Positions 1-64,000 of a stretch of DNA of 64,000 nt are shown piece by piece. The position numbers were made by a program, and so were the translations under genes. The notes beneath the pieces are model-generated. The model made no database searches. It was not told where the DNA came from and saw only the letters and a program-made list of their open reading frames with translations. Numbering within the stretch: position 1 is the first letter of the stretch; the number at the start of each line of letters is the position of its first letter. The stretch comes from Erysipelotrichales bacterium (GTDB taxonomy: Bacteria; Bacillota_I; Bacilli_A; RF39; UBA660): NCBI GenBank assembly GCA_022508565.1, contig JAFLUY010000005.1, forward strand, positions 1 to 64,000, given 5' to 3'.

Positions 1-31
1 AAAAGCCAATCGAACGATTGGTATTTTTTAT
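1..31. terminator. Rho-independent terminator-like hairpin at window start
   Basis: AAAAGCCAATCGAACGATTGGTATTTTTTAT: stem CCAATCG/CGATTGG followed by T-run. Confidence 0.7.
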
Positions 32-124
32 ACCCACAAGGTTATTTTGATATTTATGTCAAAATACCTAGGGGCTAAATATTTTGTCACAACAAAATAG
101 ATTTTAATATGAATGGAGAGTTAT

Positions 125-889
125 ATGAAAAACGAAGAATTTATTGAGTTAAACAAAAAGGGTTGGAATGAATTAATAATGTCAAATAAACCGTTTGCAA
201 ATACAATTTTACCGGAATATGGGCCGTTTTTAAAAAGAAATGAAGATGAGATACAACTTATGCCTAATCTAAAAAATATGAAAGTATTAGATTTAGGTTG
301 TGGTGAAGGAGAATCTTTAGAATATTTATATAAAAAAGGCGCTTCAGAAATATGGGGAATTGACATATCAGAAGAACAAATAAAAAAAGCACAAAAAAGA
401 TTTCCATTATTTAAAGATAATTTTTATGTATCCCCTATGGAAAAAGAAATAGATATTCCAAATAATTATTTTGATTATATAATATCTATCTTTAGTATAG
501 GTTATACTTCTGATTTATTAAGTTCATTAAAAAATGCTTATAAATACCTAAAATCTGATGGATCAATTATAATTAGTTGGACTCATCCGTTCTATTATTG
601 TTTAGATATTGTTGATGAAAAAGTTATTATCCACAAATCTTATTTTAATGAAGATAGCGAAATAATAACTAAAGGTCCTGATAAAGTAAATTTAGCACAA
701 AAAAATTTAATGATTTCTACAATAATTAATACTGCTAAAGATGCAGGCTTTTATGTAGATACTATACTTGAAGAAGAAACAGTTTTAAAAGATGATGTAA
801 ATGGTTATAAAAGTGTCTTTTGGAAAAAAGAAAAAACTGTTAATTGTCCAAGCACATTAATAATAAAATTTAAAAAAATAATTAATTGA
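125..889 (+). CDS. class I SAM-dependent methyltransferase
   Basis: VLDLGCGEGESLEYL motif I; start shifted to ATG at 125 because GGAGAG SD lies just upstream (ORF track starts at 113). Confidence 0.85.
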   Translation: MKNEEFIELNKKGWNELIMSNKPFANTILPEYGPFLKRNEDEIQLMPNLKNMKVLDLGCGEGESLEYLYKKGASEIWGIDISEEQIKKAQKRFPLFKDNFYVSPMEKEIDIPNNYFDYIISIFSIGYTSDLLSSLKNAYKYLKSDGSIIISWTHPFYYCLDIVDEKVIIHKSYFNEDSEIITKGPDKVNLAQKNLMISTIINTAKDAGFYVDTILEEETVLKDDVNGYKSVFWKKEKTVNCPSTLIIKFKKIIN

Positions 890-925
890 TTTAGTTGTAA
901 ATATCTTCTTCAATCGCTCCATTGA

Positions 926-955
926 AATTAACTCAGTATCAACTGAGTTTTTTTG
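926..955 (+). terminator. Rho-independent terminator
   Basis: AACTCAGTATCAACTGAGTTTTTTT. Confidence 0.8.
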
Positions 956-1033
956 TGTCATTAATAATCTCTTCAAATAATATGTTATAATGAAAAAGAA
1001 AGAAAAGTCATAGATTTTTAAGAAGGTGTAATC

Positions 1034-1987
1034 ATGTGCAAGAAAGAAGATTTATATTGTTATGTAGAAAAAAACGGGAAAATGAATCTAGGCAAAGAAA
1101 ATAAAAAAAAAGACTTTAAAGAAAAATATAAATCTTTTTTATGTTACTTATGGGAGTCAATAAATGTAGATGGCCCACAAAAATATTGTAAAGATTCCGA
1201 TCAAGGACCATATGTTGATCCAGACAGCAAAGATGGAAAAAGGCGAATAAATCCTAATTTTTACACGGATTTATGTGCTTTTTTAAATTTTAAAGAAGGT
1301 AGTGAAAAATATACATATACAAAAGAAGATGAGTTTATCCATTCTGAAAACGGAGTTCAACTTGTTTCAGACCAATGTGGTTTTTCTGCTCCCGGGACAA
1401 AATTAAGTCATCCTTATGATGTGTACCTAATAAAGTGTAAAAAGGAAGGAAGAAAGAAGGACGAATCAATCGATAAAGTAGTCAATTGGGTAATGGAATC
1501 TCGAACAATTGGAGGTTCATTCCTTTGGACTAAAGAAATTTGGGCTATTTACAATATAGTAAGAGGTGGAAGTAGTAAATACGGGAATTACATAGAGGAT
1601 CGTGTTGATTTAACTTTATGTGAAATAAAACACTATTTAAATAAAGAAAACTTCGAAAACGATATATTATACAAAAAAATAAAAAATGAACTTACTAAAG
1701 AAGAAATATGGCTTAAAGATTTCAAAAGCTTTGATGAATATGTAGACTATTTTTGTTTTAATACATTCGTTGATAAAAATTATATGCCATATGATATTGT
1801 TAATAGCAATTTTGCTAATGGAGATAAAATACTCATAGATGAAAGTGAAGACAATTATAAGAAGCGAAAAAAAGTTTCTATTTTTGATTTAACTGCAGAC
1901 CAACTAGAAACAATGCTTAACAATGTTAATTTCATGATTAAAAAACGTTCTAAATTAATGATGAAAAAAATGGGAACAAAAAAATAA
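1034..1987 (+). CDS. hypothetical protein (possibly DUF6994-like)
   Basis: long ORF with SD AGAAGGTG upstream and terminator downstream; family name from memory only. Confidence 0.6.
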   Translation: MCKKEDLYCYVEKNGKMNLGKENKKKDFKEKYKSFLCYLWESINVDGPQKYCKDSDQGPYVDPDSKDGKRRINPNFYTDLCAFLNFKEGSEKYTYTKEDEFIHSENGVQLVSDQCGFSAPGTKLSHPYDVYLIKCKKEGRKKDESIDKVVNWVMESRTIGGSFLWTKEIWAIYNIVRGGSSKYGNYIEDRVDLTLCEIKHYLNKENFENDILYKKIKNELTKEEIWLKDFKSFDEYVDYFCFNTFVDKNYMPYDIVNSNFANGDKILIDESEDNYKKRKKVSIFDLTADQLETMLNNVNFMIKKRSKLMMKKMGTKK

Positions 1988-2016
1988 AACCTCGAAAGTT
2001 CGAGGTTTTTTATTAA
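1987..2016. terminator. shared bidirectional terminator between convergent genes
   Basis: AAAACCTCGAAAGTTCGAGGTTTTTTA. Confidence 0.8.
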
Positions 2017-3441
2017 TTACATTTTTGGTCCAGAACCAACATTTGGTTCTTCTGTTATAGCTTCATCTAACATTGCTTCTGCTTGATCTAATTCTTCCAT
2101 TAGTTCATCAACACTAAATTCAACATTACTTGGTTGTGCATGTTTAGCTTGAGAATATTTTTTTGAATGATATGCCATCTTATCTACATAATCTTTAGCA
2201 GCTTCAATTGCGCCTGCTTCAAGCATTTCATAAACAATAGCTGCAAATCCAGAAGCTGATGGCTTATGAGAATTTCTCGACCAATCTTTTAATTGGGAAC
2301 TTCCATTCCCTATCATAGCTGCTAAGATTTCAGGATGTGTAAAACTTGCTGCAAATGAATCTCCATCCTTTATTTGAGATAAATAATTTAATTTATCTGA
2401 TAATTCAGATGGATATGCATTTCTATTTCCATATTTTACTGCTGTTGCTTTAATATTTACAATCGCATCAGCTACTTCTCCTGATTTAAATACATCTAAA
2501 TCATCAGACCAAATCTCATGTTTAGCTAATGCTTCATTAACTAAATCAATAAAAGCCGAAAAGAAATGTCTATCTCCATTGTAAGCAATAATTGATTTAA
2601 CCAAATCATGATTATTTAATATTTCTTTCATTGGTCCAAACGATTTTATTCGCTCTTTCATCTCATAATAATCTTCACCTGAAGCTCCCAAATATTCATT
2701 AGGGTGTCTAGTACCATTTGTTAAAACTCTAACATTTTGAGAGTGTTCTAATGAAAACCCATTTCTTTGATTTTTTGTAACATATTCTCTTGTATAATGA
2801 GAAATGTTTGAAAGATATTCTTTAGCAGAGTCAATACTTCCTTGTCCTAACAATTCAGATATTAAAGTTGCAAATCCTTCTACAGGAATTTCTGAATTAG
2901 TGGTCCAGCTCGTTAAGTCAGTACGACCATTACCAGCAAATGCTTGTAATATTTGTGGATGAGTAAAACTTGCCGCAAATGAATTTGCATCTTTTATTTG
3001 TGATAAATAATTTAGTTTATCTGATACTTCTGAAGGATAAACATTACGATGACCGTAGACTCTTGCAGTTTCTTTCATGTTAACAATTGCATCTGCAACT
3101 TCTCCTGTTTTGAATACATCCAAATCATCTGCCCATATTTCATCCTTTGCTATGGCTTCATTAACTAATTCAATAAATGCTGCAAAGAAATGTCTATCTC
3201 CATTATAAGCAATAATCGATTTAACTAAATCATAGTCTTTTAATAATTCCTTCATCGAACCTAAAGAACTAATTCTATCTTTCATTTCATAATAGTTTTC
3301 ACCTGATGCACCTAAATGTTCGTTTGGTTTACTACTACCATTAGTAAGAATAGTTGGCTCAAATTCCTGTTTTCTATTTATACTATTACTTAAACTTTTA
3401 GTTTCTAGTTCTGAGTTATCTAAATATTGATTAATATCCAT
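2017..3441 (-). CDS. hypothetical protein with two tandem ~200-aa repeats
   Basis: internal duplication: LGASGENYYEMKDRI..LVKSIIAYNGDRHFFAAFIELVNEA and LGASGEDYYEMKERI..LVKSIIAYNGDRHFFSAFIDLVNEA, 208-aa offset. Confidence 0.8.
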   Translation of the reverse strand: MDINQYLDNSELETKSLSNSINRKQEFEPTILTNGSSKPNEHLGASGENYYEMKDRISSLGSMKELLKDYDLVKSIIAYNGDRHFFAAFIELVNEAIAKDEIWADDLDVFKTGEVADAIVNMKETARVYGHRNVYPSEVSDKLNYLSQIKDANSFAASFTHPQILQAFAGNGRTDLTSWTTNSEIPVEGFATLISELLGQGSIDSAKEYLSNISHYTREYVTKNQRNGFSLEHSQNVRVLTNGTRHPNEYLGASGEDYYEMKERIKSFGPMKEILNNHDLVKSIIAYNGDRHFFSAFIDLVNEALAKHEIWSDDLDVFKSGEVADAIVNIKATAVKYGNRNAYPSELSDKLNYLSQIKDGDSFAASFTHPEILAAMIGNGSSQLKDWSRNSHKPSASGFAAIVYEMLEAGAIEAAKDYVDKMAYHSKKYSQAKHAQPSNVEFSVDELMEELDQAEAMLDEAITEEPNVGSGPKM

Positions 3442-3584
3442 CGTCATCACCCTATTACTATTTTATCAAATTATTAATAAATTAGAATTTTTTAGGCCAC
3501 ACTTTACAAGCAACTTTACCATAGCTAATTTTTACAAAATTATTAATATATGATATATTATTAACCAAAAAAGAAGGGATAAAT

Positions 3585-4532
3585 ATGAATGTACTTGAAA
3601 TATTGACCCAAGAACTAAAAGATAAACACTGGTCTTTAGAAGAAAAAATAAGATATGTGTATTTACGTGTATGCGAATTCTTCGTCTTTGATTATCGTTA
3701 TAGATTAGCTACTCAGCTTCCAAACAAAGATGAAATTCTAAATTATATTGACAATAAAGATATCGATTTAACTAATTTGAACGATAGATATATAGTATGC
3801 CCAACATATACTGACAAAGTTATGCCAATTATTTTACAAGAATTGTTTGAAAAAATATGTAATATCAGGCATGTAGGAGGTCACTACTATCCATCGTGTG
3901 AGATTAACGGCATAGAAATTGCATTAGATGCTACAATCATGGATCTATTAAGAGTAAAAATGAATTTAACTACAATTGGATTTATACCAGATGGCGAAAA
4001 TGATTCAAAAGTACTTTATAATTATGACAAACACTTAAAAGAAATTGATAAATCTATTGGATATATCAAAGATAACTATGAAGATACATTTTTAAAAGAT
4101 TGTGGACGTAATTTTACTGAGCGTTACTTACGTGGTGAATATGGGGAAATAGTTGATAGTCCTGATGATGAATTCCTTAAAAAGATTAATTTTATTGAAA
4201 ATCTATATCAAAAATATAATGTACAAGATAACTTTACCGATGCAAAGTTTTGTCTTGAATATATTGCAAAATTTATATTCAACAAAAGTGATAAAGCTCG
4301 TCAATTAGTATCAACTCTATTCTTAGCAACAGATATAGAAAAAGAATGGGATTTAATAAATGTTTGGAGATTTCAATTAGAACAAACTGCCATCTTCTAT
4401 TCTTTGAAGAAAGAAAATGGCGAATATCATTTTGGAGAAACTCCTTACAATAAAATCTTAAAATATCAAGATTATAAAGGAGAGGCAAAAGCTCTATTAC
4501 TAACAGAACCAAACACTAAAGTTTTATTATAA
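3585..4532 (+). CDS. hypothetical protein, possible transglutaminase/papain-like fold
   Basis: EEKIRYVYLRVCEFFVFDYRY followed by C..GGHYYPSCEINGIEIALDAT (possible Cys-His-Asp). Confidence 0.45.
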   Translation: MNVLEILTQELKDKHWSLEEKIRYVYLRVCEFFVFDYRYRLATQLPNKDEILNYIDNKDIDLTNLNDRYIVCPTYTDKVMPIILQELFEKICNIRHVGGHYYPSCEINGIEIALDATIMDLLRVKMNLTTIGFIPDGENDSKVLYNYDKHLKEIDKSIGYIKDNYEDTFLKDCGRNFTERYLRGEYGEIVDSPDDEFLKKINFIENLYQKYNVQDNFTDAKFCLEYIAKFIFNKSDKARQLVSTLFLATDIEKEWDLINVWRFQLEQTAIFYSLKKENGEYHFGETPYNKILKYQDYKGEAKALLLTEPNTKVLL

Positions 4533-4562
4533 AAAAAACCAATCTATTGATTGGTTTTTTAT
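4530..4562. terminator. bidirectional terminator
   Basis: AAAACCAATCTATTGATTGGTTTTTTAT. Confidence 0.8.
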
Positions 4563-5113
4563 ATGTATTTTAATAACTCAGTAAATTCAGTATAGCCGCT
4601 TTCTGAATTTAAATGACCTCCACCAGAAATCATTATTTGATTATCAGTTATAGCATCAGCAAATTCTTTTTCTATGTCGTATCTAACATATGGATCATTG
4701 TCCGAATATAAGCAAATAATATCATCACAATAATTTTTAATATCACTTATATTATCTAAAAACAGACTTACATTAACTGCATCATAATCAGAATCAATTC
4801 CTAAATAATTATTAAAGCCACAGACTAATACTAGTCTCTTAACTTTTATTTTATTTTCTATTAAGTACTTACATATAAATACTGGTGCTATAGAATGAGC
4901 AAATATAACCGTATTCTCATTTAAAATATTTGCATCAACATAGACATTCATAAGTTTAGACCAATTTTCATAATTTTGTTTACCAACTCCTGATGGTAAA
5001 TCTGGAGTATATACCTCTAAATCTTTATTTTCAAGTTCACTTCTTAAATATGGAATCCAGTTAGAAAATGGACTTGAAAAACTTCCATGTACTAATAAAT
5101 AATTATTTTTCAT
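4559..5113 (-). CDS. RBBP9/YdeN-like alpha/beta serine hydrolase
   Basis: YLLVHGSFSSPFSNWIPYL..ENTVIFAHSIAP..SGGGHLN. Confidence 0.75.
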   Translation of the reverse strand: MKNNYLLVHGSFSSPFSNWIPYLRSELENKDLEVYTPDLPSGVGKQNYENWSKLMNVYVDANILNENTVIFAHSIAPVFICKYLIENKIKVKRLVLVCGFNNYLGIDSDYDAVNVSLFLDNISDIKNYCDDIICLYSDNDPYVRYDIEKEFADAITDNQIMISGGGHLNSESGYTEFTELLKYI

Positions 5114-5166
5114 ACTTAACATCCTTTCAATTTATATCTTAACTATATAATCATTATTAACTTGTT

Positions 5167-6456
5167 TTATAATAAACTTGATATTAATTCTATTAATTCA
5201 GGAATTCGATAAATTCTATGATATCCATCAAAATGATTATAATATTTTAAATATATTCCTTCGGAATTTGTATCGTCAATAAATCTTACAAATTTTTCTT
5301 GGTTATTATTATCTTCATCAGAATATAAACAATATTTTTTGATTGATGCATTTTTTATAAAATCAAATGAATCTGGTTTTAAAACTGATTGTTTTAAAAC
5401 ATCAACAAAATAATCATTTCTTGTTGTTGGATAATCATAGATTGCTCCTGGAGCAACTGCTATATATGCTTTTGGTTCATAATGCAATTCTTTACAAAAT
5501 CTAATGAAATAAGCATTGCCAATTGAGTGAGCAACTACAATTGAATTACCATTTAATTTTCCATTATCAAGATAGAATTTTAAGATTTCTTTAAATTTTT
5601 CATATTTTGAATCTGCCCTAATTGGAAATTCAGGCATTATTACATCTATTTCTTTTGCGCCAAATACATCTTTAATATCTTGTCCCCAGATATTTAATGT
5701 ATCTCCATTTAAAGAATGTAAGATAAAGATATTAGAAACATTTTGCTTCTTTGCTGTTTCTAATTCAAGTATATTTAAAAACTCTTCATTCATAGCAGCA
5801 GCATGGAATCCATCTACACTTTTAATAGAAGCTCCTGCCATCTTACATATAAATAATCCAGGCTCATAATCCCATGGTTTATTACTTCTAAACACAGCTC
5901 CGTGTATTCTACCACTTGCAACAAACGCCATAGATACACAGACACAACCAAAATTTCTTCTGTTAGATGAGTATTTTCTCATTCTCTGCATAGATGGCAA
6001 ATTATTATTACCATCTATTGCATACAAAGCATTTTTGATTGGCACTTCATTAATAGATATTTTTTCATCATTTAAATAAGCACCAGTTTCATCAGCATAA
6101 TAAAATTCATTAATACGTGGCAAACTTATTACACTGGCAATTGTTTCTCCATTTTTTACACACGCTATTTGTATTCCCCAAAGTGGTAAATTATTTGCAA
6201 AATTAATTGTTCCATCAATTGGATCTATAACAAAACAATTATCAGTAACTTTATTAACCGTATTATATTCTTCGCTTACAATATCAAAGTTTGGATATTG
6301 TTCACCTATTTTATCTATTAAAAACTTTTCTATTTCGTAATCTAAAGTGGTTACTAAATCGTTTTCACCACCTTTAATGAATGCATCAAATTTCTGATTT
6401 GATATTTCATTTGCTTCTTTTACTATTTCCCTTAAAAATTTACTTTCAGTTTTCAT
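5167..6456 (-). CDS. fusion: inositol monophosphatase family domain + RBBP9/YdeN-like hydrolase domain
   Basis: N-term EEYNTV..IDPIDGTINFANNLPLWGIQIA and W DYEPG; C-term IFILHSLNGDTLNIWGQDI..IVVAHSIGN..HFDGYH. Confidence 0.8.
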   Translation of the reverse strand: MKTESKFLREIVKEANEISNQKFDAFIKGGENDLVTTLDYEIEKFLIDKIGEQYPNFDIVSEEYNTVNKVTDNCFVIDPIDGTINFANNLPLWGIQIACVKNGETIASVISLPRINEFYYADETGAYLNDEKISINEVPIKNALYAIDGNNNLPSMQRMRKYSSNRRNFGCVCVSMAFVASGRIHGAVFRSNKPWDYEPGLFICKMAGASIKSVDGFHAAAMNEEFLNILELETAKKQNVSNIFILHSLNGDTLNIWGQDIKDVFGAKEIDVIMPEFPIRADSKYEKFKEILKFYLDNGKLNGNSIVVAHSIGNAYFIRFCKELHYEPKAYIAVAPGAIYDYPTTRNDYFVDVLKQSVLKPDSFDFIKNASIKKYCLYSDEDNNNQEKFVRFIDDTNSEGIYLKYYNHFDGYHRIYRIPELIELISSLL

Positions 6457-6482
6457 TATTGCCTCACTTATCACAATTATTT

Positions 6483-7091
6483 TTATTTTATTACTCTTTT
6501 ATCCTCTAATAATGACTCTATCATAGGTTCATAAATATGAGAATTATTTGCAATACTTTCATTTACATCAATTTCATAATCTTTTACGATACAATGTGCT
6601 TCTTCATTATCAAAAAATTCTCTTACACATACTCCACCTAGCGCTTCCATAGTTTTCCACGAAGCCGGATTATCCTTATCAGCATCCATTAATACTTTAT
6701 CAATACCATAATCTTTACAAATCTTTAAACCTAAATAAAGATTGATCTTATTATATCCCTTGCCTCTTTCAGTTGGTCTTATACTATATCCAATGTTTCC
6801 TCCATACTTTCTCAACTTTTCATTTAACGCTAATCTTATATTTATCATACCAATAATTCTATTATCATTACTTCTAACAAGAAAATATGTTCTTGCTGGC
6901 ACTTTTTCTTCATTAGGTATCCTTTTGTAATCTTCCTCCAATTTTTGAAGCCATCCATCATAATCATCTAAAAATCTTTGTAGACCACCTGTTCCATTTA
7001 TATTAGAATCAAATTCATAAAATTCATGGACATATGATAAAGCAGCTTCTTTTCTTTCTATATTTGGAATCTCAAAATAAAATTTTTCCAT
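6483..7091 (-). CDS. GNAT family N-acetyltransferase
   Basis: IGYSIRPTERGKGYNKINLYLGL acetyl-CoA motif. Confidence 0.8.
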   Translation of the reverse strand: MEKFYFEIPNIERKEAALSYVHEFYEFDSNINGTGGLQRFLDDYDGWLQKLEEDYKRIPNEEKVPARTYFLVRSNDNRIIGMINIRLALNEKLRKYGGNIGYSIRPTERGKGYNKINLYLGLKICKDYGIDKVLMDADKDNPASWKTMEALGGVCVREFFDNEEAHCIVKDYEIDVNESIANNSHIYEPMIESLLEDKRVIK

Positions 7092-7275
7092 TATATCACC
7101 TTCTATAATTAAGAATTAATACAATTATACTAACTTTTATAAATAAGCATAAAAATAATATTTAGATTAATTATATCATGAAAAATGATAAATTATATAA
7201 AAACAAAATTAAAGATATTAAAATATACTTTAGTCTATACTTATGGTAAAATAATCTAAATGGAGAGGTGACATT

Positions 7276-7845
7276 ATGCTTAATAGAAAAACTATTGAAA
7301 ATGATGAAGAATATTTAAGACAAATATCTGATGAAGTTGATTTTCTAAATGATAATTACTTAGATCATATTGCTAAATTAAAGGAATATTGTGATAACAA
7401 TCAAGTATATGCATTATCTCCAATTCAAATTGGTATACCAAAAAGAATAATTTATATTAAAAATACAACAACAGATATGGATAATAATAAAAAAGGTCAT
7501 GATGAAGGCATCATATATATTAATCCCATTATAGTTAAAGAGGAAGGTAAAACTTCATTTTTAGAAGGTTGTGAAAGTTGCGTTCTAAAAAAAGATGATG
7601 TAACATTATATTATGTTGGTGAAGTAGAAAGACCTTATAAAATAGAAATTGAATATTATGATATAAATGGAAATAAAAATGAAAAATCAATCGAAGGATT
7701 TGAAGCAACAATATTTTGTCATGAATATGATCATTTAAATGGAATACTTCATATGGATAAGATAAAAGAAGTATTAGAAATGACACCTGATGAAATGAGA
7801 GAATATAGAAGTACCCATCCATATAATATAATTTCTAAAGATTAG
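7276..7845 (+). CDS. peptide deformylase family protein (divergent)
   Basis: ALSPIQIGIP, EGCESC and HEYDHLNG motifs in correct order. Confidence 0.8.
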   Translation: MLNRKTIENDEEYLRQISDEVDFLNDNYLDHIAKLKEYCDNNQVYALSPIQIGIPKRIIYIKNTTTDMDNNKKGHDEGIIYINPIIVKEEGKTSFLEGCESCVLKKDDVTLYYVGEVERPYKIEIEYYDINGNKNEKSIEGFEATIFCHEYDHLNGILHMDKIKEVLEMTPDEMREYRSTHPYNIISKD

Positions 7846-7855
7846 TTATTAAAAA

Positions 7856-7885
7856 TAAAACTGTACACACGTACAGTTTATTTTA
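7856..7885. terminator. bidirectional terminator-like hairpin
   Basis: AAACTGTACACACGTACAGTTTATTTT. Confidence 0.65.
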
Positions 7886-8465
7886 ATTCTGCTACTATTA
7901 GATCAGCTTCTCTTTTTAAACTTTCATCATATTTATTTACCAAAGTAAAATCATATGAATAATTAGAATAATTAGGAATAGTATAATCCCTTAATCTAAA
8001 TTCTTCTTCTATAGCTCTTGCTACTGGAATGTTTGATTTAATATGTCTTAGACAAAGATGTTCATATCTTTTCTCATTATTATCAGGTTCTACAAGTATT
8101 CGATAATTACAATAATTCCATATTTCTTGTAATTCAACTAACCTATAGAAATCCACAATAATATAATCATATATTTTTTCATTATCCTTTATCTCTTTTA
8201 ATAATACATTGATTAAATCTTCTTCTACCAAATCAGATATTATTTTCATTTGCTTAGGATACTGTAAAAATAAAACATGATCTAATTCACCATCTTTAAA
8301 TATATCTTCACCATACAACTTTTTTAATTCATCTAAGTTTTTCAATAACAAATTTATATAAAACTCATCTACAGATATTATTTTTATGTTTGGCAATCTC
8401 TCACTTAAATGTTTTGCTAAAGTACTTTTACCACCTGCACTTTTACCTGCTATCCCAATTATCAT
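7878..8465 (-). CDS. P-loop kinase (uridine-kinase/dNK-like)
   Basis: IGIAGKSAGGKSTLAKHL Walker A; IIVDFYRL. Confidence 0.7.
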   Translation of the reverse strand: MIIGIAGKSAGGKSTLAKHLSERLPNIKIISVDEFYINLLLKNLDELKKLYGEDIFKDGELDHVLFLQYPKQMKIISDLVEEDLINVLLKEIKDNEKIYDYIIVDFYRLVELQEIWNYCNYRILVEPDNNEKRYEHLCLRHIKSNIPVARAIEEEFRLRDYTIPNYSNYSYDFTLVNKYDESLKREADLIVAELK

Positions 8466-8474
8466 ATAGTACTC

Positions 8475-9236
8475 CTACTTTTTTGCTAAAAATGCCATGA
8501 ATTGTGGCAATTCCTTATTCTTTTTGTAGTAATTAATATCAACTTCTTTTGTTTCTTCTATAGCGCTAGATTCTGTGAAATCTAAAACTTCAAAGTTAGC
8601 TTTTCTTAAAAGTTTAAAATGAAATGAAGGGGAAACAACATAAAAAGATAAATTTTCTTTTAAACCCCAAGAGAAAAAATTATGGCTATGTTCTTTAAAT
8701 GTATTATAGCTTCCAAATACTTCGCTTTCATTATCATCTCTTGAGCACCCAATTATCCTATACATTTTTCCATCTATTTCTTTATGTGCACTAGCCCATC
8801 TTATTGGATGAACCAAAGAAAATAAGAATAAGCCATCTTTTTTCAACACTCGATAAACTTCTTTATAGACAGTATCTGGAGTAGCGCTATAATGAATAGC
8901 TAAACTACTATATACAAAATCAAAAGTACTATCTTCAAACGGAAGAATAGACATATCACCAACTACAAATTCAACTTCAGGGTATGACTCTCTAGCAATA
9001 TTAATAGATTCTTTTGATAAATCAAGTCCCACTAAATTTTCTTTATCTGCACCAAAAGTTTCTAAAAGTTTTGATTCTTCGCCAGTTCCACAACCTAACA
9101 TTAATATCTTTTTATCCTTAAGATTAGGTATCATACTTTTCATCATAGGTTTTTCAACAAATCGATGGGGTGGCATCATTCCATTTATTAATCTTTCTTG
9201 CCTTTCTTTAGCATATTTATCGTAATCGTTTTTCAT
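8475..9236 (-). CDS. class I SAM-dependent methyltransferase
   Basis: ILMLGCGTGEESKLLE..VVGDMSILPFEDSTFDFVYSSLAIHY. Confidence 0.85.
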   Translation of the reverse strand: MKNDYDKYAKERQERLINGMMPPHRFVEKPMMKSMIPNLKDKKILMLGCGTGEESKLLETFGADKENLVGLDLSKESINIARESYPEVEFVVGDMSILPFEDSTFDFVYSSLAIHYSATPDTVYKEVYRVLKKDGLFLFSLVHPIRWASAHKEIDGKMYRIIGCSRDDNESEVFGSYNTFKEHSHNFFSWGLKENLSFYVVSPSFHFKLLRKANFEVLDFTESSAIEETKEVDINYYKKNKELPQFMAFLAKK

Positions 9237-9296
9237 AATTTACCTCATATCTAGCTTAATTTAATATTCATTTACTGAATAACTGTTTTAAAATAT

Positions 9297-9884
9297 TTAA
9301 TCATATAAATTAAGTATCTCTTTTATTTTTTCCGGACTCATATGATCTAATTTTGATTGTCCAGATAAGCACAGATTTTTATTATTCCATAAAGGTACTT
9401 CTTCATCAAACAAACTTTTTGAGAATACCCAACAATCATAATCTAGCTTTTCTGCAGTATATTTTTCTTTTATGAACCCATTCTTTTCATAAAGTTTAAT
9501 AGCATCAGCATTGTCTAATAAATCAGCATAAAGTCTAATATATCTAAAGCCTTGATCTTTTGCTAATGATATTGTTTCTTTTAACAATTCTTCTCCTAAT
9601 CCTTTGCTTCTATATTGTGGCAAAATACCATACCATGCTATCCAAGCATTCTCGGTATCGTCATTATAATTATATAAGCCTGTTATACCTACGTATTTAG
9701 AATCTTTTTCTGCTAAATAATATTTAACATGATCATCAATATAATTGATACCTGTTTTCTCAATAAATAGATTTCTATCCAAAGATGCCAAAATGTTAAT
9801 AGTACCATCCTCATTTGTGAATATTTTATTTTGAATTTTTATTCCAATTTTATAATTACTAAAATCTATTTTTACTAGTTTCAT
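9297..9884 (-). CDS. GNAT family N-acetyltransferase
   Basis: YGILPQYRSKGLGEELLKETI. Confidence 0.8.
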   Translation of the reverse strand: MKLVKIDFSNYKIGIKIQNKIFTNEDGTINILASLDRNLFIEKTGINYIDDHVKYYLAEKDSKYVGITGLYNYNDDTENAWIAWYGILPQYRSKGLGEELLKETISLAKDQGFRYIRLYADLLDNADAIKLYEKNGFIKEKYTAEKLDYDCWVFSKSLFDEEVPLWNNKNLCLSGQSKLDHMSPEKIKEILNLYD

Positions 9885-9978
9885 TAATATATTCCATCTC
9901 CAAATAAATACTTCTCTTTTATAATTATAGCATACGTGTTATAATATAAAACAATTATCTAATGTTTGGTGTGATATT

Positions 9979-10620
9979 ATGCGTGATATACAAATATATA
10001 AAGGGAAAGAAATAGACAAAGATAAATTAATAAAGATGAAAAATATTGCTGTACAAGGATTTACAAATCCTAAGTGGAAAAGAAGCTATAAATTAATATA
10101 TGGAATGGAAAAAATAATCAGTCCAATAACTTGCAATAAAGAAAGTGAATGTTTAGTCTTAGGTAATGATTGGTATCTATTATTTGAAGTTGAAAAAACT
10201 GTTGTTAATATTGTAGGCTGGGTAGCTATAGATGAGCCTGAAACAAAACTAAGTCAATCGATTGAAATGTTAACTGTACTTAAAGAACTATTTTTAAAAT
10301 ATAAAGATAGACGATTTGTTTCTGCATTAAGACACACTACATCATTTCAACTATATACAAAAATGTTAAATCAAAATTATTTTAATGAGACAAATCACAG
10401 AGTTTATACTTATTTTTCCCCAATAGGAACTGAAATAAGATTAAAGTATTTAAGTGAGCATTCTGCTGATAGTAAAAATTTATTTGATAAATATTTAAAT
10501 AGTGGTGCTAAAGAAAAACACCCAGAAGATTTAGAATATGTTTTACATAAAACAGAATTTAGAGTAACAGATAAATTTATAGAAAAATATGATACAGAAG
10601 AAAAAAAATACATTTTATAA
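9979..10620 (+). CDS. hypothetical protein
   Basis: complete ORF with upstream SD-like GGTGTGAT; no family recognised. Confidence 0.5.
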   Translation: MRDIQIYKGKEIDKDKLIKMKNIAVQGFTNPKWKRSYKLIYGMEKIISPITCNKESECLVLGNDWYLLFEVEKTVVNIVGWVAIDEPETKLSQSIEMLTVLKELFLKYKDRRFVSALRHTTSFQLYTKMLNQNYFNETNHRVYTYFSPIGTEIRLKYLSEHSADSKNLFDKYLNSGAKEKHPEDLEYVLHKTEFRVTDKFIEKYDTEEKKYIL

Positions 10621-10638
10621 CATAAATGTATTTTTATA

Positions 10639-11436
10639 TTATTTAAATATTTTTAGACTATCAATTAATTCAGTAAATGTTGCATCATTGTATCCAACGA
10701 TATCATAGTTTTCTATAAAGGTATCAAAATCTTTTTTTGTACTTTCATTTAAGAAGCCGATTTTTAAAGCTGTTTCACGTTTTTCTGCATTAACCATTTT
10801 TATATCATCAATTGTATCTCCAAGTAATAAAACATTTTTCTTATGGCTAACTAGCTCTTTAATATTTTCTGGCATTGAAACTTCATTTTTATTTAATGAG
10901 TGAATGATATTATTTGATATACCTGTTGCTACTCCATTTTCAAATTTAATAAAATTAGCAACAATATGAATGTTATCATACATCGAATCATTATGAATTA
11001 AATACTTTTCTATAAAATTACCAATACCAGCAGAAATTATAATTACAGGTATATTCTTTTCATGCATGATACGCAAAAAATCTTTAGCACCACCTCTGAA
11101 CTTCATAACATCTAGATTGCTTGTATCATTATTTATAACTTCTTCTTTAAAACTATATTTAATAAGTAGACCTATATGTTTTGTCCACCATTCAATCATA
11201 TATTTATTTTTAGTTTCATAGTCAATCGATAAATCTAGCTCTATTGGTCTATAGTAATTATAAAGTTCAATTCTTTCATCTGCATATTCTTGTGGAACAA
11301 AAGCAGAACTAGCTAAAACTCCCCAAGAAGATTCAGAATCTCCTTTAGTTAATGTCCTATCAAAATCTGCTAAAACATAAAAATCATCATTCCAATCATT
11401 TATCTTTTCTAGTATACCTTCTTTAATATTTAGCAT
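10639..11436 (-). CDS. HAD-superfamily UMPH-1 (cytosolic 5'-nucleotidase III)-like protein
   Basis: ADFDRTLT; YYRPIELD..EWWTKHIGLL; IPVIIISAGIGNF; NIHIVANFIKF; VLLLGDTIDDIKM; LKIGFLNE; YDIVGYNDAT, closely resembling NT5C3. Confidence 0.8.
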   Translation of the reverse strand: MLNIKEGILEKINDWNDDFYVLADFDRTLTKGDSESSWGVLASSAFVPQEYADERIELYNYYRPIELDLSIDYETKNKYMIEWWTKHIGLLIKYSFKEEVINNDTSNLDVMKFRGGAKDFLRIMHEKNIPVIIISAGIGNFIEKYLIHNDSMYDNIHIVANFIKFENGVATGISNNIIHSLNKNEVSMPENIKELVSHKKNVLLLGDTIDDIKMVNAEKRETALKIGFLNESTKKDFDTFIENYDIVGYNDATFTELIDSLKIFK

Positions 11437-11452
11437 AATTTACACCGCCTAT

Positions 11453-12322
11453 TTATTTCTTAATTATTTTATAAATTAAATTAAATAACATCATTCCAAA
11501 TGTACATAATATTATATCATCAATATCAAACACTCCAACCCTAAAAATAAATTGGATAGTTTCAATTATTAATATAATAAAACATGATATACCTAAATTC
11601 AAAGAAAACTTCTTAACCTTAAATAATTCTATAATAAAATATTCAAGTGGCATAAATATAAATAAATTACCAAAGATATTAATAACTATAGAATACATAT
11701 CACTATTTTTAAATATATCAATTATTGATTTAAAAGGTACAAGATTATAAGAACTAACACTATTAAATCTTGCAAATATAACCATATTAAATAAAAGAAT
11801 AATATAATAAATAAAAACAATACTTAATGAAAATTTAAACACTTTATTTTTATCTTCTATTCTTTCAACATAATCATTTTCATAAATTTTATTTCCAATA
11901 ACTATAAATAATGATGAAATAATAACTATAAATAATCTTATAAAATAATTAATTTCTATATTCGGTGCATATTCAAATCTTAAATAAACTAAGAATAAAA
12001 GAATAGACAAAATATAAAATAAAATAATTAATTTGAATTTATAATTATACTTATTTTCTTTAGTTATTTCATTATATTTAATTAATGATTCAATATCATT
12101 TTCATTTTTCTTATTATCTTCTCCATTTAGTATTTCTGATACATCAACTTTTAGTACTTTTGCTAGCGGAACAAGCAAAGAGATATCAGGAGTACCTCTT
12201 CCCGTTTCCCATCTTGAAACAGCCTTTTCAGTTACAAATAAATTTTGTGCAACTTCTTCTTGAGTAAGCCCAAGTTTCTTTCTTTTGTTCTTTATGAAGT
12301 TTGCAATTTTATTTAAGTCCAT
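11453..12322 (-). CDS. XRE-type HTH fused to VanZ-like membrane domain
   Basis: N-term IKNKRKKLGLTQEEVAQNLFVTEKAVSRWETGRGTPDISLL; C-term NLVPF..GNLFIFMPLEYFI..IETIQFIFRVGVFDIDDIIL. Confidence 0.75.
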   Translation of the reverse strand: MDLNKIANFIKNKRKKLGLTQEEVAQNLFVTEKAVSRWETGRGTPDISLLVPLAKVLKVDVSEILNGEDNKKNENDIESLIKYNEITKENKYNYKFKLIILFYILSILLFLVYLRFEYAPNIEINYFIRLFIVIISSLFIVIGNKIYENDYVERIEDKNKVFKFSLSIVFIYYIILLFNMVIFARFNSVSSYNLVPFKSIIDIFKNSDMYSIVINIFGNLFIFMPLEYFIIELFKVKKFSLNLGISCFIILIIETIQFIFRVGVFDIDDIILCTFGMMLFNLIYKIIKK

Positions 12323-12334
12323 TGCTTCACCTAC

Positions 12335-12958
12335 TTAATTACAATTATATTTATCAACAAATTCATTATATTCATCCTGAGATTTTGCAATTTGTGATTC
12401 ATAAGTTATCGTTATTATACCATCAATATCTAAAATATCATAATGTTTAGCAACGTTATAGTGCCAACTATCCATTGCACCAGCCGAATAAAGATAAACA
12501 TAATAGTTATTATCACAATAAAGAGTTGGCTCACTTTTTTCTTCACTTGTTGCATAGTCAAATGCTATATAAGATATAAATGTAAATGGTAATGGAAATA
12601 GAATAAATAACAATCCAAATACACCAGCAATGGATAATAATATAATTGTTATTGTTTTAATAACTTTGCTATTCTTTATTTCAACTATAAATAATATAAT
12701 AATATTTAAAATAACAAAAATAAAATTATAAATATCTTTTGAATAAATAAGAGATACTAATAAAATAATAATAGCTATATCTTTATACTTTATATCATTC
12801 TTATATTTAATAACTATAATAGCGTTTGCTATTATAACTAGAACCATAACTATGTTATAAATAACTCCTTCTACTTTAAAACCATGTAACAAAAAATTAA
12901 ACTTTAAAAATAAACAACTTACGAACAATGAATAATATTTAATTAAATCTTTTTTCAT
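12335..12958 (-). CDS. integral membrane protein, unknown
   Basis: multiple hydrophobic segments; start moved to MKKDLIK, where AGAAGGAAAAG is a good SD. Confidence 0.55.
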   Translation of the reverse strand: MKKDLIKYYSLFVSCLFLKFNFLLHGFKVEGVIYNIVMVLVIIANAIIVIKYKNDIKYKDIAIIILLVSLIYSKDIYNFIFVILNIIILFIVEIKNSKVIKTITIILLSIAGVFGLLFILFPLPFTFISYIAFDYATSEEKSEPTLYCDNNYYVYLYSAGAMDSWHYNVAKHYDILDIDGIITITYESQIAKSQDEYNEFVDKYNCN

Positions 12959-13122
12959 ACTTTTCCTTCTTTCTAAAACCATAATATTATAAATAATAAA
13001 TATATACACCCTACGAATCGTAGGATTTAAGAAATTAGGAATAAATAATTATCTTTACGAATTATACTTTCTCATGATAAAATTAAATTAGAAATACTTA
13101 TCATAATGAAGGGAGTTTTTAT

Positions 13123-13509
13123 ATGAAAAAAATTGTTATTTCTGGAAGCACAAAATTAGAAGACAAAGTAAATTATTGGATCGATTATTTTACAAATGAA
13201 GGATATATAATTCTAGATCATCCAAGACTAAAAAACCCAGATGATTTACCTGAGAACTACAAAAATTTTTATACAGCACTAGAAAACACTGATGTATATT
13301 TCTTACTTAATGAAGATAAAAATGGAGTTAGAGGATATATAGGAGCTAGCGCTACTGCAGAAATTACTTATGAAGTTGTACAAAACTTAATCCATAATAA
13401 AAATATTGAAATTTATTTACTAAATATGCCAAGTAAAGAAGTTTTATCTTATGATGAAATAAAATTCTTCTTAGATATGGGTTGGGTAAAATTATTTAAT
13501 CAAGAATAA
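13123..13509 (+). CDS. NDT/LOG-like Rossmann small protein
   Basis: KKIVISGSTKLEDKVNYW..VYFLLNEDKNGVRGYIGASATAEITYE. Confidence 0.5.
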   Translation: MKKIVISGSTKLEDKVNYWIDYFTNEGYIILDHPRLKNPDDLPENYKNFYTALENTDVYFLLNEDKNGVRGYIGASATAEITYEVVQNLIHNKNIEIYLLNMPSKEVLSYDEIKFFLDMGWVKLFNQE

Positions 13510-13537
13510 AAGTTATGAGCGACTCATAACTTTTTAT
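13507..13537. terminator. Rho-independent terminator
   Basis: AAAAGTTATGAGCGACTCATAACTTTTTATTTT. Confidence 0.8.
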
Positions 13538-13595
13538 TTTTTGCTTTATTATTTTGTTTTCTTCTCTGATCATTTTATATCAAATTATTATTTAA

Positions 13596-14147
13596 CTAAA
13601 AGAATAATTTTTTAAACATCTCCTTTAAAAAAATACTTATTTCATCCAAAGAATAATTAATTTCTTGACGAAAGTATTTAATAACCAAATTAGTACACCC
13701 ATCAACATAAAAAGTTAATTTCATTATATATTCTTTTTGATTATTGCTTTCTAAAAATTGATGAATTGATTTATTAATCAGTATGTTTAAGTGATTAGCA
13801 AATAATAAAGGTTCATCACTAGTTAATAGTAATGAATATATAGTTTCGTTCCCTTTTAAATATTCAATTATCTGATCTATATAATTATTGAAGTCTTCAA
13901 GATTATGAATATCATTAATATTACTAGTCAAAACACTTAAAGTTTCATTTTGTATGTCTTGAGCAACTTCATAAATACTATCATAATGCGTATAAAATGC
14001 TGATCTTGTAATATCAGCTCTTTTAGATAATTCAGTAACAGATATATTTGCAAGTTCCCTTTTTTCATGCATTAATTCTGCAAAGGCTTCTTTAATAACT
14101 TTTTTTGTTTTTCTTGAAGATGAATTCAAGTTTTTAACCTTTATCAT
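13596..14147 (-). CDS. TetR/AcrR family transcriptional regulator
   Basis: IKEAFAELMHEKRELANISVTELSKRADITRSAFYTHYDSIYEV. Confidence 0.85.
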   Translation of the reverse strand: MIKVKNLNSSSRKTKKVIKEAFAELMHEKRELANISVTELSKRADITRSAFYTHYDSIYEVAQDIQNETLSVLTSNINDIHNLEDFNNYIDQIIEYLKGNETIYSLLLTSDEPLLFANHLNILINKSIHQFLESNNQKEYIMKLTFYVDGCTNLVIKYFRQEINYSLDEISIFLKEMFKKLFF

Positions 14148-14232
14148 ATTATCACACCCATTAGTAATTTTAACATTTTTTTTAATATTGTCAAAATTTT
14201 TACATTATCAACATATTTGTACTATCATATGC

Positions 14233-14259
14233 ACTTATTAAGTCATATACTCTAGTATG
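14233..14259. promoter_or_regulatory. candidate operators in the tetR-MMPL divergent intergenic region
   Basis: ACTTA-T-TAAGT (14233-14243) and ATACT-CT-AGTAT (14247-14258). Confidence 0.4.
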
Positions 14260-14273
14260 TTTGTAAAGGAAAG

Positions 14274-17200
14274 GTGTATATGAAAAAAATTAGTGATTTT
14301 ATAGTAGACAAGAGATATTTTGTTATTTTATCATTTATCGTTTTTGCAGTCTTATCAATGTTTCTTTCTACAAAAGTTAACATTAATGATGATATATCTA
14401 AATATTTGCCAAGTAATTCAGAAACAAGACTTGGTATGGATATTATGGAAGATAATTTTGATGAAATAAAAAGCAGTTCTTTATACGTTATGTTTAAAGA
14501 TTTAAATAAATCAGAAAAAAATGATATATTAAAATCTTTAGAAAAAACAAATGGAGTATCTTCAGTAAAATATGATGATACTGAAGAATATAATAAAGAC
14601 AATAATACTTTATATATTCTAAATGTTGATGATACAAGTAATTCTAAAACAGCAAAAAAGTTATATGATGAATTAAAAAAGTCATACAAAGATCATAAAA
14701 TGTTTTTTGGTGGAAGCATAGCAGAAGCTAACAAACCTGTATTAAAAATGTGGGTTGTAGCACTAGCAATTGTATTTGCCATGATAATACTTATTATTAT
14801 GTGTGATTCTTATATTGAACCATTCTTATTTTTATTCACAATTGGTATAGGGGTATTCTTAAATAAAGGAACAAATATTATGTTCAAAAGTGTATCAAAT
14901 ATCACAGATTCAATATCTGCTATTTTACAAATGGCTTTATCAATGGATTACTCCATTATGTTAATGAATCGCTATACTCAAGAAAAAGAGAAAGAAAAAG
15001 ATAAAATTAAAGCTATGAAAAAAGCTCTACATGCTTCTTTCAGCTCTATCTCAAGCAGTTCAGTTACAACAATTGTAGGTCTTCTTGCTTTAGTATTTAT
15101 GAGTTTTACAATTGGACGCGACTTAGGATTTGTTTTAGCAAAAGGTGTTTTATTTAGTTTAATAAGTATCTTCACATGTTTACCAGGATTAATATTATTA
15201 TTTGATAACTTAATAAACAAAACAAAAAAGAAATCAGTAAATCTTAAATTAGACAAACTTGGAAATTTTAGTTTTAAAATGCGTTATGCAAGCATTTTTG
15301 TTTTTATAATATTGTTTATTCTAAGTTTCATACTAAAAGGTAATTTAAGAATTTTATATACTGATGCTGAAACAGATGAAATAAAAAAGGTGTTTAAAGA
15401 GACTAATCAAATAGCGATTATCTACAATAATGAATATGAAGATATAATTAGTAATTATTGTAAAACTCTCGAAAAAGAAGAAAATCCAAATATTGATCAA
15501 ATATTATGTTATGGTAATACCTTAAATGATGAATTAACATACAAAGAATTAAACAATAGACTAAAATCATTTAAAGATGATTTTGAACTTGATGATGAAT
15601 TATTTAAAATCCTATATTATAACTTCTACAATAAGAATAACAATTTAAAACTAACTATGGATAAATTAGTAACATTTGTAAAATCAGATGTATTAACTAA
15701 TGAAATGATGAAAGACCATATAAATAATGAAACAAAAAATAGCATTAATAAATTATCATACTTTTCTTCTTCGAAGAAAATAAATAAAGCATATAGTAGC
15801 AAAGAATTAGCAAAAATATTAGATATTAATAAAAATGATATAGACAATCTCCTTGTATATTATAATTCTAAGAATATAAATAATAAAATCAGTATTTCAC
15901 AATTTATTGATTTTATGAATAACACAATTTTAAAAGATAAAACATATGCTTCTATGATTGATAAAAATACACAAGAATCTTTAAAATTAGTATCTCAATT
16001 TACTAATAAAGAGTTTATTAACAATAATATGTCAGCAAAATCTCTATCTTCTATTTTTGGTATCGATGAAGATAGCATCAAAAGTTTAATGCTTTTATAC
16101 TATTTAAATAATGAAACAGATTCAAAAATGACTATACAAGAATTTATTAAAACTACCTATTATTTAAAAGAAAATACTAATTATCTAGATAGCAAAGATG
16201 TTAGTAGTATAACTAACTTAATCAAATTTGCTAATATCAATAATTCAAAGAAGAAAAAAGATGAACTATCTTACCTTTTTGGTAATATTGCTCCTACTCT
16301 AGTCAATATGTTACCTGATAACATAGAACTTACCCCTACTGAGTTTATTGAATTAGTTATAAATGACTATGGTAGTATGCTAACGGAACAACAAGTATCT
16401 CAGTTAAAATTACTTTACTTAATCATAACTGATACAAAAACTAAATATACGGCATCATCACTAGCATCACTCCTTAATCAAAATCAAAAAAGTATTATAA
16501 GTATATATGCACTAAACGATTATATAAGTAAGAATACTTCATCATGGATAGTTAGTCCTTATACCTTAGTCAAAATAATAATAGATAATAAAAACAATGA
16601 ATTAATAAAATCTAAATTGGATAATAAATCGTTAAATCAAATAGAGCTTTTATATAATATTATGGATGGTGTTATTAATAACAAAACTTATACTTATAAA
16701 GAATTATCTTCTATGTTAAATACAGATAGTTCAAAATTAAGATTAATATATTCTCTATATGATATAAAAACAAATAAGAAAACTATTAAAGTATCTTTAA
16801 TAAAATTTATTAATTTTATTGAACAAGATGTACTAAATAATAATATATTTAAAGATAAATTTACTAATGAACAAAAAGATAAGATTAATACGATATCTAC
16901 CATTATGAATAACTCATTAGATAATAAAACATACTCATCAAAAGAAATGTATGCTACTTTAAATAATTTAAGTGATAAATTAAATAAAAATATGATTGAT
17001 TTAATTTATATTTATTATGGAAGTGTAAATAATTATAATAACGAATGGACAATATCAGTTGAAGACTTCATTACATATATTAATGATGATATATTAAATG
17101 ATAAACTTTTTAAAGACTTCTTTAAAGACGATATGGTTACATCTGTTAATGATGCAAAAGAATTAATTAATGATTCTAAGAATATGTTAGTAAGCGATAA

Positions 17201-17870
17201 TTATTCACGTATGATTATTAATACAAGATATGATGACGAATCTGACACTACCTTTAATTTTATTCAAAGTATCAAAGATTCTTTAAATAGTAAAAATAAA
17301 GAAATATATGTAATCGGTAACTCTCCTATGGCACATGACATCAGTGGAACATTTGATAAAGAAATGACTTTAATAACTATATTAACTATGCTATCAATAT
17401 TTGTGGTAGTTGCTATAACATTCAAATCATTTATCATACCAACAATTTTAGTTTTAATTATTCAATGTGCAGTATATATAACTATGAGTATTCTATCAGT
17501 GTTAGGTGGATCAGTGTATTTTATCGCTCTACTAATTGTACAAAGTATATTAATGGGAGCAACAATTGATTATGCCATTCTTTATACATCTTACTATCGC
17601 GAATCAAGAAAGAAAATGAATATTAAAGAAGCAATTATTAATTCTTATAATAAGTCAATACATACTATATTAACATCATCGTCAATATTAATAATAGTAA
17701 CATTAATTGTAGGTAATTTTGCATCTGCAATTGCTGCAAAAATTTGCAAAACTATATCCGAAGGAACATTATGTTCATTACTGTTAATTTTACTTACACT
17801 GCCATCTTTACTTGCATTATTTGATAAATTTGTTTATATAAAAAAAATACAAAAACATAAAAAGTTATGA
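14274..17870 (+). CDS. MMPL/RND-family exporter with very long repeat-bearing extracytoplasmic insert
   Basis: two polytopic blocks (ALSMDYSIMLMNRYTQEKEK and ILMGATIDYAILYTSYYRESRKK) separated by ~600 aa. Confidence 0.85.
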   Translation: MYMKKISDFIVDKRYFVILSFIVFAVLSMFLSTKVNINDDISKYLPSNSETRLGMDIMEDNFDEIKSSSLYVMFKDLNKSEKNDILKSLEKTNGVSSVKYDDTEEYNKDNNTLYILNVDDTSNSKTAKKLYDELKKSYKDHKMFFGGSIAEANKPVLKMWVVALAIVFAMIILIIMCDSYIEPFLFLFTIGIGVFLNKGTNIMFKSVSNITDSISAILQMALSMDYSIMLMNRYTQEKEKEKDKIKAMKKALHASFSSISSSSVTTIVGLLALVFMSFTIGRDLGFVLAKGVLFSLISIFTCLPGLILLFDNLINKTKKKSVNLKLDKLGNFSFKMRYASIFVFIILFILSFILKGNLRILYTDAETDEIKKVFKETNQIAIIYNNEYEDIISNYCKTLEKEENPNIDQILCYGNTLNDELTYKELNNRLKSFKDDFELDDELFKILYYNFYNKNNNLKLTMDKLVTFVKSDVLTNEMMKDHINNETKNSINKLSYFSSSKKINKAYSSKELAKILDINKNDIDNLLVYYNSKNINNKISISQFIDFMNNTILKDKTYASMIDKNTQESLKLVSQFTNKEFINNNMSAKSLSSIFGIDEDSIKSLMLLYYLNNETDSKMTIQEFIKTTYYLKENTNYLDSKDVSSITNLIKFANINNSKKKKDELSYLFGNIAPTLVNMLPDNIELTPTEFIELVINDYGSMLTEQQVSQLKLLYLIITDTKTKYTASSLASLLNQNQKSIISIYALNDYISKNTSSWIVSPYTLVKIIIDNKNNELIKSKLDNKSLNQIELLYNIMDGVINNKTYTYKELSSMLNTDSSKLRLIYSLYDIKTNKKTIKVSLIKFINFIEQDVLNNNIFKDKFTNEQKDKINTISTIMNNSLDNKTYSSKEMYATLNNLSDKLNKNMIDLIYIYYGSVNNYNNEWTISVEDFITYINDDILNDKLFKDFFKDDMVTSVNDAKELINDSKNMLVSDNYSRMIINTRYDDESDTTFNFIQSIKDSLNSKNKEIYVIGNSPMAHDISGTFDKEMTLITILTMLSIFVVVAITFKSFIIPTILVLIIQCAVYITMSILSVLGGSVYFIALLIVQSILMGATIDYAILYTSYYRESRKKMNIKEAIINSYNKSIHTILTSSSILIIVTLIVGNFASAIAAKICKTISEGTLCSLLLILLTLPSLLALFDKFVYIKKIQKHKKL

Positions 17871-17894
17871 ACTAAAATTCATAACTTTTTTAAT
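17862..17894 (+). terminator. Rho-independent terminator
   Basis: AAAAAGTTATGAACTAAAATTCATAACTTTTTT. Confidence 0.8.
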
Positions 17895-18032
17895 GCCAAA
17901 TATTCATTTAGTACTTGTTTATAAATTAATTATATAAATAATATGATATAATTAAAACGTGATAAATATTAAAAATAAACATTTATAAAATAATAAGATA
18001 GAATATAGAAGCTAAGAAAGGAAATAATTAAC

Positions 18033-18611
18033 ATGGAAAAATCTGTATACAGTAATGGTTTATTTGAATTCTTAGAAACTGAAGAAGAATTTGTAGTCGA
18101 TAATCAAACTAAAACTATAAAAAGAACAATGGTGAGAAGATCACCTGGAATAAGAGCATTAATTGTTGATAAAGAAAATAACAAAGTACTTTTATCAAAA
18201 GAATTCCGTTATGAACTAAATGAATGGGATTACAGATTACCTGGTGGAAAAGTATTTGATAATTTAGAAGATTACAAAGAAGCTATTAACAATAATGATG
18301 TAATTAAATACGTAGAAAAAACTGTTCCAAAAGAAGTTATGGAAGAAGTTGGAATAATTGTAAAAAACCAAAACTTAATAAAAGTATCAAAAGATGGCGC
18401 TAGTGTTATTTGGGATTTATATTATTATGAAATAACAGATTATGAGATAAGTAATGATGGACCGCATCTTGAAGAGAATGAACTAGTTGATGGATATGTA
18501 TGGAAATCATTTGATGAAGTAATAGATTTATGTATTAATAGTTCAATTCACGAGGACAGATCAGTTGGAGTATTATTAACTTATATTTTAGAATCAAAAA
18601 AGACCAAATAA
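18033..18611 (+). CDS. NUDIX hydrolase
   Basis: LPGGKVFDN..VPKEVMEEVGI Nudix box with insertion. Confidence 0.8.
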   Translation: MEKSVYSNGLFEFLETEEEFVVDNQTKTIKRTMVRRSPGIRALIVDKENNKVLLSKEFRYELNEWDYRLPGGKVFDNLEDYKEAINNNDVIKYVEKTVPKEVMEEVGIIVKNQNLIKVSKDGASVIWDLYYYEITDYEISNDGPHLEENELVDGYVWKSFDEVIDLCINSSIHEDRSVGVLLTYILESKKTK

Positions 18612-18626
18612 TTGGTCTTTTTATTA
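18598..18626. terminator. bidirectional terminator
   Basis: AAAAGACCAAATAATTGGTCTTTTTATT. Confidence 0.8.
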
Positions 18627-19526
18627 TAAATCATTTATTACTCCATTAATTAAATTTAAATCAGATGGAATTATCCAATCTACATTTGTCATTTTAAATA
18701 AAGTTAAAGGAATTATTGCGCCAGCTCTTGCACCATCCATCCATTTTGGATTACCTGGCATTAAATCATATAACTCCTGTAATGTAATATCATAAAATAC
18801 TTTTTCAGTTCCTTTAATATAATCTTCTAAGCTAACCATATATTTATGAACACCATCATCAAATAAAGTATTTGGAACTAAGTTAAATTCTGTTAATAAT
18901 TCAAATCTTTCTTCGCCACCTGTAAAGATTGCACAGTCATAATCAGTATCAAGATTTAAATCATTAAGTTTTTCTTTAACAAAATCATCCATCTCTTCTA
19001 CTGTATTACCACTTACACTCTCATTAACTTTACTAAAGTTATTTAATAGATCGGCAACACCTACTGTTAAATTCTTAGTATCAGTTATTTTATCACCTAC
19101 AAATGTGACTAATTCAGTGGTTTTACCACCCATATTGATAATTAATACTTTTTTTCCATTATAATCATTTTGCATTGCTTTTGCTAAATAATAGTTTTCA
19201 ATGCCATGACTAATAATATTAAAATGTAAGTCAAACTTATCATTAAATAATTTAACTAATTCTTGCTTACGTTCTTGTATAAGATTTCTAAATATACCTG
19301 TTACAAAAATATTAGTATTATCATATCTTAAACCGTATTTTGATTTAATAGATTCAAAATAATGACATAACTCTTGTAAATTAGCTTCACTAATACCTTT
19401 TTCCGGATCAAAATCATTTTTAAAATAAATTGAATTTTCCTCTAAAAGTTTTAGTTCAGTTTCATAACTATAAACTTTAATTGTTGAGGATCCTAAATCG
19501 ATATAATAATTTTTCACGTCTACCAC
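18624..19526 (-). CDS. Ppx/GppA-like actin-fold ATPase/phosphatase paralogue 1
   Basis: IDLGSSTIKVYSYE..VTGIFRNL..VLIINMGGKTTELVTF. Confidence 0.6.
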   Translation of the reverse strand: MVDVKNYYIDLGSSTIKVYSYETELKLLEENSIYFKNDFDPEKGISEANLQELCHYFESIKSKYGLRYDNTNIFVTGIFRNLIQERKQELVKLFNDKFDLHFNIISHGIENYYLAKAMQNDYNGKKVLIINMGGKTTELVTFVGDKITDTKNLTVGVADLLNNFSKVNESVSGNTVEEMDDFVKEKLNDLNLDTDYDCAIFTGGEERFELLTEFNLVPNTLFDDGVHKYMVSLEDYIKGTEKVFYDITLQELYDLMPGNPKWMDGARAGAIIPLTLFKMTNVDWIIPSDLNLINGVINDL

Positions 19527-19558
19527 TCCTACTACAATTATAACATATATTTATCTCT

Positions 19559-20563
19559 TTATTTAATAAATCCTAAACCTAAATGTAATTTATCACCATT
19601 TAGAAGTCTTTTCTTTAATTCCCTTTGTAATGATGTATTCTCTCTTAATAAGCTATAATCACCTACTTCATTTGGCTCATTAAAAATAAAGTTTAAGAAG
19701 TCATCTAAATTTTCTTCATGTTCAATAATATTAAATAAGTTCTGGAATTTCATTATATTACTATCTTCAGGTATAATCTCAGCGACTTCAGGGCTCAATA
19801 ACCAACTTTGCGTATAGTAAGCTAATAATTTATCATCTAGTTCTTTATAATATCTTTTTATATACTCACTTACTGCATTTAAAGAATCTTTAACTTCATC
19901 ATACTCTAATCTACCACGCGCAGGTATATGAATATAGATATAAACATGTGGTTCACTAAAATATTTATCAATCTTAGAAAAATTCTTTACTCCTATTTCA
20001 TATTGTAACCTGCCAATTTGAATTAAGTTTCCCTTGATAAAGAATGAGCCCCAAATCATTTGACTAAATCTAATACCATCCATATTAAATCTCTTTTGAT
20101 CACTAGTACAAGTTAATCTAATATTATACTTTTGTAATCTTATTTGTTCATCATCATAATTTCTTAAATTGATATTTTCTATATGCACTTTATAACCACA
20201 TAATAAGGCTACTACTGGTATCATATAACTACCATTATCTTTAAAAACACTTGAAGGAGATTTCCAAGACCATATATTATAGTAATTTTTTGCATCTGCT
20301 TTATATAAAATATAATACATTAAATAACAAAGATAATTTAATTTATTATCTTTATTTAATAATTGCACTTCTTTAATAAATCTCTTTTTAAAATCGTCAT
20401 CAAACTCATAAAAAGATATCATATATTCAAAATCAAACAAATCTAACCAATCTTCCGTGTAATTATCATCAATTTGTTGTTTACAATTTTTCCACGAATC
20501 TGGTATTTCAGACATTGAAATATAACTTGCCAATTCACTCAAAGAAAACATAGCTACCTCCAA
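19559..20563 (-). CDS. acyltransferase domain-containing protein (NAT_N/GNAT_C-like)
   Basis: IHIPARGRLEYDEVKDSLNAVSEYIKRYY..SWLLSPEVAEIIPEDSNIMKFQNLF. Confidence 0.55.
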   Translation of the reverse strand: MEVAMFSLSELASYISMSEIPDSWKNCKQQIDDNYTEDWLDLFDFEYMISFYEFDDDFKKRFIKEVQLLNKDNKLNYLCYLMYYILYKADAKNYYNIWSWKSPSSVFKDNGSYMIPVVALLCGYKVHIENINLRNYDDEQIRLQKYNIRLTCTSDQKRFNMDGIRFSQMIWGSFFIKGNLIQIGRLQYEIGVKNFSKIDKYFSEPHVYIYIHIPARGRLEYDEVKDSLNAVSEYIKRYYKELDDKLLAYYTQSWLLSPEVAEIIPEDSNIMKFQNLFNIIEHEENLDDFLNFIFNEPNEVGDYSLLRENTSLQRELKKRLLNGDKLHLGLGFIK

Positions 20564-20690
20564 TTATAACTTTAACCAAAGTATAATATATTTTATTATA
20601 TCAACTTTATATTAAATAAACTAATATAAAAATATCTTATTTATAGTAAAATTGCAATATAACTAAAAAAATAGATTGCATATTATACAC

Positions 20691-21050
20691 TGGGATAGCA
20701 AATCTTTAACAGACAAAAATTGTTGAAAGGGGTATAAAAGAAAAACAAAAAAGAAGACTATAAGAAACAATTAACTATAAATAAAAATCACATATCTTTT
20801 CTTTATATTGGCGATTAAAATCAATTAATGCTATTATCCGCATTCTTATGTATTTAAACCATTGTTCCATCCTTAAACTTGTTAATATTACAACTTTTAA
20901 TATTTTATTGATATATATTATTGATACATATATCATAGTCTATACAATAATAAGTTATGCTCTTTACCTATATTTTGTTACTAAGAATAATTTACTATCC
21001 CAAAATAAATAACTTCATACTAAAAGAATATGTTTTCACATATTCTTTTT
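20691..21050 (+). ncRNA. candidate standalone structured RNA or leader RNA
   Basis: -10-like TATTAT at 20681-20686; TGGGATAGCAAAT (20691-20703) complementary to ATTTACTATCCCA (20990-21002) except one position; terminator AAAGAATATGTTTTCACATATTCTTTTT at ~21022-21050; no ORF. Confidence 0.45.
21022..21050 (+). terminator. Rho-independent terminator in intergenic region
   Basis: AAAAGAATATGTTTTCACATATTCTTTTTATTTT. Confidence 0.75.
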
Positions 21051-21081
21051 ATTTTATGCTATAATTATTCAAGAAAGAAGA

Positions 21082-21618
21082 ATGATCATGACATGGCCAT
21101 GGATTACTAATCAAATACTTGCATTTGCAGGTTTAATATTTGTTATTTTATCTAATCAGCAAAAAACATCATATAAACTTTTACTAATGAGAACTATAGC
21201 AACATTCTTTGTCTTTGCTGGGCTATGTTTCTTAGGTAATATTTCAGCTATATTAATGTGCGGAGCTGGTGTACTTAGAAATTTTGTTTCTTTATACTTC
21301 GCAGCAAGACCTGATGCAAAAAAATCTATAAAATATATTGCTTCTATTCTAATTGTTATACTTCTTATTGTACTAAATATAATATTTTGGAATAATTGGC
21401 TTAATATATACAGTATTATTCTTGGTTCATTTAATGTTTATACATTCATGCAAGAGAAAGCTTCAACAATTAGAAAATGTTCTGTGATAACTGAAATACT
21501 TGCTGTAACTTATTACTGTATATTATTTACACCAGTAAATATTATAATAGATTCATTTGGATTAATAAGTGCAATTGTTGGAATTATACGATTAGACATA
21601 AAAAAAGAAAAGAACTAA
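21082..21618 (+). CDS. YgjV-family inner membrane protein
   Basis: NQILAFAGLIFVILSNQQKTSYKLLLMR and YgjV-like topology; downstream in-frame ATG possible. Confidence 0.65.
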   Translation: MIMTWPWITNQILAFAGLIFVILSNQQKTSYKLLLMRTIATFFVFAGLCFLGNISAILMCGAGVLRNFVSLYFAARPDAKKSIKYIASILIVILLIVLNIIFWNNWLNIYSIILGSFNVYTFMQEKASTIRKCSVITEILAVTYYCILFTPVNIIIDSFGLISAIVGIIRLDIKKEKN

Positions 21619-23300
21619 CGACTTCTTTTCTTTTTTATTTTAGATTTAGATGTATTTAAAACTAAAATATTTTTTCTCTTTGATAGAATATTAAGATTTA
21701 TTGCAACTATACTAAATCCTAAAAATAATAATGATGCCGTAATAAGAATCAGCCAAATCCCTAATACATGATCTTGACTAAATTTAAAGAAATTGGTTGA
21801 TGGCTCTAAAACACCATATGTGGTTAAATTACTTATTGTTCCGAAACTTTCATAACCCCATCTTCCAGATGTAAAATAAGAAATATTTTTGGTTAAATCT
21901 ACAAAAGGAATGAACATTCCAGAGAATAACATTTGTATCATCATATAAAGGGGCGAGAATATTAAAGTTGTTTTAGTATCTTTTACAACTGAAGAAATTA
22001 ATAACCCAATAATGCTTGTAGAAAAAGCAATTAAAAAGAAATTAATGATTAATTCAAAATGAGTATTAAATAACAAGTTACCGTCAGGTCTTGGATCTAA
22101 ATGAAAATAGACAATTGAAACACAAGTTATTGCTTGATACAAACAAAGAATAGAAACAACTATAATTTTAGAAAATATATATGAAGCAAAGTTCAGTCCA
22201 CTCATATACTCCTTTTTTAACATATCTCTTTCTTTAACTATTTCTTGTATTGTATTGAAAAGCCCTAGCCACATTGATGCCATTGTAAAAGCAGCACACA
22301 TCATCGAAGCAGTTAGAGGATTTAATAAACTATCTTTTTCAGTAGCTAAGCATATCAAGAATCCCATAAGTAATGCTTGACCTAAAAGTAATACCAACAT
22401 AAACCTATTATTAATTAATGATGAAACATATCTTTTTACAAGAGTAATTGTTTGACTGAAAAAACCAACTCTTTTTTTATTTTTAATCTTTTCTTTCGGG
22501 TTTATCTCCAACTGTTCTTGCTTACTATTATACTTTTTATACCATGATGCAGAATCTTCTTTTAATATATCATAAATATCTACGAACTCATCAACATTAA
22601 AGTATTTAAATATATCTTCATATGGTCCATAATAACAAACTCTTCCATCAGTTCCCATAAATATAACTTTATCACATAAATTAAGATTTGAAACTGTATG
22701 AGCTGTCATTACAATTGTTTTGCCAGTATCTGCGATTTCTCTTAACTTTTTCATTATCTTTTTTTCAATATTTGCATCTAATCCGCTTGTTGGTTCATCA
22801 AGCAAAAATAAATTAGGATCACTAAGCATTTCTGTAGCGATTGACGCTCTCTTTTTTTCGCCACCACTAAGATTTTTTATAACTGTATTTCTAACATGAG
22901 ATAACTCTAACACTTTTAAAACATAACTTACTGTCTTTTTAATTTCTTCTTTATTAATTCCTTTAATTCTTAATTTTAATGAATATTCTAATGATTTTTG
23001 TAATGTTAATGATTGGTCTAGTATTTCCTCTTGAGGCACATATGCAATCTTGCCTTTAAAGTACTCTTCTTCTTTTTGAATATCTAAGCCTTCTACATAA
23101 ACATGACCATTACTAGGAGCACTATAGCCACTTAATATATTCATTAATGTTGTCTTTCCTGCACCAGAACATCCAACAATTGCAACAAATTCGCCGCGAT
23201 TAATTTTTAAACTTAATTTAGATAATATTTTATGAGATTGCTTTTTTATCATTACATATTTACTAATATTATCTATAACTAAATCAAAGCCTTCTGTCAT
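21615..23300 (-). CDS. ABCG-type half transporter (NBD fused to C-terminal ABC-2 TMD)
   Basis: GCSGAGKTTLMNIL; NLSGGEKKRASIATEMLSDPNLFLLDEPTSGLDAN; C-terminal 6-TM region. Confidence 0.85.
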   Translation of the reverse strand: MTEGFDLVIDNISKYVMIKKQSHKILSKLSLKINRGEFVAIVGCSGAGKTTLMNILSGYSAPSNGHVYVEGLDIQKEEEYFKGKIAYVPQEEILDQSLTLQKSLEYSLKLRIKGINKEEIKKTVSYVLKVLELSHVRNTVIKNLSGGEKKRASIATEMLSDPNLFLLDEPTSGLDANIEKKIMKKLREIADTGKTIVMTAHTVSNLNLCDKVIFMGTDGRVCYYGPYEDIFKYFNVDEFVDIYDILKEDSASWYKKYNSKQEQLEINPKEKIKNKKRVGFFSQTITLVKRYVSSLINNRFMLVLLLGQALLMGFLICLATEKDSLLNPLTASMMCAAFTMASMWLGLFNTIQEIVKERDMLKKEYMSGLNFASYIFSKIIVVSILCLYQAITCVSIVYFHLDPRPDGNLLFNTHFELIINFFLIAFSTSIIGLLISSVVKDTKTTLIFSPLYMMIQMLFSGMFIPFVDLTKNISYFTSGRWGYESFGTISNLTTYGVLEPSTNFFKFSQDHVLGIWLILITASLLFLGFSIVAINLNILSKRKNILVLNTSKSKIKKKRSR

Positions 23301-23401
23301 TTTTTTACTCCTTACTTAATAAGTATAACAAAATAAAAAGATAAATAGTATTTATTTATCTTTTCTTTACTTATTAGTTTACCATTATCCTATTTAGAAT
23401 T

Positions 23402-23436
23402 TGAAAAAAAGAAGATATGAAAAGTCCATATCCGTT
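23402..23436 (-). terminator. Rho-independent terminator of trxB
   Basis: minus strand GATATGGACTTTTCATATCTTCTTTTTTTC. Confidence 0.65.
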
Positions 23437-23438
23437 TG

Positions 23439-24347
23439 CTATTTTAAATTGCTTATATATTTACTTGCTTCTATTGCAGCAATAGCACCATCATTTGTTG
23501 CTGTAACTAACTGTCTTACATCTTTGGTTCTATTATCACCTGCTACAAAGATGCCAGGAATATTTGTATGGCAATCTTCAGAAGCAACAATATACCCAGC
23601 TTCATCAACTTTAATTAAGTTTTCAAAGTCAGCATTTGCAGGAGTTCTTCCAATAGCTACAAATAAAGCTGATACTTCTAATTCTTTTGTTTCTCCATCT
23701 TTATTAGTAACTTCAATGCTTTCTAAATTATCCTTAGCATTTAATTTAGTTACACTACTATTTAAAAAGAATTCGACATTATCTTTTTCCTTTAGTTTAT
23801 TTACCATTGCTTCATCGGCTCTAAACTCATCTCTTCTATGAATTAAATAAACTTTAGAAGCAATTTCAGATAAATATAATGCATCATCTATTGCCGTATT
23901 TCCGCCACCCTGAACAGCAACTACTTTATCCTTATAGAAGTTGCCATCACAAGTAGCACAATAGGAAATACCTTTACCTACTAATTCATTTTCATTTTCT
24001 AAACCAAGTTTCCTATTTTCAGCTCCAGTGGCAATTATTACAGATTTGGTTTTATAAGTATTATTAGATGTTATAACTTCTTTATAATCATCATTATTTT
24101 TTATTTCTGTAACTTTTTCAAAATATATCTCAGCACCTAAAGACTTTGCTTGTTCATATAATTTAGTTGCAAAATCAAAACCTGATATATGAAATTCCAC
24201 TGGATAATTTTCAATATCAAGTGAATTTATAATTTGACCACCATAGCTAAGTGCTTCTAACACTAAAGTTTTCTTATTTGCTCTTCTAGAGTATATAGAA
24301 GATGTTAATCCAGCTGGTCCTGCTCCAATAATTATCACATCATACAT
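23439..24347 (-). CDS. trxB: thioredoxin-disulfide reductase
   Basis: MYDVIIIGAGPAGLTSSIYSRR; SYCATCDGNFYKDK redox site; GGGNTAIDDA; start at 24347 preceded by GGTGAT SD. Confidence 0.9.
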   Translation of the reverse strand: MYDVIIIGAGPAGLTSSIYSRRANKKTLVLEALSYGGQIINSLDIENYPVEFHISGFDFATKLYEQAKSLGAEIYFEKVTEIKNNDDYKEVITSNNTYKTKSVIIATGAENRKLGLENENELVGKGISYCATCDGNFYKDKVVAVQGGGNTAIDDALYLSEIASKVYLIHRRDEFRADEAMVNKLKEKDNVEFFLNSSVTKLNAKDNLESIEVTNKDGETKELEVSALFVAIGRTPANADFENLIKVDEAGYIVASEDCHTNIPGIFVAGDNRTKDVRQLVTATNDGAIAAIEASKYISNLK

Positions 24348-24364
24348 ATAATCACCATATTTTT

Positions 24365-25090
24365 CTATATTCTTCCACCATTTATCCAAATGTTTTCTCC
24401 AGTTATAAAACTAGAATCATCAGATAATAAGAATAAACATAATTTAGCTGTATCTTCAGGTGTTGCAAATCTTCCTAAAGGAGTATCCTTTAATTTTTGT
24501 TCAATTTCTTCTTCTTTCCATCCTCTAAGTGATAATGGAGTTGGAGTAAAAGCTGGACATATTGAATTTGCTCTAATCTTTTTATCAGCATATTCTAACG
24601 CAGTTGCTTTAGTAAAATTAATAATGCCAGCTGAGGCCGCACAGTAAGCAGGAGACTCAGTACATGGAACAACTCCTAAGTGTGATGAAATATTAACAAT
24701 GCTTCCTCCATCACTCATAATTTGATATGCATGCTTGGTACATATTACTTTTCCTAATAAATTTATGTCTAATACTTTCTTAAAATCATCAATTGCAAAT
24801 TCTTTAATCAAATTATCTATAAAAGTGCCTGCATTATTAACAAGATAATCTAATCTTCCAAACTTATCTTTTATTAAGTTCATTATATTAATGACTTCAT
24901 CTTCACGACTAACATCACACTTAACAATAAGTAAATTATCACTAGCTATTTCACTTTCTAAAGTTTTAGCATTTTCAACATTTGTGCTATAACAAGTAAT
25001 AACTTTCACTCCTTTTTCAATCAATTCTTTAACTATTTCTTTTCCTATACCGGATGTCCCTCCAGTAACAAATGCAATCTTGTCTTTCAT
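24365..25090 (-). CDS. SDR family oxidoreductase
   Basis: AFVTGGTSGIGKEIV; LVNNAG; SPAYCAASAG catalytic region. Confidence 0.85.
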   Translation of the reverse strand: MKDKIAFVTGGTSGIGKEIVKELIEKGVKVITCYSTNVENAKTLESEIASDNLLIVKCDVSREDEVINIMNLIKDKFGRLDYLVNNAGTFIDNLIKEFAIDDFKKVLDINLLGKVICTKHAYQIMSDGGSIVNISSHLGVVPCTESPAYCAASAGIINFTKATALEYADKKIRANSICPAFTPTPLSLRGWKEEEIEQKLKDTPLGRFATPEDTAKLCLFLLSDDSSFITGENIWINGGRI

Positions 25091-25105
25091 AATAATCTCC
25101 TCACC

Positions 25106-25411
25106 TTAATCAACTAAATCTGTATAGTAAATTATTTCTTTATTTAATGATTTAGCCAACTCAATTTCTTTTTTTGTAGATTCACCAATATAACCGCCTA
25201 CATTAGTAACTAAAATTGCATCAGATATTTTTATTTTTTCTAAATGCATTTTACCAAGAATTTCCCCTTCTTCTTCAGTAAGACTATCTTTATCACAATC
25301 CGCCGGACATATTGGCACTAACACATTATTACCCTCAAGTTCCATTTTTAATGCAATACTCATCATTTCATTTTTGAATTTTAAACTTCCACAAACTGTT
25401 ATTGTCTTCAT
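25106..25411 (-). CDS. nucleoside 2-deoxyribosyltransferase-like/TIR-like small Rossmann protein
   Basis: MKTITVCGSLKFKNEM..ISDAILVTNVGGYIGESTKKEIELAKSLNKEI. Confidence 0.6.
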   Translation of the reverse strand: MKTITVCGSLKFKNEMMSIALKMELEGNNVLVPICPADCDKDSLTEEEGEILGKMHLEKIKISDAILVTNVGGYIGESTKKEIELAKSLNKEIIYYTDLVD

Positions 25412-25414
25412 ATT

Positions 25415-26182
25415 TTATACCTTCCTTTTACAAGTATTACTAAGTGGACATTCACCACACTTTTTATTATTACAAAACTGATTACCTACTGTCCATAAAT
25501 ACTTATCTATATCTGCTGAAGCAACATTATTGATTGATGCTGCTTTAACCCAAGATTCACCTAAACTATTAATCTCTTCTTCATTTAATATTTTTTTATT
25601 AACTACTCCATTTAAATAACTAATTTCTATATCGTGTCTATCTATTGGAATATTTTCTAAATCAAAATTAAAATCACTTATACCTGATTCATATATTAAT
25701 CTTAAGAGCAAACCTCCTGTTTTTTGACCATATCCCTTAATACTCAATATTAAATTTGCTAGTTCATCAAAACTTTTAATTGATTTAATTCTATTAAATA
25801 AATCTTGATTATCATTTAAATAAATTGAAAGACTTATCCATTTATTAACAGCAACATTTGGATATCGAGGATGAATATTATTAACAATTATATTTTTTAA
25901 TTCATCAAGATTATTGGTAAAATTATCTACTACATATTTTGGATTAAATATGTAAGGATATTCATTATAAGTTTCAATTAAGTTTTTATGATAGATTACA
26001 GAACGCATACTATAATCTAATAAACAAGAATAGAAAATATAAATCAAATATGATTCACTATTTTTATTTAAATTGCTTGGATAACTTACTTCAGCTGAAC
26101 TTTGTGACTCAGAATAATAATCTCTTAATAATTTAGAGCAGATGTTTGCTTTATCAAAATCTATATTAAAACTATTATTCAT
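25415..26182 (-). CDS. HhH-GPD-like DNA glycosylase with Fe-S cluster loop
   Basis: IKGYGQKTGGLLLRL; IPIDRHDIEISYL; C-terminal FCNNKKCGECPLSNTC; start at MNNSF (26182) rather than 26245. Confidence 0.65.
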   Translation of the reverse strand: MNNSFNIDFDKANICSKLLRDYYSESQSSAEVSYPSNLNKNSESYLIYIFYSCLLDYSMRSVIYHKNLIETYNEYPYIFNPKYVVDNFTNNLDELKNIIVNNIHPRYPNVAVNKWISLSIYLNDNQDLFNRIKSIKSFDELANLILSIKGYGQKTGGLLLRLIYESGISDFNFDLENIPIDRHDIEISYLNGVVNKKILNEEEINSLGESWVKAASINNVASADIDKYLWTVGNQFCNNKKCGECPLSNTCKRKV

Positions 26183-26645
26183 TTTCTTGATCCCATAAGC
26201 TAAGTTGCTCATTTGATTTACTAGATTTTGTTTTACCATCATCATAATCCCATAAACCTAATTGCCCATTAATAGGAATAGGAGCAATCTTTTCAACATC
26301 TTCAAGCTTAAATCCATAGCCTTCCCATACTTTTTCATAATTACCAGTACCTGCAACTTTATCAATAAATCCATAATAGATCAAACTATCTTTTTCTTGT
26401 AGTGATTTAGCCATCTTTTCATCAATATATACACAATCAGTTATATTAGCTTTAGCTATAATACATCCAGTTGGATATTCTAGATTTAGATGTTCAAATC
26501 TCTTCATAGCTTTCCTATCAATACCTTTTCCAGCATGTATTAATATCTCACCACGAAACTTCGTTTTCCAAGTTCTAAATTCATATTTCTTATAACCTTC
26601 TTTAATTAATGTAGCCCACGGTTGTTTTATTGTTATAACTTTCAT
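26175..26645 (-). CDS. ASCH domain protein
   Basis: MKVITIKQPWATLIKEGYKKYEFRTWKTKFRGEILIHAGK; C-terminal NGQLGLWDYDDG and NEQLSLWDQ. Confidence 0.8.
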   Translation of the reverse strand: MKVITIKQPWATLIKEGYKKYEFRTWKTKFRGEILIHAGKGIDRKAMKRFEHLNLEYPTGCIIAKANITDCVYIDEKMAKSLQEKDSLIYYGFIDKVAGTGNYEKVWEGYGFKLEDVEKIAPIPINGQLGLWDYDDGKTKSSKSNEQLSLWDQENE

Positions 26646-26727
26646 AAGTACTCCTCACTTTATAACAATATTTTAACACAAAACAACACATATTTGATAC
26701 AATATAGTCTTAAGAAAAGGTGATATC

Positions 26728-27465
26728 ATGGTTATACTTGATAAACTAACTGAAAGTAATTCAATAAAAAGTATATTTTTCGATATTGATGGTACGATTA
26801 CTAGATGGAAAGATGTAAGATCATTCTTAACAAAAGCATTAAGGGAACTAGATATGCCTTATAAAGAAGAATATCTTAGTGGTTTATATAAAGCAATGAA
26901 GTTAAATGACTATAATACCTTAACATCTGGACTTATGGATGAAGATGCTTATGCTAATTTACTTGGCATATATATAAGTGATTTGAAAAATTTTGGTTTA
27001 ACCGGAAAAGATTTAAAAAATAAAATGTTTGAACTTGAAGCATCACAAACTTATATAGATGATGATGTCTATGAAGAACTTACTCATTTGCAATCTGAGT
27101 ATCACTTATATTGTTATACAAATTGGTTTAAAATACAAGCAATGAAAAAACTTGAATATCACAATTTAGATAAATTCTTTTTAGCAGTTCATACTCCAGA
27201 AGATATGTTTATAAAACAAAGTTCTATCGCCTATCAATATCTTTTAGAAAAATATAGACTAAAACCAGAGGAAACACTTTTTATAGGAGATTCCAAAACT
27301 GATATCGTTCCAAGTAAAAAAGTTGGAATTAAAACTATTTATATTAATTATGATATAAAAACTGAAGATGATATTAATGCATCTTCAATGGAATTAATTA
27401 ACGCCTCCGATGCAAGTATTACAAAGTTTTCGGACATACATGTTGTTCTTTCTAAAAAATATTAA
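26728..27465 (+). CDS. HAD-superfamily hydrolase
   Basis: IFFDIDGTITRW; ETLFIGDSKTDIVPSKKVGIKTI. Confidence 0.85.
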   Translation: MVILDKLTESNSIKSIFFDIDGTITRWKDVRSFLTKALRELDMPYKEEYLSGLYKAMKLNDYNTLTSGLMDEDAYANLLGIYISDLKNFGLTGKDLKNKMFELEASQTYIDDDVYEELTHLQSEYHLYCYTNWFKIQAMKKLEYHNLDKFFLAVHTPEDMFIKQSSIAYQYLLEKYRLKPEETLFIGDSKTDIVPSKKVGIKTIYINYDIKTEDDINASSMELINASDASITKFSDIHVVLSKKY

Positions 27466-27519
27466 TAAATATGTTTAAAAATCTTTCTTATTAGATTATA
27501 ATTAATTAAAGGAGATTAT

Positions 27520-28422
27520 ATGAAAGAAGAATTAATGGCCATTATTGAAATTGGCAGCAACAACACAAAGACACATATTTATGACGATGATAAAGTAGTT
27601 TATGAACATCTTGCAACAATTGAGTTTAAGAAAAACTATAAATTAGAAGGTAAAATCTTAGAAAGTGACCTAGAAAGTCTTTATAAAGAAATAGAAACTG
27701 CTCTATCTTATACAAACAATGTAAATATTTATGGATGCAGTATATTTAGAAATATAACTAGTGAAGAACTAAATGAAATAAATAATACTTTAGAAGAAAA
27801 ATTTAATTTATCAATTACTGTTGTTTCACAAGAGGAAGAAGCAGAATATACAGCATTAGGTGCATATGGAAATATTGATTATGATGGAAATATCTGTGTG
27901 TTCATTGGTGGAGGTGGATCTACCGAATTAATAATTGTTAATAATAAAAAAATTATCGATAAAAAATATCTGGACTTTGGCGTAGTCGATATTACTAGTC
28001 ATTTTCCTGATTTAAAAGAAGATATTGCAACAGTGTCATTTGATGATGCATACTCATATGTTTATTCATTAATTGGTGAATTTAATCCACAATGCGATAT
28101 TATGATACTTTCTGGCGGCAATCATCCATACTGGTATCAAAATGCAGAGTTTGAACTTCTTGATAACACATTATATAAATGTGCAAATCAACCTTCAATG
28201 TTAACTATTGAAATGAGCGATAAGTATGATCGTGAAGCTTTGAAGATTTCACTTGATAAAGTTAGAAGCAATAGTGACAACCCACCTTGGTTTGATGGTT
28301 CAAGAGCAATGAAGATAATTACTAATGTTATATCACATAGAATAAATGCTAAATATATTATTCCAACGAATATAAACATGGAAGATGGAATAAGAAATAA
28401 ATTATTAAATAAAGAGGATTAA
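27520..28422 (+). CDS. Ppx/GppA-like protein paralogue 2
   Basis: AIIEIGSNNTKTHIYD; VSQEEEAEYTALGA; CVFIGGGGSTELIIV. Confidence 0.7.
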   Translation: MKEELMAIIEIGSNNTKTHIYDDDKVVYEHLATIEFKKNYKLEGKILESDLESLYKEIETALSYTNNVNIYGCSIFRNITSEELNEINNTLEEKFNLSITVVSQEEEAEYTALGAYGNIDYDGNICVFIGGGGSTELIIVNNKKIIDKKYLDFGVVDITSHFPDLKEDIATVSFDDAYSYVYSLIGEFNPQCDIMILSGGNHPYWYQNAEFELLDNTLYKCANQPSMLTIEMSDKYDREALKISLDKVRSNSDNPPWFDGSRAMKIITNVISHRINAKYIIPTNINMEDGIRNKLLNKED

Positions 28423-28440
28423 TTAATCCTCTTTTAATAT
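28414..28440. terminator. bidirectional terminator
   Basis: AAAGAGGATTAATTAATCCTCTTTTAA. Confidence 0.75.
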
Positions 28441-28857
28441 TATCCAAGTATTCATACCCTTCTTATTTATATGAAAAGGCGTAACTTTAGTTAATTTGTC
28501 AATAAATATTAATGTTGCATATTTACTATCTTTCTTTAAATCCCAAAAATCTTCGCCAACAAATAAAAACTCGCTATATTGATCTTTTATTTCGTTTATG
28601 TTAGTTTTATCTAAATCAAAAAATATTACATCTTTAATTGTAAAATAAGCAACAACATTACCACCAGATTCTTTAACTACAACAATATCATCTTTAGTAA
28701 TTTTTTTATATGGTAGCATTTTTTTCTTACTAAATCTTGATTCAATTGTTTTTTTACCATCTAGCATATAAGTTAAATAAGGCTCTGAAAAAATTCCTAA
28801 ATGAATTGTTTTACCACTTAAATCATCACTAATATTATTTATTATTTCTTTATACAT
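28423..28857 (-). CDS. ASCH-like domain protein
   Basis: IHLGIFSEPYLTYMLDGKKTIESRFSKKKMLPYKKITKDDIVVVK. Confidence 0.65.
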   Translation of the reverse strand: MYKEIINNISDDLSGKTIHLGIFSEPYLTYMLDGKKTIESRFSKKKMLPYKKITKDDIVVVKESGGNVVAYFTIKDVIFFDLDKTNINEIKDQYSEFLFVGEDFWDLKKDSKYATLIFIDKLTKVTPFHINKKGMNTWIILKED

Positions 28858-28861
28858 AAAA

Positions 28862-29737
28862 TCAACTTCTTCTCTTTATAACATCATCTTCATTTAAATG
28901 CCCAACTAGCAATGAAGAATTTGAATCATGTTCACTTCTATTTTTATTAACAAGTTGTTCATTATAATTTGCATAGCAATATTTACAAAAATGTTTGCAA
29001 GAATTATAAACACCGATATCTACCATTTCAACACAATTACAATTCCTTGCTTTCCATTTCGGGAATCTTTTGCCAGTTAATTTAAAAGCCAATTCTTTAG
29101 GCATACAGTCTCCTTGGATGAATCCATACTCAACCAAATTTCTATCTTCAAAACAAGTTTGAACAGTCATACCATGTTCTTTAGCACTTTCACTAAATGA
29201 CTTACCTATTTCTTCATAATCATAATCACTTAAATCTTTTATTTTTAATATAGACATATTGTTTCTAACGTTTTTATAATCATCAATAAAAGACACAATT
29301 ATATGTTTCACATAACCGTCTAATAGTTTTATCATTTTAGCAAATGCTTTTTTATGATATTCAATTGTATATTGTTCATTTATAAATATTGGATCATATC
29401 TAATATATAAATTGTCTATTCCTACTATATCAGATAATTTCTTTATTGCAGCAATTATAAGCTCCTTATTTGGAACATTAGGCTCGATATCATTTTTATA
29501 AGGAGTAAGAGTTACATGAAAAATAATTGGTTTATCAATTGTTTTTAAATCATCTATTATTGGTAATGGATTTTTTGTACAAAAAACAATCACATCTACA
29601 TCGGAAAAATTTATTCTACTTACGAGTTTCGGATTAAAAGGATTTCTTACATCAACAAATCCTTCATTATATCTTTTCATAAACCACGAAGAATAAAAAG
29701 CAACAACATCTGTTCTACCACTTACAAAAAGAATCAT
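28862..29737 (-). CDS. DUF1848 family protein with C-terminal Cys cluster
   Basis: ILFVSGRTDVVAFYSSWFMKRYNEGFVDVRNPFNPKLVSRI; CNCVEMVDIGVYNSCKHFCKYCYANYN. Confidence 0.85.
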   Translation of the reverse strand: MILFVSGRTDVVAFYSSWFMKRYNEGFVDVRNPFNPKLVSRINFSDVDVIVFCTKNPLPIIDDLKTIDKPIIFHVTLTPYKNDIEPNVPNKELIIAAIKKLSDIVGIDNLYIRYDPIFINEQYTIEYHKKAFAKMIKLLDGYVKHIIVSFIDDYKNVRNNMSILKIKDLSDYDYEEIGKSFSESAKEHGMTVQTCFEDRNLVEYGFIQGDCMPKELAFKLTGKRFPKWKARNCNCVEMVDIGVYNSCKHFCKYCYANYNEQLVNKNRSEHDSNSSLLVGHLNEDDVIKRRS

Positions 29738-29787
29738 AAAAGCCTCCTATAAATATTATATAGAAGGCTTAATTTAAAGTAAATAAA

Positions 29788-31125
29788 TTATTTATTATTC
29801 TCAAGTAATAATAATTTATAATATTTCCAAGATAAAACTTTTAAAACCAGTTTATCTATATAATCCTCACTAATGTCTCCATCAGTAAGACCTTTCTTTA
29901 TTTCTTTAAATGCACTTTCATAATCTGTTACAATTAATAGATCATTTCCTGCAAGTAGTGCATTCAAATACTTATTATTAATATCACTTGTTGCACCCAT
30001 ATCTAAATCATCTGTAATAGTTACACCAGTAAATTTAAGTTCTGATTTTAAAATATTATGAACACCACTTGATAAAGAGGCTGGTTCATCATCAATACTC
30101 GTATAAGTATTATGACTAACTAAAACAGCTTCTGCTCCTGCATCAATTCCTGACTTAAATGGGATAATATTCTTATTTATAATTTCATCATAATCTGTAT
30201 TATTAATAGATTCATCATTATGTGTATCAGTACTATCTCCATATCCAGGGAAATGTTTTAAAACATAAGATACATTATTAGTTTTAGAAGCATTAATAAC
30301 AGTAGATGCATATTTAGAAGTTATTTCTACTCCATAACCAATTGTTCTTGGATAAATATATGAATCTGTATTTTCGGCAATATCGACTACTGGTGCTAAA
30401 TTCACATTAATATGTAACGATGAAAGTAAATCACTTTTCTTTTTTGTATCTTCGCTTATTAAATCAAAACCACCTTCATCGTATAATTCTTTTGAGGATT
30501 TAAAAGGCGTTTCAACTAATTTAGAGTTACTACTTACTCTAATAATTCTTCCGCCCTCTTCATCTACTGCAATAAATAAAGGAATACGTGCAGTATCATT
30601 TAGAGAGTCAATCATTTCAATAACTTCATCTTTTCCTTTATCATCAAAATCTTTTTGATAAAATACATAACCAGCCAAATTATATTTATTGCCTTCCTTA
30701 GATTCTGGATATCTAGCTATTAACAGTTGACCAATTTTTTCATCAATAGATAAAGTTTGTAATTTATTATATGCTTGTTTATAAAATTTTGAAAATATTC
30801 CGTTATCATTCCATGTACTTAAATCTTCTGATTCTGCATTTAGAAGTTTTGCATATGCTATAACACTTATATCTTGATTTGATGAATTCTTATTTAGTAT
30901 ACCAGTGTATTTTAACGCTACTTTATCACCGACAGATAATTCATCAATATCAATATCTATGTTGTAAATTAAATCATTATTATCTTTAAACACTAACATA
31001 TCGCTACTTTTATAAAGTACTTCACCTTCAATAATATTTGAATTATTTTTATTACTTTTTATAGCAACAATTACAATTAATAGAATAAATGCAAAACTCC
31101 CGAGACCAATTATTAACTTATTCAT
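29788..31125 (-). CDS. glycoside hydrolase family 3 (NagZ-like beta-N-acetylhexosaminidase)
   Basis: KIGQLLIARYP; KHFPGYGDSTDTHND; GVTITDDLDMGA. Confidence 0.85.
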   Translation of the reverse strand: MNKLIIGLGSFAFILLIVIVAIKSNKNNSNIIEGEVLYKSSDMLVFKDNNDLIYNIDIDIDELSVGDKVALKYTGILNKNSSNQDISVIAYAKLLNAESEDLSTWNDNGIFSKFYKQAYNKLQTLSIDEKIGQLLIARYPESKEGNKYNLAGYVFYQKDFDDKGKDEVIEMIDSLNDTARIPLFIAVDEEGGRIIRVSSNSKLVETPFKSSKELYDEGGFDLISEDTKKKSDLLSSLHINVNLAPVVDIAENTDSYIYPRTIGYGVEITSKYASTVINASKTNNVSYVLKHFPGYGDSTDTHNDESINNTDYDEIINKNIIPFKSGIDAGAEAVLVSHNTYTSIDDEPASLSSGVHNILKSELKFTGVTITDDLDMGATSDINNKYLNALLAGNDLLIVTDYESAFKEIKKGLTDGDISEDYIDKLVLKVLSWKYYKLLLLENNK

Positions 31126-31187
31126 GATTATCACCTACCAAATATTATTCGTGGGATTAATTTTTATGCAACATAAAAGCAAGATAT

Positions 31188-31904
31188 TTATCTTGCTTTA
31201 CTTTCACCAGTTTTATAATCAATATCTACTCCATCTTCAACATTATAAATGTAGATATTAAACTTTATTCCTTTACCATTGTCTTCAACAGACATAGCTT
31301 CCATTTGAATTCCACTTGCAACTAAATTAGTATCTTTAAATACAGGTGTAACGCGATATAAAACATGATTTTTAGTTTCTTTAATATAATTAGCAACCAT
31401 GTTTTCATATTCTAACATAATACCTGTATTAGTACTTCTTGTACAAGTTATCAAATTTTTCTCATTAGCATTTTCACCTGTTAATTGATACCCAATCAAA
31501 TGACATCTATTATATAAATAATTTCCACTTATAAAATCATATTTAATAGTATGCCAACCACTTGGTTTAACATTACCAATTTCTCCTCGTTCTTCTGTTG
31601 GCATTAAATCAACACCAATATTTGCCATAGCAACTCCGCATCTATCTAAATAGTCGAGATCACTATAGAATTCATATGCTTTGGTAGTTAAATCATCCTC
31701 GAAAAAATTTGGTTCATTGTTGTTAATAACTACATACTTGGCTATTCCATCATAATCAATAACAGAATTTATATCATCAGAATAAACTGGAGCATTACCT
31801 GTTAATTCATTTATATATCTATTTATATCGTCTCGAAAATAATTATATGAAGCAGCTAAAAATATGCATATTATTAATCCAACTGTACTTGTTTTCTTAT
31901 TCAT
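31188..31904 (-). CDS. membrane-anchored DNA/RNA non-specific endonuclease (EndA/DNA-entry-nuclease-like)
   Basis: GWHTIKYDFISGNYLYNRCHLIGYQLTGENANEKNLITCTRSTNTGIM. Confidence 0.8.
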   Translation of the reverse strand: MNKKTSTVGLIICIFLAASYNYFRDDINRYINELTGNAPVYSDDINSVIDYDGIAKYVVINNNEPNFFEDDLTTKAYEFYSDLDYLDRCGVAMANIGVDLMPTEERGEIGNVKPSGWHTIKYDFISGNYLYNRCHLIGYQLTGENANEKNLITCTRSTNTGIMLEYENMVANYIKETKNHVLYRVTPVFKDTNLVASGIQMEAMSVEDNGKGIKFNIYIYNVEDGVDIDYKTGESKAR

Positions 31905-31912
31905 AGTTGTTT

Positions 31913-32428
31913 TTAATAAACATTTACAGAATCAAATTCAAATGAAGTTATTTCATCAGCATAACTTCCACAATAAAAAACTGATTCTTTCCATTTATCA
32001 ACTTTATCTATTTCGTCAATATTTAAATATTCTGTTCCTACAACATAACCATCAGCGTCTTTAAATTTATACATCACTTCTAATGATGTACCATAATCAA
32101 AGAATTCTTTAATTTTACTATTTTTAACTTTATCTTCCCTATCAATCTTTGTATAAAGGATGAAGCACTCATCTTCTTTATCATACTTTGTGTCAGTTAC
32201 TTCAACCGTAATATTGTATTCTGGAATCTTTATTGTATTTTCATCAATACTTTTATATTCTGTATCACCAGAAAAAAGTAACGCTACTCCAAAAATAAAT
32301 GCGAATGGAAGTATAACAGATAAAATCATTATTATAGCAACTACTACTATTAATAAGATAATTAATTTTTTATTTGATTTCTTTTTCACATTAGTAGTAT
32401 TATCTACTGCATTTTCATTTTTTTTCAT
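31913..32428 (-). CDS. single-TM secreted/anchored hypothetical protein
   Basis: KLIILLIVVVAIIMILSVILPFAFIFGVALLFSG near N-terminus. Confidence 0.55.
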   Translation of the reverse strand: MKKNENAVDNTTNVKKKSNKKLIILLIVVVAIIMILSVILPFAFIFGVALLFSGDTEYKSIDENTIKIPEYNITVEVTDTKYDKEDECFILYTKIDREDKVKNSKIKEFFDYGTSLEVMYKFKDADGYVVGTEYLNIDEIDKVDKWKESVFYCGSYADEITSFEFDSVNVY

Positions 32429-32548
32429 ATAAACACCTCTAACTTTATTTTAATACTTTTATGAAAAATTTCAATATATTATGTAAAGTTTATTAACTTA
32501 AAATATATATATGATTTGTAATATGTTATATTTAAAATAGGTGATAAT

Positions 32549-33457
32549 ATGAAAAATAAAGTAGTATTAGTTGGTTGTGGAAATGTTGGAATGTCTTTTG
32601 CCTATGCCTTAGTTAATCAACAAACTTATGTTGATGAATTAGTACTTATTGATATTGATGAAGAAAAAATAATTGGAGAAGCAATGGATTTAAATCATAG
32701 TCTTCCATACTGTCCTTCTAAACTAAGTGTTAAAATTGGAAAATATGAAGATTGTGCTGATGCTAGAATTGTTGTTATTGCAGCTGGTTCAAATCAAGCA
32801 CCTGGTGAAACAAGAATGGACCTAATACATAAGAATAGTCGTATATTTAAATCAATAATTGACCCAATTATGGCATCAAATTTTAATGGTATATTTATTG
32901 TAGCAACAAATCCGCTAGATGTAATGACTTACCTAACTTTAAAATATTCAAAACTCCCAGTAAGTAGAGTTATTGGCTCTGGTACAACTCTTGATACAGC
33001 AAGGTTAAGATATATGATCAGCGATAAAATAAAGATTGCATCAGATAATATAGAAGCATATGTTATTGGTGAACATGGAGACTCTGAGTTTGTTCCTTGG
33101 AGCAATGCCTCAATCGGGCTTACTAGTATAGATAATTTCTTAACAAAAGAAGATATGGAGAGTATTGAAAAAGACGTTCGTGAATCAGCTTATGAAATTA
33201 TAAAAAGAAAAGGTGCAACATATTATGGTATAGGTGCTGCCCTTGCTAAAATTACTAAAGCAATACTAGAAGATAAAAACGAAATATTATCAGTTTCATC
33301 ATACGATACAAATAACGATGTTTGTATCTCAACTCCAGCTATAGTTGGAGCATCTGGTGTTAAAAGAAAAATTCATATTCCATTAAACCAAGAAGAAACA
33401 CAAAAACTTACTTACTCAATTAATGTTATAAAAGACGCGATTAAATCAATCGAATAA
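32549..33457 (+). CDS. ldh: L-lactate dehydrogenase
   Basis: VVLVGCGNVGMSFAYALV; VIGSGTTLDTARLRYMIS; VIGEHGDSEFVPWS. Confidence 0.9.
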   Translation: MKNKVVLVGCGNVGMSFAYALVNQQTYVDELVLIDIDEEKIIGEAMDLNHSLPYCPSKLSVKIGKYEDCADARIVVIAAGSNQAPGETRMDLIHKNSRIFKSIIDPIMASNFNGIFIVATNPLDVMTYLTLKYSKLPVSRVIGSGTTLDTARLRYMISDKIKIASDNIEAYVIGEHGDSEFVPWSNASIGLTSIDNFLTKEDMESIEKDVRESAYEIIKRKGATYYGIGAALAKITKAILEDKNEILSVSSYDTNNDVCISTPAIVGASGVKRKIHIPLNQEETQKLTYSINVIKDAIKSIE

Positions 33458-33490
33458 AAAAGGAGGACTATTTCTTTAGTCCTCCTTTTT
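33455..33490. terminator. bidirectional terminator
   Basis: AAAAAAGGAGGACTATTTCTTTAGTCCTCCTTTTTC. Confidence 0.85.
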
Positions 33491-34034
33491 CTAACACTTT
33501 AGCAAAAGTATCATAGTCAGAATATCCAACTTGACTTGCAACTATTATATTATTATTAATAATTAACATCATTGGTGTTGATCCTAACTCGCTCATAACA
33601 TTTTTTTCTGCTTCTACAGCATCTAACTCACTTAATATAGTATAAGCATTATTATCAATAACCTTCCAAGTAGTTGGATCAATTATTTTAGCAAGATCTA
33701 TATAATTAGTAGTGTATTTGTAATTCTTTTGAGCTTCTTTTAATGTTGGTAACATGGCTGCACACCATGAACATGTTGAACGTCCAATATAAATTACATG
33801 AATATCATTTTTTGATAAACTGGCAATATCTTTTGCTTCTATTTCCTTAAAATCAGATACATCATAATCTTCGTTATATTGAGTTTCCTCTTCTGAATTA
33901 GTTGTAGTTGGTGTAGAAGATCTCCCTCCACCTAATATCAAAATATTTAAAATTAAACTTATAACAACTAAAACTATTAGAATAGTAACTTTTGTATTTA
34001 ATTTTTCAATTTGGCCTTTCATTTCTTCTTTCAT
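33468..34034 (-). CDS. membrane-anchored thioredoxin-like protein
   Basis: VIYIGRSTCSWCAAMLPTLKEAQ; GSTPMMLIINNN. Confidence 0.75.
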   Translation of the reverse strand: MKEEMKGQIEKLNTKVTILIVLVVISLILNILILGGGRSSTPTTTNSEEETQYNEDYDVSDFKEIEAKDIASLSKNDIHVIYIGRSTCSWCAAMLPTLKEAQKNYKYTTNYIDLAKIIDPTTWKVIDNNAYTILSELDAVEAEKNVMSELGSTPMMLIINNNIIVASQVGYSDYDTFAKVLEKGGLKK

Positions 34035-34088
34035 ATCTTAACCCTCCATAATTATAATAACTAGAATTTAAAGAATTTTCAAGAAAAA

Positions 34089-35309
34089 TCAATATTTTTT
34101 ATATTTGATTTCAAATGTTGTTCCGTCATTTTCTTTGCTTTTAACATTAATTGATCCATTATCAGTTTCAATAATCATTTTAGCTAAAGATAAACCAATA
34201 CCAAAACCTGTATCACTTTCACTAACTTTATAGAATCTTTCAAAAATATGTTTTAAGTTTTTAGGATTTATTCCAATTCCATAATCTTTAATTGTAATTA
34301 TTGTAAAAGCATTATTTTCCATAACTTCAATATCTACTTCACCTTTATCTTTTGAATGTTCAATTGAATTTTTAACTATATTAGTTATAGCTTCAACTTC
34401 CCATTTATAATCTCCAACTACATTAATAGATTTATCACACTTTATTTTTATAATAACATCTTTTAAATCACTTATAACATCAACATTCTTTTTAACGTCC
34501 TGAAGTAATTTAAAAATATTAATATTATCTTTATTAAATGTTACAGTGTTAGTATCAAACTTAGAAAGCTTAAGTATATTAAGCACTAAGAAATTGATAT
34601 TAGTTATCTCTCTTTTAATATCTAAAATAAACTCTCTTCTGATTTCATCACTCATGCCTTCATCATCAATAATGTTATCTAACATTATACTTATAGATGT
34701 TAATGGAGTTTTTAGTTGATGAGAGATATCAGATAAAGAATTTTTTATACTAACTTTATCACTATAGGAATTTTCAGCACTTTCTCTTAGCATAACCATC
34801 GTTTTATATATTTCATTTTGTAAGATTGAAATGTCATCTTCTTTATTTGATAAAATATCTAACTTATAATTTTTTCTATTTATCTCTTCTAGATAATGTG
34901 TTAATTTTTTTATTTCATTATCTTTCTTTTTATTAAAAAAATAAACAATAAACAAGATTAATATAGAAAAAGATATTAACAAAACTATATTCATAACAAA
35001 CAATGAACTTTTAATATGTTCACCGCTTAAACTTATTGAACTTTTAGTTATATCAATCCCATAAGTTAGCAAAAAATCATTATCATCTAAATTTTTATCA
35101 TTTAATATATCAATTATTTCTTTATCTTCTATATCAGGGTCCTTATTCTTGATGTTATTTATAATATTATTAATAACAACATTATGATTATATTCATACT
35201 TTCTTAGATAATAATTGTTAGTAATAAGCAACGCTATTGCAAATACAAAAGAAACTAAAATTAAAATAATATTTATCTTCTTATTTTTCATCATCAATTC
35301 TATACCCAA
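34089..35309 (-). CDS. sensor histidine kinase
   Basis: DISHQLKTPLTSISIMLDNI; NIVKNSIEHS; KDYGIGINPKNLKHIFERFYK. Confidence 0.9.
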   Translation of the reverse strand: MGIELMMKNKKINIILILVSFVFAIALLITNNYYLRKYEYNHNVVINNIINNIKNKDPDIEDKEIIDILNDKNLDDNDFLLTYGIDITKSSISLSGEHIKSSLFVMNIVLLISFSILILFIVYFFNKKKDNEIKKLTHYLEEINRKNYKLDILSNKEDDISILQNEIYKTMVMLRESAENSYSDKVSIKNSLSDISHQLKTPLTSISIMLDNIIDDEGMSDEIRREFILDIKREITNINFLVLNILKLSKFDTNTVTFNKDNINIFKLLQDVKKNVDVISDLKDVIIKIKCDKSINVVGDYKWEVEAITNIVKNSIEHSKDKGEVDIEVMENNAFTIITIKDYGIGINPKNLKHIFERFYKVSESDTGFGIGLSLAKMIIETDNGSINVKSKENDGTTFEIKYKKY

Positions 35310-35928
35310 TTCCCTTTATTGTAATTATAATATCCGAATCTAATTTTTCTCTTATTCTCTTCATATAAACTGTTATGGTATTATCATAAACATCATTACC
35401 TGTCCATTCCCATATGTGTTCGATAATACTTTGACGAGTAACAACTTTATTAATATTTGTAAATAATAAAAATAAAATCTTCATTTCTAAACTAGAAAGA
35501 TTAATAATTTTCTCATCCTTTTTAACTTCCATTTTATCTATATCAAAAGATATATCTTTAATCCTAATTATATTATTGTTCTTTTTTAAAAGAAGTCTAT
35601 TAATTCTAGCTAAAAGTTCTCTTGTTTTAAATGGTTTAGTTATATAATCATCCGCACCCATTTCAAGACCTTGAACTATATCATCTTCATCAGATTTAGC
35701 AGTTAAGAATATAGTTTTAATGTCTTTTATATGATTTTTATAAAGATCAAAACCATTACCATCAGGCAAAGACACATCTAATATTATTAGATCTATTTTA
35801 TTATTACTTAAATATTCAATTGTATCTTTTACATTAGTTTTATAGTTTACTTTATATCCATTTTGTTCTAATGCATATACTAAACCTTTAATAATTGTAG
35901 AATTATCTTCAACTAATAATATATTCAT
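35281..35928 (-). CDS. OmpR/PhoB-family response regulator
   Basis: MNILLVEDNSTIIKGL; LDVSLPDGNG; DDYITKPFKTREL; C-terminal winged helix. Confidence 0.9.
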   Translation of the reverse strand: MNILLVEDNSTIIKGLVYALEQNGYKVNYKTNVKDTIEYLSNNKIDLIILDVSLPDGNGFDLYKNHIKDIKTIFLTAKSDEDDIVQGLEMGADDYITKPFKTRELLARINRLLLKKNNNIIRIKDISFDIDKMEVKKDEKIINLSSLEMKILFLLFTNINKVVTRQSIIEHIWEWTGNDVYDNTITVYMKRIREKLDSDIIITIKGIGYRIDDEK

Positions 35929-35979
35929 ATAAAACACCTAATTTCATTATAACACAAATAAAGGGAGTAACTCCCTTTA

Positions 35980-38736
35980 TTAGATATTATCATTCCTTAT
36001 TGTTTCAATAATGTTTTGTTTACTTATTTTATTTAATGAAAATTTCATTATACACGATATAAGAATAAATACTGCAAGTGTACTTATGATTATTGCCTTA
36101 TATGGAAGAGTATAAGCAAATTCTAATTGTCCACCCTCTACTAGATTCTTAAATATTAAATAAGATAAGAGACATCCAATTGGAATACCAATAACTAAAG
36201 ATTTAACTCCATAGAATAAACTTTCAAGTCTTATCATTCTATTAAATTCTTTAGTAGTCATACCAACACTTTTTAAAGTTGCAAATTCTCTTGAACGAAG
36301 TTCCATATTAGTTGTTATTGTATTAAATATATTAGTTATACCAATAAGAGCAATAACTGTAATAAATCCATATAAGAATATACCAATTAAAGTAAACAAT
36401 GATTTTGTTTGCCTTTCTTCTTTAGCAAAATTTGTTATATATACGTTATCTGATGTTTCTAAAATTTTTTCGACTTCATCTTGGAATTTATCAGGATCTC
36501 TATGATTAACATAAAGCATGAATTCTTTTTCCATTTTTTCATTTTCAAATTTTTTCATATATTCATCACTTACAACTAAAAGTCCACCATAATAGTAGTA
36601 TCCTTCAAGGCCTAAAGGTCTATCATGAGTAATTGCAGCAATTTTTATTGATATATCTTCATACTCATCATTATCGTCTTCATTATTAAGATAGTGTTTG
36701 GCATTAATAGTATCCCCTACTTTATAAGAATATATATCAACTTCTTTCTGTTTAGTTTTCCTATCTTTTTCAAAAACAAGAACATCTATAATAGTATTAT
36801 TTATTAATATACCCGACTTCTTAACATCATCATATCTTAGACCTAATTTCTTAATATACTTTCTATATTCGGAGTCACCTAATGAAACTACAGCTAAAGA
36901 AATATCATTATTACTAAGATCGTTTTCGGAAACTGAATAATACTTATATTCTTTTTTAAAGTCACTTGCTAAATTAGGGTTTTCAATACGTATAGATGAA
37001 TCTCTAAATACAGTATATCCATTTATACCATCAAGTTCTAATATACTTTTTAAACCATCTTCTGTTTTATTTTTATCATCATTATTTACATGTACCGATA
37101 TATTATGGTTAATTTGAGTATACTCTAATTTTATAGTTTTAAACGCCATTGTCATAAATGAAGATAAAGCAATAAAAATTGAAACACATACTATTATTGA
37201 AATAACCGTTGTACGATACTTCTTCTTATTTCTCTTTAAATTCTTATATGACACATCACCACCAATACCAAATAATTTCTTTATTACTTTAGGTGATTTT
37301 ACCTTTCTTGATTTTATCTTGATATCATCGCTATTTCTTATTGCACTTATTGGTGAAATCTTAGAAGCTTTTCTAGCACTTCTTATAGCTGATAAATAAA
37401 TAGTTACAGCACCTAAAACTATTGAAACAATAATCGCTAATATAGAAATACTAAAGACTAAATCCATGTTTAATGAATCCATTAAAAGCATTGAACAAAC
37501 TTTAATTAAAACAAATGCTGCAAATAAGCCTCCAATTATTCCAAGAGGTATTCCAATTAAACCTAAAATATAAGCTTCATATAGAACACTTTTCTTTATT
37601 TGCCTTTTAGTGGCACCAACACTAGAAAGCATTCCATATTGTTTAGTTTTCTCAGTTATCGAAATATCAAAACTATTTTTAATACAGAATACTGACGCAA
37701 CCATTATTATTAATGAAACTACAATAAACGTTGTATAAAGATATCGCATTGATGCATCATGAATATCTATATATTCTAAGTCAATTAAATAAGAATGAAT
37801 GCCTTTTAATTGGAAGTTTGCCTCATCCAATTGTTGAGCAAGCTTTTCCCACTCTTCAGTATCTGACTCATTATCGGAACTTGATATACCAGATGTCATA
37901 TATTTTTCAAATAGATTTTCATCAACATTAAGCATATTAGCGGTAATAGTATAATAATTTTTAAGCGAATCTTTTTTAAAACGAATATATGCATCATAAG
38001 TACTTTCACTATCTTCTTTATCCAAACATGTAATAAATGTGTACCCTGGTGCATCATAAGGTTCTATCTCATATGAAGGTCTTTCGATAATACCTACTAT
38101 TTTGTAAGTTCTAGCATGAGTATTTACTAGTTCTTCAATGCTTTTAGTTTTATCTATAACTTCTAATAATTTTCCTGTTGATGCATCATATAATTCTTCT
38201 GTAGAATCTTCAGTATTATATGGATTATTTTGGTTTAATTCATAATCTTCACTAACTCTTTTACCAACATCTAATGTGACAGTGTCACCCACATTTAAAG
38301 TTATTCTACCATTAGTCTTTAAATGCCTTGGGATAACTATTTCATCACTCGTTTGAGGTAATCTGCCTTCAATTAAATTAATACCCATATTATCTAATGC
38401 TTTAAAATCAAAAGCAGTTAGATAAGCATACGGTTTGTTTTCATTTTTACTTTCATCTAATTTAGCATAACCAATAGATTTTACTAGATAATAATTTTCA
38501 ACATTTCTATTTTTCTTAATTATATCTATATTATCTTCATTAACTTTACCAAAAGCTATATGATAATTACCAACTCTGTCAATTTCATAATTGATAGATG
38601 AATCTTTAAAACTTACTATTAAAGAAGCAAGTGCAGTAATTAAAGCAACCGATAGAATAATACCTATTATTGTAACTATTGTTCTCTTTTTATTTAATTT
38701 CAAATTCTTTATTGTAAGATTTTTAAATAATTTCAT
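35980..38736 (-). CDS. FtsX-like ABC transporter permease
   Basis: TIKNLKLNKKRTIVTIIGIILSVALITAL; repeated FtsX domains. Confidence 0.9.
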   Translation of the reverse strand: MKLFKNLTIKNLKLNKKRTIVTIIGIILSVALITALASLIVSFKDSSINYEIDRVGNYHIAFGKVNEDNIDIIKKNRNVENYYLVKSIGYAKLDESKNENKPYAYLTAFDFKALDNMGINLIEGRLPQTSDEIVIPRHLKTNGRITLNVGDTVTLDVGKRVSEDYELNQNNPYNTEDSTEELYDASTGKLLEVIDKTKSIEELVNTHARTYKIVGIIERPSYEIEPYDAPGYTFITCLDKEDSESTYDAYIRFKKDSLKNYYTITANMLNVDENLFEKYMTSGISSSDNESDTEEWEKLAQQLDEANFQLKGIHSYLIDLEYIDIHDASMRYLYTTFIVVSLIIMVASVFCIKNSFDISITEKTKQYGMLSSVGATKRQIKKSVLYEAYILGLIGIPLGIIGGLFAAFVLIKVCSMLLMDSLNMDLVFSISILAIIVSIVLGAVTIYLSAIRSARKASKISPISAIRNSDDIKIKSRKVKSPKVIKKLFGIGGDVSYKNLKRNKKKYRTTVISIIVCVSIFIALSSFMTMAFKTIKLEYTQINHNISVHVNNDDKNKTEDGLKSILELDGINGYTVFRDSSIRIENPNLASDFKKEYKYYSVSENDLSNNDISLAVVSLGDSEYRKYIKKLGLRYDDVKKSGILINNTIIDVLVFEKDRKTKQKEVDIYSYKVGDTINAKHYLNNEDDNDEYEDISIKIAAITHDRPLGLEGYYYYGGLLVVSDEYMKKFENEKMEKEFMLYVNHRDPDKFQDEVEKILETSDNVYITNFAKEERQTKSLFTLIGIFLYGFITVIALIGITNIFNTITTNMELRSREFATLKSVGMTTKEFNRMIRLESLFYGVKSLVIGIPIGCLLSYLIFKNLVEGGQLEFAYTLPYKAIIISTLAVFILISCIMKFSLNKISKQNIIETIRNDNI

Positions 38737-38738
38737 AA

Positions 38739-39410
38739 TTACTCACCTTGTACTATATGCCCATCTTCTATTTTAATAATTCTATCTGCTACAGCAGCTA
38801 TTTCTAAATTGTGAGTGATCATTATTATTGTTTGATTATACTTTTTATTTGATGTTTTTAAGATTTCTACAATTTCGTCGCTTGCTTTTGAATCTAAATT
38901 TCCTGTAGGTTCATCAGCTAAAATAATAGCTGGTTTTGTAATTAATGCTCTGCCAATACTAGTTCTTTGTTGTTGACCGCCAGACAACTCATTAGGTAAG
39001 TGTTTTCTTCTATCAGTTAAATTTAAATTAACTAGTGTATCATTTAGTTCATTCTTATTAACTTTTCTGTTATCTAATTCTAACGGTAAAACAATATTTT
39101 CTTCAACGTTTAAAATAGGAATTAAATTATAAAACTGATAAATTAGACCAATTTGTCTTCTTCTAAATATTGCAAGTTTATCATCATTCATTTGATAAAT
39201 ATCATTGCCATCAATAAATACTTTTCCACTAGTTGGTCTGTCAACACCTCCAATAAGATGCAGCAAAGTTGATTTACCTGAACCACTGGCACCAACAATG
39301 GCTACGAATTCTCCTTTTTTAACAGAAAACGATACATTATCAAGTGCTACTACTTGGTTTTCTCCCTTTCCATAAATTTTAGTTAATCCTTCAACTTTTA
39401 ATATTTCCAT
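38739..39410 (-). CDS. ABC transporter ATP-binding protein
   Basis: GASGSGKSTLLHLIGG; ELSGGQQQRTSIGRALITKPAIILADEPTGNLDS. Confidence 0.92.
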   Translation of the reverse strand: MEILKVEGLTKIYGKGENQVVALDNVSFSVKKGEFVAIVGASGSGKSTLLHLIGGVDRPTSGKVFIDGNDIYQMNDDKLAIFRRRQIGLIYQFYNLIPILNVEENIVLPLELDNRKVNKNELNDTLVNLNLTDRRKHLPNELSGGQQQRTSIGRALITKPAIILADEPTGNLDSKASDEIVEILKTSNKKYNQTIIMITHNLEIAAVADRIIKIEDGHIVQGE

Positions 39411-39427
39411 AATATCCTCCTTTTTGA

Positions 39428-39471
39428 ATTACAAACTAATTGTAATTTTTCTAAGTGACATCTAAGTGACA
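39428..39471 (-). promoter_or_regulatory. candidate response-regulator binding site upstream of the ABC operon
   Basis: perfect 11-bp tandem direct repeat TCTAAGTGACA x2 (39450-39471) plus ATTACAA-N5-TTGTAAT (39428-39446). Confidence 0.65.
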
Positions 39472-39504
39472 TATAGGTAAGAAAAAAGAGTTTGCATTAA
39501 CTCT

Positions 39505-40932
39505 TTATTTTTTTATCATTTCTAATCTTTTAATGACTTCTCCATTTTTCGCACCAGTTCCTAGCGATAAAACACTGGTGTTTGTTTCACTTTCTAGCCA
39601 TTCTATATATCTATCAATATTATCATAATTTACTAGATATTTATTTTTTATATCTTCATAATTTCCTTGTTTTTCAAATAACCCATAATCAAATTGTTGA
39701 AAAAAATTTAAATATAAACCATGTGGATTATTAATTCTAACATTGTTCTTTAGTTTATAAATATCTAAATCAAATATTCTTCTTTCTTTTTTTGTTACAC
39801 TAGTCATTTCACTTAAATCAGTAATAATATAATCTGGACTTTCAAATACCCTTCCGTTATTATTTATTCTTTTTATTACAATTGACTTATAAGCTCGTTC
39901 ACCCTTTATCTTATGGTATATTCTCTCTATTTCTAAAGCGAGAATTAAATTTATCTCATTTTTTTCTAATGTTTCTCTTTCCACTCCATTTAGTAATTGT
40001 ATTTTATAAATAACTGGTAACATATTATACATTTCAATAATTTCATTTATTGATTCATCTAAAATAGATTTAGCATGATATGCAAATTCATAATAAATTT
40101 CTCTAGGACAATTATTTCTAAAAGGATAGACGCCATTTTGTGAAGCTAAATTCACCTCACTCCATGTTAGTTCAGCTCCAGTACCATAACTGCCTGTAAA
40201 CATATATGCACCATCTTTTGTAACATTACTTATTCTAATTGGAAATGGTCTTATTACCATAATCGTTTGAAGCAATCTTTCTGGTGAAATTCCTGAATCA
40301 GCCAGTAATTGAGAAGTAGAAACGTTTCTACTTGTAACAAACGGATAATTACCACTATGATTTAAATCTAAATCACAACCCTGAGCACCTTCTAACATTA
40401 CATACTCGTCATTTTTATCAAGATGGCTATATAATCTTTCTAGCCATTCATCATTAGAGCAAGCTATAGCGTTTTTATAAGTTTTGAAAAACTCTAATTT
40501 TTTATCTCTAATAACTTTTTCTTGAGTTACTGCCCCACAGCCTTTAAATGTTGAGCCACTTTTAATATGTTCTCTTTCATATTTTTTATGTCGTTCTACA
40601 ATTAATGGAACCATTTCGTGAACATATATTTTTCTATCTCCCAAATATTTTTTTACCTGGGCATACTCTTCTATAAATACATCCATATCAATAGCTGAAC
40701 CTGGACCAATAAATAGTTCAATATTTGGGTTAACTGATGATACAGGAATATTTCTAAAGATAGTAGCATGACCTTTCTCATCAACAAAAGTATGGCCTGC
40801 ATTTGGCATACAATTAGTTACAGATGCTCTGATATTGATATTTGGGTCTGTTACTAATTCACCAATAACTTTTGCTTTTCCGCAAGAACCAGCTGCACCA
40901 TCAATTACACATATAACATTTCTGTTAACCAT
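39505..40932 (-). CDS. PurA/PurZ-like adenylosuccinate-synthetase homologue (divergent)
   Basis: VIDGAAGSCGKAKVIGEL; NAGHTF; VMLEGAQGCDLDLNHSGNYPFVTSRNVS; EMTSVTKKERRIF; SLGTGAKN. Confidence 0.8.
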   Translation of the reverse strand: MVNRNVICVIDGAAGSCGKAKVIGELVTDPNINIRASVTNCMPNAGHTFVDEKGHATIFRNIPVSSVNPNIELFIGPGSAIDMDVFIEEYAQVKKYLGDRKIYVHEMVPLIVERHKKYEREHIKSGSTFKGCGAVTQEKVIRDKKLEFFKTYKNAIACSNDEWLERLYSHLDKNDEYVMLEGAQGCDLDLNHSGNYPFVTSRNVSTSQLLADSGISPERLLQTIMVIRPFPIRISNVTKDGAYMFTGSYGTGAELTWSEVNLASQNGVYPFRNNCPREIYYEFAYHAKSILDESINEIIEMYNMLPVIYKIQLLNGVERETLEKNEINLILALEIERIYHKIKGERAYKSIVIKRINNNGRVFESPDYIITDLSEMTSVTKKERRIFDLDIYKLKNNVRINNPHGLYLNFFQQFDYGLFEKQGNYEDIKNKYLVNYDNIDRYIEWLESETNTSVLSLGTGAKNGEVIKRLEMIKK

Positions 40933-40953
40933 AAACCCACCAACTTTAAATTA

Positions 40954-41643
40954 TTATAATCTTGGCCCCTTATTTTTTCTTTTAAATTCTATATCTTTGC
41001 TCATGCATATAAATGGATCAATTGAATATCTCTTTAAAAGATCAACAACCCGATCAGACGTCATATTTCTTGAGTTTCCTTGCTCATCAACATTATCTTT
41101 TTGATTAATTAGTAATATTAGTTTATCAGGAAATTCAATTAAACCTTTAAATATTCTACCATCAACACTTTCTGGTTCAAAATGATTATTTATGTAATTA
41201 AAATTTAAATTTCCTTCAAGTACTGGATAGTATGTACAATCGATTAGACCTTTAACTACATTGTCCTTAACTGCATCTTCTAAAACATATTCTTCTCTAG
41301 CAAACCAAATTATTGGAATATCTTGATCATCTTCTATTTTTTGCTCTTGATCTAAGAAACTAACCTCCACAAATTTTTGTCCTTTTTCAGTTAAATACTT
41401 TATTGCGTCTTCTTTAGTAGCTGGTGAATCTTTCATTATCATTATTAAGACATCACTTTCTTCATTATAAATAACTGTATCAAATATACGGGAATGAATA
41501 ATATTTCTACCAATACTTAACATACTTACACAGTTATCATAAATTATACTTAATCCACTTTTAATTTGATCTAAAGCTGTATAAATTTCTGATCCATCTT
41601 CTTGAATAGACCATACATCTAAATTACTATTCATGTACGTCAC
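40954..41643 (-). CDS. hypothetical protein in PurA-like/glycosylase operon
   Basis: ORF overlapping the upstream UDG-like gene; no family recognised. Confidence 0.6.
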   Translation of the reverse strand: MTYMNSNLDVWSIQEDGSEIYTALDQIKSGLSIIYDNCVSMLSIGRNIIHSRIFDTVIYNEESDVLIMIMKDSPATKEDAIKYLTEKGQKFVEVSFLDQEQKIEDDQDIPIIWFAREEYVLEDAVKDNVVKGLIDCTYYPVLEGNLNFNYINNHFEPESVDGRIFKGLIEFPDKLILLINQKDNVDEQGNSRNMTSDRVVDLLKRYSIDPFICMSKDIEFKRKNKGPRL

Positions 41644-42322
41644 CTAATTCTCTCCAAATACTCCTATATCTTTCTAACTGTTTATCATTACTAATTTGTG
41701 CAGTTGGGTGATAAAGAGGAATGATAATATAATTATCTGCTTTTATTATATCATTTTTTTCCAATACCTTACTAAGTGTATCTTCAATTCTAAAATTAAA
41801 TACACTTGCTAAAGCTTTAAGAGGATAATAACCTAATGTCACTATTACTTTTGGTTTAACAATATCAATTTGTCTCACTAAATATTTTGAACAACAAAGT
41901 GTCGAATGATTTAAATTAATATTATTACCTCGATAATTAGATCCACTTCTTGCACACATTATTGCATTTGTAATATATATGTTATTTAAATCACATTCAT
42001 GGTTTTCTAAACTTGCAGATTCACATAAATATTTAAATAGTTTCTTTTTAGTTAAACTTTTTTCTGAATCTATTAAGTCTTGGAAATCTTCTCCATTTTT
42101 AAATCTTTCATAAAGTGATACCATATCTTGATATGGACCCCAGTCTTGACCGATTATAAACAACTCACTATCTAATCTGCCATACCAATCAGTCCAGATT
42201 GAAGGAATATTTTTCGCAATATCAGCATCATAAAAATTTATTAATGATTTATCTTTAAGATTTAAACACTTATTACATTTTGCTAACTCAGTTATTAATA
42301 TATCAAACTCATTATTTTTCAT
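41627..42322 (-). CDS. uracil-DNA glycosylase superfamily protein
   Basis: CNKCLNL; LFIIGQDWGPY; IYITNAIMC; KPKVIVTLG; IIPLYHPTAQ. Confidence 0.8.
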   Translation of the reverse strand: MKNNEFDILITELAKCNKCLNLKDKSLINFYDADIAKNIPSIWTDWYGRLDSELFIIGQDWGPYQDMVSLYERFKNGEDFQDLIDSEKSLTKKKLFKYLCESASLENHECDLNNIYITNAIMCARSGSNYRGNNINLNHSTLCCSKYLVRQIDIVKPKVIVTLGYYPLKALASVFNFRIEDTLSKVLEKNDIIKADNYIIIPLYHPTAQISNDKQLERYRSIWRELGDVHE

Positions 42323-43073
42323 CTAAGACACTTTCATCTAATTCTATAAATCCACCTCTACTCCATAACCAAAGTGGTGTATGAATATCAATAGGTTTAT
42401 AAGGAGTATTTTTAAATAAATCTTTCCATCTATCTATAACAACTTGTTGAACACTTGCTGATTCTAATTCTTTATCATTTATTAGTCCAAGTCTATGAGT
42501 GGCTTTTACTACATGTGTATCTGGAGCTACAGTTAATTCTTCTGCATTAATATATCTTGTATCAGTATATTGCATTATTACGTATAACCAATAATTAACT
42601 AACTTAGTTCCACTAATATATGGAAAATCTTTTTTGTGGTTAACAATAAAATCTCTAATCTTATTAACATTATAATTATTTTCTTCAAATAACTTTCTTA
42701 TATCACCATCAAAAAGATTAATAAATGTATTGCACAACTTAATCCATATTTCTGTTTGTTTATTCTTTTGTAATGCAACTTTATATTTAACTAAAGCTGT
42801 TTGTACTTCTTCAAAAGTAGATTCTATAACTTTATAAGGGTCAAAAACAAATCTAGTTTCTTCATCTTTAGCAGTTTTGTTTGCTCCTTCCCATAAGGTA
42901 TAAGAATTCCTTTGATAATTTAAAGACATTGGTAATGTAAAATATATATAGTTTTCTAAAGATGTTAGTTCATAATGAGGATTTTCATCTTCTGGCATTA
43001 CTTCCCCGCCTAGCATACCTTTTTTATACATTGCCATTAGTATCTCACATTTTTTTATTATGCCATTACTCAT
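42312..43073 (-). CDS. HhH-GPD-like (putative DNA glycosylase) protein
   Basis: FPYISGTKLVNYWLYVIMQY..LTVAPDTHVVKATHRLGL resembles the EndoIII-type LPGVGxKxA..DTHVxR core. Confidence 0.5.
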   Translation of the reverse strand: MSNGIIKKCEILMAMYKKGMLGGEVMPEDENPHYELTSLENYIYFTLPMSLNYQRNSYTLWEGANKTAKDEETRFVFDPYKVIESTFEEVQTALVKYKVALQKNKQTEIWIKLCNTFINLFDGDIRKLFEENNYNVNKIRDFIVNHKKDFPYISGTKLVNYWLYVIMQYTDTRYINAEELTVAPDTHVVKATHRLGLINDKELESASVQQVVIDRWKDLFKNTPYKPIDIHTPLWLWSRGGFIELDESVLDEK

Positions 43074-43116
43074 AAAGTATCACCTATATAAATTATATCA
43101 TAAAACAATAATTATA

Positions 43117-43146
43117 TTGTATGAAATCTAATAAAGATGATATAAT
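43117..43146 (+). promoter_or_regulatory. promoter of candidate antisense RNA
   Basis: TTGTAT-N18-TATAAT. Confidence 0.6.
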
Positions 43147-43152
43147 TTAAAT

Positions 43153-43236
43153 GTGATAAGTGTTACATTACAAGCTAATACTTTCACATGTTTGCGGTAG
43201 CATCTTATTCAAATGAATAAAGGTGCTTTTTTTTTG
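43153..43236 (+). ncRNA. candidate type I antitoxin RNA (~83 nt)
   Basis: starts after TTGTAT-N18-TATAAT and ends at hairpin AGCATCTTATTCA/TGAATAAAGGTGCT (43199-43227) plus T8; converges on a minus-strand small ORF. Confidence 0.55.
43199..43235 (+). terminator. Rho-independent terminator of candidate antitoxin RNA
   Basis: AGCATCTTATTCAAATGAATAAAGGTGCTTTTTTTTT. Confidence 0.85.
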
Positions 43237-43238
43237 CT

Positions 43239-43319
43239 TTATAATAACTTATAAAACAAGATAAAAATTATTATAAATAGAAGCAAAAATATCACGAATG
43301 ACATTTCGTTTTTACTCAT
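43239..43319 (-). CDS. candidate type I toxin, 26-aa hydrophobic peptide MSKNEMSFVIFLLLFIIIFILFYKLL
   Basis: not in ORF track (too short); SD AAGGAAG 8 nt upstream; single hydrophobic segment with charged ends. Confidence 0.6.
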   Translation of the reverse strand: MSKNEMSFVIFLLLFIIIFILFYKLL

Positions 43320-43408
43320 AAATATCACTTCCTTTTTACTACTTAACCCCCTGAATAATTTCTGCTTGTGGTCGAAAGTGATAGCATCTTCGCACTTCTC
43401 GAGGTGCT

Positions 43409-43437
43409 ATATTAATTAATTGTTTTTCTCATTTCAA
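43409..43437 (-). promoter_or_regulatory. promoter of candidate toxin mRNA
   Basis: minus strand TTGAAA-N17-TAATAT. Confidence 0.6.
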
Positions 43438-43478
43438 CACACCTGACAAATAATGACAAAAAAAAGATAAAATTGCTT

Positions 43479-44144
43479 TTATCTTATTGTCTTAATAATC
43501 CATTTAATATCTTCAATTGATTTATCTATATTAAATATACCATTGCCAATTGGATAATAAACTGAATAAAAATCATATGAATTACCATTTATTTCTTTAA
43601 CAAATTTTTGTTTTCTAGTTTCAGATACACTTATCTTTTTTTCTAGTACAATTGAACTAACTTGATTCCCAAATAAAATTATTACTTTTGGTTTGATTAT
43701 TTCAAATTCGCATTCCAAAAATTTTTTATATTGTAAAAATACCGAATCAGGTAAAGGTCTTGCATCTATTTGAGTACATTTACCTAAGTTAGTTATAAAT
43801 ACTTTATGTTTTCTAACATTAGCATAAACAGACTCTGCAAATTCAACTGTCCAATCACTACCTTTAATTGATCGAACTTCCTCATAAATATCTTTATCTA
43901 AAAGACCTACTTTATAAAAAAGGGTCCAAATATTTTTTGTTCCGATCCATGGAGATTTAGGCCCAACCCATTCTTTACTTGATGCCACATTTCTTCCTGT
44001 TGGATTCATAAATACAAAACAAATATCAGGATTTTCACTGCAACCGCCATTGTATATGGAATCTAGTTCTTTTGCTCCATACTTTCTCTGTAATTTATCA
44101 TATTCAATTTTTAAATCCTCTAAAGTATTATAAGTTTTAATCAT
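43479..44144 (-). CDS. divergent uracil-DNA glycosylase superfamily protein
   Basis: ICFVFMNPTGRN; VFITNLGKC; KPKVIILFGNQ; VYYPIGNG. Confidence 0.65.
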   Translation of the reverse strand: MIKTYNTLEDLKIEYDKLQRKYGAKELDSIYNGGCSENPDICFVFMNPTGRNVASSKEWVGPKSPWIGTKNIWTLFYKVGLLDKDIYEEVRSIKGSDWTVEFAESVYANVRKHKVFITNLGKCTQIDARPLPDSVFLQYKKFLECEFEIIKPKVIILFGNQVSSIVLEKKISVSETRKQKFVKEINGNSYDFYSVYYPIGNGIFNIDKSIEDIKWIIKTIR

Positions 44145-44156
44145 TTTTTACTCCTC

Positions 44157-44662
44157 TTATTTTATTTCTAACTTTGTAGTATCAGGATTAATTCCAGAAT
44201 CTTCAGTTAAGAATGAATATAACATACTAAAAGTTTTATAATAATTAATATTCATCGCAGTTACTAGTTTTTCTGGTCTTCCATTATTAAGTTCAAAGTA
44301 GTTTTCTGAATCCCTTCTTTTTTGTTCAGCTTTCCATGTAATGTAATGATAGTTATAAGATGATATTAAATCTAATAAATAATAGATTATTGGATCAACT
44401 TTTTCCTGATCAAAGTCATTAGGTAAATGAGAATCAATATATTCCACTATTTCTAAAATAGAAACATCATCTTTAAAATCTGTTAATTGTAATGCTTTTA
44501 ATTTTTCTAGTAAATACTTTCTAGAGCAATCAAGAGAAACTTTTAATCTTTAAGCATCACTACCTAAAGCTAAATAATTACTTTTTCTAATAAGAGATTC
44601 ATTTTATGGAAAATATCTCTCGTATCTATATCCAATGATTTTTGGTTTTCTAAATATTCCAT
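44157..44662 (-). pseudogene. decayed hypothetical gene (frameshift and in-frame TAA)
   Basis: 96-aa ORF extends upstream in frame as RLKVSLDCSRKYLLEKLKALQLTDFKDDVSILEIVEYIDSH to TAA at 44550-44552; further upstream SNYLALGSDA in the same frame, then MEYLENQKSLDIDTRDIFHKMNLLLEK in a shifted frame. Confidence 0.65.
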
Positions 44663-44724
44663 TTTACCACCTTGTTTATTTAGTATAACATTGATAAATT
44701 AAGTGTTACAAGAAAAAAGAGAGT

Positions 44725-47073
44725 CTAAACTCTCAAAGTTGGTACCGGATGTTTTGTTTCATCAACATCAATATAAGATTCTAATATTTCGTTAATATCA
44801 TCAGCACCTCTATTTATTAAATAGAAGATAAAGTACTTACTGACAAATTCACTTCCTGAAATTGATTTTTTTTGATTATGCATAAGTACTTCTGAATCTG
44901 GCTGAACATAATTTAATAAGTTATATTTTTCAAAATAATCTAATATTGTAAAATCTTCACCTTTTACTTTTCTATCTAATACATCAAGGTTTGATACAAA
45001 TCCTTTATATTTATCTTTTGTACTTACTTCTCTTGGATCACGATGTAATAATTTATCAAGAATCATTAAATCTTGTGCTTCAGAGCCTACATAGTTTTCA
45101 ATACCAAAATGTTTAGCTAAAGATTTTAAATGGTACTCATCACTATAGTATGCAAATCCACCCATTCTCAATGCTTCTCTTAGATCATCACCTGAGTAAG
45201 GTACTGAAGATAAATCAGGCACTACTATATCATCCTCTGTAATTTCTGCTTTAACTTCCTCTAAAACTGAAGGATCAACATCTATTTTATGTTTACTTTC
45301 ATCTAATAAGACTTTTATTTCATCTTTTGTTAAGGCATCTGGTGATGTTGGCGCTGTAACTTGCTCTTCTATTTTTGAACCTTTCTTATCAAAACGATCT
45401 AAATGTCTTAGGTTATCTAAAATTATTTTATCGTGAATTGGATCGCCTTGATAATTTGAAATATTAAAATGTTCTGCTAACGCTTTAATATATTCAAAGT
45501 CAGTGTAATAACCACCTGTAGTTAACGCATCTCTTAAATCATCGCCTGAATAGGCAACATCTGATAAATCAGGTATTAATACTTGTTTATCATTCATAAA
45601 TTCATGTGTTTCTGTTTCATTTAAAGCATCAACATCTATTTTTCTTTCAACTGTAGTACTGCTCTCGTTTTCTAATTCTTCAGCAGCTTGTATTGAACTA
45701 ATTACTTGATCTATTCCAGCTTCAAGTTCTTTTAATTCATCATCTTCCTCTGCGCTTGGAGTAAAGTCATCAGGTAATACTAAATCTTCTGATGCTGCTA
45801 CTTCTTCAATTAACTCACTAGTATTAAGTACTGCAGGGTCATCAGTTACACCTGCAAGTAAACTATCTAAATATTTTTCTTCATCTCTTTTTTCTAATGT
45901 TCCTTTATTTTCATTAATAGGTGTATCATCTGAAACGGTTTCTTGAGTTTCTCCAACTATTTCTGAAATTGGCTCAATATCAGGGAATGCTATATCTTCT
46001 AGAGAAGTAGCATTAACAACTGAAATACTTTCTGGTTCTAGTTCTCCTGAAACAATTTCTTCAGGCTCATTAGATTCTTCCTGAACAATAGGTCCATAAA
46101 TATTGTCTAATTCATTTTCTACAAGAGGAAGCTTTAGACAATCAACCATTATAACATTCCAATCTGGAAATCTCTTCTTTGTTGTTTCTACAGCTGTATC
46201 TATAAAATCTTGATTTTGTTCAAGTGTTTTTTTAATAATATCACGCATAGCAACATATTTATTGCTTGCTTTATCATAATATGCACTGAAGGACTCACCG
46301 TCACTCATTTTAAATGATTCTTGTCCTAAATATTCTTGTAGAGTTTCAACCATTGCATCATGAACAGCAGAACAGAAAGTCGCTGTTGAACTTTTATAAT
46401 TCGAATAATGTTGTTGATATCCATACCACGATGATGTTATATCATATATTGGTAAAACTGTTTTTGTTTTTCTCTTAGTTTCTTCACTTATATTATCTAG
46501 TAAATTAAGTGTTGCTTCTAAATCTTTTGAAGAACATCTTAATCTTATAGGCGCATTAGATCCAGCTTCTACAAATTGAAGTGTTGGAGTTATTATTCTT
46601 AACCTATCTAAATTTTTATCTTTAATATTTTTATATAATTCATTTAATACAGAAATAAAATCTTCAGGACTTACTTTAATAATAAATTCGTGTGATAAAT
46701 GTGCAAAACCTTTTTCATCTAATAAGCCTTTGGATCCAAAAACTAAAGTAGGATGCTTTTGGATGAATTCCTCAATATTTTTTCTTTCATCTCTTCCTGC
46801 ATTAAGTCTTTCTTCTTCACTCAATGATAAGTATGCTTCTTTGCCATTATATTTTGAGAATAAATTGTTTAACATTAACTCATTAATAAAACTATCTTCA
46901 TCAGTAGAAGATATTTTGCCTGAGTTAGTTTTATCCATTTCAACACAGTTCATTAACGAAAGTGACTCATTGTAAAATGGCATATTTGAATTTAAAAATG
47001 CATCAATTACTGATTTTATCAATTCATCTGTAACTATAACTTCTGTATTCTCTCTAAATGTTTTTATATCCAT
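44725..47073 (-). CDS. large hypothetical protein with acidic linker and two C-terminal repeat domains
   Basis: VPDLSSVPYSGDDLREALRMGGF..LKSLAKHFGIENYVG and IPDLSDVAYSGDDLRDALTTGGY..IKALAEHFNISNYQG. Confidence 0.7.
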   Translation of the reverse strand: MDIKTFRENTEVIVTDELIKSVIDAFLNSNMPFYNESLSLMNCVEMDKTNSGKISSTDEDSFINELMLNNLFSKYNGKEAYLSLSEEERLNAGRDERKNIEEFIQKHPTLVFGSKGLLDEKGFAHLSHEFIIKVSPEDFISVLNELYKNIKDKNLDRLRIITPTLQFVEAGSNAPIRLRCSSKDLEATLNLLDNISEETKRKTKTVLPIYDITSSWYGYQQHYSNYKSSTATFCSAVHDAMVETLQEYLGQESFKMSDGESFSAYYDKASNKYVAMRDIIKKTLEQNQDFIDTAVETTKKRFPDWNVIMVDCLKLPLVENELDNIYGPIVQEESNEPEEIVSGELEPESISVVNATSLEDIAFPDIEPISEIVGETQETVSDDTPINENKGTLEKRDEEKYLDSLLAGVTDDPAVLNTSELIEEVAASEDLVLPDDFTPSAEEDDELKELEAGIDQVISSIQAAEELENESSTTVERKIDVDALNETETHEFMNDKQVLIPDLSDVAYSGDDLRDALTTGGYYTDFEYIKALAEHFNISNYQGDPIHDKIILDNLRHLDRFDKKGSKIEEQVTAPTSPDALTKDEIKVLLDESKHKIDVDPSVLEEVKAEITEDDIVVPDLSSVPYSGDDLREALRMGGFAYYSDEYHLKSLAKHFGIENYVGSEAQDLMILDKLLHRDPREVSTKDKYKGFVSNLDVLDRKVKGEDFTILDYFEKYNLLNYVQPDSEVLMHNQKKSISGSEFVSKYFIFYLINRGADDINEILESYIDVDETKHPVPTLRV

Positions 47074-47144
47074 ACTATCACCCTAGCATATTTTATTATA
47101 GAAACATTATATCATATTTTTAGAAAAAATGAAAAAAAAGAGTG

Positions 47145-47369
47145 CTAATTATAGACTCTTTTATTTAAATCTAAACCTAACAATTGTAACTTTATTACAA
47201 TTTGTTTAATATCAGCGTCTTTTAAACCAAATTCCTTAAGTTTTTTTCTGTTCAAAATCCATAAATCTTCAATCTTATTTATTTGATTATCTTTAAGTAT
47301 TTTTTCGATATTTTTATCTAAATCCAAAATATCAATAACTTCGTTAATATAGATATTATTTTTTGCCAT
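47145..47369 (-). CDS. standalone RpoA-CTD-like helix-hairpin-helix small protein
   Basis: IEKILKDNQINKIEDLWILNRKKLKEFGLKDADIKQIVIKLQLLGLDL resembles the alpha-CTD pattern. Confidence 0.5.
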   Translation of the reverse strand: MAKNNIYINEVIDILDLDKNIEKILKDNQINKIEDLWILNRKKLKEFGLKDADIKQIVIKLQLLGLDLNKRVYN

Positions 47370-47470
47370 AGATATACCTCATCAAATAATATTTCTATAA
47401 TAATTATAACATTTTTAAGAATGGCAATGTAAGAAAAAAATACAAGAGATTTTCTTACATTTTATTTTAA

Positions 47471-48295
47471 TTACATTCTAACACTAGGCTCTTTAGATAA
47501 CTTTGCAATAACTAAATCAAGTATTTCTTTTTTCTCAGGTATTACTCTAAAATCAGCAGAAATTTCAGATATTATACTTGAAATAATTGGTTTTGTTTCT
47601 TCATCAACAGTTTTTTCATTCATAATAGCATATAAATAATAATATTCATCTGAATTAACAAAAGTCATTATTAATGAATTAACAAAATCACTAGAAGAAT
47701 CACTATAATAGATTAAGTCGGCAAATGTAATAACTCCAAGTTTTAACATTTTAATTATAATATTTTTTATAATTATTGCCTCTTCGTATTGATTATCTTT
47801 TTTTTCTAGACAATCAAAATTATTAATTACAAATTGAGTAATTGAATCTGGTTTATTAGCTTCATTTATATAAGAAACACTTTTAGAAGATAATATATCA
47901 TTTAAAAATACTAAAGAAATAGAGTAATCTTCTACATTTAATGTAGAAAGTAAACTAAATACACTGTTTATTACACTTGTAATTGTTTGTTCATTTAAAT
48001 TGCCATTTTTTAACGCATGTAATAAAAGTTCAAAATACTCTATTTTTCCTAAAAGCATCTTATAAATAGGTGTAGTTAAGAATTCATGATTTAAATCTAA
48101 AAATTCACTTAAGTAAGCCATAAACTCTTTATTATCTATTGAATGCATACGAATAATATCAAGATTATCTTGAATAGACAAATTTATATCAACACTGTTA
48201 TTGCTTATGGCTGATGAAAATAACATAAGATCAGTCTTTGCAGTTGATCTTGATACAAGAATATTCTTTATATTTACAAGTGCATCAAAGTCCAT
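47471..48295 (-). CDS. hypothetical protein
   Basis: complete ORF; no recognisable family. Confidence 0.55.
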   Translation of the reverse strand: MDFDALVNIKNILVSRSTAKTDLMLFSSAISNNSVDINLSIQDNLDIIRMHSIDNKEFMAYLSEFLDLNHEFLTTPIYKMLLGKIEYFELLLHALKNGNLNEQTITSVINSVFSLLSTLNVEDYSISLVFLNDILSSKSVSYINEANKPDSITQFVINNFDCLEKKDNQYEEAIIIKNIIIKMLKLGVITFADLIYYSDSSSDFVNSLIMTFVNSDEYYYLYAIMNEKTVDEETKPIISSIISEISADFRVIPEKKEILDLVIAKLSKEPSVRM

Positions 48296-48410
48296 ACTAC
48301 CCCTTCTTTTGGCTGTTTATTATAGTATTAATTAGGCATTTTGTCAAAGAAAATCATTTACAATTCAAAAAAATAATACTATACTTTTATTATATAGGAG
48401 ACTAATAAAC

Positions 48411-48860
48411 ATGGAAGAAGTAGCTAATTTAATAAATATTGCCAAGAATGTTATCGAGCAACTTGAAAATAACATATTTTCAACTCGTCAATTAAAATAT
48501 ATAGTTGTTAAATCTGCAACAACTATAATGCAAGAAAGAATTGAAGCGTTTGAAGATTTAATTACTTTCCCAAATGTAAACTACGAAATGATAAATAATA
48601 TGAAGTACGAGCTAAATAATATGATAGATTCAGTTGAACAAATTGGTAATCTTTTTAGAGAAAATGAAAATAGTATAATAATTATAGACGGGGACGGAAA
48701 CTTTAAAGCCGAACCAGCATTATTCCATGTTGAATTAGAGAAAAAATCTTATATTGATCAAACATATCAAAAGCCTGAAGTTGATGATTATATGAGATAT
48801 GTTGATTCTAGAGATGTTGAAAGTATGTTAACTGAAGAAAAATACGGAATAAAATTATAA
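48411..48860 (+). CDS. hypothetical protein
   Basis: complete ORF with SD-like AGGAG upstream and terminator downstream. Confidence 0.6.
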   Translation: MEEVANLINIAKNVIEQLENNIFSTRQLKYIVVKSATTIMQERIEAFEDLITFPNVNYEMINNMKYELNNMIDSVEQIGNLFRENENSIIIIDGDGNFKAEPALFHVELEKKSYIDQTYQKPEVDDYMRYVDSRDVESMLTEEKYGIKL

Positions 48861-48890
48861 AAAAAGAGGAAATTACTTTCCTCTTTTAAT
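48857..48890. terminator. bidirectional terminator
   Basis: AAAAAAAGAGGAAATTACTTTCCTCTTTTAATTT. Confidence 0.75.
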
Positions 48891-49829
48891 TTGATCTAAC
48901 ATCTTTAATTCAGTTAAATATAATTCATAATTTTGTCTTTGCTTTTTAGCAATTACTTGTAATATTAAACCTGTTATACCTAAAAGTATGGCAATAGTTA
49001 TAATGAAACAAGCAAATATTAAACTTGGAAACTTTTCAACATAGCCAGTTTGAAAATATCCAACAAATGGTGGTATTAAAAATACTACACCAAATATTCC
49101 AAGAATAGTAGCAATTATACTAAAGAATAAAGCAGGTCTATATTCTTTAAATAAAGATCCAATTGTTTTTAATACTTTTAAACCATCTGATACTGTATTA
49201 AGTTTTGAGACGCTTCCTTCAGGTCTATTTCTATACATTACAGGAATTTCTACCAATTTATAATTTTTATCAACAGCATGGATAGTCATTTCTGTTTCAA
49301 TTTCAAATCCTTTTGATAAAACAGGAAAACCTTTTACAAAATCATAAGAAAATGCTCTGTAACCTGTCATAATATCTTTTATATTATTTTTAAAAATAAA
49401 GTTAATTAATTTACGAACTAAGAGATTACCAAAGTTATGGAATGCTCTTTTATTTTCTTTAAAGTAAGTTGATGATAATCTATCGCCTATTACCATATCA
49501 GCCCTTCCAGATAAAATAAAATCACACATCTCTTTAGCATTTTCTGCAGGATATGTATCATCGCCATCAATCATCAAGTAACAATCAGCATCAATATCTC
49601 TAAACATACTTCTAATAACATTACCTTTACCTTGACGATATTCATATCTAACTTCTGCACCAGCAGATGCTGCTATTTTATCTGTACCATCAGTTGAATT
49701 ATTATCATAAACATAAATTGTTGCATTCGGTAAAGCACGCTTATAGTCAGTTACAACTTTTTTTACTGTTTTAGCTTCGTTATAACATGGTATTAAAACA
49801 GCAATACTATTCTTTTTCACGATTATCAC
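48873..49829 (-). CDS. glycosyltransferase family 2 with two C-terminal TMs
   Basis: VLIPCYNEAKTVKKVV; DADCYLMIDGDDTYPA; MTGYRAFS. Confidence 0.9.
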   Translation of the reverse strand: MIIVKKNSIAVLIPCYNEAKTVKKVVTDYKRALPNATIYVYDNNSTDGTDKIAASAGAEVRYEYRQGKGNVIRSMFRDIDADCYLMIDGDDTYPAENAKEMCDFILSGRADMVIGDRLSSTYFKENKRAFHNFGNLLVRKLINFIFKNNIKDIMTGYRAFSYDFVKGFPVLSKGFEIETEMTIHAVDKNYKLVEIPVMYRNRPEGSVSKLNTVSDGLKVLKTIGSLFKEYRPALFFSIIATILGIFGVVFLIPPFVGYFQTGYVEKFPSLIFACFIITIAILLGITGLILQVIAKKQRQNYELYLTELKMLDQIKRGK

Positions 49830-51645
49830 CTCTTATTACCTTTAATAATAACATAATTAACGCCGGAAGTACAAAAATATATGGCATTGCATATCTAAAA
49901 TATGTATTTGCTGGACCTAATATACAGAATATTAATGATCCATATAAAGGCACTAAACTAATTAAATATTTTTTATTTTTAGTTACTAATAAATAAACAG
50001 AAAGTATTAAGATTACCCAGGTATTAATTGCTATATTAGATATTAAACCAATAACTGGTATAAATGGGAATATATTGGCATAAATCGTGATTACATTTCT
50101 TAAACCATCTAAGTTGTTATAGTGATAATCAACTAAATCATTTTGAGTTACTCTTTCATCAAATTCCGTATAAACATACCACTTATGAGCATTAGGATAA
50201 AAGTAACCATAAATATTATTCATTGTTGCATCAACATAAATATCTGGATGTTTTACTAACCCTTTAAACCAAGCTTTAAAATATTTAGCTAAATCTGCAT
50301 TAGTAGTTTCCTTGTTGAATTTATTCTTAACTGGATCAGCTAAGTTTGGATCATATCTTGTAGCTAAAGTTTTATATTTTAAGATATAATCAATTATTTT
50401 TTTATCTTCACCCTTATAAAATTTTGGCTTTTCTTTAACTAATCTCGCAGTTTGTTGAAAAGGTACACTTAGCATCTCTCGAACAGATCCATCTGATATT
50501 CCAAGCGATGGAACTAAAATATTATCAAATGAATAAATCGATATAAAGAATAAAAGGAAAGTTATTAATATTCTTAATATATTTTTTCTAGAATAGAATA
50601 ATAAAACAAAGATAGTTAACGCAATTACATATACACCATTGTGTCTAAATAATGCTATAAATAACATAATAAAATAAAGTGGAATTAAATATTTTATATT
50701 TATTTGTTTATCTTTATAGTTTTCTACTATATCAAATACTTTTAATGTAAACAAAATCATAAATGCCGTATATAAAGTATCTTTAACAGCTGATAAGGAA
50801 TATAAAGTAAACATAGGAACAAACATATAAATGAGCAATACAATTAATCTCATTTTACTATTAATATTATGTTCCTTCAGAAATTTAATTGTATATGCTA
50901 ATACGGATGCATATATAAAGGACTGAATAAATGTATAAATAAATAAACCAAAATTATCATTTACAAAATGTCTTCCTATTTCTATTGCATAGCCTATCAT
51001 GAATGTTTGCAGCACAGGATGATGAGCTGTCATAAAAACATTTGGATCTCTTTGTATTACCCAATCAATATATTTAGTATGTTCATTGAAATACATCTTT
51101 ATTTGAAAAGATGGGTCTGGAGACAATACAATTGGATAAAATGCAAGCATACCTATACAAATAACAATAAATATACATACAAAAGAAGTTCTAAAAGGAT
51201 ATTTATTAAATATATCCATAAATTTACTTAAATATTTATTCTTAAACTTAATGTCCTTATCTTTAATTTTTGGTATATAATTATCCAATATTAAAAATAA
51301 ATGTGTAAAAATATAAGAAAAACCACATAACTTAATTACACTAATTATGAAGGTAGTGATATTTAAAAATATAAGTTTATAACTACCATAAGATGCATAG
51401 GATTCGCCTAATATCATAAATAATGCAAATATAATAGATAAAGCTTTTTTTAGTTTAGAAACATCCTTAACATTTTTCTTACTTATAAAATTATAAACTA
51501 ATATACTTGTAATCGCTATTGCCAAAACATTAATATTATAAAATACTTTAAAATCTAGGTCTTTAATATTATCTATTAAATATATGTTAATAAATAAACT
51601 GATTGCAACAAATATTGAGAACAATATTTTACTTATTTTTTTCAT
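49807..51645 (-). CDS. polytopic membrane protein (DUF6020-like, possible glycosyltransferase-fold)
   Basis: many TM segments; overlaps the GT2 gene. Confidence 0.6.
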   Translation of the reverse strand: MKKISKILFSIFVAISLFINIYLIDNIKDLDFKVFYNINVLAIAITSILVYNFISKKNVKDVSKLKKALSIIFALFMILGESYASYGSYKLIFLNITTFIISVIKLCGFSYIFTHLFLILDNYIPKIKDKDIKFKNKYLSKFMDIFNKYPFRTSFVCIFIVICIGMLAFYPIVLSPDPSFQIKMYFNEHTKYIDWVIQRDPNVFMTAHHPVLQTFMIGYAIEIGRHFVNDNFGLFIYTFIQSFIYASVLAYTIKFLKEHNINSKMRLIVLLIYMFVPMFTLYSLSAVKDTLYTAFMILFTLKVFDIVENYKDKQINIKYLIPLYFIMLFIALFRHNGVYVIALTIFVLLFYSRKNILRILITFLLFFISIYSFDNILVPSLGISDGSVREMLSVPFQQTARLVKEKPKFYKGEDKKIIDYILKYKTLATRYDPNLADPVKNKFNKETTNADLAKYFKAWFKGLVKHPDIYVDATMNNIYGYFYPNAHKWYVYTEFDERVTQNDLVDYHYNNLDGLRNVITIYANIFPFIPVIGLISNIAINTWVILILSVYLLVTKNKKYLISLVPLYGSLIFCILGPANTYFRYAMPYIFVLPALIMLLLKVIRGDNREKE

Positions 51646-51737
51646 GTTTTTATATTCTCCCTACTAAGAATAATTATACTATTAAAATTATGTAAAAACA
51701 ATCTTATACAACACTAAAAAAAGAAGAAAACTCTTCT

Positions 51738-52739
51738 TTAATAATAGTCATACATTAATTCTTTTTGTTTTTCTATTACCTTAGGTGAAGAATATATAAT
51801 TATGCGATCTTCAATATTGGTTGGATAACAATCATCCATAAAGAATCCTTCACTTTCAAAAAATACATTTTTGTATTCATTTATATCATAATGGATATCA
51901 TCATCAAGTTGTCTAAATTTTCTTAAAAACCCTGAAACAATTATTCCATTTTTCTTTAAGAAACGTGATAAAACACTTGTAACATAATTTTTAAATATTA
52001 CTAATCGATCATCTAAATTTGCTTCATCAATAAACTCTGAAGTATAATCCATTATATTAGATAAATACATAAAAGCAAATTTGTCATTTAACTTATCATC
52101 AAGATCAAATAAAGATGAATATTTATATTCAATCTCAAAATCTTCTTCTCGTAATATTTTCTGGATTTTTTCATAGTTTTCATCAGTAAAATAACCTGCT
52201 TTATTTTCAATTGAACAATTAATATTTGGAAAACCAAATAAACCAAATTGTTCATACATTAAAGAAGTTTCAGTATTTCTTATTACTATTTTATCTTTAT
52301 TAATAACTTCATAAACTCCATCCCAATACTCTCTTGCTTCGGGATCCAAACAATCCTTAAATAACTCATAAATATCATAATCTAAAATTGTATCTCCACG
52401 ATCCATACCCATGAAGTATTTTGTATACATTTTCTTATCTAAACCTGATTTTATAAAAGCAATCTTTAATTTAGAATAGAATATTGTTAATTTATTAACA
52501 TCGAAAGCTACTATCTTTTTAGCACCATACAATAGTAAATCAAAAATCGCATCACCACTTCCAGTAACTGTTAGGACCTTCTGACCTTTAATATAATCTC
52601 TAAAGTGATGGAACACACTAGCAGAATCTTCAGTATTAAATGAGTATACTGGAGTATACCCAGCAAACTTCGTTTTAATATCTTTAAAATCTCTTCTTAG
52701 TATTTTACTTGCATGATAAATTGCCTCTCTTACATCCAT
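51738..52739 (-). CDS. DUF3419-like (BtaA-type 3-amino-3-carboxypropyl transferase-like) protein
   Basis: VLTVTGSGDAIFDLLLYGAKKIVAFDVNKLTIFYSKLKIAFI..KYFMG. Confidence 0.6.
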   Translation of the reverse strand: MDVREAIYHASKILRRDFKDIKTKFAGYTPVYSFNTEDSASVFHHFRDYIKGQKVLTVTGSGDAIFDLLLYGAKKIVAFDVNKLTIFYSKLKIAFIKSGLDKKMYTKYFMGMDRGDTILDYDIYELFKDCLDPEAREYWDGVYEVINKDKIVIRNTETSLMYEQFGLFGFPNINCSIENKAGYFTDENYEKIQKILREEDFEIEYKYSSLFDLDDKLNDKFAFMYLSNIMDYTSEFIDEANLDDRLVIFKNYVTSVLSRFLKKNGIIVSGFLRKFRQLDDDIHYDINEYKNVFFESEGFFMDDCYPTNIEDRIIIYSSPKVIEKQKELMYDYY

Positions 52740-52791
52740 AATAACACCCCCATAAAAGTAAGTCATATTCTATCCCAATCATCATTTTATT

Positions 52792-53295
52792 TCAAGTTCT
52801 TTTTCTAAAATATCCATTAAATGCTACTTTAGCATCATTAACTACAATAAAAGAATCTTTATCAATAGATTTAATTAGTTTAATACAGTCTTTATATCTT
52901 TTTTTGCTAATGCTTAAATATATAATTAATTTATTATCTATTGTCTTAACAACTGATAAGCCATAATTTGCTTTTTTTATTTTTAAAATATCTGATACTT
53001 TAATTTTTGATGATATTACTTCTATATTATATATACCATCAACGAGCATTTCATTTAATAAAGTACCAAGATAAGTTCCGGTTGCATAACCAAGAGAATA
53101 AAATATCGCGATCATTATTGAATTATCATAACTTACTAAGGCAACTCTAGCTGCATAAAACCAAACAAAGACTTCAACAAACGCGATTAATGAAGAAACT
53201 ATTTTATTACCCTTAACTACAAACATAGTTCTTAAAGTTCCTAGGCTAACGTCTATAATTCTTGAAACAAATATTTTTATACAAGCTAGTACCAT
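52792..53295 (-). CDS. DUF2179/UPF0316-like membrane protein
   Basis: IKIFVSRIIDVSLGTLRTMFVVKGNKIVSSLIAFVEVFVWFYAARVAL. Confidence 0.75.
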   Translation of the reverse strand: MVLACIKIFVSRIIDVSLGTLRTMFVVKGNKIVSSLIAFVEVFVWFYAARVALVSYDNSIMIAIFYSLGYATGTYLGTLLNEMLVDGIYNIEVISSKIKVSDILKIKKANYGLSVVKTIDNKLIIYLSISKKRYKDCIKLIKSIDKDSFIVVNDAKVAFNGYFRKRT

Positions 53296-53359
53296 ATCAT
53301 CACCATTACTAGTATGTACACATTTTTAAATAATACATATAATACCATGGAGGTAAGTT

Positions 53360-53743
53360 ATGTTATTTGATTTTGAAACTGACTTTGAAAAAAAAGTTTG
53401 TCCTTTATTAGATATAGATGAAGGATTTTTAAAAGGAAATATGTTTGCTGATCTTTATGAACCTTATAAGAACTATAAACCAAAAGAATTAAAACCAAAA
53501 ACTGAAAGAGAAGCATTGTTGGATGCTATTATTAAAATTTGTTTTGCCATTAATGATTTAAATTTATTTCTTGATTTAAATCCAGATGATACTGAAGTAT
53601 ACGATAAATTTAAAAAATATTGTTTAATGTATGATAAATGCATTGAAGAATATGAAAAGAAATATCAAGTATTAAATTTAACAGATGATGTATACGGAAA
53701 ATATACATGGATATCTAATCCATGGCCATGGGAGGATAGATAA
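53360..53743 (+). CDS. CotJB-type spore coat protein with CotJA-like N-terminal segment
   Basis: NMFADLYEPYKNYKP; ICFAINDLNLFLDLNPDD; WISNPWPWED. Confidence 0.75.
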   Translation: MLFDFETDFEKKVCPLLDIDEGFLKGNMFADLYEPYKNYKPKELKPKTEREALLDAIIKICFAINDLNLFLDLNPDDTEVYDKFKKYCLMYDKCIEEYEKKYQVLNLTDDVYGKYTWISNPWPWEDR

Positions 53744-53745
53744 TT

Positions 53746-54303
53746 ATGTTTAAATATGATAAAAAATTGCCTTACCCAATAGATATTAAGAAAAAAGATT
53801 TAAAAATGGCAAAATATATATTTACTCAATTTGGTGGAAGTAACTCTGAACTAGCTGCGGCTTTAAGATACTTCTCACAAAAGTTTACTATGCCAGATGC
53901 TTATGGATCTGCATTACTTAATGATATAGCTACAGAAGAACTTGGTCATATCGAAATGATTGCAACAATGATTAAACAACTTACAGATGGAGCTACAGCT
54001 GATGAAATGAAAGAAGCAGGTTTAGGAGATTACTACAGTGAACATGGAATTGGTCTTTATCCTGTTAATGCATCAGGTGCACCATTCACAATTACTTTTG
54101 TTGCAGTAACTGGAGATGTGTTAGCTGACCTATCAGAAGATATGGCAGCTGAACAAAAAGCGCGTGCTGTCTATGAAAACTTAATTGAACTAGCTGATGA
54201 TGAAGATGTAATTCAACCGCTACTATTCTTACGTCAAAGAGAAGTAGTTCATTTTAATCGTTTTAAAGAATTATATGATAAATATAAAAAAATGGGTTAT
54301 TAA
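53746..54303 (+). CDS. cotJC: CotJC-type manganese catalase family protein
   Basis: FTQFGGSNSELAAALRYFSQKFTMPD; LNDIATEELGHIEMIATMI; LRQREVVHFNRF. Confidence 0.85.
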   Translation: MFKYDKKLPYPIDIKKKDLKMAKYIFTQFGGSNSELAAALRYFSQKFTMPDAYGSALLNDIATEELGHIEMIATMIKQLTDGATADEMKEAGLGDYYSEHGIGLYPVNASGAPFTITFVAVTGDVLADLSEDMAAEQKARAVYENLIELADDEDVIQPLLFLRQREVVHFNRFKELYDKYKKMGY

Positions 54304-54332
54304 AAAGGACAATCTAATTGTCCTTTTTTCTT
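54300..54332. terminator. Rho-independent terminator
   Basis: AAAAAGGACAATCTAATTGTCCTTTTTTC. Confidence 0.85.
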
Positions 54333-54340
54333 GATTAAGA

Positions 54341-55273
54341 TTATTTGCGAACTAAATGAATTATATCATTTGCTCGATCACCTAATGTATTATGAGATAA
54401 TCCATTATCAACTACTTCATCAGATATATCTTTTAATCTTTGCAATTGTCTATCACGTTCAATAATATAAAAGAAATTAATTGAACATCTTGCCGTAGGT
54501 CCGGCCATATTATGGAAAATATTGACAAGCGCACCACTTGGACTTAATATCTCTTGATAATATTCTTCCATTAATGAATAGAACTTTTCCTCTTCTTTTT
54601 CAGATAAATAAAGTAAGATATTACTAAAAAAGGCTAAATCAAAATTTCTTTCATCTTTATATTCAGATGTTGCTAAATCTAAAATATTACATTGGCAAAA
54701 CCTAATTTTAGATTGAAAGTCTATATCCTTTGCTTCATAAAATTCTTTTTCATTATAAAAAGGTAAAAATTCTTTTGACAATTTTACTCTATTTTCAGTA
54801 TAATTCGTAACATATTCATAACTAACATCAAATAACATTTCAAATATTTGCGATGGAGTAAAACGATCATAAAGTTTATCAAAATATAAACGAGCTTCCT
54901 CAGATAAACATGAACGTATATCACAATAGATTTTATATGAAAGAAGTTCATCTTCACCAACACCCATTAAATAGTTCATAAATTTATCATACTCTAACTT
55001 TTGCATGCTCGCAATTCTTAATTGTTGAGGAAAATATGATAAGGCATTTAAATCGTATGAATAAACATCAATACTACGACGAGCCAGTTCAATTGAATTT
55101 TCACCTGAACTAACAGGAATTAAACACTTCTTAGGATTTTCAATATTTTCAACTATTTTCGCAACATTATCAGTAGTACTAAAAATACATTTCTGATATT
55201 TTTTATAACCTTGGCAATCTTTTAAATGCATAGTTTTATTAACAAGATACTTCACTTCATGTCTTTTTTTCAT
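54341..55273 (-). CDS. DUF3419-like protein, paralogue of 51738-52739
   Basis: LIPVSSGENSIELARRSIDVYSYDLNALSYFPQQLRIASM..NYLMG. Confidence 0.6.
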   Translation of the reverse strand: MKKRHEVKYLVNKTMHLKDCQGYKKYQKCIFSTTDNVAKIVENIENPKKCLIPVSSGENSIELARRSIDVYSYDLNALSYFPQQLRIASMQKLEYDKFMNYLMGVGEDELLSYKIYCDIRSCLSEEARLYFDKLYDRFTPSQIFEMLFDVSYEYVTNYTENRVKLSKEFLPFYNEKEFYEAKDIDFQSKIRFCQCNILDLATSEYKDERNFDLAFFSNILLYLSEKEEEKFYSLMEEYYQEILSPSGALVNIFHNMAGPTARCSINFFYIIERDRQLQRLKDISDEVVDNGLSHNTLGDRANDIIHLVRK

Positions 55274-55309
55274 AATTTCCCCTTCTTTAAGTAACATATA
55301 TTATTACAA

Positions 55310-55348
55310 AAAAAATAAATTGTCAAAATTGACAATTTATTTTTTCTT
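55310..55348. terminator. Rho-independent terminator
   Basis: AAAAAAATAAATTGTCAAAATTGACAATTTATTTTTTC. Confidence 0.85.
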
Positions 55349-55810
55349 AAAAACAATTAATTTACTTAAGATATAATTTGCTATTGTTACAACTATTTGA
55401 CTAGCAATCTTACCAATAATATCACTTAATGATAAAAGACTTACAATTACAAACATGATAGACATGTCCATGAGTAAACTTGCAATACGCGAACCCACAA
55501 ACTTTGAAAGTTCACTTACAATATTTTTGTTTTTACTTTTAAAAACAAAGATACGGTTTGTTACATAAGCAAACATGACAGCAAATACCCAAGCTATTAT
55601 ATTAGCAATTTGTAACTCTAGTTTCTCATTTGGATCCAAGAAGGTTCTTGTAACCACAAAGTAAGTTACTAAACTTACAACAGTTGTTAAAAGTCCAACA
55701 ATTAAATAATTCCATATTTCTGGATTCTTATAATAGATTCCCCAGCCCCAATTCCAAAACTTAACAAATATATTTTTATCATGTCCTTTAATTATAAGTT
55801 TGCCATTCAT
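55337..55810 (-). CDS. GtrA-family membrane protein
   Basis: IWNYLIVGLLTTVVSLVTYFVVT..FAYVTNRIFVFKSK. Confidence 0.85.
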   Translation of the reverse strand: MNGKLIIKGHDKNIFVKFWNWGWGIYYKNPEIWNYLIVGLLTTVVSLVTYFVVTRTFLDPNEKLELQIANIIAWVFAVMFAYVTNRIFVFKSKNKNIVSELSKFVGSRIASLLMDMSIMFVIVSLLSLSDIIGKIASQIVVTIANYILSKLIVFKKK

Positions 55811-55858
55811 AATTATTACCTCAAGAAAATTTTAGCAAAAATAAACACTTATGTCTAT

Positions 55859-58375
55859 CTAGTTTCTTGTTTTTATAATTATCTTTTTAGCGATATCAAC
55901 TGGTATAACACTGAATGCTAAAAGTAAAACAAATATAAGCTCATTTAGTTTTAAACCATAAGTTCTAAATAATGGTCCTCCTAAATATATTAAATATATT
56001 TGAGCAATAAATATACTTGTCATTATAAATAAGAATACTTTATTTTTTAAAATACCAGTAAATATATTTAATCTTGTTGTTCTTGCATTAAAAGCATTAA
56101 AGATGCTTAAGAATATAAATAAAGAAAAGAAAGCAGTCATATAATATTTTGTTTGACTTCTAATAAATAATTTAAATACATCTAGTTTTAAAAATAAAAC
56201 AAGTAGAACAGTAGAATATAAACCAATAAATAAAATTGTTTTGTACATATATTTATTTAAGATATTTTCATCCTTTTTAATAGGACGCTCCTTCATATAT
56301 CTTCTTAATGGTGCTTCATAAGAATAAGCAAGACCTGCAAAAGTATCCATTATCATATTAATCCACAACATTTGCATAACTGTAACTGGTGTAGTTACAC
56401 CAATAAATGGACCAACTAATGATAAAAATAATGCACATATATTCATAGTTAATTGGAATATTATAAACTTTCTAATTGATTTAAAAATTGTTCTACCATA
56501 AAGAATAGCGTTAGCAATAGAAGATATATTATCATCAAGTATTACTATATCAGCTGCATATTTAGCAACTTCAGTACCCGAACCCATAGCAAAACCAACA
56601 TTTGCTTTCTTTAACGCTGGAGCATCATTAACTCCATCGCCAGTCATACCAACAACTATATTATTTCTTTCTAAAACAGTTGAAATTCTACTTTTATCTT
56701 TTGGTAATGCTCTTGCTATAACTTTTATTTTATTATAATTTCTAACAATATAATCATCATCAATTCTTTCCAAATCATCATGAGTTAAAACTAAAGAATC
56801 ATGATCTAACATATTTAATTCCATGGCAATAGAGGCAGCAGTGTCAACATCATCTCCAGTTATCATCATAACATCAATCCCTGCACCCTTAATTTCTTCT
56901 AGTGCACGGGGTGCCTCTTTTCTAATGTCATCTCTTATAAGAATAAATCCAAGTAAGACATTGTTATAAACATCACATATTACTCTTATACCTCTTTTTG
57001 TATAACTTTTAATAATATCATTTACTTTGCTCTTATCATTAAGTAGTTTTCTATCACCATTTTTATCTAAATAGAATCGACATCTATCTAATAGAACTTC
57101 ACTTGCTCCTTTATAATACTCATTATTATTGGAAAGTTTTACATAAGAGTATTTAATAGTTGAATTAAAATTAGTTTTTGTCTTTATTTCTAAATTTTTA
57201 TCTCTTTTACCTAAAAATGAGAGTATGGCTTTATCAGTTGAGTTACCGGATGTAATGTTTGTTCCTTCAAAATAAGAATCATTGTTATAAAGAAGTGACT
57301 CAATAAATCTGTCTCTAACAATATTGTTCATCTCTGATAAATTGTTGTAATGGTTATCTTCGCCATCAACTATACCAATAACACTTAATTTCCCCATAGT
57401 TAAAGTTCCTGTTTTATCTGTTAACAATACCTGAATTGCGCCACTTGTTTCAATACCTACTGGTTTTCTTACTAATACATTGTTTTTTAACATTTTTTTC
57501 ATGTTAGACGATAAAACTAAGGCCAACATCATAGGTAAACCTTCAGGTACACAAACTATAATAATTGTTACTGCTAAAGTTACTGTATGAATTAAAAGAT
57601 CAAATAGTTCTCTTGGACTATTAATTATTTCAAGTGCCAAATTTAAATCAAAGTTATTGGAAATAAATAAGACATTAAAAATATAGGAAAGAGATGCAAG
57701 TATAGCACCAATATAACCAATGCGTGAAACTATTCTTGCAAGTCTTCTAAGTCTTAACTTCATTGGAGAATCCGGAACTTTTTCGTTTAATTCTTTAGCA
57801 ATATTTCCATAAATAGTATTAATACCAACATTTTTAACTCTCATAACGCATTTATCACTTAAAATAACACTACCTTTAAATAGTTTATCATTAATTCTTT
57901 TTCGGGCTTCTTTAGATTCACCATTAATACTTGATTCATCTGCTCCAACACTACCACTTATAATAACACCATCGGCAGATACCATTTCCCCAGATTCTAG
58001 ATAAACAATGTCTCCAACAACCAAATCATCTGCTTTAATTGATACGTTTTCACCATTTCTTTTGACTCTAACAAGCACTTTTTCATATTCATTTTGTAAT
58101 TTAGTAAATGCCTTATTAGACCCATATTCACTTAACGATGAAATAAGTGATGATAAGAGAATTGATATTAACATACCCAATGTTTCATACCAATCAGCAT
58201 CACTAAACATTAAAACAAAACGAATAGCTAAAGCTATTAACATTATTTTAATTATTGGATCACCTAAAGCATCAATAAATAATTTTATAAACTTATTTTC
58301 ATTTTTTAAATCAACACTGTTAGTACCATACTTTTTTCTTGATTCTAATACTTCTTCATCTGTTAATCCGTTCAA
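55859..58375 (-). CDS. cation-translocating P-type ATPase (Ca2+/PMCA-like)
   Basis: LLTDKTGTLTMGKL; MTGDGVNDAPALKKANVGFAMGSGTEVAK; VPEGLPMML. Confidence 0.93.
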   Translation of the reverse strand: MNGLTDEEVLESRKKYGTNSVDLKNENKFIKLFIDALGDPIIKIMLIALAIRFVLMFSDADWYETLGMLISILLSSLISSLSEYGSNKAFTKLQNEYEKVLVRVKRNGENVSIKADDLVVGDIVYLESGEMVSADGVIISGSVGADESSINGESKEARKRINDKLFKGSVILSDKCVMRVKNVGINTIYGNIAKELNEKVPDSPMKLRLRRLARIVSRIGYIGAILASLSYIFNVLFISNNFDLNLALEIINSPRELFDLLIHTVTLAVTIIIVCVPEGLPMMLALVLSSNMKKMLKNNVLVRKPVGIETSGAIQVLLTDKTGTLTMGKLSVIGIVDGEDNHYNNLSEMNNIVRDRFIESLLYNNDSYFEGTNITSGNSTDKAILSFLGKRDKNLEIKTKTNFNSTIKYSYVKLSNNNEYYKGASEVLLDRCRFYLDKNGDRKLLNDKSKVNDIIKSYTKRGIRVICDVYNNVLLGFILIRDDIRKEAPRALEEIKGAGIDVMMITGDDVDTAASIAMELNMLDHDSLVLTHDDLERIDDDYIVRNYNKIKVIARALPKDKSRISTVLERNNIVVGMTGDGVNDAPALKKANVGFAMGSGTEVAKYAADIVILDDNISSIANAILYGRTIFKSIRKFIIFQLTMNICALFLSLVGPFIGVTTPVTVMQMLWINMIMDTFAGLAYSYEAPLRRYMKERPIKKDENILNKYMYKTILFIGLYSTVLLVLFLKLDVFKLFIRSQTKYYMTAFFSLFIFLSIFNAFNARTTRLNIFTGILKNKVFLFIMTSIFIAQIYLIYLGGPLFRTYGLKLNELIFVLLLAFSVIPVDIAKKIIIKTRN

Positions 58376-58484
58376 CTATTATCACCCTTTTATCTTTTTT
58401 CTAATAATGTATATGTTGATAAATATATAATTATTAACAAAAGAAAAAAGACTTAATGAAGTCTTCAATAAATAATTTTATTTT

Positions 58485-58754
58485 TTATTTATTCTTTAAA
58501 TAAATCTTTTTAAACTTTTGGATACTAAGTACAAGAAATAAGAGTCCAAGTATAATTATAAATAAACCCACTAAAACATTAGCTTTTAAAGTTATAATAC
58601 CTATAAGTAATATTAAGCCAATTACAATTGTAAAAAATAGAACTATTAAAACAATTAATGGATACCTGACATACTTTGGTAATTTTTTGTTTTTACTTGC
58701 TTCTAGAGTACCTTCAAAAACCAGTTCAAAAAGAAATTCAAATAAATACTCCAT
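58485..58754 (-). CDS. small membrane protein
   Basis: two hydrophobic segments in an 89-aa ORF. Confidence 0.5.
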   Translation of the reverse strand: MEYLFEFLFELVFEGTLEASKNKKLPKYVRYPLIVLIVLFFTIVIGLILLIGIITLKANVLVGLFIIILGLLFLVLSIQKFKKIYLKNK

Positions 58755-58757
58755 ATT

Positions 58758-59879
58758 TTACTCTCCTTTACCTCCAATTACTTCGTACACCACTAATGGT
58801 ACAAGCATTTCATCCTCAGTAATACCTGAATGAGATGATTTTTGTGTATGCTTTTTTCTATCATATCTAATACATTTATCAGTAATACCTATAGCAAAAT
58901 AGTCACCTAAAGCATCTTCAAAGTATTTGTTTTCTTCACCTTCACCATATAGTTTTTGTTCTCTTACTTCATCTTTAGATAAGATTATAAAATCATCTTT
59001 TAGAATCATTTTAAGTTCACCCGGAAAAATACTCATATATTCTTCTTTAACTCTAAAGGATGCTGCTCTAACATCTATACCAATATCTCCTTCTAGCATC
59101 TCTATTATATTAGGATAATCAGTTAAAGTAATATACTTACAAGCAAGATGACCATGATCTGCAATTGCAATAACAAGAGTGTCATTTAATGATGTACATA
59201 GTTTTTTAAATTCTTTATCAAGTTTTCTCAATAACATTTTGGAAAGAATTGAATCATTTCCAAAAGTATGAAAATTATGATCTGGTTGATTACAGTAGAA
59301 ATAAATATAATTTCTTTTATCATTTTCTAATATTTCTTGAATTTGCATTCTAGCTTTCTTTAAAGACATATTTCGATCATCATGATAAACTGATATTTTC
59401 TTCGCATAGCAATCTTTATCTTTTTTGATTTTATCAACAACAGATTCGTATTTTAACAAAGTTCTACCTATATGATAATCAGTTATTTTTTCCTTAGTTG
59501 ATTTTACACAATTGCGAGATAAAGTTATTACTTCATCAAATTCTTTAAAATACATATCCCAACCTAACCAACCATGTTCGATTGGATGTAATCCAGATTC
59601 AATACTGGTTCTTGCTGACATAGTAGTTGATGGAAATGTTGAAGAAAGAGAAGAAACTAAATATTTATTTAAAAAAGGACACAATTTTCCATTTCGTTTT
59701 AATATATTATATCCTAATCCATCAAACAAAACTAAAACTACATTCTTATAGTTATGCTTATTTAGAATATCGTCTAACTCATTTAATGTTGAATGACTAG
59801 TTTCAATATTAAAATATTTTAAAATTGAATTTGAGACGTTAGCAACATTATTCTCATAATTAGGTAACATTGTTTTCAT
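58758..59879 (-). CDS. alkaline phosphatase superfamily / nucleotide pyrophosphatase-type phosphodiesterase
   Basis: VVLVLFDGLGYNILKRNG; STFPSTTMSARTSIESGLHPIEHGWLGWD; IADHGHLA. Confidence 0.85.
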   Translation of the reverse strand: MKTMLPNYENNVANVSNSILKYFNIETSHSTLNELDDILNKHNYKNVVLVLFDGLGYNILKRNGKLCPFLNKYLVSSLSSTFPSTTMSARTSIESGLHPIEHGWLGWDMYFKEFDEVITLSRNCVKSTKEKITDYHIGRTLLKYESVVDKIKKDKDCYAKKISVYHDDRNMSLKKARMQIQEILENDKRNYIYFYCNQPDHNFHTFGNDSILSKMLLRKLDKEFKKLCTSLNDTLVIAIADHGHLACKYITLTDYPNIIEMLEGDIGIDVRAASFRVKEEYMSIFPGELKMILKDDFIILSKDEVREQKLYGEGEENKYFEDALGDYFAIGITDKCIRYDRKKHTQKSSHSGITEDEMLVPLVVYEVIGGKGE

Positions 59880-59907
59880 ATATTCACCATCTTTTATTTA
59901 TTATAAC

Positions 59908-59946
59908 ATGAAAAAAGCAAATCATATCAGATTTGCTTTTTTTATT
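59908..59946. terminator. Rho-independent terminator
   Basis: AAAAAAGCAAATCATATCAGATTTGCTTTTTTTATT. Confidence 0.85.
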
Positions 59947-60652
59947 CAAACTCAATTGTGCTAATTAAATGGGCAATTTGCTCATCAGAATAATCTAAAC
60001 TAAATATCGTAATGGTGTAACTGTATTCACCATCATTAATAAATATTTCCTTAACACCATAAGTCTCCCAAATATAACCATCATAATCACCATCAATTAA
60101 AGTAAGTTTTGTAAGATTACCAAACGTTGAATTTGCAATAAAATTAATTGTTTGAATTTTTCTTATTTTATTAATGCTACTAAATATATTTATATCATCA
60201 TTAGCATTACTAATTAAATATTCATATGCTTTATAAGTAGTATTAATCTTATTATTCTCAAATTCTTTTGTTAGATCATAAGCTAACACATTATCTTTAC
60301 TCATATCTAAAATAAGATTTAAAGTTTCATTTGATGGAATTTTATTGAAAACAACTTTATCATTAGTATCTTTTAAAATATATACTTTAAAATTTGAATT
60401 AATATTTTCTTCATATAATTCAAACTCATCTTTAATTTTTAAACAATCATATGTAAAATAATCTTTACCAAGATCAGTTTTTTTGACTGTAATTCTTTCT
60501 TCAGGGTTAAATGATTTAATAAAATTATATACATTCGTATTTTCTTGAACTTTTGTTAAATCATAAACAAAGAATAAGAATCCTTTAAAAACAATATAAA
60601 TAACCAATATGATTGCTAAAATAATTAATAACATCTTTTTCGACTTTTGCAT
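59942..60652 (-). CDS. single-TM hypothetical protein
   Basis: N-terminal hydrophobic anchor KMLLIILAIILVIYIVFKGFLFFVY. Confidence 0.55.
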   Translation of the reverse strand: MQKSKKMLLIILAIILVIYIVFKGFLFFVYDLTKVQENTNVYNFIKSFNPEERITVKKTDLGKDYFTYDCLKIKDEFELYEENINSNFKVYILKDTNDKVVFNKIPSNETLNLILDMSKDNVLAYDLTKEFENNKINTTYKAYEYLISNANDDINIFSSINKIRKIQTINFIANSTFGNLTKLTLIDGDYDGYIWETYGVKEIFINDGEYSYTITIFSLDYSDEQIAHLISTIEFE

Positions 60653-60671
60653 AATTAACCAACTTTCTATT

Positions 60672-61301
60672 TTAAAATTCTTTTTTCATATATATACTTG
60701 CAGATATACTATAAGAAATAAATAATGATAAAACCATAGTTATAGGTAACGCTAAAAATATATAATCGTTAAATACATCAAATACTTTACTAATTGCATA
60801 AAAGTCAATGTATTTTCTCATAAACTCTTCAACGAAAATAATAGCAAATACGATGACTAAAACACCAATTCGCGCTTTTTCAACGCCAAACTTATAAATT
60901 GCTGGATACATAAATACTTCCAATAAAACCGTTGCAAAAGTGCAACCCAATATAACTAGTAATAAGCTTTCATAATCCGTATTATTTTTAGAATAAGCAA
61001 TTATAAGTGATAATATAGTTACAATTATTGATGCAACTAGTATAAGTATTAAAGTAGCTAAGTATTTTGCTTTTACACTGTTTTTTCTACCATTAGGTAA
61101 TGTAACAACATATGCATCCCATTTGTTATAAGCATCATAATTAAATGTTGTCATCATCATTAGAAAACTCATAAATGGAATTAAAAATGATAAATCAGCT
61201 TGTCCATAAATACCTAAACCAGTATAAATTAATAACATTATTATAAAAACTTTACAATTACCCTTTAGCATTAGCAAATCTTTTTTTATTAAACCAATCA
61301 T
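60672..61301 (-). CDS. ABC-2 type permease
   Basis: MIGLIKKDLLMLKGNCKVFIIMLLIYTGLGI, six hydrophobic segments, adjacent to ATPase. Confidence 0.75.
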   Translation of the reverse strand: MIGLIKKDLLMLKGNCKVFIIMLLIYTGLGIYGQADLSFLIPFMSFLMMMTTFNYDAYNKWDAYVVTLPNGRKNSVKAKYLATLILILVASIIVTILSLIIAYSKNNTDYESLLLVILGCTFATVLLEVFMYPAIYKFGVEKARIGVLVIVFAIIFVEEFMRKYIDFYAISKVFDVFNDYIFLALPITMVLSLFISYSISASIYMKKEF

Positions 61302-62158
61302 TATTCCACTCCTTTAATCATCAATACCATCAAATCTTCAAGTGTTACTTTATCAATTGTACTAACTTTATAAATTTTATTGAATTCTTTTTTGTTTTCA
61401 ACTAAGACTTCATAATCATACTTATTCTTCTTGTATCTTATATAATCTTTATTATCAAAATTCTTAAATTCTTTTTCAGTACATTTAACAATTCCATAAT
61501 TATCCAATAACTCATCTTTAGTTTTTGATAATAATATTTCACCTTTATTGATAAATGTTATATAATCAGCAATATGTTCTAAATCTGTTGTAATATGACT
61601 TGATATTAGAATAGAACATTCTTCATTTTGAATAAAGTCTTGGAATATATCTATTACTTCATTTCTAGCAATTGGGTCAAGTCCACTTGTTGGTTCATCT
61701 AGTATTAATAACTTGGGATGATGTGAAATAGCTACAGCTATTTCTAATTTTTTTCTCATACCTCTTGAGAAAGTTTTTACTTGTTTAGATTTAGGTAATG
61801 AAAAATCATTTAAATATTTAAAGTATAAATCACTATCCCAGTTTTTAAATGTATCTTTCATAACTGAATTAATATCAGTTGGAGTAAGAATTTCAGGAAA
61901 AAACATATCATCTAAAACCACACCAATATCTTCTTTAATTCTTTTATCATCTTTTCTATTACTAAGACCAAATATTTTTATATTCCCTTTATAATCTTTA
62001 ATAATATCTAAAATAGCTTTTATAGTAGTAGTTTTGCCTGCACCATTTTCACCAATTAGTCCCATAATCATACCCTTAGGTAAATTAAAGCTAATGTTTT
62101 TTAATTCAAAATCATCATATCTTTTTGATAAATCTTTTACTTCTAATATATCTCCCAT
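61301..62158 (-). CDS. ABC transporter ATP-binding protein
   Basis: GLIGENGAGKTTTIKAILDII; FSRGMRKKLEIAVAISHHPKLLILDEPTSGLDP. Confidence 0.92.
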   Translation of the reverse strand: MGDILEVKDLSKRYDDFELKNISFNLPKGMIMGLIGENGAGKTTTIKAILDIIKDYKGNIKIFGLSNRKDDKRIKEDIGVVLDDMFFPEILTPTDINSVMKDTFKNWDSDLYFKYLNDFSLPKSKQVKTFSRGMRKKLEIAVAISHHPKLLILDEPTSGLDPIARNEVIDIFQDFIQNEECSILISSHITTDLEHIADYITFINKGEILLSKTKDELLDNYGIVKCTEKEFKNFDNKDYIRYKKNKYDYEVLVENKKEFNKIYKVSTIDKVTLEDLMVLMIKGVE

Positions 62159-62535
62159 TACTTATCCTCCTCATAAAATATGTCTAACATGTCACTTATC
62201 GTATCTTTAGAAATATTGTTAACTTTAGCAATATTAACAATTGTATCTAAAAGATTTTCTATTTTCTTTAGTTGTTCTTCTCTTGCTAAATCAATATTTA
62301 TTTCTGCAACATAAAATCCCTTAGCAGGAATAGTAACTACATAACCTTCCTTAACTAATTCTTCATAAGCATTTTTAGTAGTTATAACACTACATCTTAA
62401 ATCCTTAGCTAATGATCTTATAGATGGCAACATCTCTCCAGATTCGAGTTCTCTTGAGATTATTTTGTTCTTAATTTGTTCTTTTATTTGTTCATATATT
62501 GGAACACCACTTGAATTACTAATAATAATTTCCAT
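62158..62535 (-). CDS. GntR-family (YtrA subfamily) transcriptional regulator
   Basis: PIYEQIKEQIKNKIISRELESGEMLPSIRSLAKDLRCSVITTKNAYEELVKEGYV. Confidence 0.9.
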   Translation of the reverse strand: MEIIISNSSGVPIYEQIKEQIKNKIISRELESGEMLPSIRSLAKDLRCSVITTKNAYEELVKEGYVVTIPAKGFYVAEINIDLAREEQLKKIENLLDTIVNIAKVNNISKDTISDMLDIFYEEDK

Positions 62536-62560
62536 AATACACCTCGTTGTATATATTTAT

Positions 62561-62575
62561 TATATACAGTATATA
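62561..62575. promoter_or_regulatory. candidate GntR/YtrA operator
   Basis: perfect palindrome TATATAC-A-GTATATA just upstream of the gntR start. Confidence 0.55.
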
Positions 62576-62609
62576 CACATATGTCAATTTATTTAAATTA
62601 ACTAGACAC

Positions 62610-62640
62610 AAAAAAAGCAAACCATAATGATTTGCTCTGA
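62610..62640 (-). terminator. terminator-like hairpin flanking the C-terminal end of the YdcF-like gene
   Basis: AAAAAAAGCAAACCATAATGATTTGCTCTGA: stem GCAAA(c)C/G(a)TTTGC followed on the minus strand by T-run. Confidence 0.55.
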
Positions 62641-62653
62641 AAATTGCAATTTG

Positions 62654-63391
62654 TTAATCATTTTGATTCTGATCATTTGTAATATCGCCATTGCCGCTTA
62701 CAGGAATTATATGACCTAAGTAAGTTGGTTTAGGTTTAAATATACATTTTATAAAATCTTTATCTCTTGCTAATATTTCTCTTAATTCTCTATAGGTTGC
62801 TCCTGCATATTGTCTAGGATTTGCTCCAACTCCATAAGCTTCTAAACCTAGCTTATTTGCTATATATAAAGCTCGATATAAATGATACTTTTGTGTTACA
62901 ATTATAACTTTCTTCGCCTTAAAAATTTCTTTAGCTCTATAAATACTATCATAAGTAGAGAAGCCTGCATGGTCCATGAAAATATCTTCTGAAGGTATTT
63001 CTTTTTCAATTGCATAATTTTTCATTATATTTACTTCACCATATTCTTTTCTTCCATGATCTCCACTCATTATTATTTTATTTGATATGTTATCTTGATA
63101 TAAATCTATTCCTTTTTGTAATCTATCTTTTAACATGGGACTAGGTTTTTCTCCCCATACCCCAGCCCCTAAAATAAGAATGCAATCTATATCTTTTAGA
63201 CTAGAATAATCTTTTTCAGTAATAATTTGATTACTTGTAGAAATTCTTACGTACAAGTTTATTCCAAAAACAAATATTATGATTAACATAATAACAGTAA
63301 ATATACATTTAAACACTTTCTTCATAAAACATCCTTCTTGATTAGTAATAGCTATCATTCTACATAACCTGCAGTAGTAAAATCTTTGCAT
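62654..63391 (-). CDS. YdcF/SanA-like (DUF218) protein
   Basis: CILILGAGVWGEKPSPMLKDRLQKGIDLYQ; IIMSGDHGRKEYGEVNIMKNYAIEKEIPSEDIFMDHAGFSTYDSIYRAKEIF; start probably at MKKVFK (~63325). Confidence 0.85.
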   Translation of the reverse strand: MQRFYYCRLCRMIAITNQEGCFMKKVFKCIFTVIMLIIIFVFGINLYVRISTSNQIITEKDYSSLKDIDCILILGAGVWGEKPSPMLKDRLQKGIDLYQDNISNKIIMSGDHGRKEYGEVNIMKNYAIEKEIPSEDIFMDHAGFSTYDSIYRAKEIFKAKKVIIVTQKYHLYRALYIANKLGLEAYGVGANPRQYAGATYRELREILARDKDFIKCIFKPKPTYLGHIIPVSGNGDITNDQNQND

Positions 63392-63729
63392 CTTAGATAT
63401 GTTTTATAAACTAACTCATCGCCATCACAATCAGTTTCAGCATAAGCTTTACAATATGATTTTTTATCAACATCAAGCATATCCGACTTTTTTAAATAAC
63501 CATTATCAATTAAAACATCATCTAGTATTTTAAATCTATGAGCTATTTCTACATCGCCTTGTTCATTATTCTTACAAGCGCTAGGATCAGTAACTTTTAA
63601 CTGCCAGTCTACTGCATCTTTAAAAGATTTTAATATCTCATCATATCTTTCGGTAGAGTTTTTGTTGCCACATCCAGATAATCCTAAAATTATTACTGAT
63701 AAAAAAATAAACAAAAATATTTTTTTCAT
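63355..63729 (-). CDS. lipoprotein, unknown function
   Basis: N-terminal signal and lipobox-like KKIFLFIFLSVIILGLSGCGNK. Confidence 0.65.
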   Translation of the reverse strand: MKKIFLFIFLSVIILGLSGCGNKNSTERYDEILKSFKDAVDWQLKVTDPSACKNNEQGDVEIAHRFKILDDVLIDNGYLKKSDMLDVDKKSYCKAYAETDCDGDELVYKTYLRCKDFTTAGYVE

Positions 63730-63750
63730 AAGTTTCTCCTATTAATTATT

Positions 63751-64000
63751 TTATTTGATTTCAAATTCAACAGTTATATGGTGTTCTGTACCTTCCCCTG
63801 GTTCAGAAGTTTTTTTAACTAAACGGTACTTACCATCTTCTAACTTTCCATATAACCATTCCCAATCTACATTCATTTCTAATTTATTGTTTTTATCAAC
63901 CATATATCCTTTAGATGTCCAAGCATAATTTCCATCAAATATGATTTCCATTTCTTGCCATCTGTCATTTTCTTTCTTATCTAATTTAAATTCAGAACCA
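63751..64000 (-). CDS. hypothetical protein, 5'-truncated by window edge
   Basis: frame stays open upstream of the annotated start (..GSEFKLDKKENDRWQE-MEIIFDG) to the window end. Confidence 0.5.
   Translation of the reverse strand, partial: GSEFKLDKKENDRWQEMEIIFDGNYAWTSKGYMVDKNNKLEMNVDWEWLYGKLEDGKYRLVKKTSEPGEGTEHHITVEFEIK

Follow-up and report, generated by a model that had tools for sequence, protein, structure and literature searches.

A chromosomal operon around a PurZ-clade enzyme in a gut bacterium, with a possible role in purine-deoxynucleotide handling

Introduction

Why should a bacterial chromosome encode an enzyme of the adenylosuccinate synthetase fold in one operon with proteins that resemble base-excision enzymes? 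The question was raised by a preliminary description of the window, the 64,000-nt stretch of DNA analyzed here, in which a minus-strand operon was taken to suggest a pathway that makes, senses or removes a modified purine. The locus is read here as an operon of the bacterial chromosome that handles purine deoxynucleotides and has at its center a PurZ-type enzyme, common to a bacterial lineage and phages; the chance that this reading is right is put at a little below even. The gene order, PurZ-clade placement, active-site residues, selection, PurB absence, linkage, and a Qng1-like fold with its candidate residues were all computed.

Organization of the Operon

Four densely packed minus-strand open reading frames, running from 43073 to 39505, were all present and intact, as previously described (Table 1). 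The 11-nt overlap between the HhH and UDG1 genes and the 21-nt gap between the U229 and PurZ-like genes are exact. The third reported spacing, a 17-nt overlap between UDG1 and U229, holds only from an upstream GTG of U229 and is better given as 8 nt, because the U229 homologues begin at an ATG three codons later. The four genes may be translationally coupled. A second UDG-superfamily gene, UDG2, is located approximately 400 nt upstream of the operon, beyond the interval covered by the preliminary description, and probably belongs to a separate transcript. Genes for an ABC transporter, an FtsX-like permease and a two-component system lie downstream. An Rfam search of the operon region for structured RNA gave no match, and a promoter scan of the region gave no more matches than shuffled sequences.

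Table 1. Genes of the operon and the upstream UDG2 gene, with positions in the window
Feature	Position	Strand	Evidence or remark
HhH-GPD-fold protein, 253 aa	42312..43073	-	AlphaFold pLDDT 89.8; Foldseek
UDG1, UDG-superfamily protein, 231 aa	41627..42322	-	PF03167 2.1e-15; family-4 UDG 2.8e-13
U229, 229-aa protein, family not known	40954..41643	-	likely start ATG at 41634
PurZ-clade succino-amino-(deoxy)adenylate-synthase-like protein, 475 aa	39505..40932	-	PF00709; NCBIfam; PHROGs; trees
UDG2, second UDG-superfamily protein, 221 aa, motif FMNPTG	43479..44144	-	PF03167 2.3e-7

The PurZ-Like Enzyme

The last protein of the operon was assigned to the PurA/PurZ fold by Pfam (E 6e-30) and to the PurZ family by PHROGs. 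Its best NCBIfam model is PurZ NF038379 (E 1.6e-51), with the PurA models behind, and its score of 175 bits does not reach the trusted cut-off of 300 bits for that model. Among solved structures, a phage PurZ (7odx), which we take to be the S-2L enzyme, is nearest in sequence. When the window protein and 33 relatives (34 sequences) were aligned with phage PurZ, PurZ0 and PurA, the catalytic Asp13 of PurA was found to be replaced with Ser in 34 of 34 (S16 in the window protein), and the position of PurA R303 was occupied by Lys or Met in the 34 compared (K382 in the window protein). The compared sequences have Thr at the position of S-2L T273 in the aspartate loop (T377 in the window protein), and Arg at position 202 is found in the window protein and its 33 relatives. 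The donor-site Asp of PurA, at the purine position of the nucleotide donor, is changed to Gln or sometimes Glu, one truncated copy being without the last sites. The roles of S23, T273, Q308 and R303 are taken from PMC8342488.

In a maximum-likelihood tree comprising the bacterial relatives, phage PurZ, PurZ0, Pyrococcus (archaeal-type) PurA and bacterial PurA, the bacterial relatives were joined to PurZ with a UFBoot value of 100, and PurZ0 and both kinds of PurA all fell outside. There are two bacterial clades inside PurZ. The Bacilli clade contains an insertion of about 100 residues (about residues 265-372 of the window protein), and the Clostridia clade groups with IMG/VR contigs (L152-L156) in which the PurZ-clade gene lies within a replication module. 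The window enzyme is a member of the PurZ clade with the dGMP- and ATP-site residues of PurZ; the tree and the active-site residues support its original description as PurZ-like. It resembles the PurZ of phages phiVC8, S-2L and Bacillus phage vB_BpsS-140 in clade, dGMP-pocket residues, Ser in place of Asp13, and the VTK.xRR aspartate loop. In contrast to phage PurZ, the bacterial members are chromosomal, most of their hosts have no PurB, their partners are Ppx/GppA, NUDIX or HhH/UDG proteins, and the Bacilli members carry the insertion. With the bacterial PurZ clade, a closely related cellular counterpart of phage PurZ becomes available. The PurZ group of PMC12884076, for which 298 prokaryotic sequences were sampled, consists only of phage and four archaeal sequences and does not include this bacterial clade, of which earlier reports may exist beyond openly licensed papers.

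The gene might still have been the sole housekeeping PurA of its host, a case that the preliminary description had allowed for. It is indeed the only PF00709 gene in its genome, yet the PurZ-type catalytic residues of the protein, in a genome devoid of PurB, show that it is no housekeeping PurA. Fold, P-loop and overall chemistry are common to the window enzyme and PurA, but Asp13, the Gly of the aspartate loop, R303 and the donor-site Asp are all replaced, and the enzyme stands outside the PurA clade. That the protein is a housekeeping PurA in decay and converts IMP to adenylosuccinate, as a sole PF00709 gene might suggest, is barely conceivable in view of the change of Asp13 to Ser, the loss of the R303 equivalent, the tree position, and the lack of a PurB for AMP synthesis.

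Absence of PurB

No TIGR00928 match was found in the genome of the window, which is 95% complete, and PF00206, the PurB superfamily, was missing from all 20 genus and family genomes, including that of the window; 15 of these are at least 90% complete, and 16 carry a PF00709 gene. PF00206 was also missing from 30 of 35 further carriers of PurZ-clade genes (a few overlap with the first 20 genomes), and TIGR00928 was matched at E<1e-20 in five of 47 genomes, with 14 of 14 control genomes positive. Four genomes (G163, G168, G169 and G171) possess a canonical PurA in addition to the PurZ-clade gene, with PurB and PF00206 undetected; because they carry PurA without a detectable PurB, the absence of PurB is not wholly understood.

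As nearly no carrier has PurB or a member of its superfamily, the expected succino-2-amino-dAMP would be left without a known way to diaminopurine. This bears directly on the possibility that the bacterium or a resident element synthesizes diaminopurine (Z) and makes dZTP in the manner of Z-phages. Such synthesis would agree with the PurZ-clade placement and residues, and MutT-like NUDIX or HAM1 partners could provide dGMP as MazZ does. However, Z-phages depend on a cellular enzyme for the PurB step that nearly all carriers lack, and no DatZ, MazZ or DpoZ was recognized in the PurZ-clade gene neighborhoods viewed (flanks only). Z synthesis is improbable here. The DmtZ/DutZ and MazZ systems of Z-phages encode a PurZ-family enzyme together with nucleotide N-glycosidic or pyrophosphatase functions (PMC12884076, PMC8342488), as may also be the case here, but the proteins of the operon come from unrelated families.

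The HhH Protein

The HhH-GPD-like assignment of the first protein was upheld by its AlphaFold model and Foldseek but not by Pfam, which gave no support for an HhH fold. The best PDB matches in Foldseek were eleven chains of Qng1/DUF2419, the queuosine-5'-monophosphate N-glycosylase (E 5e-4, probability 1.00, TM up to 0.6 of the query), and DNA glycosylases ranked behind them. K157 and D185 do not vary among 11 homologues and may correspond to the K199/D231 pair that was mutated in Qng1 entries, the equivalence being drawn by eye. One homologue (L047 in genome G061, 6729-8417) is fused to a Q_salvage PF10343 (Qng1) domain. Set against this likeness, the window protein has no PF10343 match at the gathering threshold, its identity to Qng1 is 11-15%, and the profile comparison of the two gave no significant score. 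Judging from the model, the HhH protein is probably a Qng1-like (deoxy)nucleotide 5'-monophosphate N-glycosylase. Because it resembles Qng1 more than DNA glycosylases, the two base-excision enzymes of the preliminary description may be only one.

HhH homologues elsewhere are accompanied by a HAM1-family NTP pyrophosphatase, a DUF84 NTPase, an HD hydrolase or UDG2. UDG2 is linked to HhH in L016, L048 and L050, and in two genera a HAM1 gene is placed between them. Since most of these neighbors are nucleotide-pool enzymes, a free nucleotide is favored as the substrate, and the family may widen the nucleotide N-glycosylases past queuosine. Two further homologues (L043 and L093) are fused to methyltransferase domains. 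No close HhH homologue was found in phages or viral contigs; a protein of a haloarchaeal Halogranum virus is a distant fold match to the model (TM 0.71).

UDG1 and U229

The Pfam match of UDG1 (Table 1) substantiates its placement in the UDG superfamily. UDG1 shares with family-4 uracil-DNA glycosylases the fold and a four-cysteine pattern, composed of an N-terminal CxxC, C123 and C144, and these cysteines are probable 4Fe-4S ligands; the nearest solved structure is 4zbx. Motif A of family-4 enzymes is of the GEAPG type, whereas that of UDG1 is GQDWGP in all members seen, and the motifs are kept in the homologues. UDG1 also scores under the NCBIfam cut-offs. By these motifs it appears family-4-like, with a motif A of its own. 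The AlphaFold model of U229 (pLDDT 86.7) has an alpha/beta fold, and no structure in the PDB matched it at E<=0.001. U229 homologues are present in 13 of 385 genomes of the order, including that of the window, in varying contexts.

Proposed Function

From the family relationships we infer the substrates, the product, the joint pathway of the four proteins and its purpose. The PurZ-type reaction is presumably dGMP + L-aspartate + ATP -> N6-succino-2-amino-2'-deoxyadenylate (dSMP) + ADP + Pi, by which the enzyme would consume dGMP. With neither an adenylosuccinate lyase nor a relative in the genome, dSMP would not be carried on to the diaminopurine nucleotide (dZMP) by the known route; it could be an end product that serves as a dGMP sink or marker, or it could be the substrate of an unrelated enzyme. 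Like Qng1, the HhH protein would cleave the N-glycosidic bond of a free nucleotide monophosphate, and the UDG protein might take the corresponding base out of DNA, so that a modified purine would be either made or kept from the genome. The pathway probably ends in something so far undescribed. In the most specific form of the proposal, gut Bacilli and Clostridia run a lyase-free cellular PurZ-type pathway that has as a real end product an N6-succinyl-2-amino purine deoxynucleotide, or something formed from it by an unrelated enzyme, and this product is cleared from the pool and from DNA by the Qng1-like N-glycosylase and the UDG relative; this is possible, though doubtful. A selected chromosomal PurZ clade without the next enzyme would mean that common gut bacteria contain either a purine nucleotide not described before or an unrecognized lyase.

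Gene Neighborhoods

The proposal of a joint pathway has to be weighed against chance assembly, namely a PurZ-clade gene of unrelated nucleotide role beside generic HhH/UDG repair genes, in which case the operon would reflect shared expression and no pathway. The full four-gene operon occurs in this genome only, which rules out a conserved four-gene system, and a three-gene form occurs in the congener G008 (loci L016 and L125; HhH-U229-PurZ in L125). Most PurZ-clade loci have no glycosylase genes and contain a Ppx/GppA-like or NUDIX hydrolase instead, and UDG1 and U229 homologues mostly sit in unrelated contexts, all of which would suit chance assembly. On the other hand, homologues of HhH, UDG1 or UDG2 were found in the flanks of five of 61 Bacilli PurZ-clade loci, the window excluded (L088, L092, L093, L118 and L125), against approximately 0.1 expected under random placement, a value built on family-wide gene frequencies with a guessed frequency for UDG2. 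The five loci show several different arrangements; in L118 the PurZ-clade gene is immediately followed by UDG1, and in L088 by UDG2. In 146 family genomes, the co-occurrence of PurZ-clade and HhH genes is weak (four genomes, p 0.009), HhH and UDG1 occur together in three (p 0.006), and PurZ-clade and UDG1 genes coincide in one, no better than chance (p 0.43). Chance assembly is a somewhat unlikely account, and of the co-occurrence asked for in the preliminary description, the proximity of PurZ-clade and HhH/UDG genes stands, whereas the recurrence of the four-gene set does not.

The usual partners differ between the two clades. A Ppx/GppA-family gene is located beside or near the PurZ-clade gene in 32 of 61 Bacilli loci (14-24 nt upstream in 31), and a NUDIX gene in 14 of 19 Clostridia loci, counting L137 once, at a spacing of -8 to +14 nt. 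In the window, a Ppx/GppA-family gene and a DUF1848-like gene (27520-28422 and 28862-29737) lie approximately 10 kb from the operon, the former with 29% identity to the usual PurZ-clade partner and the latter with 67% identity to a PurZ-clade neighbor in L087; they may be left over from an earlier gene order.

Distribution and Selection

The genome collection contained 105 PurZ-clade relatives, and nearly all of the 80 listed belong to gut Bacilli or Clostridia bins. These bins are unlikely to be contaminated by phage, because carrier contigs, which reach 505 kb, also bear ordinary bacterial genes and six of nine genus genomes have the gene. The median dN/dS of 0.14 over 182 pairs indicates purifying selection. 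A viral scan with a single sequence returned no PurZ-like gene, and a scan with an alignment returned six.

An anti-phage defence, in which an infected cell would use the enzyme to deplete dGMP/dGTP or to form a toxic nucleotide and the glycosylases to attack modified phage DNA, would be in keeping with the patchy distribution, the kinship to phage enzymes, and the frame-disrupted copies in G008, G033 and G106, of which that of the congener G008 (L016, 9400-10776) is interrupted by stop codons after the VTKMERRIF motif. A distant haloarchaeal HhH relative on a Halalkalicoccus plasmid (L221, 5842-6672), one gene from a large DUF3883 protein, points the same way. Defence is nevertheless rather improbable, since the operon matches no known anti-phage system in PADLOC, the loci lie outside recognizable defence islands, and strong purifying selection with constant hydrolase partners looks metabolic.

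Two PurZ-clade genes per bin were observed in two assemblies (L140 with L143, and L106 with L137); the latter pair combines one Bacilli and one Clostridia type, and bin contamination is possible there. In another locus (L060 in G150, 144-3519), the PurZ-clade gene is flanked by three members of one uncharacterized family.

Follow-up and report, generated by a model that had tools for sequence, protein, structure and literature searches.

Chromosomal PurZ-like gene

We propose that a gene in the window (the whole stretch of 64,000 nucleotides analysed here, from an Erysipelotrichales bacterium) represents a chromosomal, Bacilli-specific sister lineage of phage PurZ, and we consider it probable that its product works as PurZ does. 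The enzyme PurZ commits a phage to using the Z base (2-aminoadenine), and its origin is debated. Computation shows ancestry and fold on the PurZ side, together with intact PurZ-type sites for nucleotide, ATP and aspartate. The gene and its two defining features are as follows.

39505..40932, minus strand: predicted PurZ-like (d)GMP:aspartate ligase, 475 aa (profiles, AF2, Foldseek)
40885..40887, minus strand: codon TCT of Ser16, in place of the catalytic Asp13 of E. coli PurA (alignments)
39817..40137, minus strand: helical insertion of ~110 residues (residues ~266-372), before the aspartate loop (alignment, AF2 helices)

The reading frame holds 475 open codons and its N-terminus reads MVNRNVICVIDGAAGSCGKAK. 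A sequence-only reading had noticed a PurA-like protein in which the GDEGKGK motif is changed to GSCGKAK, with the other signature motifs kept. The change is real, and every quoted motif is present in the frame: NAGHT at residues 44-48, EGAQG at 181-185, YPFVTSRN at 196-203 and the Arg loop EMTSVTKKERRIF at 375-387. In a 15-sequence alignment including E. coli PurA and phage PurZ, Ser16 of the GSCGK loop falls on the catalytic Asp of the former and on the Ser of S-2L, phiVC8 and SH-Ab PurZ. The residue is not a chance substitution, since a 49-row alignment shows Ser without exception at this position, both in all 35 Bacilli homologues and in the 14 viral sequences. The reading had named Asp to Ser as a hallmark of PurZ, and the same exchange is reported to occur in all of 147 phage PurZ (100%; PMC12884076).

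Family assignment

That the protein is PurZ-like and not an ordinary PurA, as had been suspected from the motif, is agreed on by profiles, PDB sequence and fold comparison, site residues and phylogeny. The PHROGs family phrog_1211 (PurZ) matches it at E 8.3e-49, and Pfam PF00709 (PurA family) at 104.7 bits (E 6.2e-30). Its best NCBIfam model is PurZ NF038379 at 175 bits, below the cut-off of 300; the NCBIfam PurA models give 143 and 109 bits, and TIGR00184 (PurA), at 109 bits, does not reach its cut-off of 395.55. S-2L PurZ (7odx) came top in a PDB sequence search, followed by phiVC8 (6fm1). For the AF2 model (mean pLDDT 91), the best Foldseek matches were phiVC8 DgsS (6tnh), P. horikoshii PurA and S-2L PurZ, with TM scores of 0.83-0.85 by target. 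The model places helices at 277-303, 307-313, 329-342 and 351-358 within the insertion, a feature of the main Bacilli clade that phage PurZ and the ~385-aa forms (L054-L057) lack.

In the tree, PurA and PurZ are split with support of 100/97, and the Bacilli proteins lie on the PurZ side as one clade (support 99/95 or 100/100); in a rerun without the longest branches, PurA and the Bacilli clade stood on opposite sides of a 100/100 branch. On profile scores, site residues and tree an ordinary PurA was rejected. A tree that sets phage PurZ apart from the Bacilli proteins and PurA was not firmly rejected (AU test, p 0.069), a result compatible both with a place beside all phage PurZ and with one nested among them, and for this reason we limit the claim to a sister or early PurZ lineage, not a nested phage gene. 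The exact place of the Bacilli lineage could move with PurZ0 and archaeal sequences. We read the Bacilli protein as a putative cellular sister lineage of PurZ. It was not filed as PurZ proper because the NCBIfam score lies below the cut-off and neither a Z-cluster nor a PurB context was found. The tree also contained a very divergent full-length PurA-family protein (L208, genome G048, 2269-3672) with an end branch of 3.08; genome G169 has a protein similar to it (229 bits).

Active site and comparison with known enzymes

Among the positions compared, S16, N44, A45, H47, T128, Q184, R233, T377, V379, T380, R384, N409, F410 and G460 are invariant in 35/35 Bacilli sequences, and Q412 is kept in 28 of the 35. 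The surroundings of the guanine base, the P-loop, the NAGHT His and Arg384 are preserved. The aspartate loop reads T-[TS]-V-T, like the T-T-V-T of phage PurZ, and the GTP motif of PurA, T-K-x-D, has become N-F-x-Q, an ATP-type motif like that of S-2L PurZ. The S-2L enzyme uses ATP, and its structure supplies the residue roles that we used (PMC8342488). In that enzyme Val241 is said to clash with the ribose 2'-OH, whose exclusion also involves a loop insertion, and the backbone of Tyr21 lies beside the 2-amino group (PMC8342488). The Val241 position is Ile234 in 35/35 Bacilli, where a loop insertion is also present, and the Tyr21 position is Ala in 34/35. The site residues therefore fit an ATP-dependent (d)GMP:aspartate ligase, perhaps one preferring dGMP, with the choice of substrate predicted from residue identities; the Tyr21 to Ala change and the large insertion suggest that substrate preference may differ.

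The Bacilli protein thus resembles phage PurZ/DgsS (phiVC8, S-2L, SH-Ab 15497) in the Ser that replaces the catalytic Asp, the aspartate loop, an N-F-x-N/Q motif of ATP type, the dGMP pocket, the fold and the side of the tree. It differs from them in being chromosomal, with 28-33% identity, in the helical insertion and the Ala and Ile just described, in missing the NCBIfam PurZ cut-off, and in having hosts without PurB and no MazZ or DatZ found. With PurZ0 of Arthrobacter and Microbacterium phages it shares the superfamily and the active-site Ser, but the two are far apart in the tree, the nucleotide-base site of PurZ0 is T-M-x-D, and no clear DutZ or DmtZ companions were found here, just a general dUTPase-like match. 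PurA, including the short archaeal PurA, has the same fold and most active-site residues, whereas the Bacilli protein has Asp13 replaced, the GTP motif lost, a clearly separate branch and no PurB.

Distribution

A search with this protein as query found 58 contigs, all from uncultured Bacilli and most from gut metagenome assemblies, with 50-65% identity over the full length in most. The same query gave no match among 2.9 million viral contigs; named phages reach at most 35% identity, and no relative above about 35% was found in the phage and viral collections. Near full-length copies occur in 11 of 146 genomes sampled from the order, including a disrupted copy in G101, and further genomes of this sample carry a shorter form or fragments. 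Samples of the class (395 genomes) and phylum (392) gave matches solely within the same family. Decayed copies were seen in G010, G041, G079 and G101. Given its patchy presence, its changing neighbours and the fragments, the gene seems to have been gained and lost more than once, and from the first two we infer that the cassette may be transferable. No description of a bacterial PurZ lineage was found in searchable papers.

Several more distant relatives came to light. A shorter protein of ~367 aa, 42% identical, is encoded at 3102-4205 of L209 (genome G035) and also in G176; it is basal in the Bacilli clade, and the L209 gene adjoins a NUDIX gene and lies ~0.9 kb from a serine recombinase. 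The GSCGK form of the loop, otherwise typical of the Bacilli clade, also occurs in viral PurZ relatives, encoded by a 370-kb viral contig (L226) and by L227, L256-L258 and L270. Bacillus phage vB_BpsS-140 (L190, 5950-7071) carries a PurZ relative, 35% identical, with GSEGK and annotated purA, and no annotated gene of MazZ or DatZ type lies within ~6 kb of it.

Genomic neighbourhood and links to base repair

The sequence-only reading had remarked that a PurZ-like enzyme outside a prophage would be unusual. The gene is indeed surrounded by cellular genes, with no phage gene adjoining. Upstream of it lie the following.

40954..41643, minus strand: 229-aa protein without assigned function, directly upstream of the purZ-like gene (21-nt gap)
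41627..42322, minus strand: UDG-superfamily protein, family-4-like, overlapping both neighbours (PF03167, 57.5 bits)
42312..43073, minus strand: probable relative of HhH-GPD-like DNA glycosylases (weak), at the head of the apparent operon
43479..44144, minus strand: second UDG-superfamily protein (PF03167, 31.4 bits)

The purZ-like gene is the last of an apparent operon that runs from the HhH-GPD-like gene through the UDG-superfamily and 229-aa genes. The first UDG-superfamily protein scores 44 bits with TIGR00758, below the model cut-off. Pfam gives no match for the HhH-GPD-like protein, and a relative of it in L221 matches AGOG/HhH-GPD weakly, at E 0.015/0.07. Genome G101 belongs to the same genus and has HhH-like and 229-aa genes in the corresponding position. 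Relatives of the second UDG protein adjoin the purZ-like gene in L018 and the partner gene ppxA in L219, and UvdE, identified in L055, adjoins the ppxA-purZ pair in three distant relatives (L055-L057). These links to base repair are few and suggestive. Elsewhere in the window, two ASCH-domain-like proteins, one HhH/Fe-S-like and one deoxyribosyltransferase-like protein are clustered at 25106-28857; Pfam confirms one ASCH domain and the others were assigned by eye. The region is rich in nucleotide-handling genes when this cluster and the UDG genes are taken together.

The Ppx/GppA-like partner

18624..19526, minus strand: ppxA, Ppx/GppA-like (PF02541, 34.9 bits; Foldseek fold)

Roughly every second related locus has a ppxA orthologue directly upstream of the purZ-like gene. 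Where both are nearby, they are on the same strand with a spacer of 17-24 nt in 29/30 loci. In this genome ppxA is 20 kb from the purZ-like gene, and it is 70-84% identical to the purZ-linked orthologues. Carrier genomes have an orthologue in 32 of 50 cases, with none seen in the other 18; within the order sample, 9 of 11 carriers have it, against 4 of the remaining 135 genomes (Fisher p 6e-10, uncorrected for relatedness). Like Ppx/GppA phosphatases, ppxA passes the PF02541 cut-off (34.9 vs 27 bits) and has, by Foldseek, the Ppx/GppA fold. It differs from them in being just 300 aa long, in scoring below the cut-off of the exopolyphosphatase model and in its motifs, which are altered in all orthologues: GGKTTEL for GGGSTEL, and GIEN for G-x-E-E. 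Because of these altered motifs ppxA may not be an ordinary phosphatase, and its catalysis may differ. We regard the partner as the best lead to the fate of the PurZ-like product. The window holds a second Ppx/GppA-like protein (27520-28422, plus strand), with GGGSTEL and EEEA motifs as usual and ~30% identity to ppxA.

Missing pathway steps

A search for canonical purA, MazZ and DatZ elsewhere in the genome, which had been suggested with the original observation, found none; by tblastn MazZ, DatZ and DUF550 gave no match, and MazZ and DatZ were also absent from the flanks of the PurZ-like gene. Neither PurB nor any other Lyase_1 protein occurs in the genome, and E. coli GuaA and PurM gave no clear match there. 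Single absences here are not proof, since the assembly is in 37 contigs and 95% complete. Across carriers, a Lyase_1 protein, and hence PurB, is missing in 48 of 50 genomes, and a canonical PurA is present in 6 and absent from 44. PurB is rare in the order as a whole (5 of 146 genomes at E 0.001, 4 of them over the cut-off), so its absence is a general feature that does not single out the carriers. With PurB absent, the phage route to Z, which relies on that host enzyme, is not available in carriers. Production of Z-DNA by these bacteria is not supported, the Z-cluster partners and a PurB-type lyase being missing. The guanylate kinase family is normally universal in bacteria; PF00625 was not found in this genome nor in ~40% of the 146 order genomes. 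A link between this loss and PurZ was dropped, several carriers having PF00625.

Proposed function and alternatives

The mechanism that we envisage would begin with ATP activating a guanine nucleotide, (d)GMP and probably dGMP, at O6; L-aspartate would then displace the phosphate, giving N6-succino-2-amino-(d)adenylate. This succino-nucleotide would be an end product or feed a PurB-free step, and would not be turned into 2-aminoadenine by PurB. As to the role, we would guess first at a transferable cassette that modifies nucleotides, whose Ppx/GppA-like partner might control the guanine-nucleotide pool or the product. The wider proposal, of a bacterial PurZ lineage independent of phages whose succino-2-amino-(d)adenylate is an end product or enters a PurB-free pathway with the Ppx/GppA-like partner, we hold tentatively, as a possibility that falls short of even chances.

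Four other explanations were weighed. A complete cellular Z pathway, in which dSMP is made, a lyase of a type not recognised here yields dZMP, Z enters nucleic acid and UDG/HhH-like glycosylases police it, would draw on the PurZ-type active site and on the DNA-repair genes found close to several copies (UDG among 3/106 flanking proteins, UvdE in L055-L057, the HhH/UDG operon here). However, the glycosylase links are few, and it is unlikely given the near-total lack of Lyase_1 proteins among carriers and of MazZ and DatZ in this genome. A replacement PurA that tolerates Ser, uses IMP and supplies AMP in purine-poor cells would account for the 44 carriers without canonical PurA, and it accords with the homology to PurA and with an archaeal PurA among the nearest solved folds. 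Yet AMP could not be finished without PurB, six carriers have a canonical PurA as well, the nucleotide motif is ATP-type rather than GTP-type, the aspartate loop is PurZ-type, and IMP is unlikely to be a hub, since GuaA and PurM lack clear matches here; we consider this explanation very unlikely.

An anti-phage or antimetabolite cassette, whose succino-nucleotides or depletion of (d)GMP would harm phage replication, would suit the patchy distribution, the repeated decay, the varying genomic places and the linked partner, but PADLOC gives no match for the purZ-like gene or ppxA and the flanks give no sign of a defence island (per model, at most 2 of 106 proteins); a defence island was therefore rejected, and the cassette reading is just as improbable as a replacement PurA. 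Least probable of all is a phage gene caught in the chromosome as a prophage remnant without cellular role. Its closest named relatives are phage enzymes and the shorter G035 relative lies near a serine recombinase, but against this stand the 58 genome contigs and the lack of viral contigs among the matches to that query, the cellular neighbours, the active site invariant across the clade and the conserved two-gene unit. A prophage gene was rejected because no phage genes adjoin it and that query gave no relative in viral contigs.

Implications

An archaeal origin of PurZ has been suggested (PMC8342488), and four archaeal sequences were reported as basal (PMC12884076). The conserved chromosomal lineage in gut Bacilli adds a cellular branch to this debate. 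Because the next enzyme is missing from almost all of its hosts, the lineage also poses a testable question, whether the succino-nucleotide is itself useful or a new lyase exists. If the wider proposal of a phage-independent lineage making succino-2-amino-(d)adenylate holds, 2-aminoadenine-type nucleotides would belong to cellular metabolism and would not be a phage speciality.
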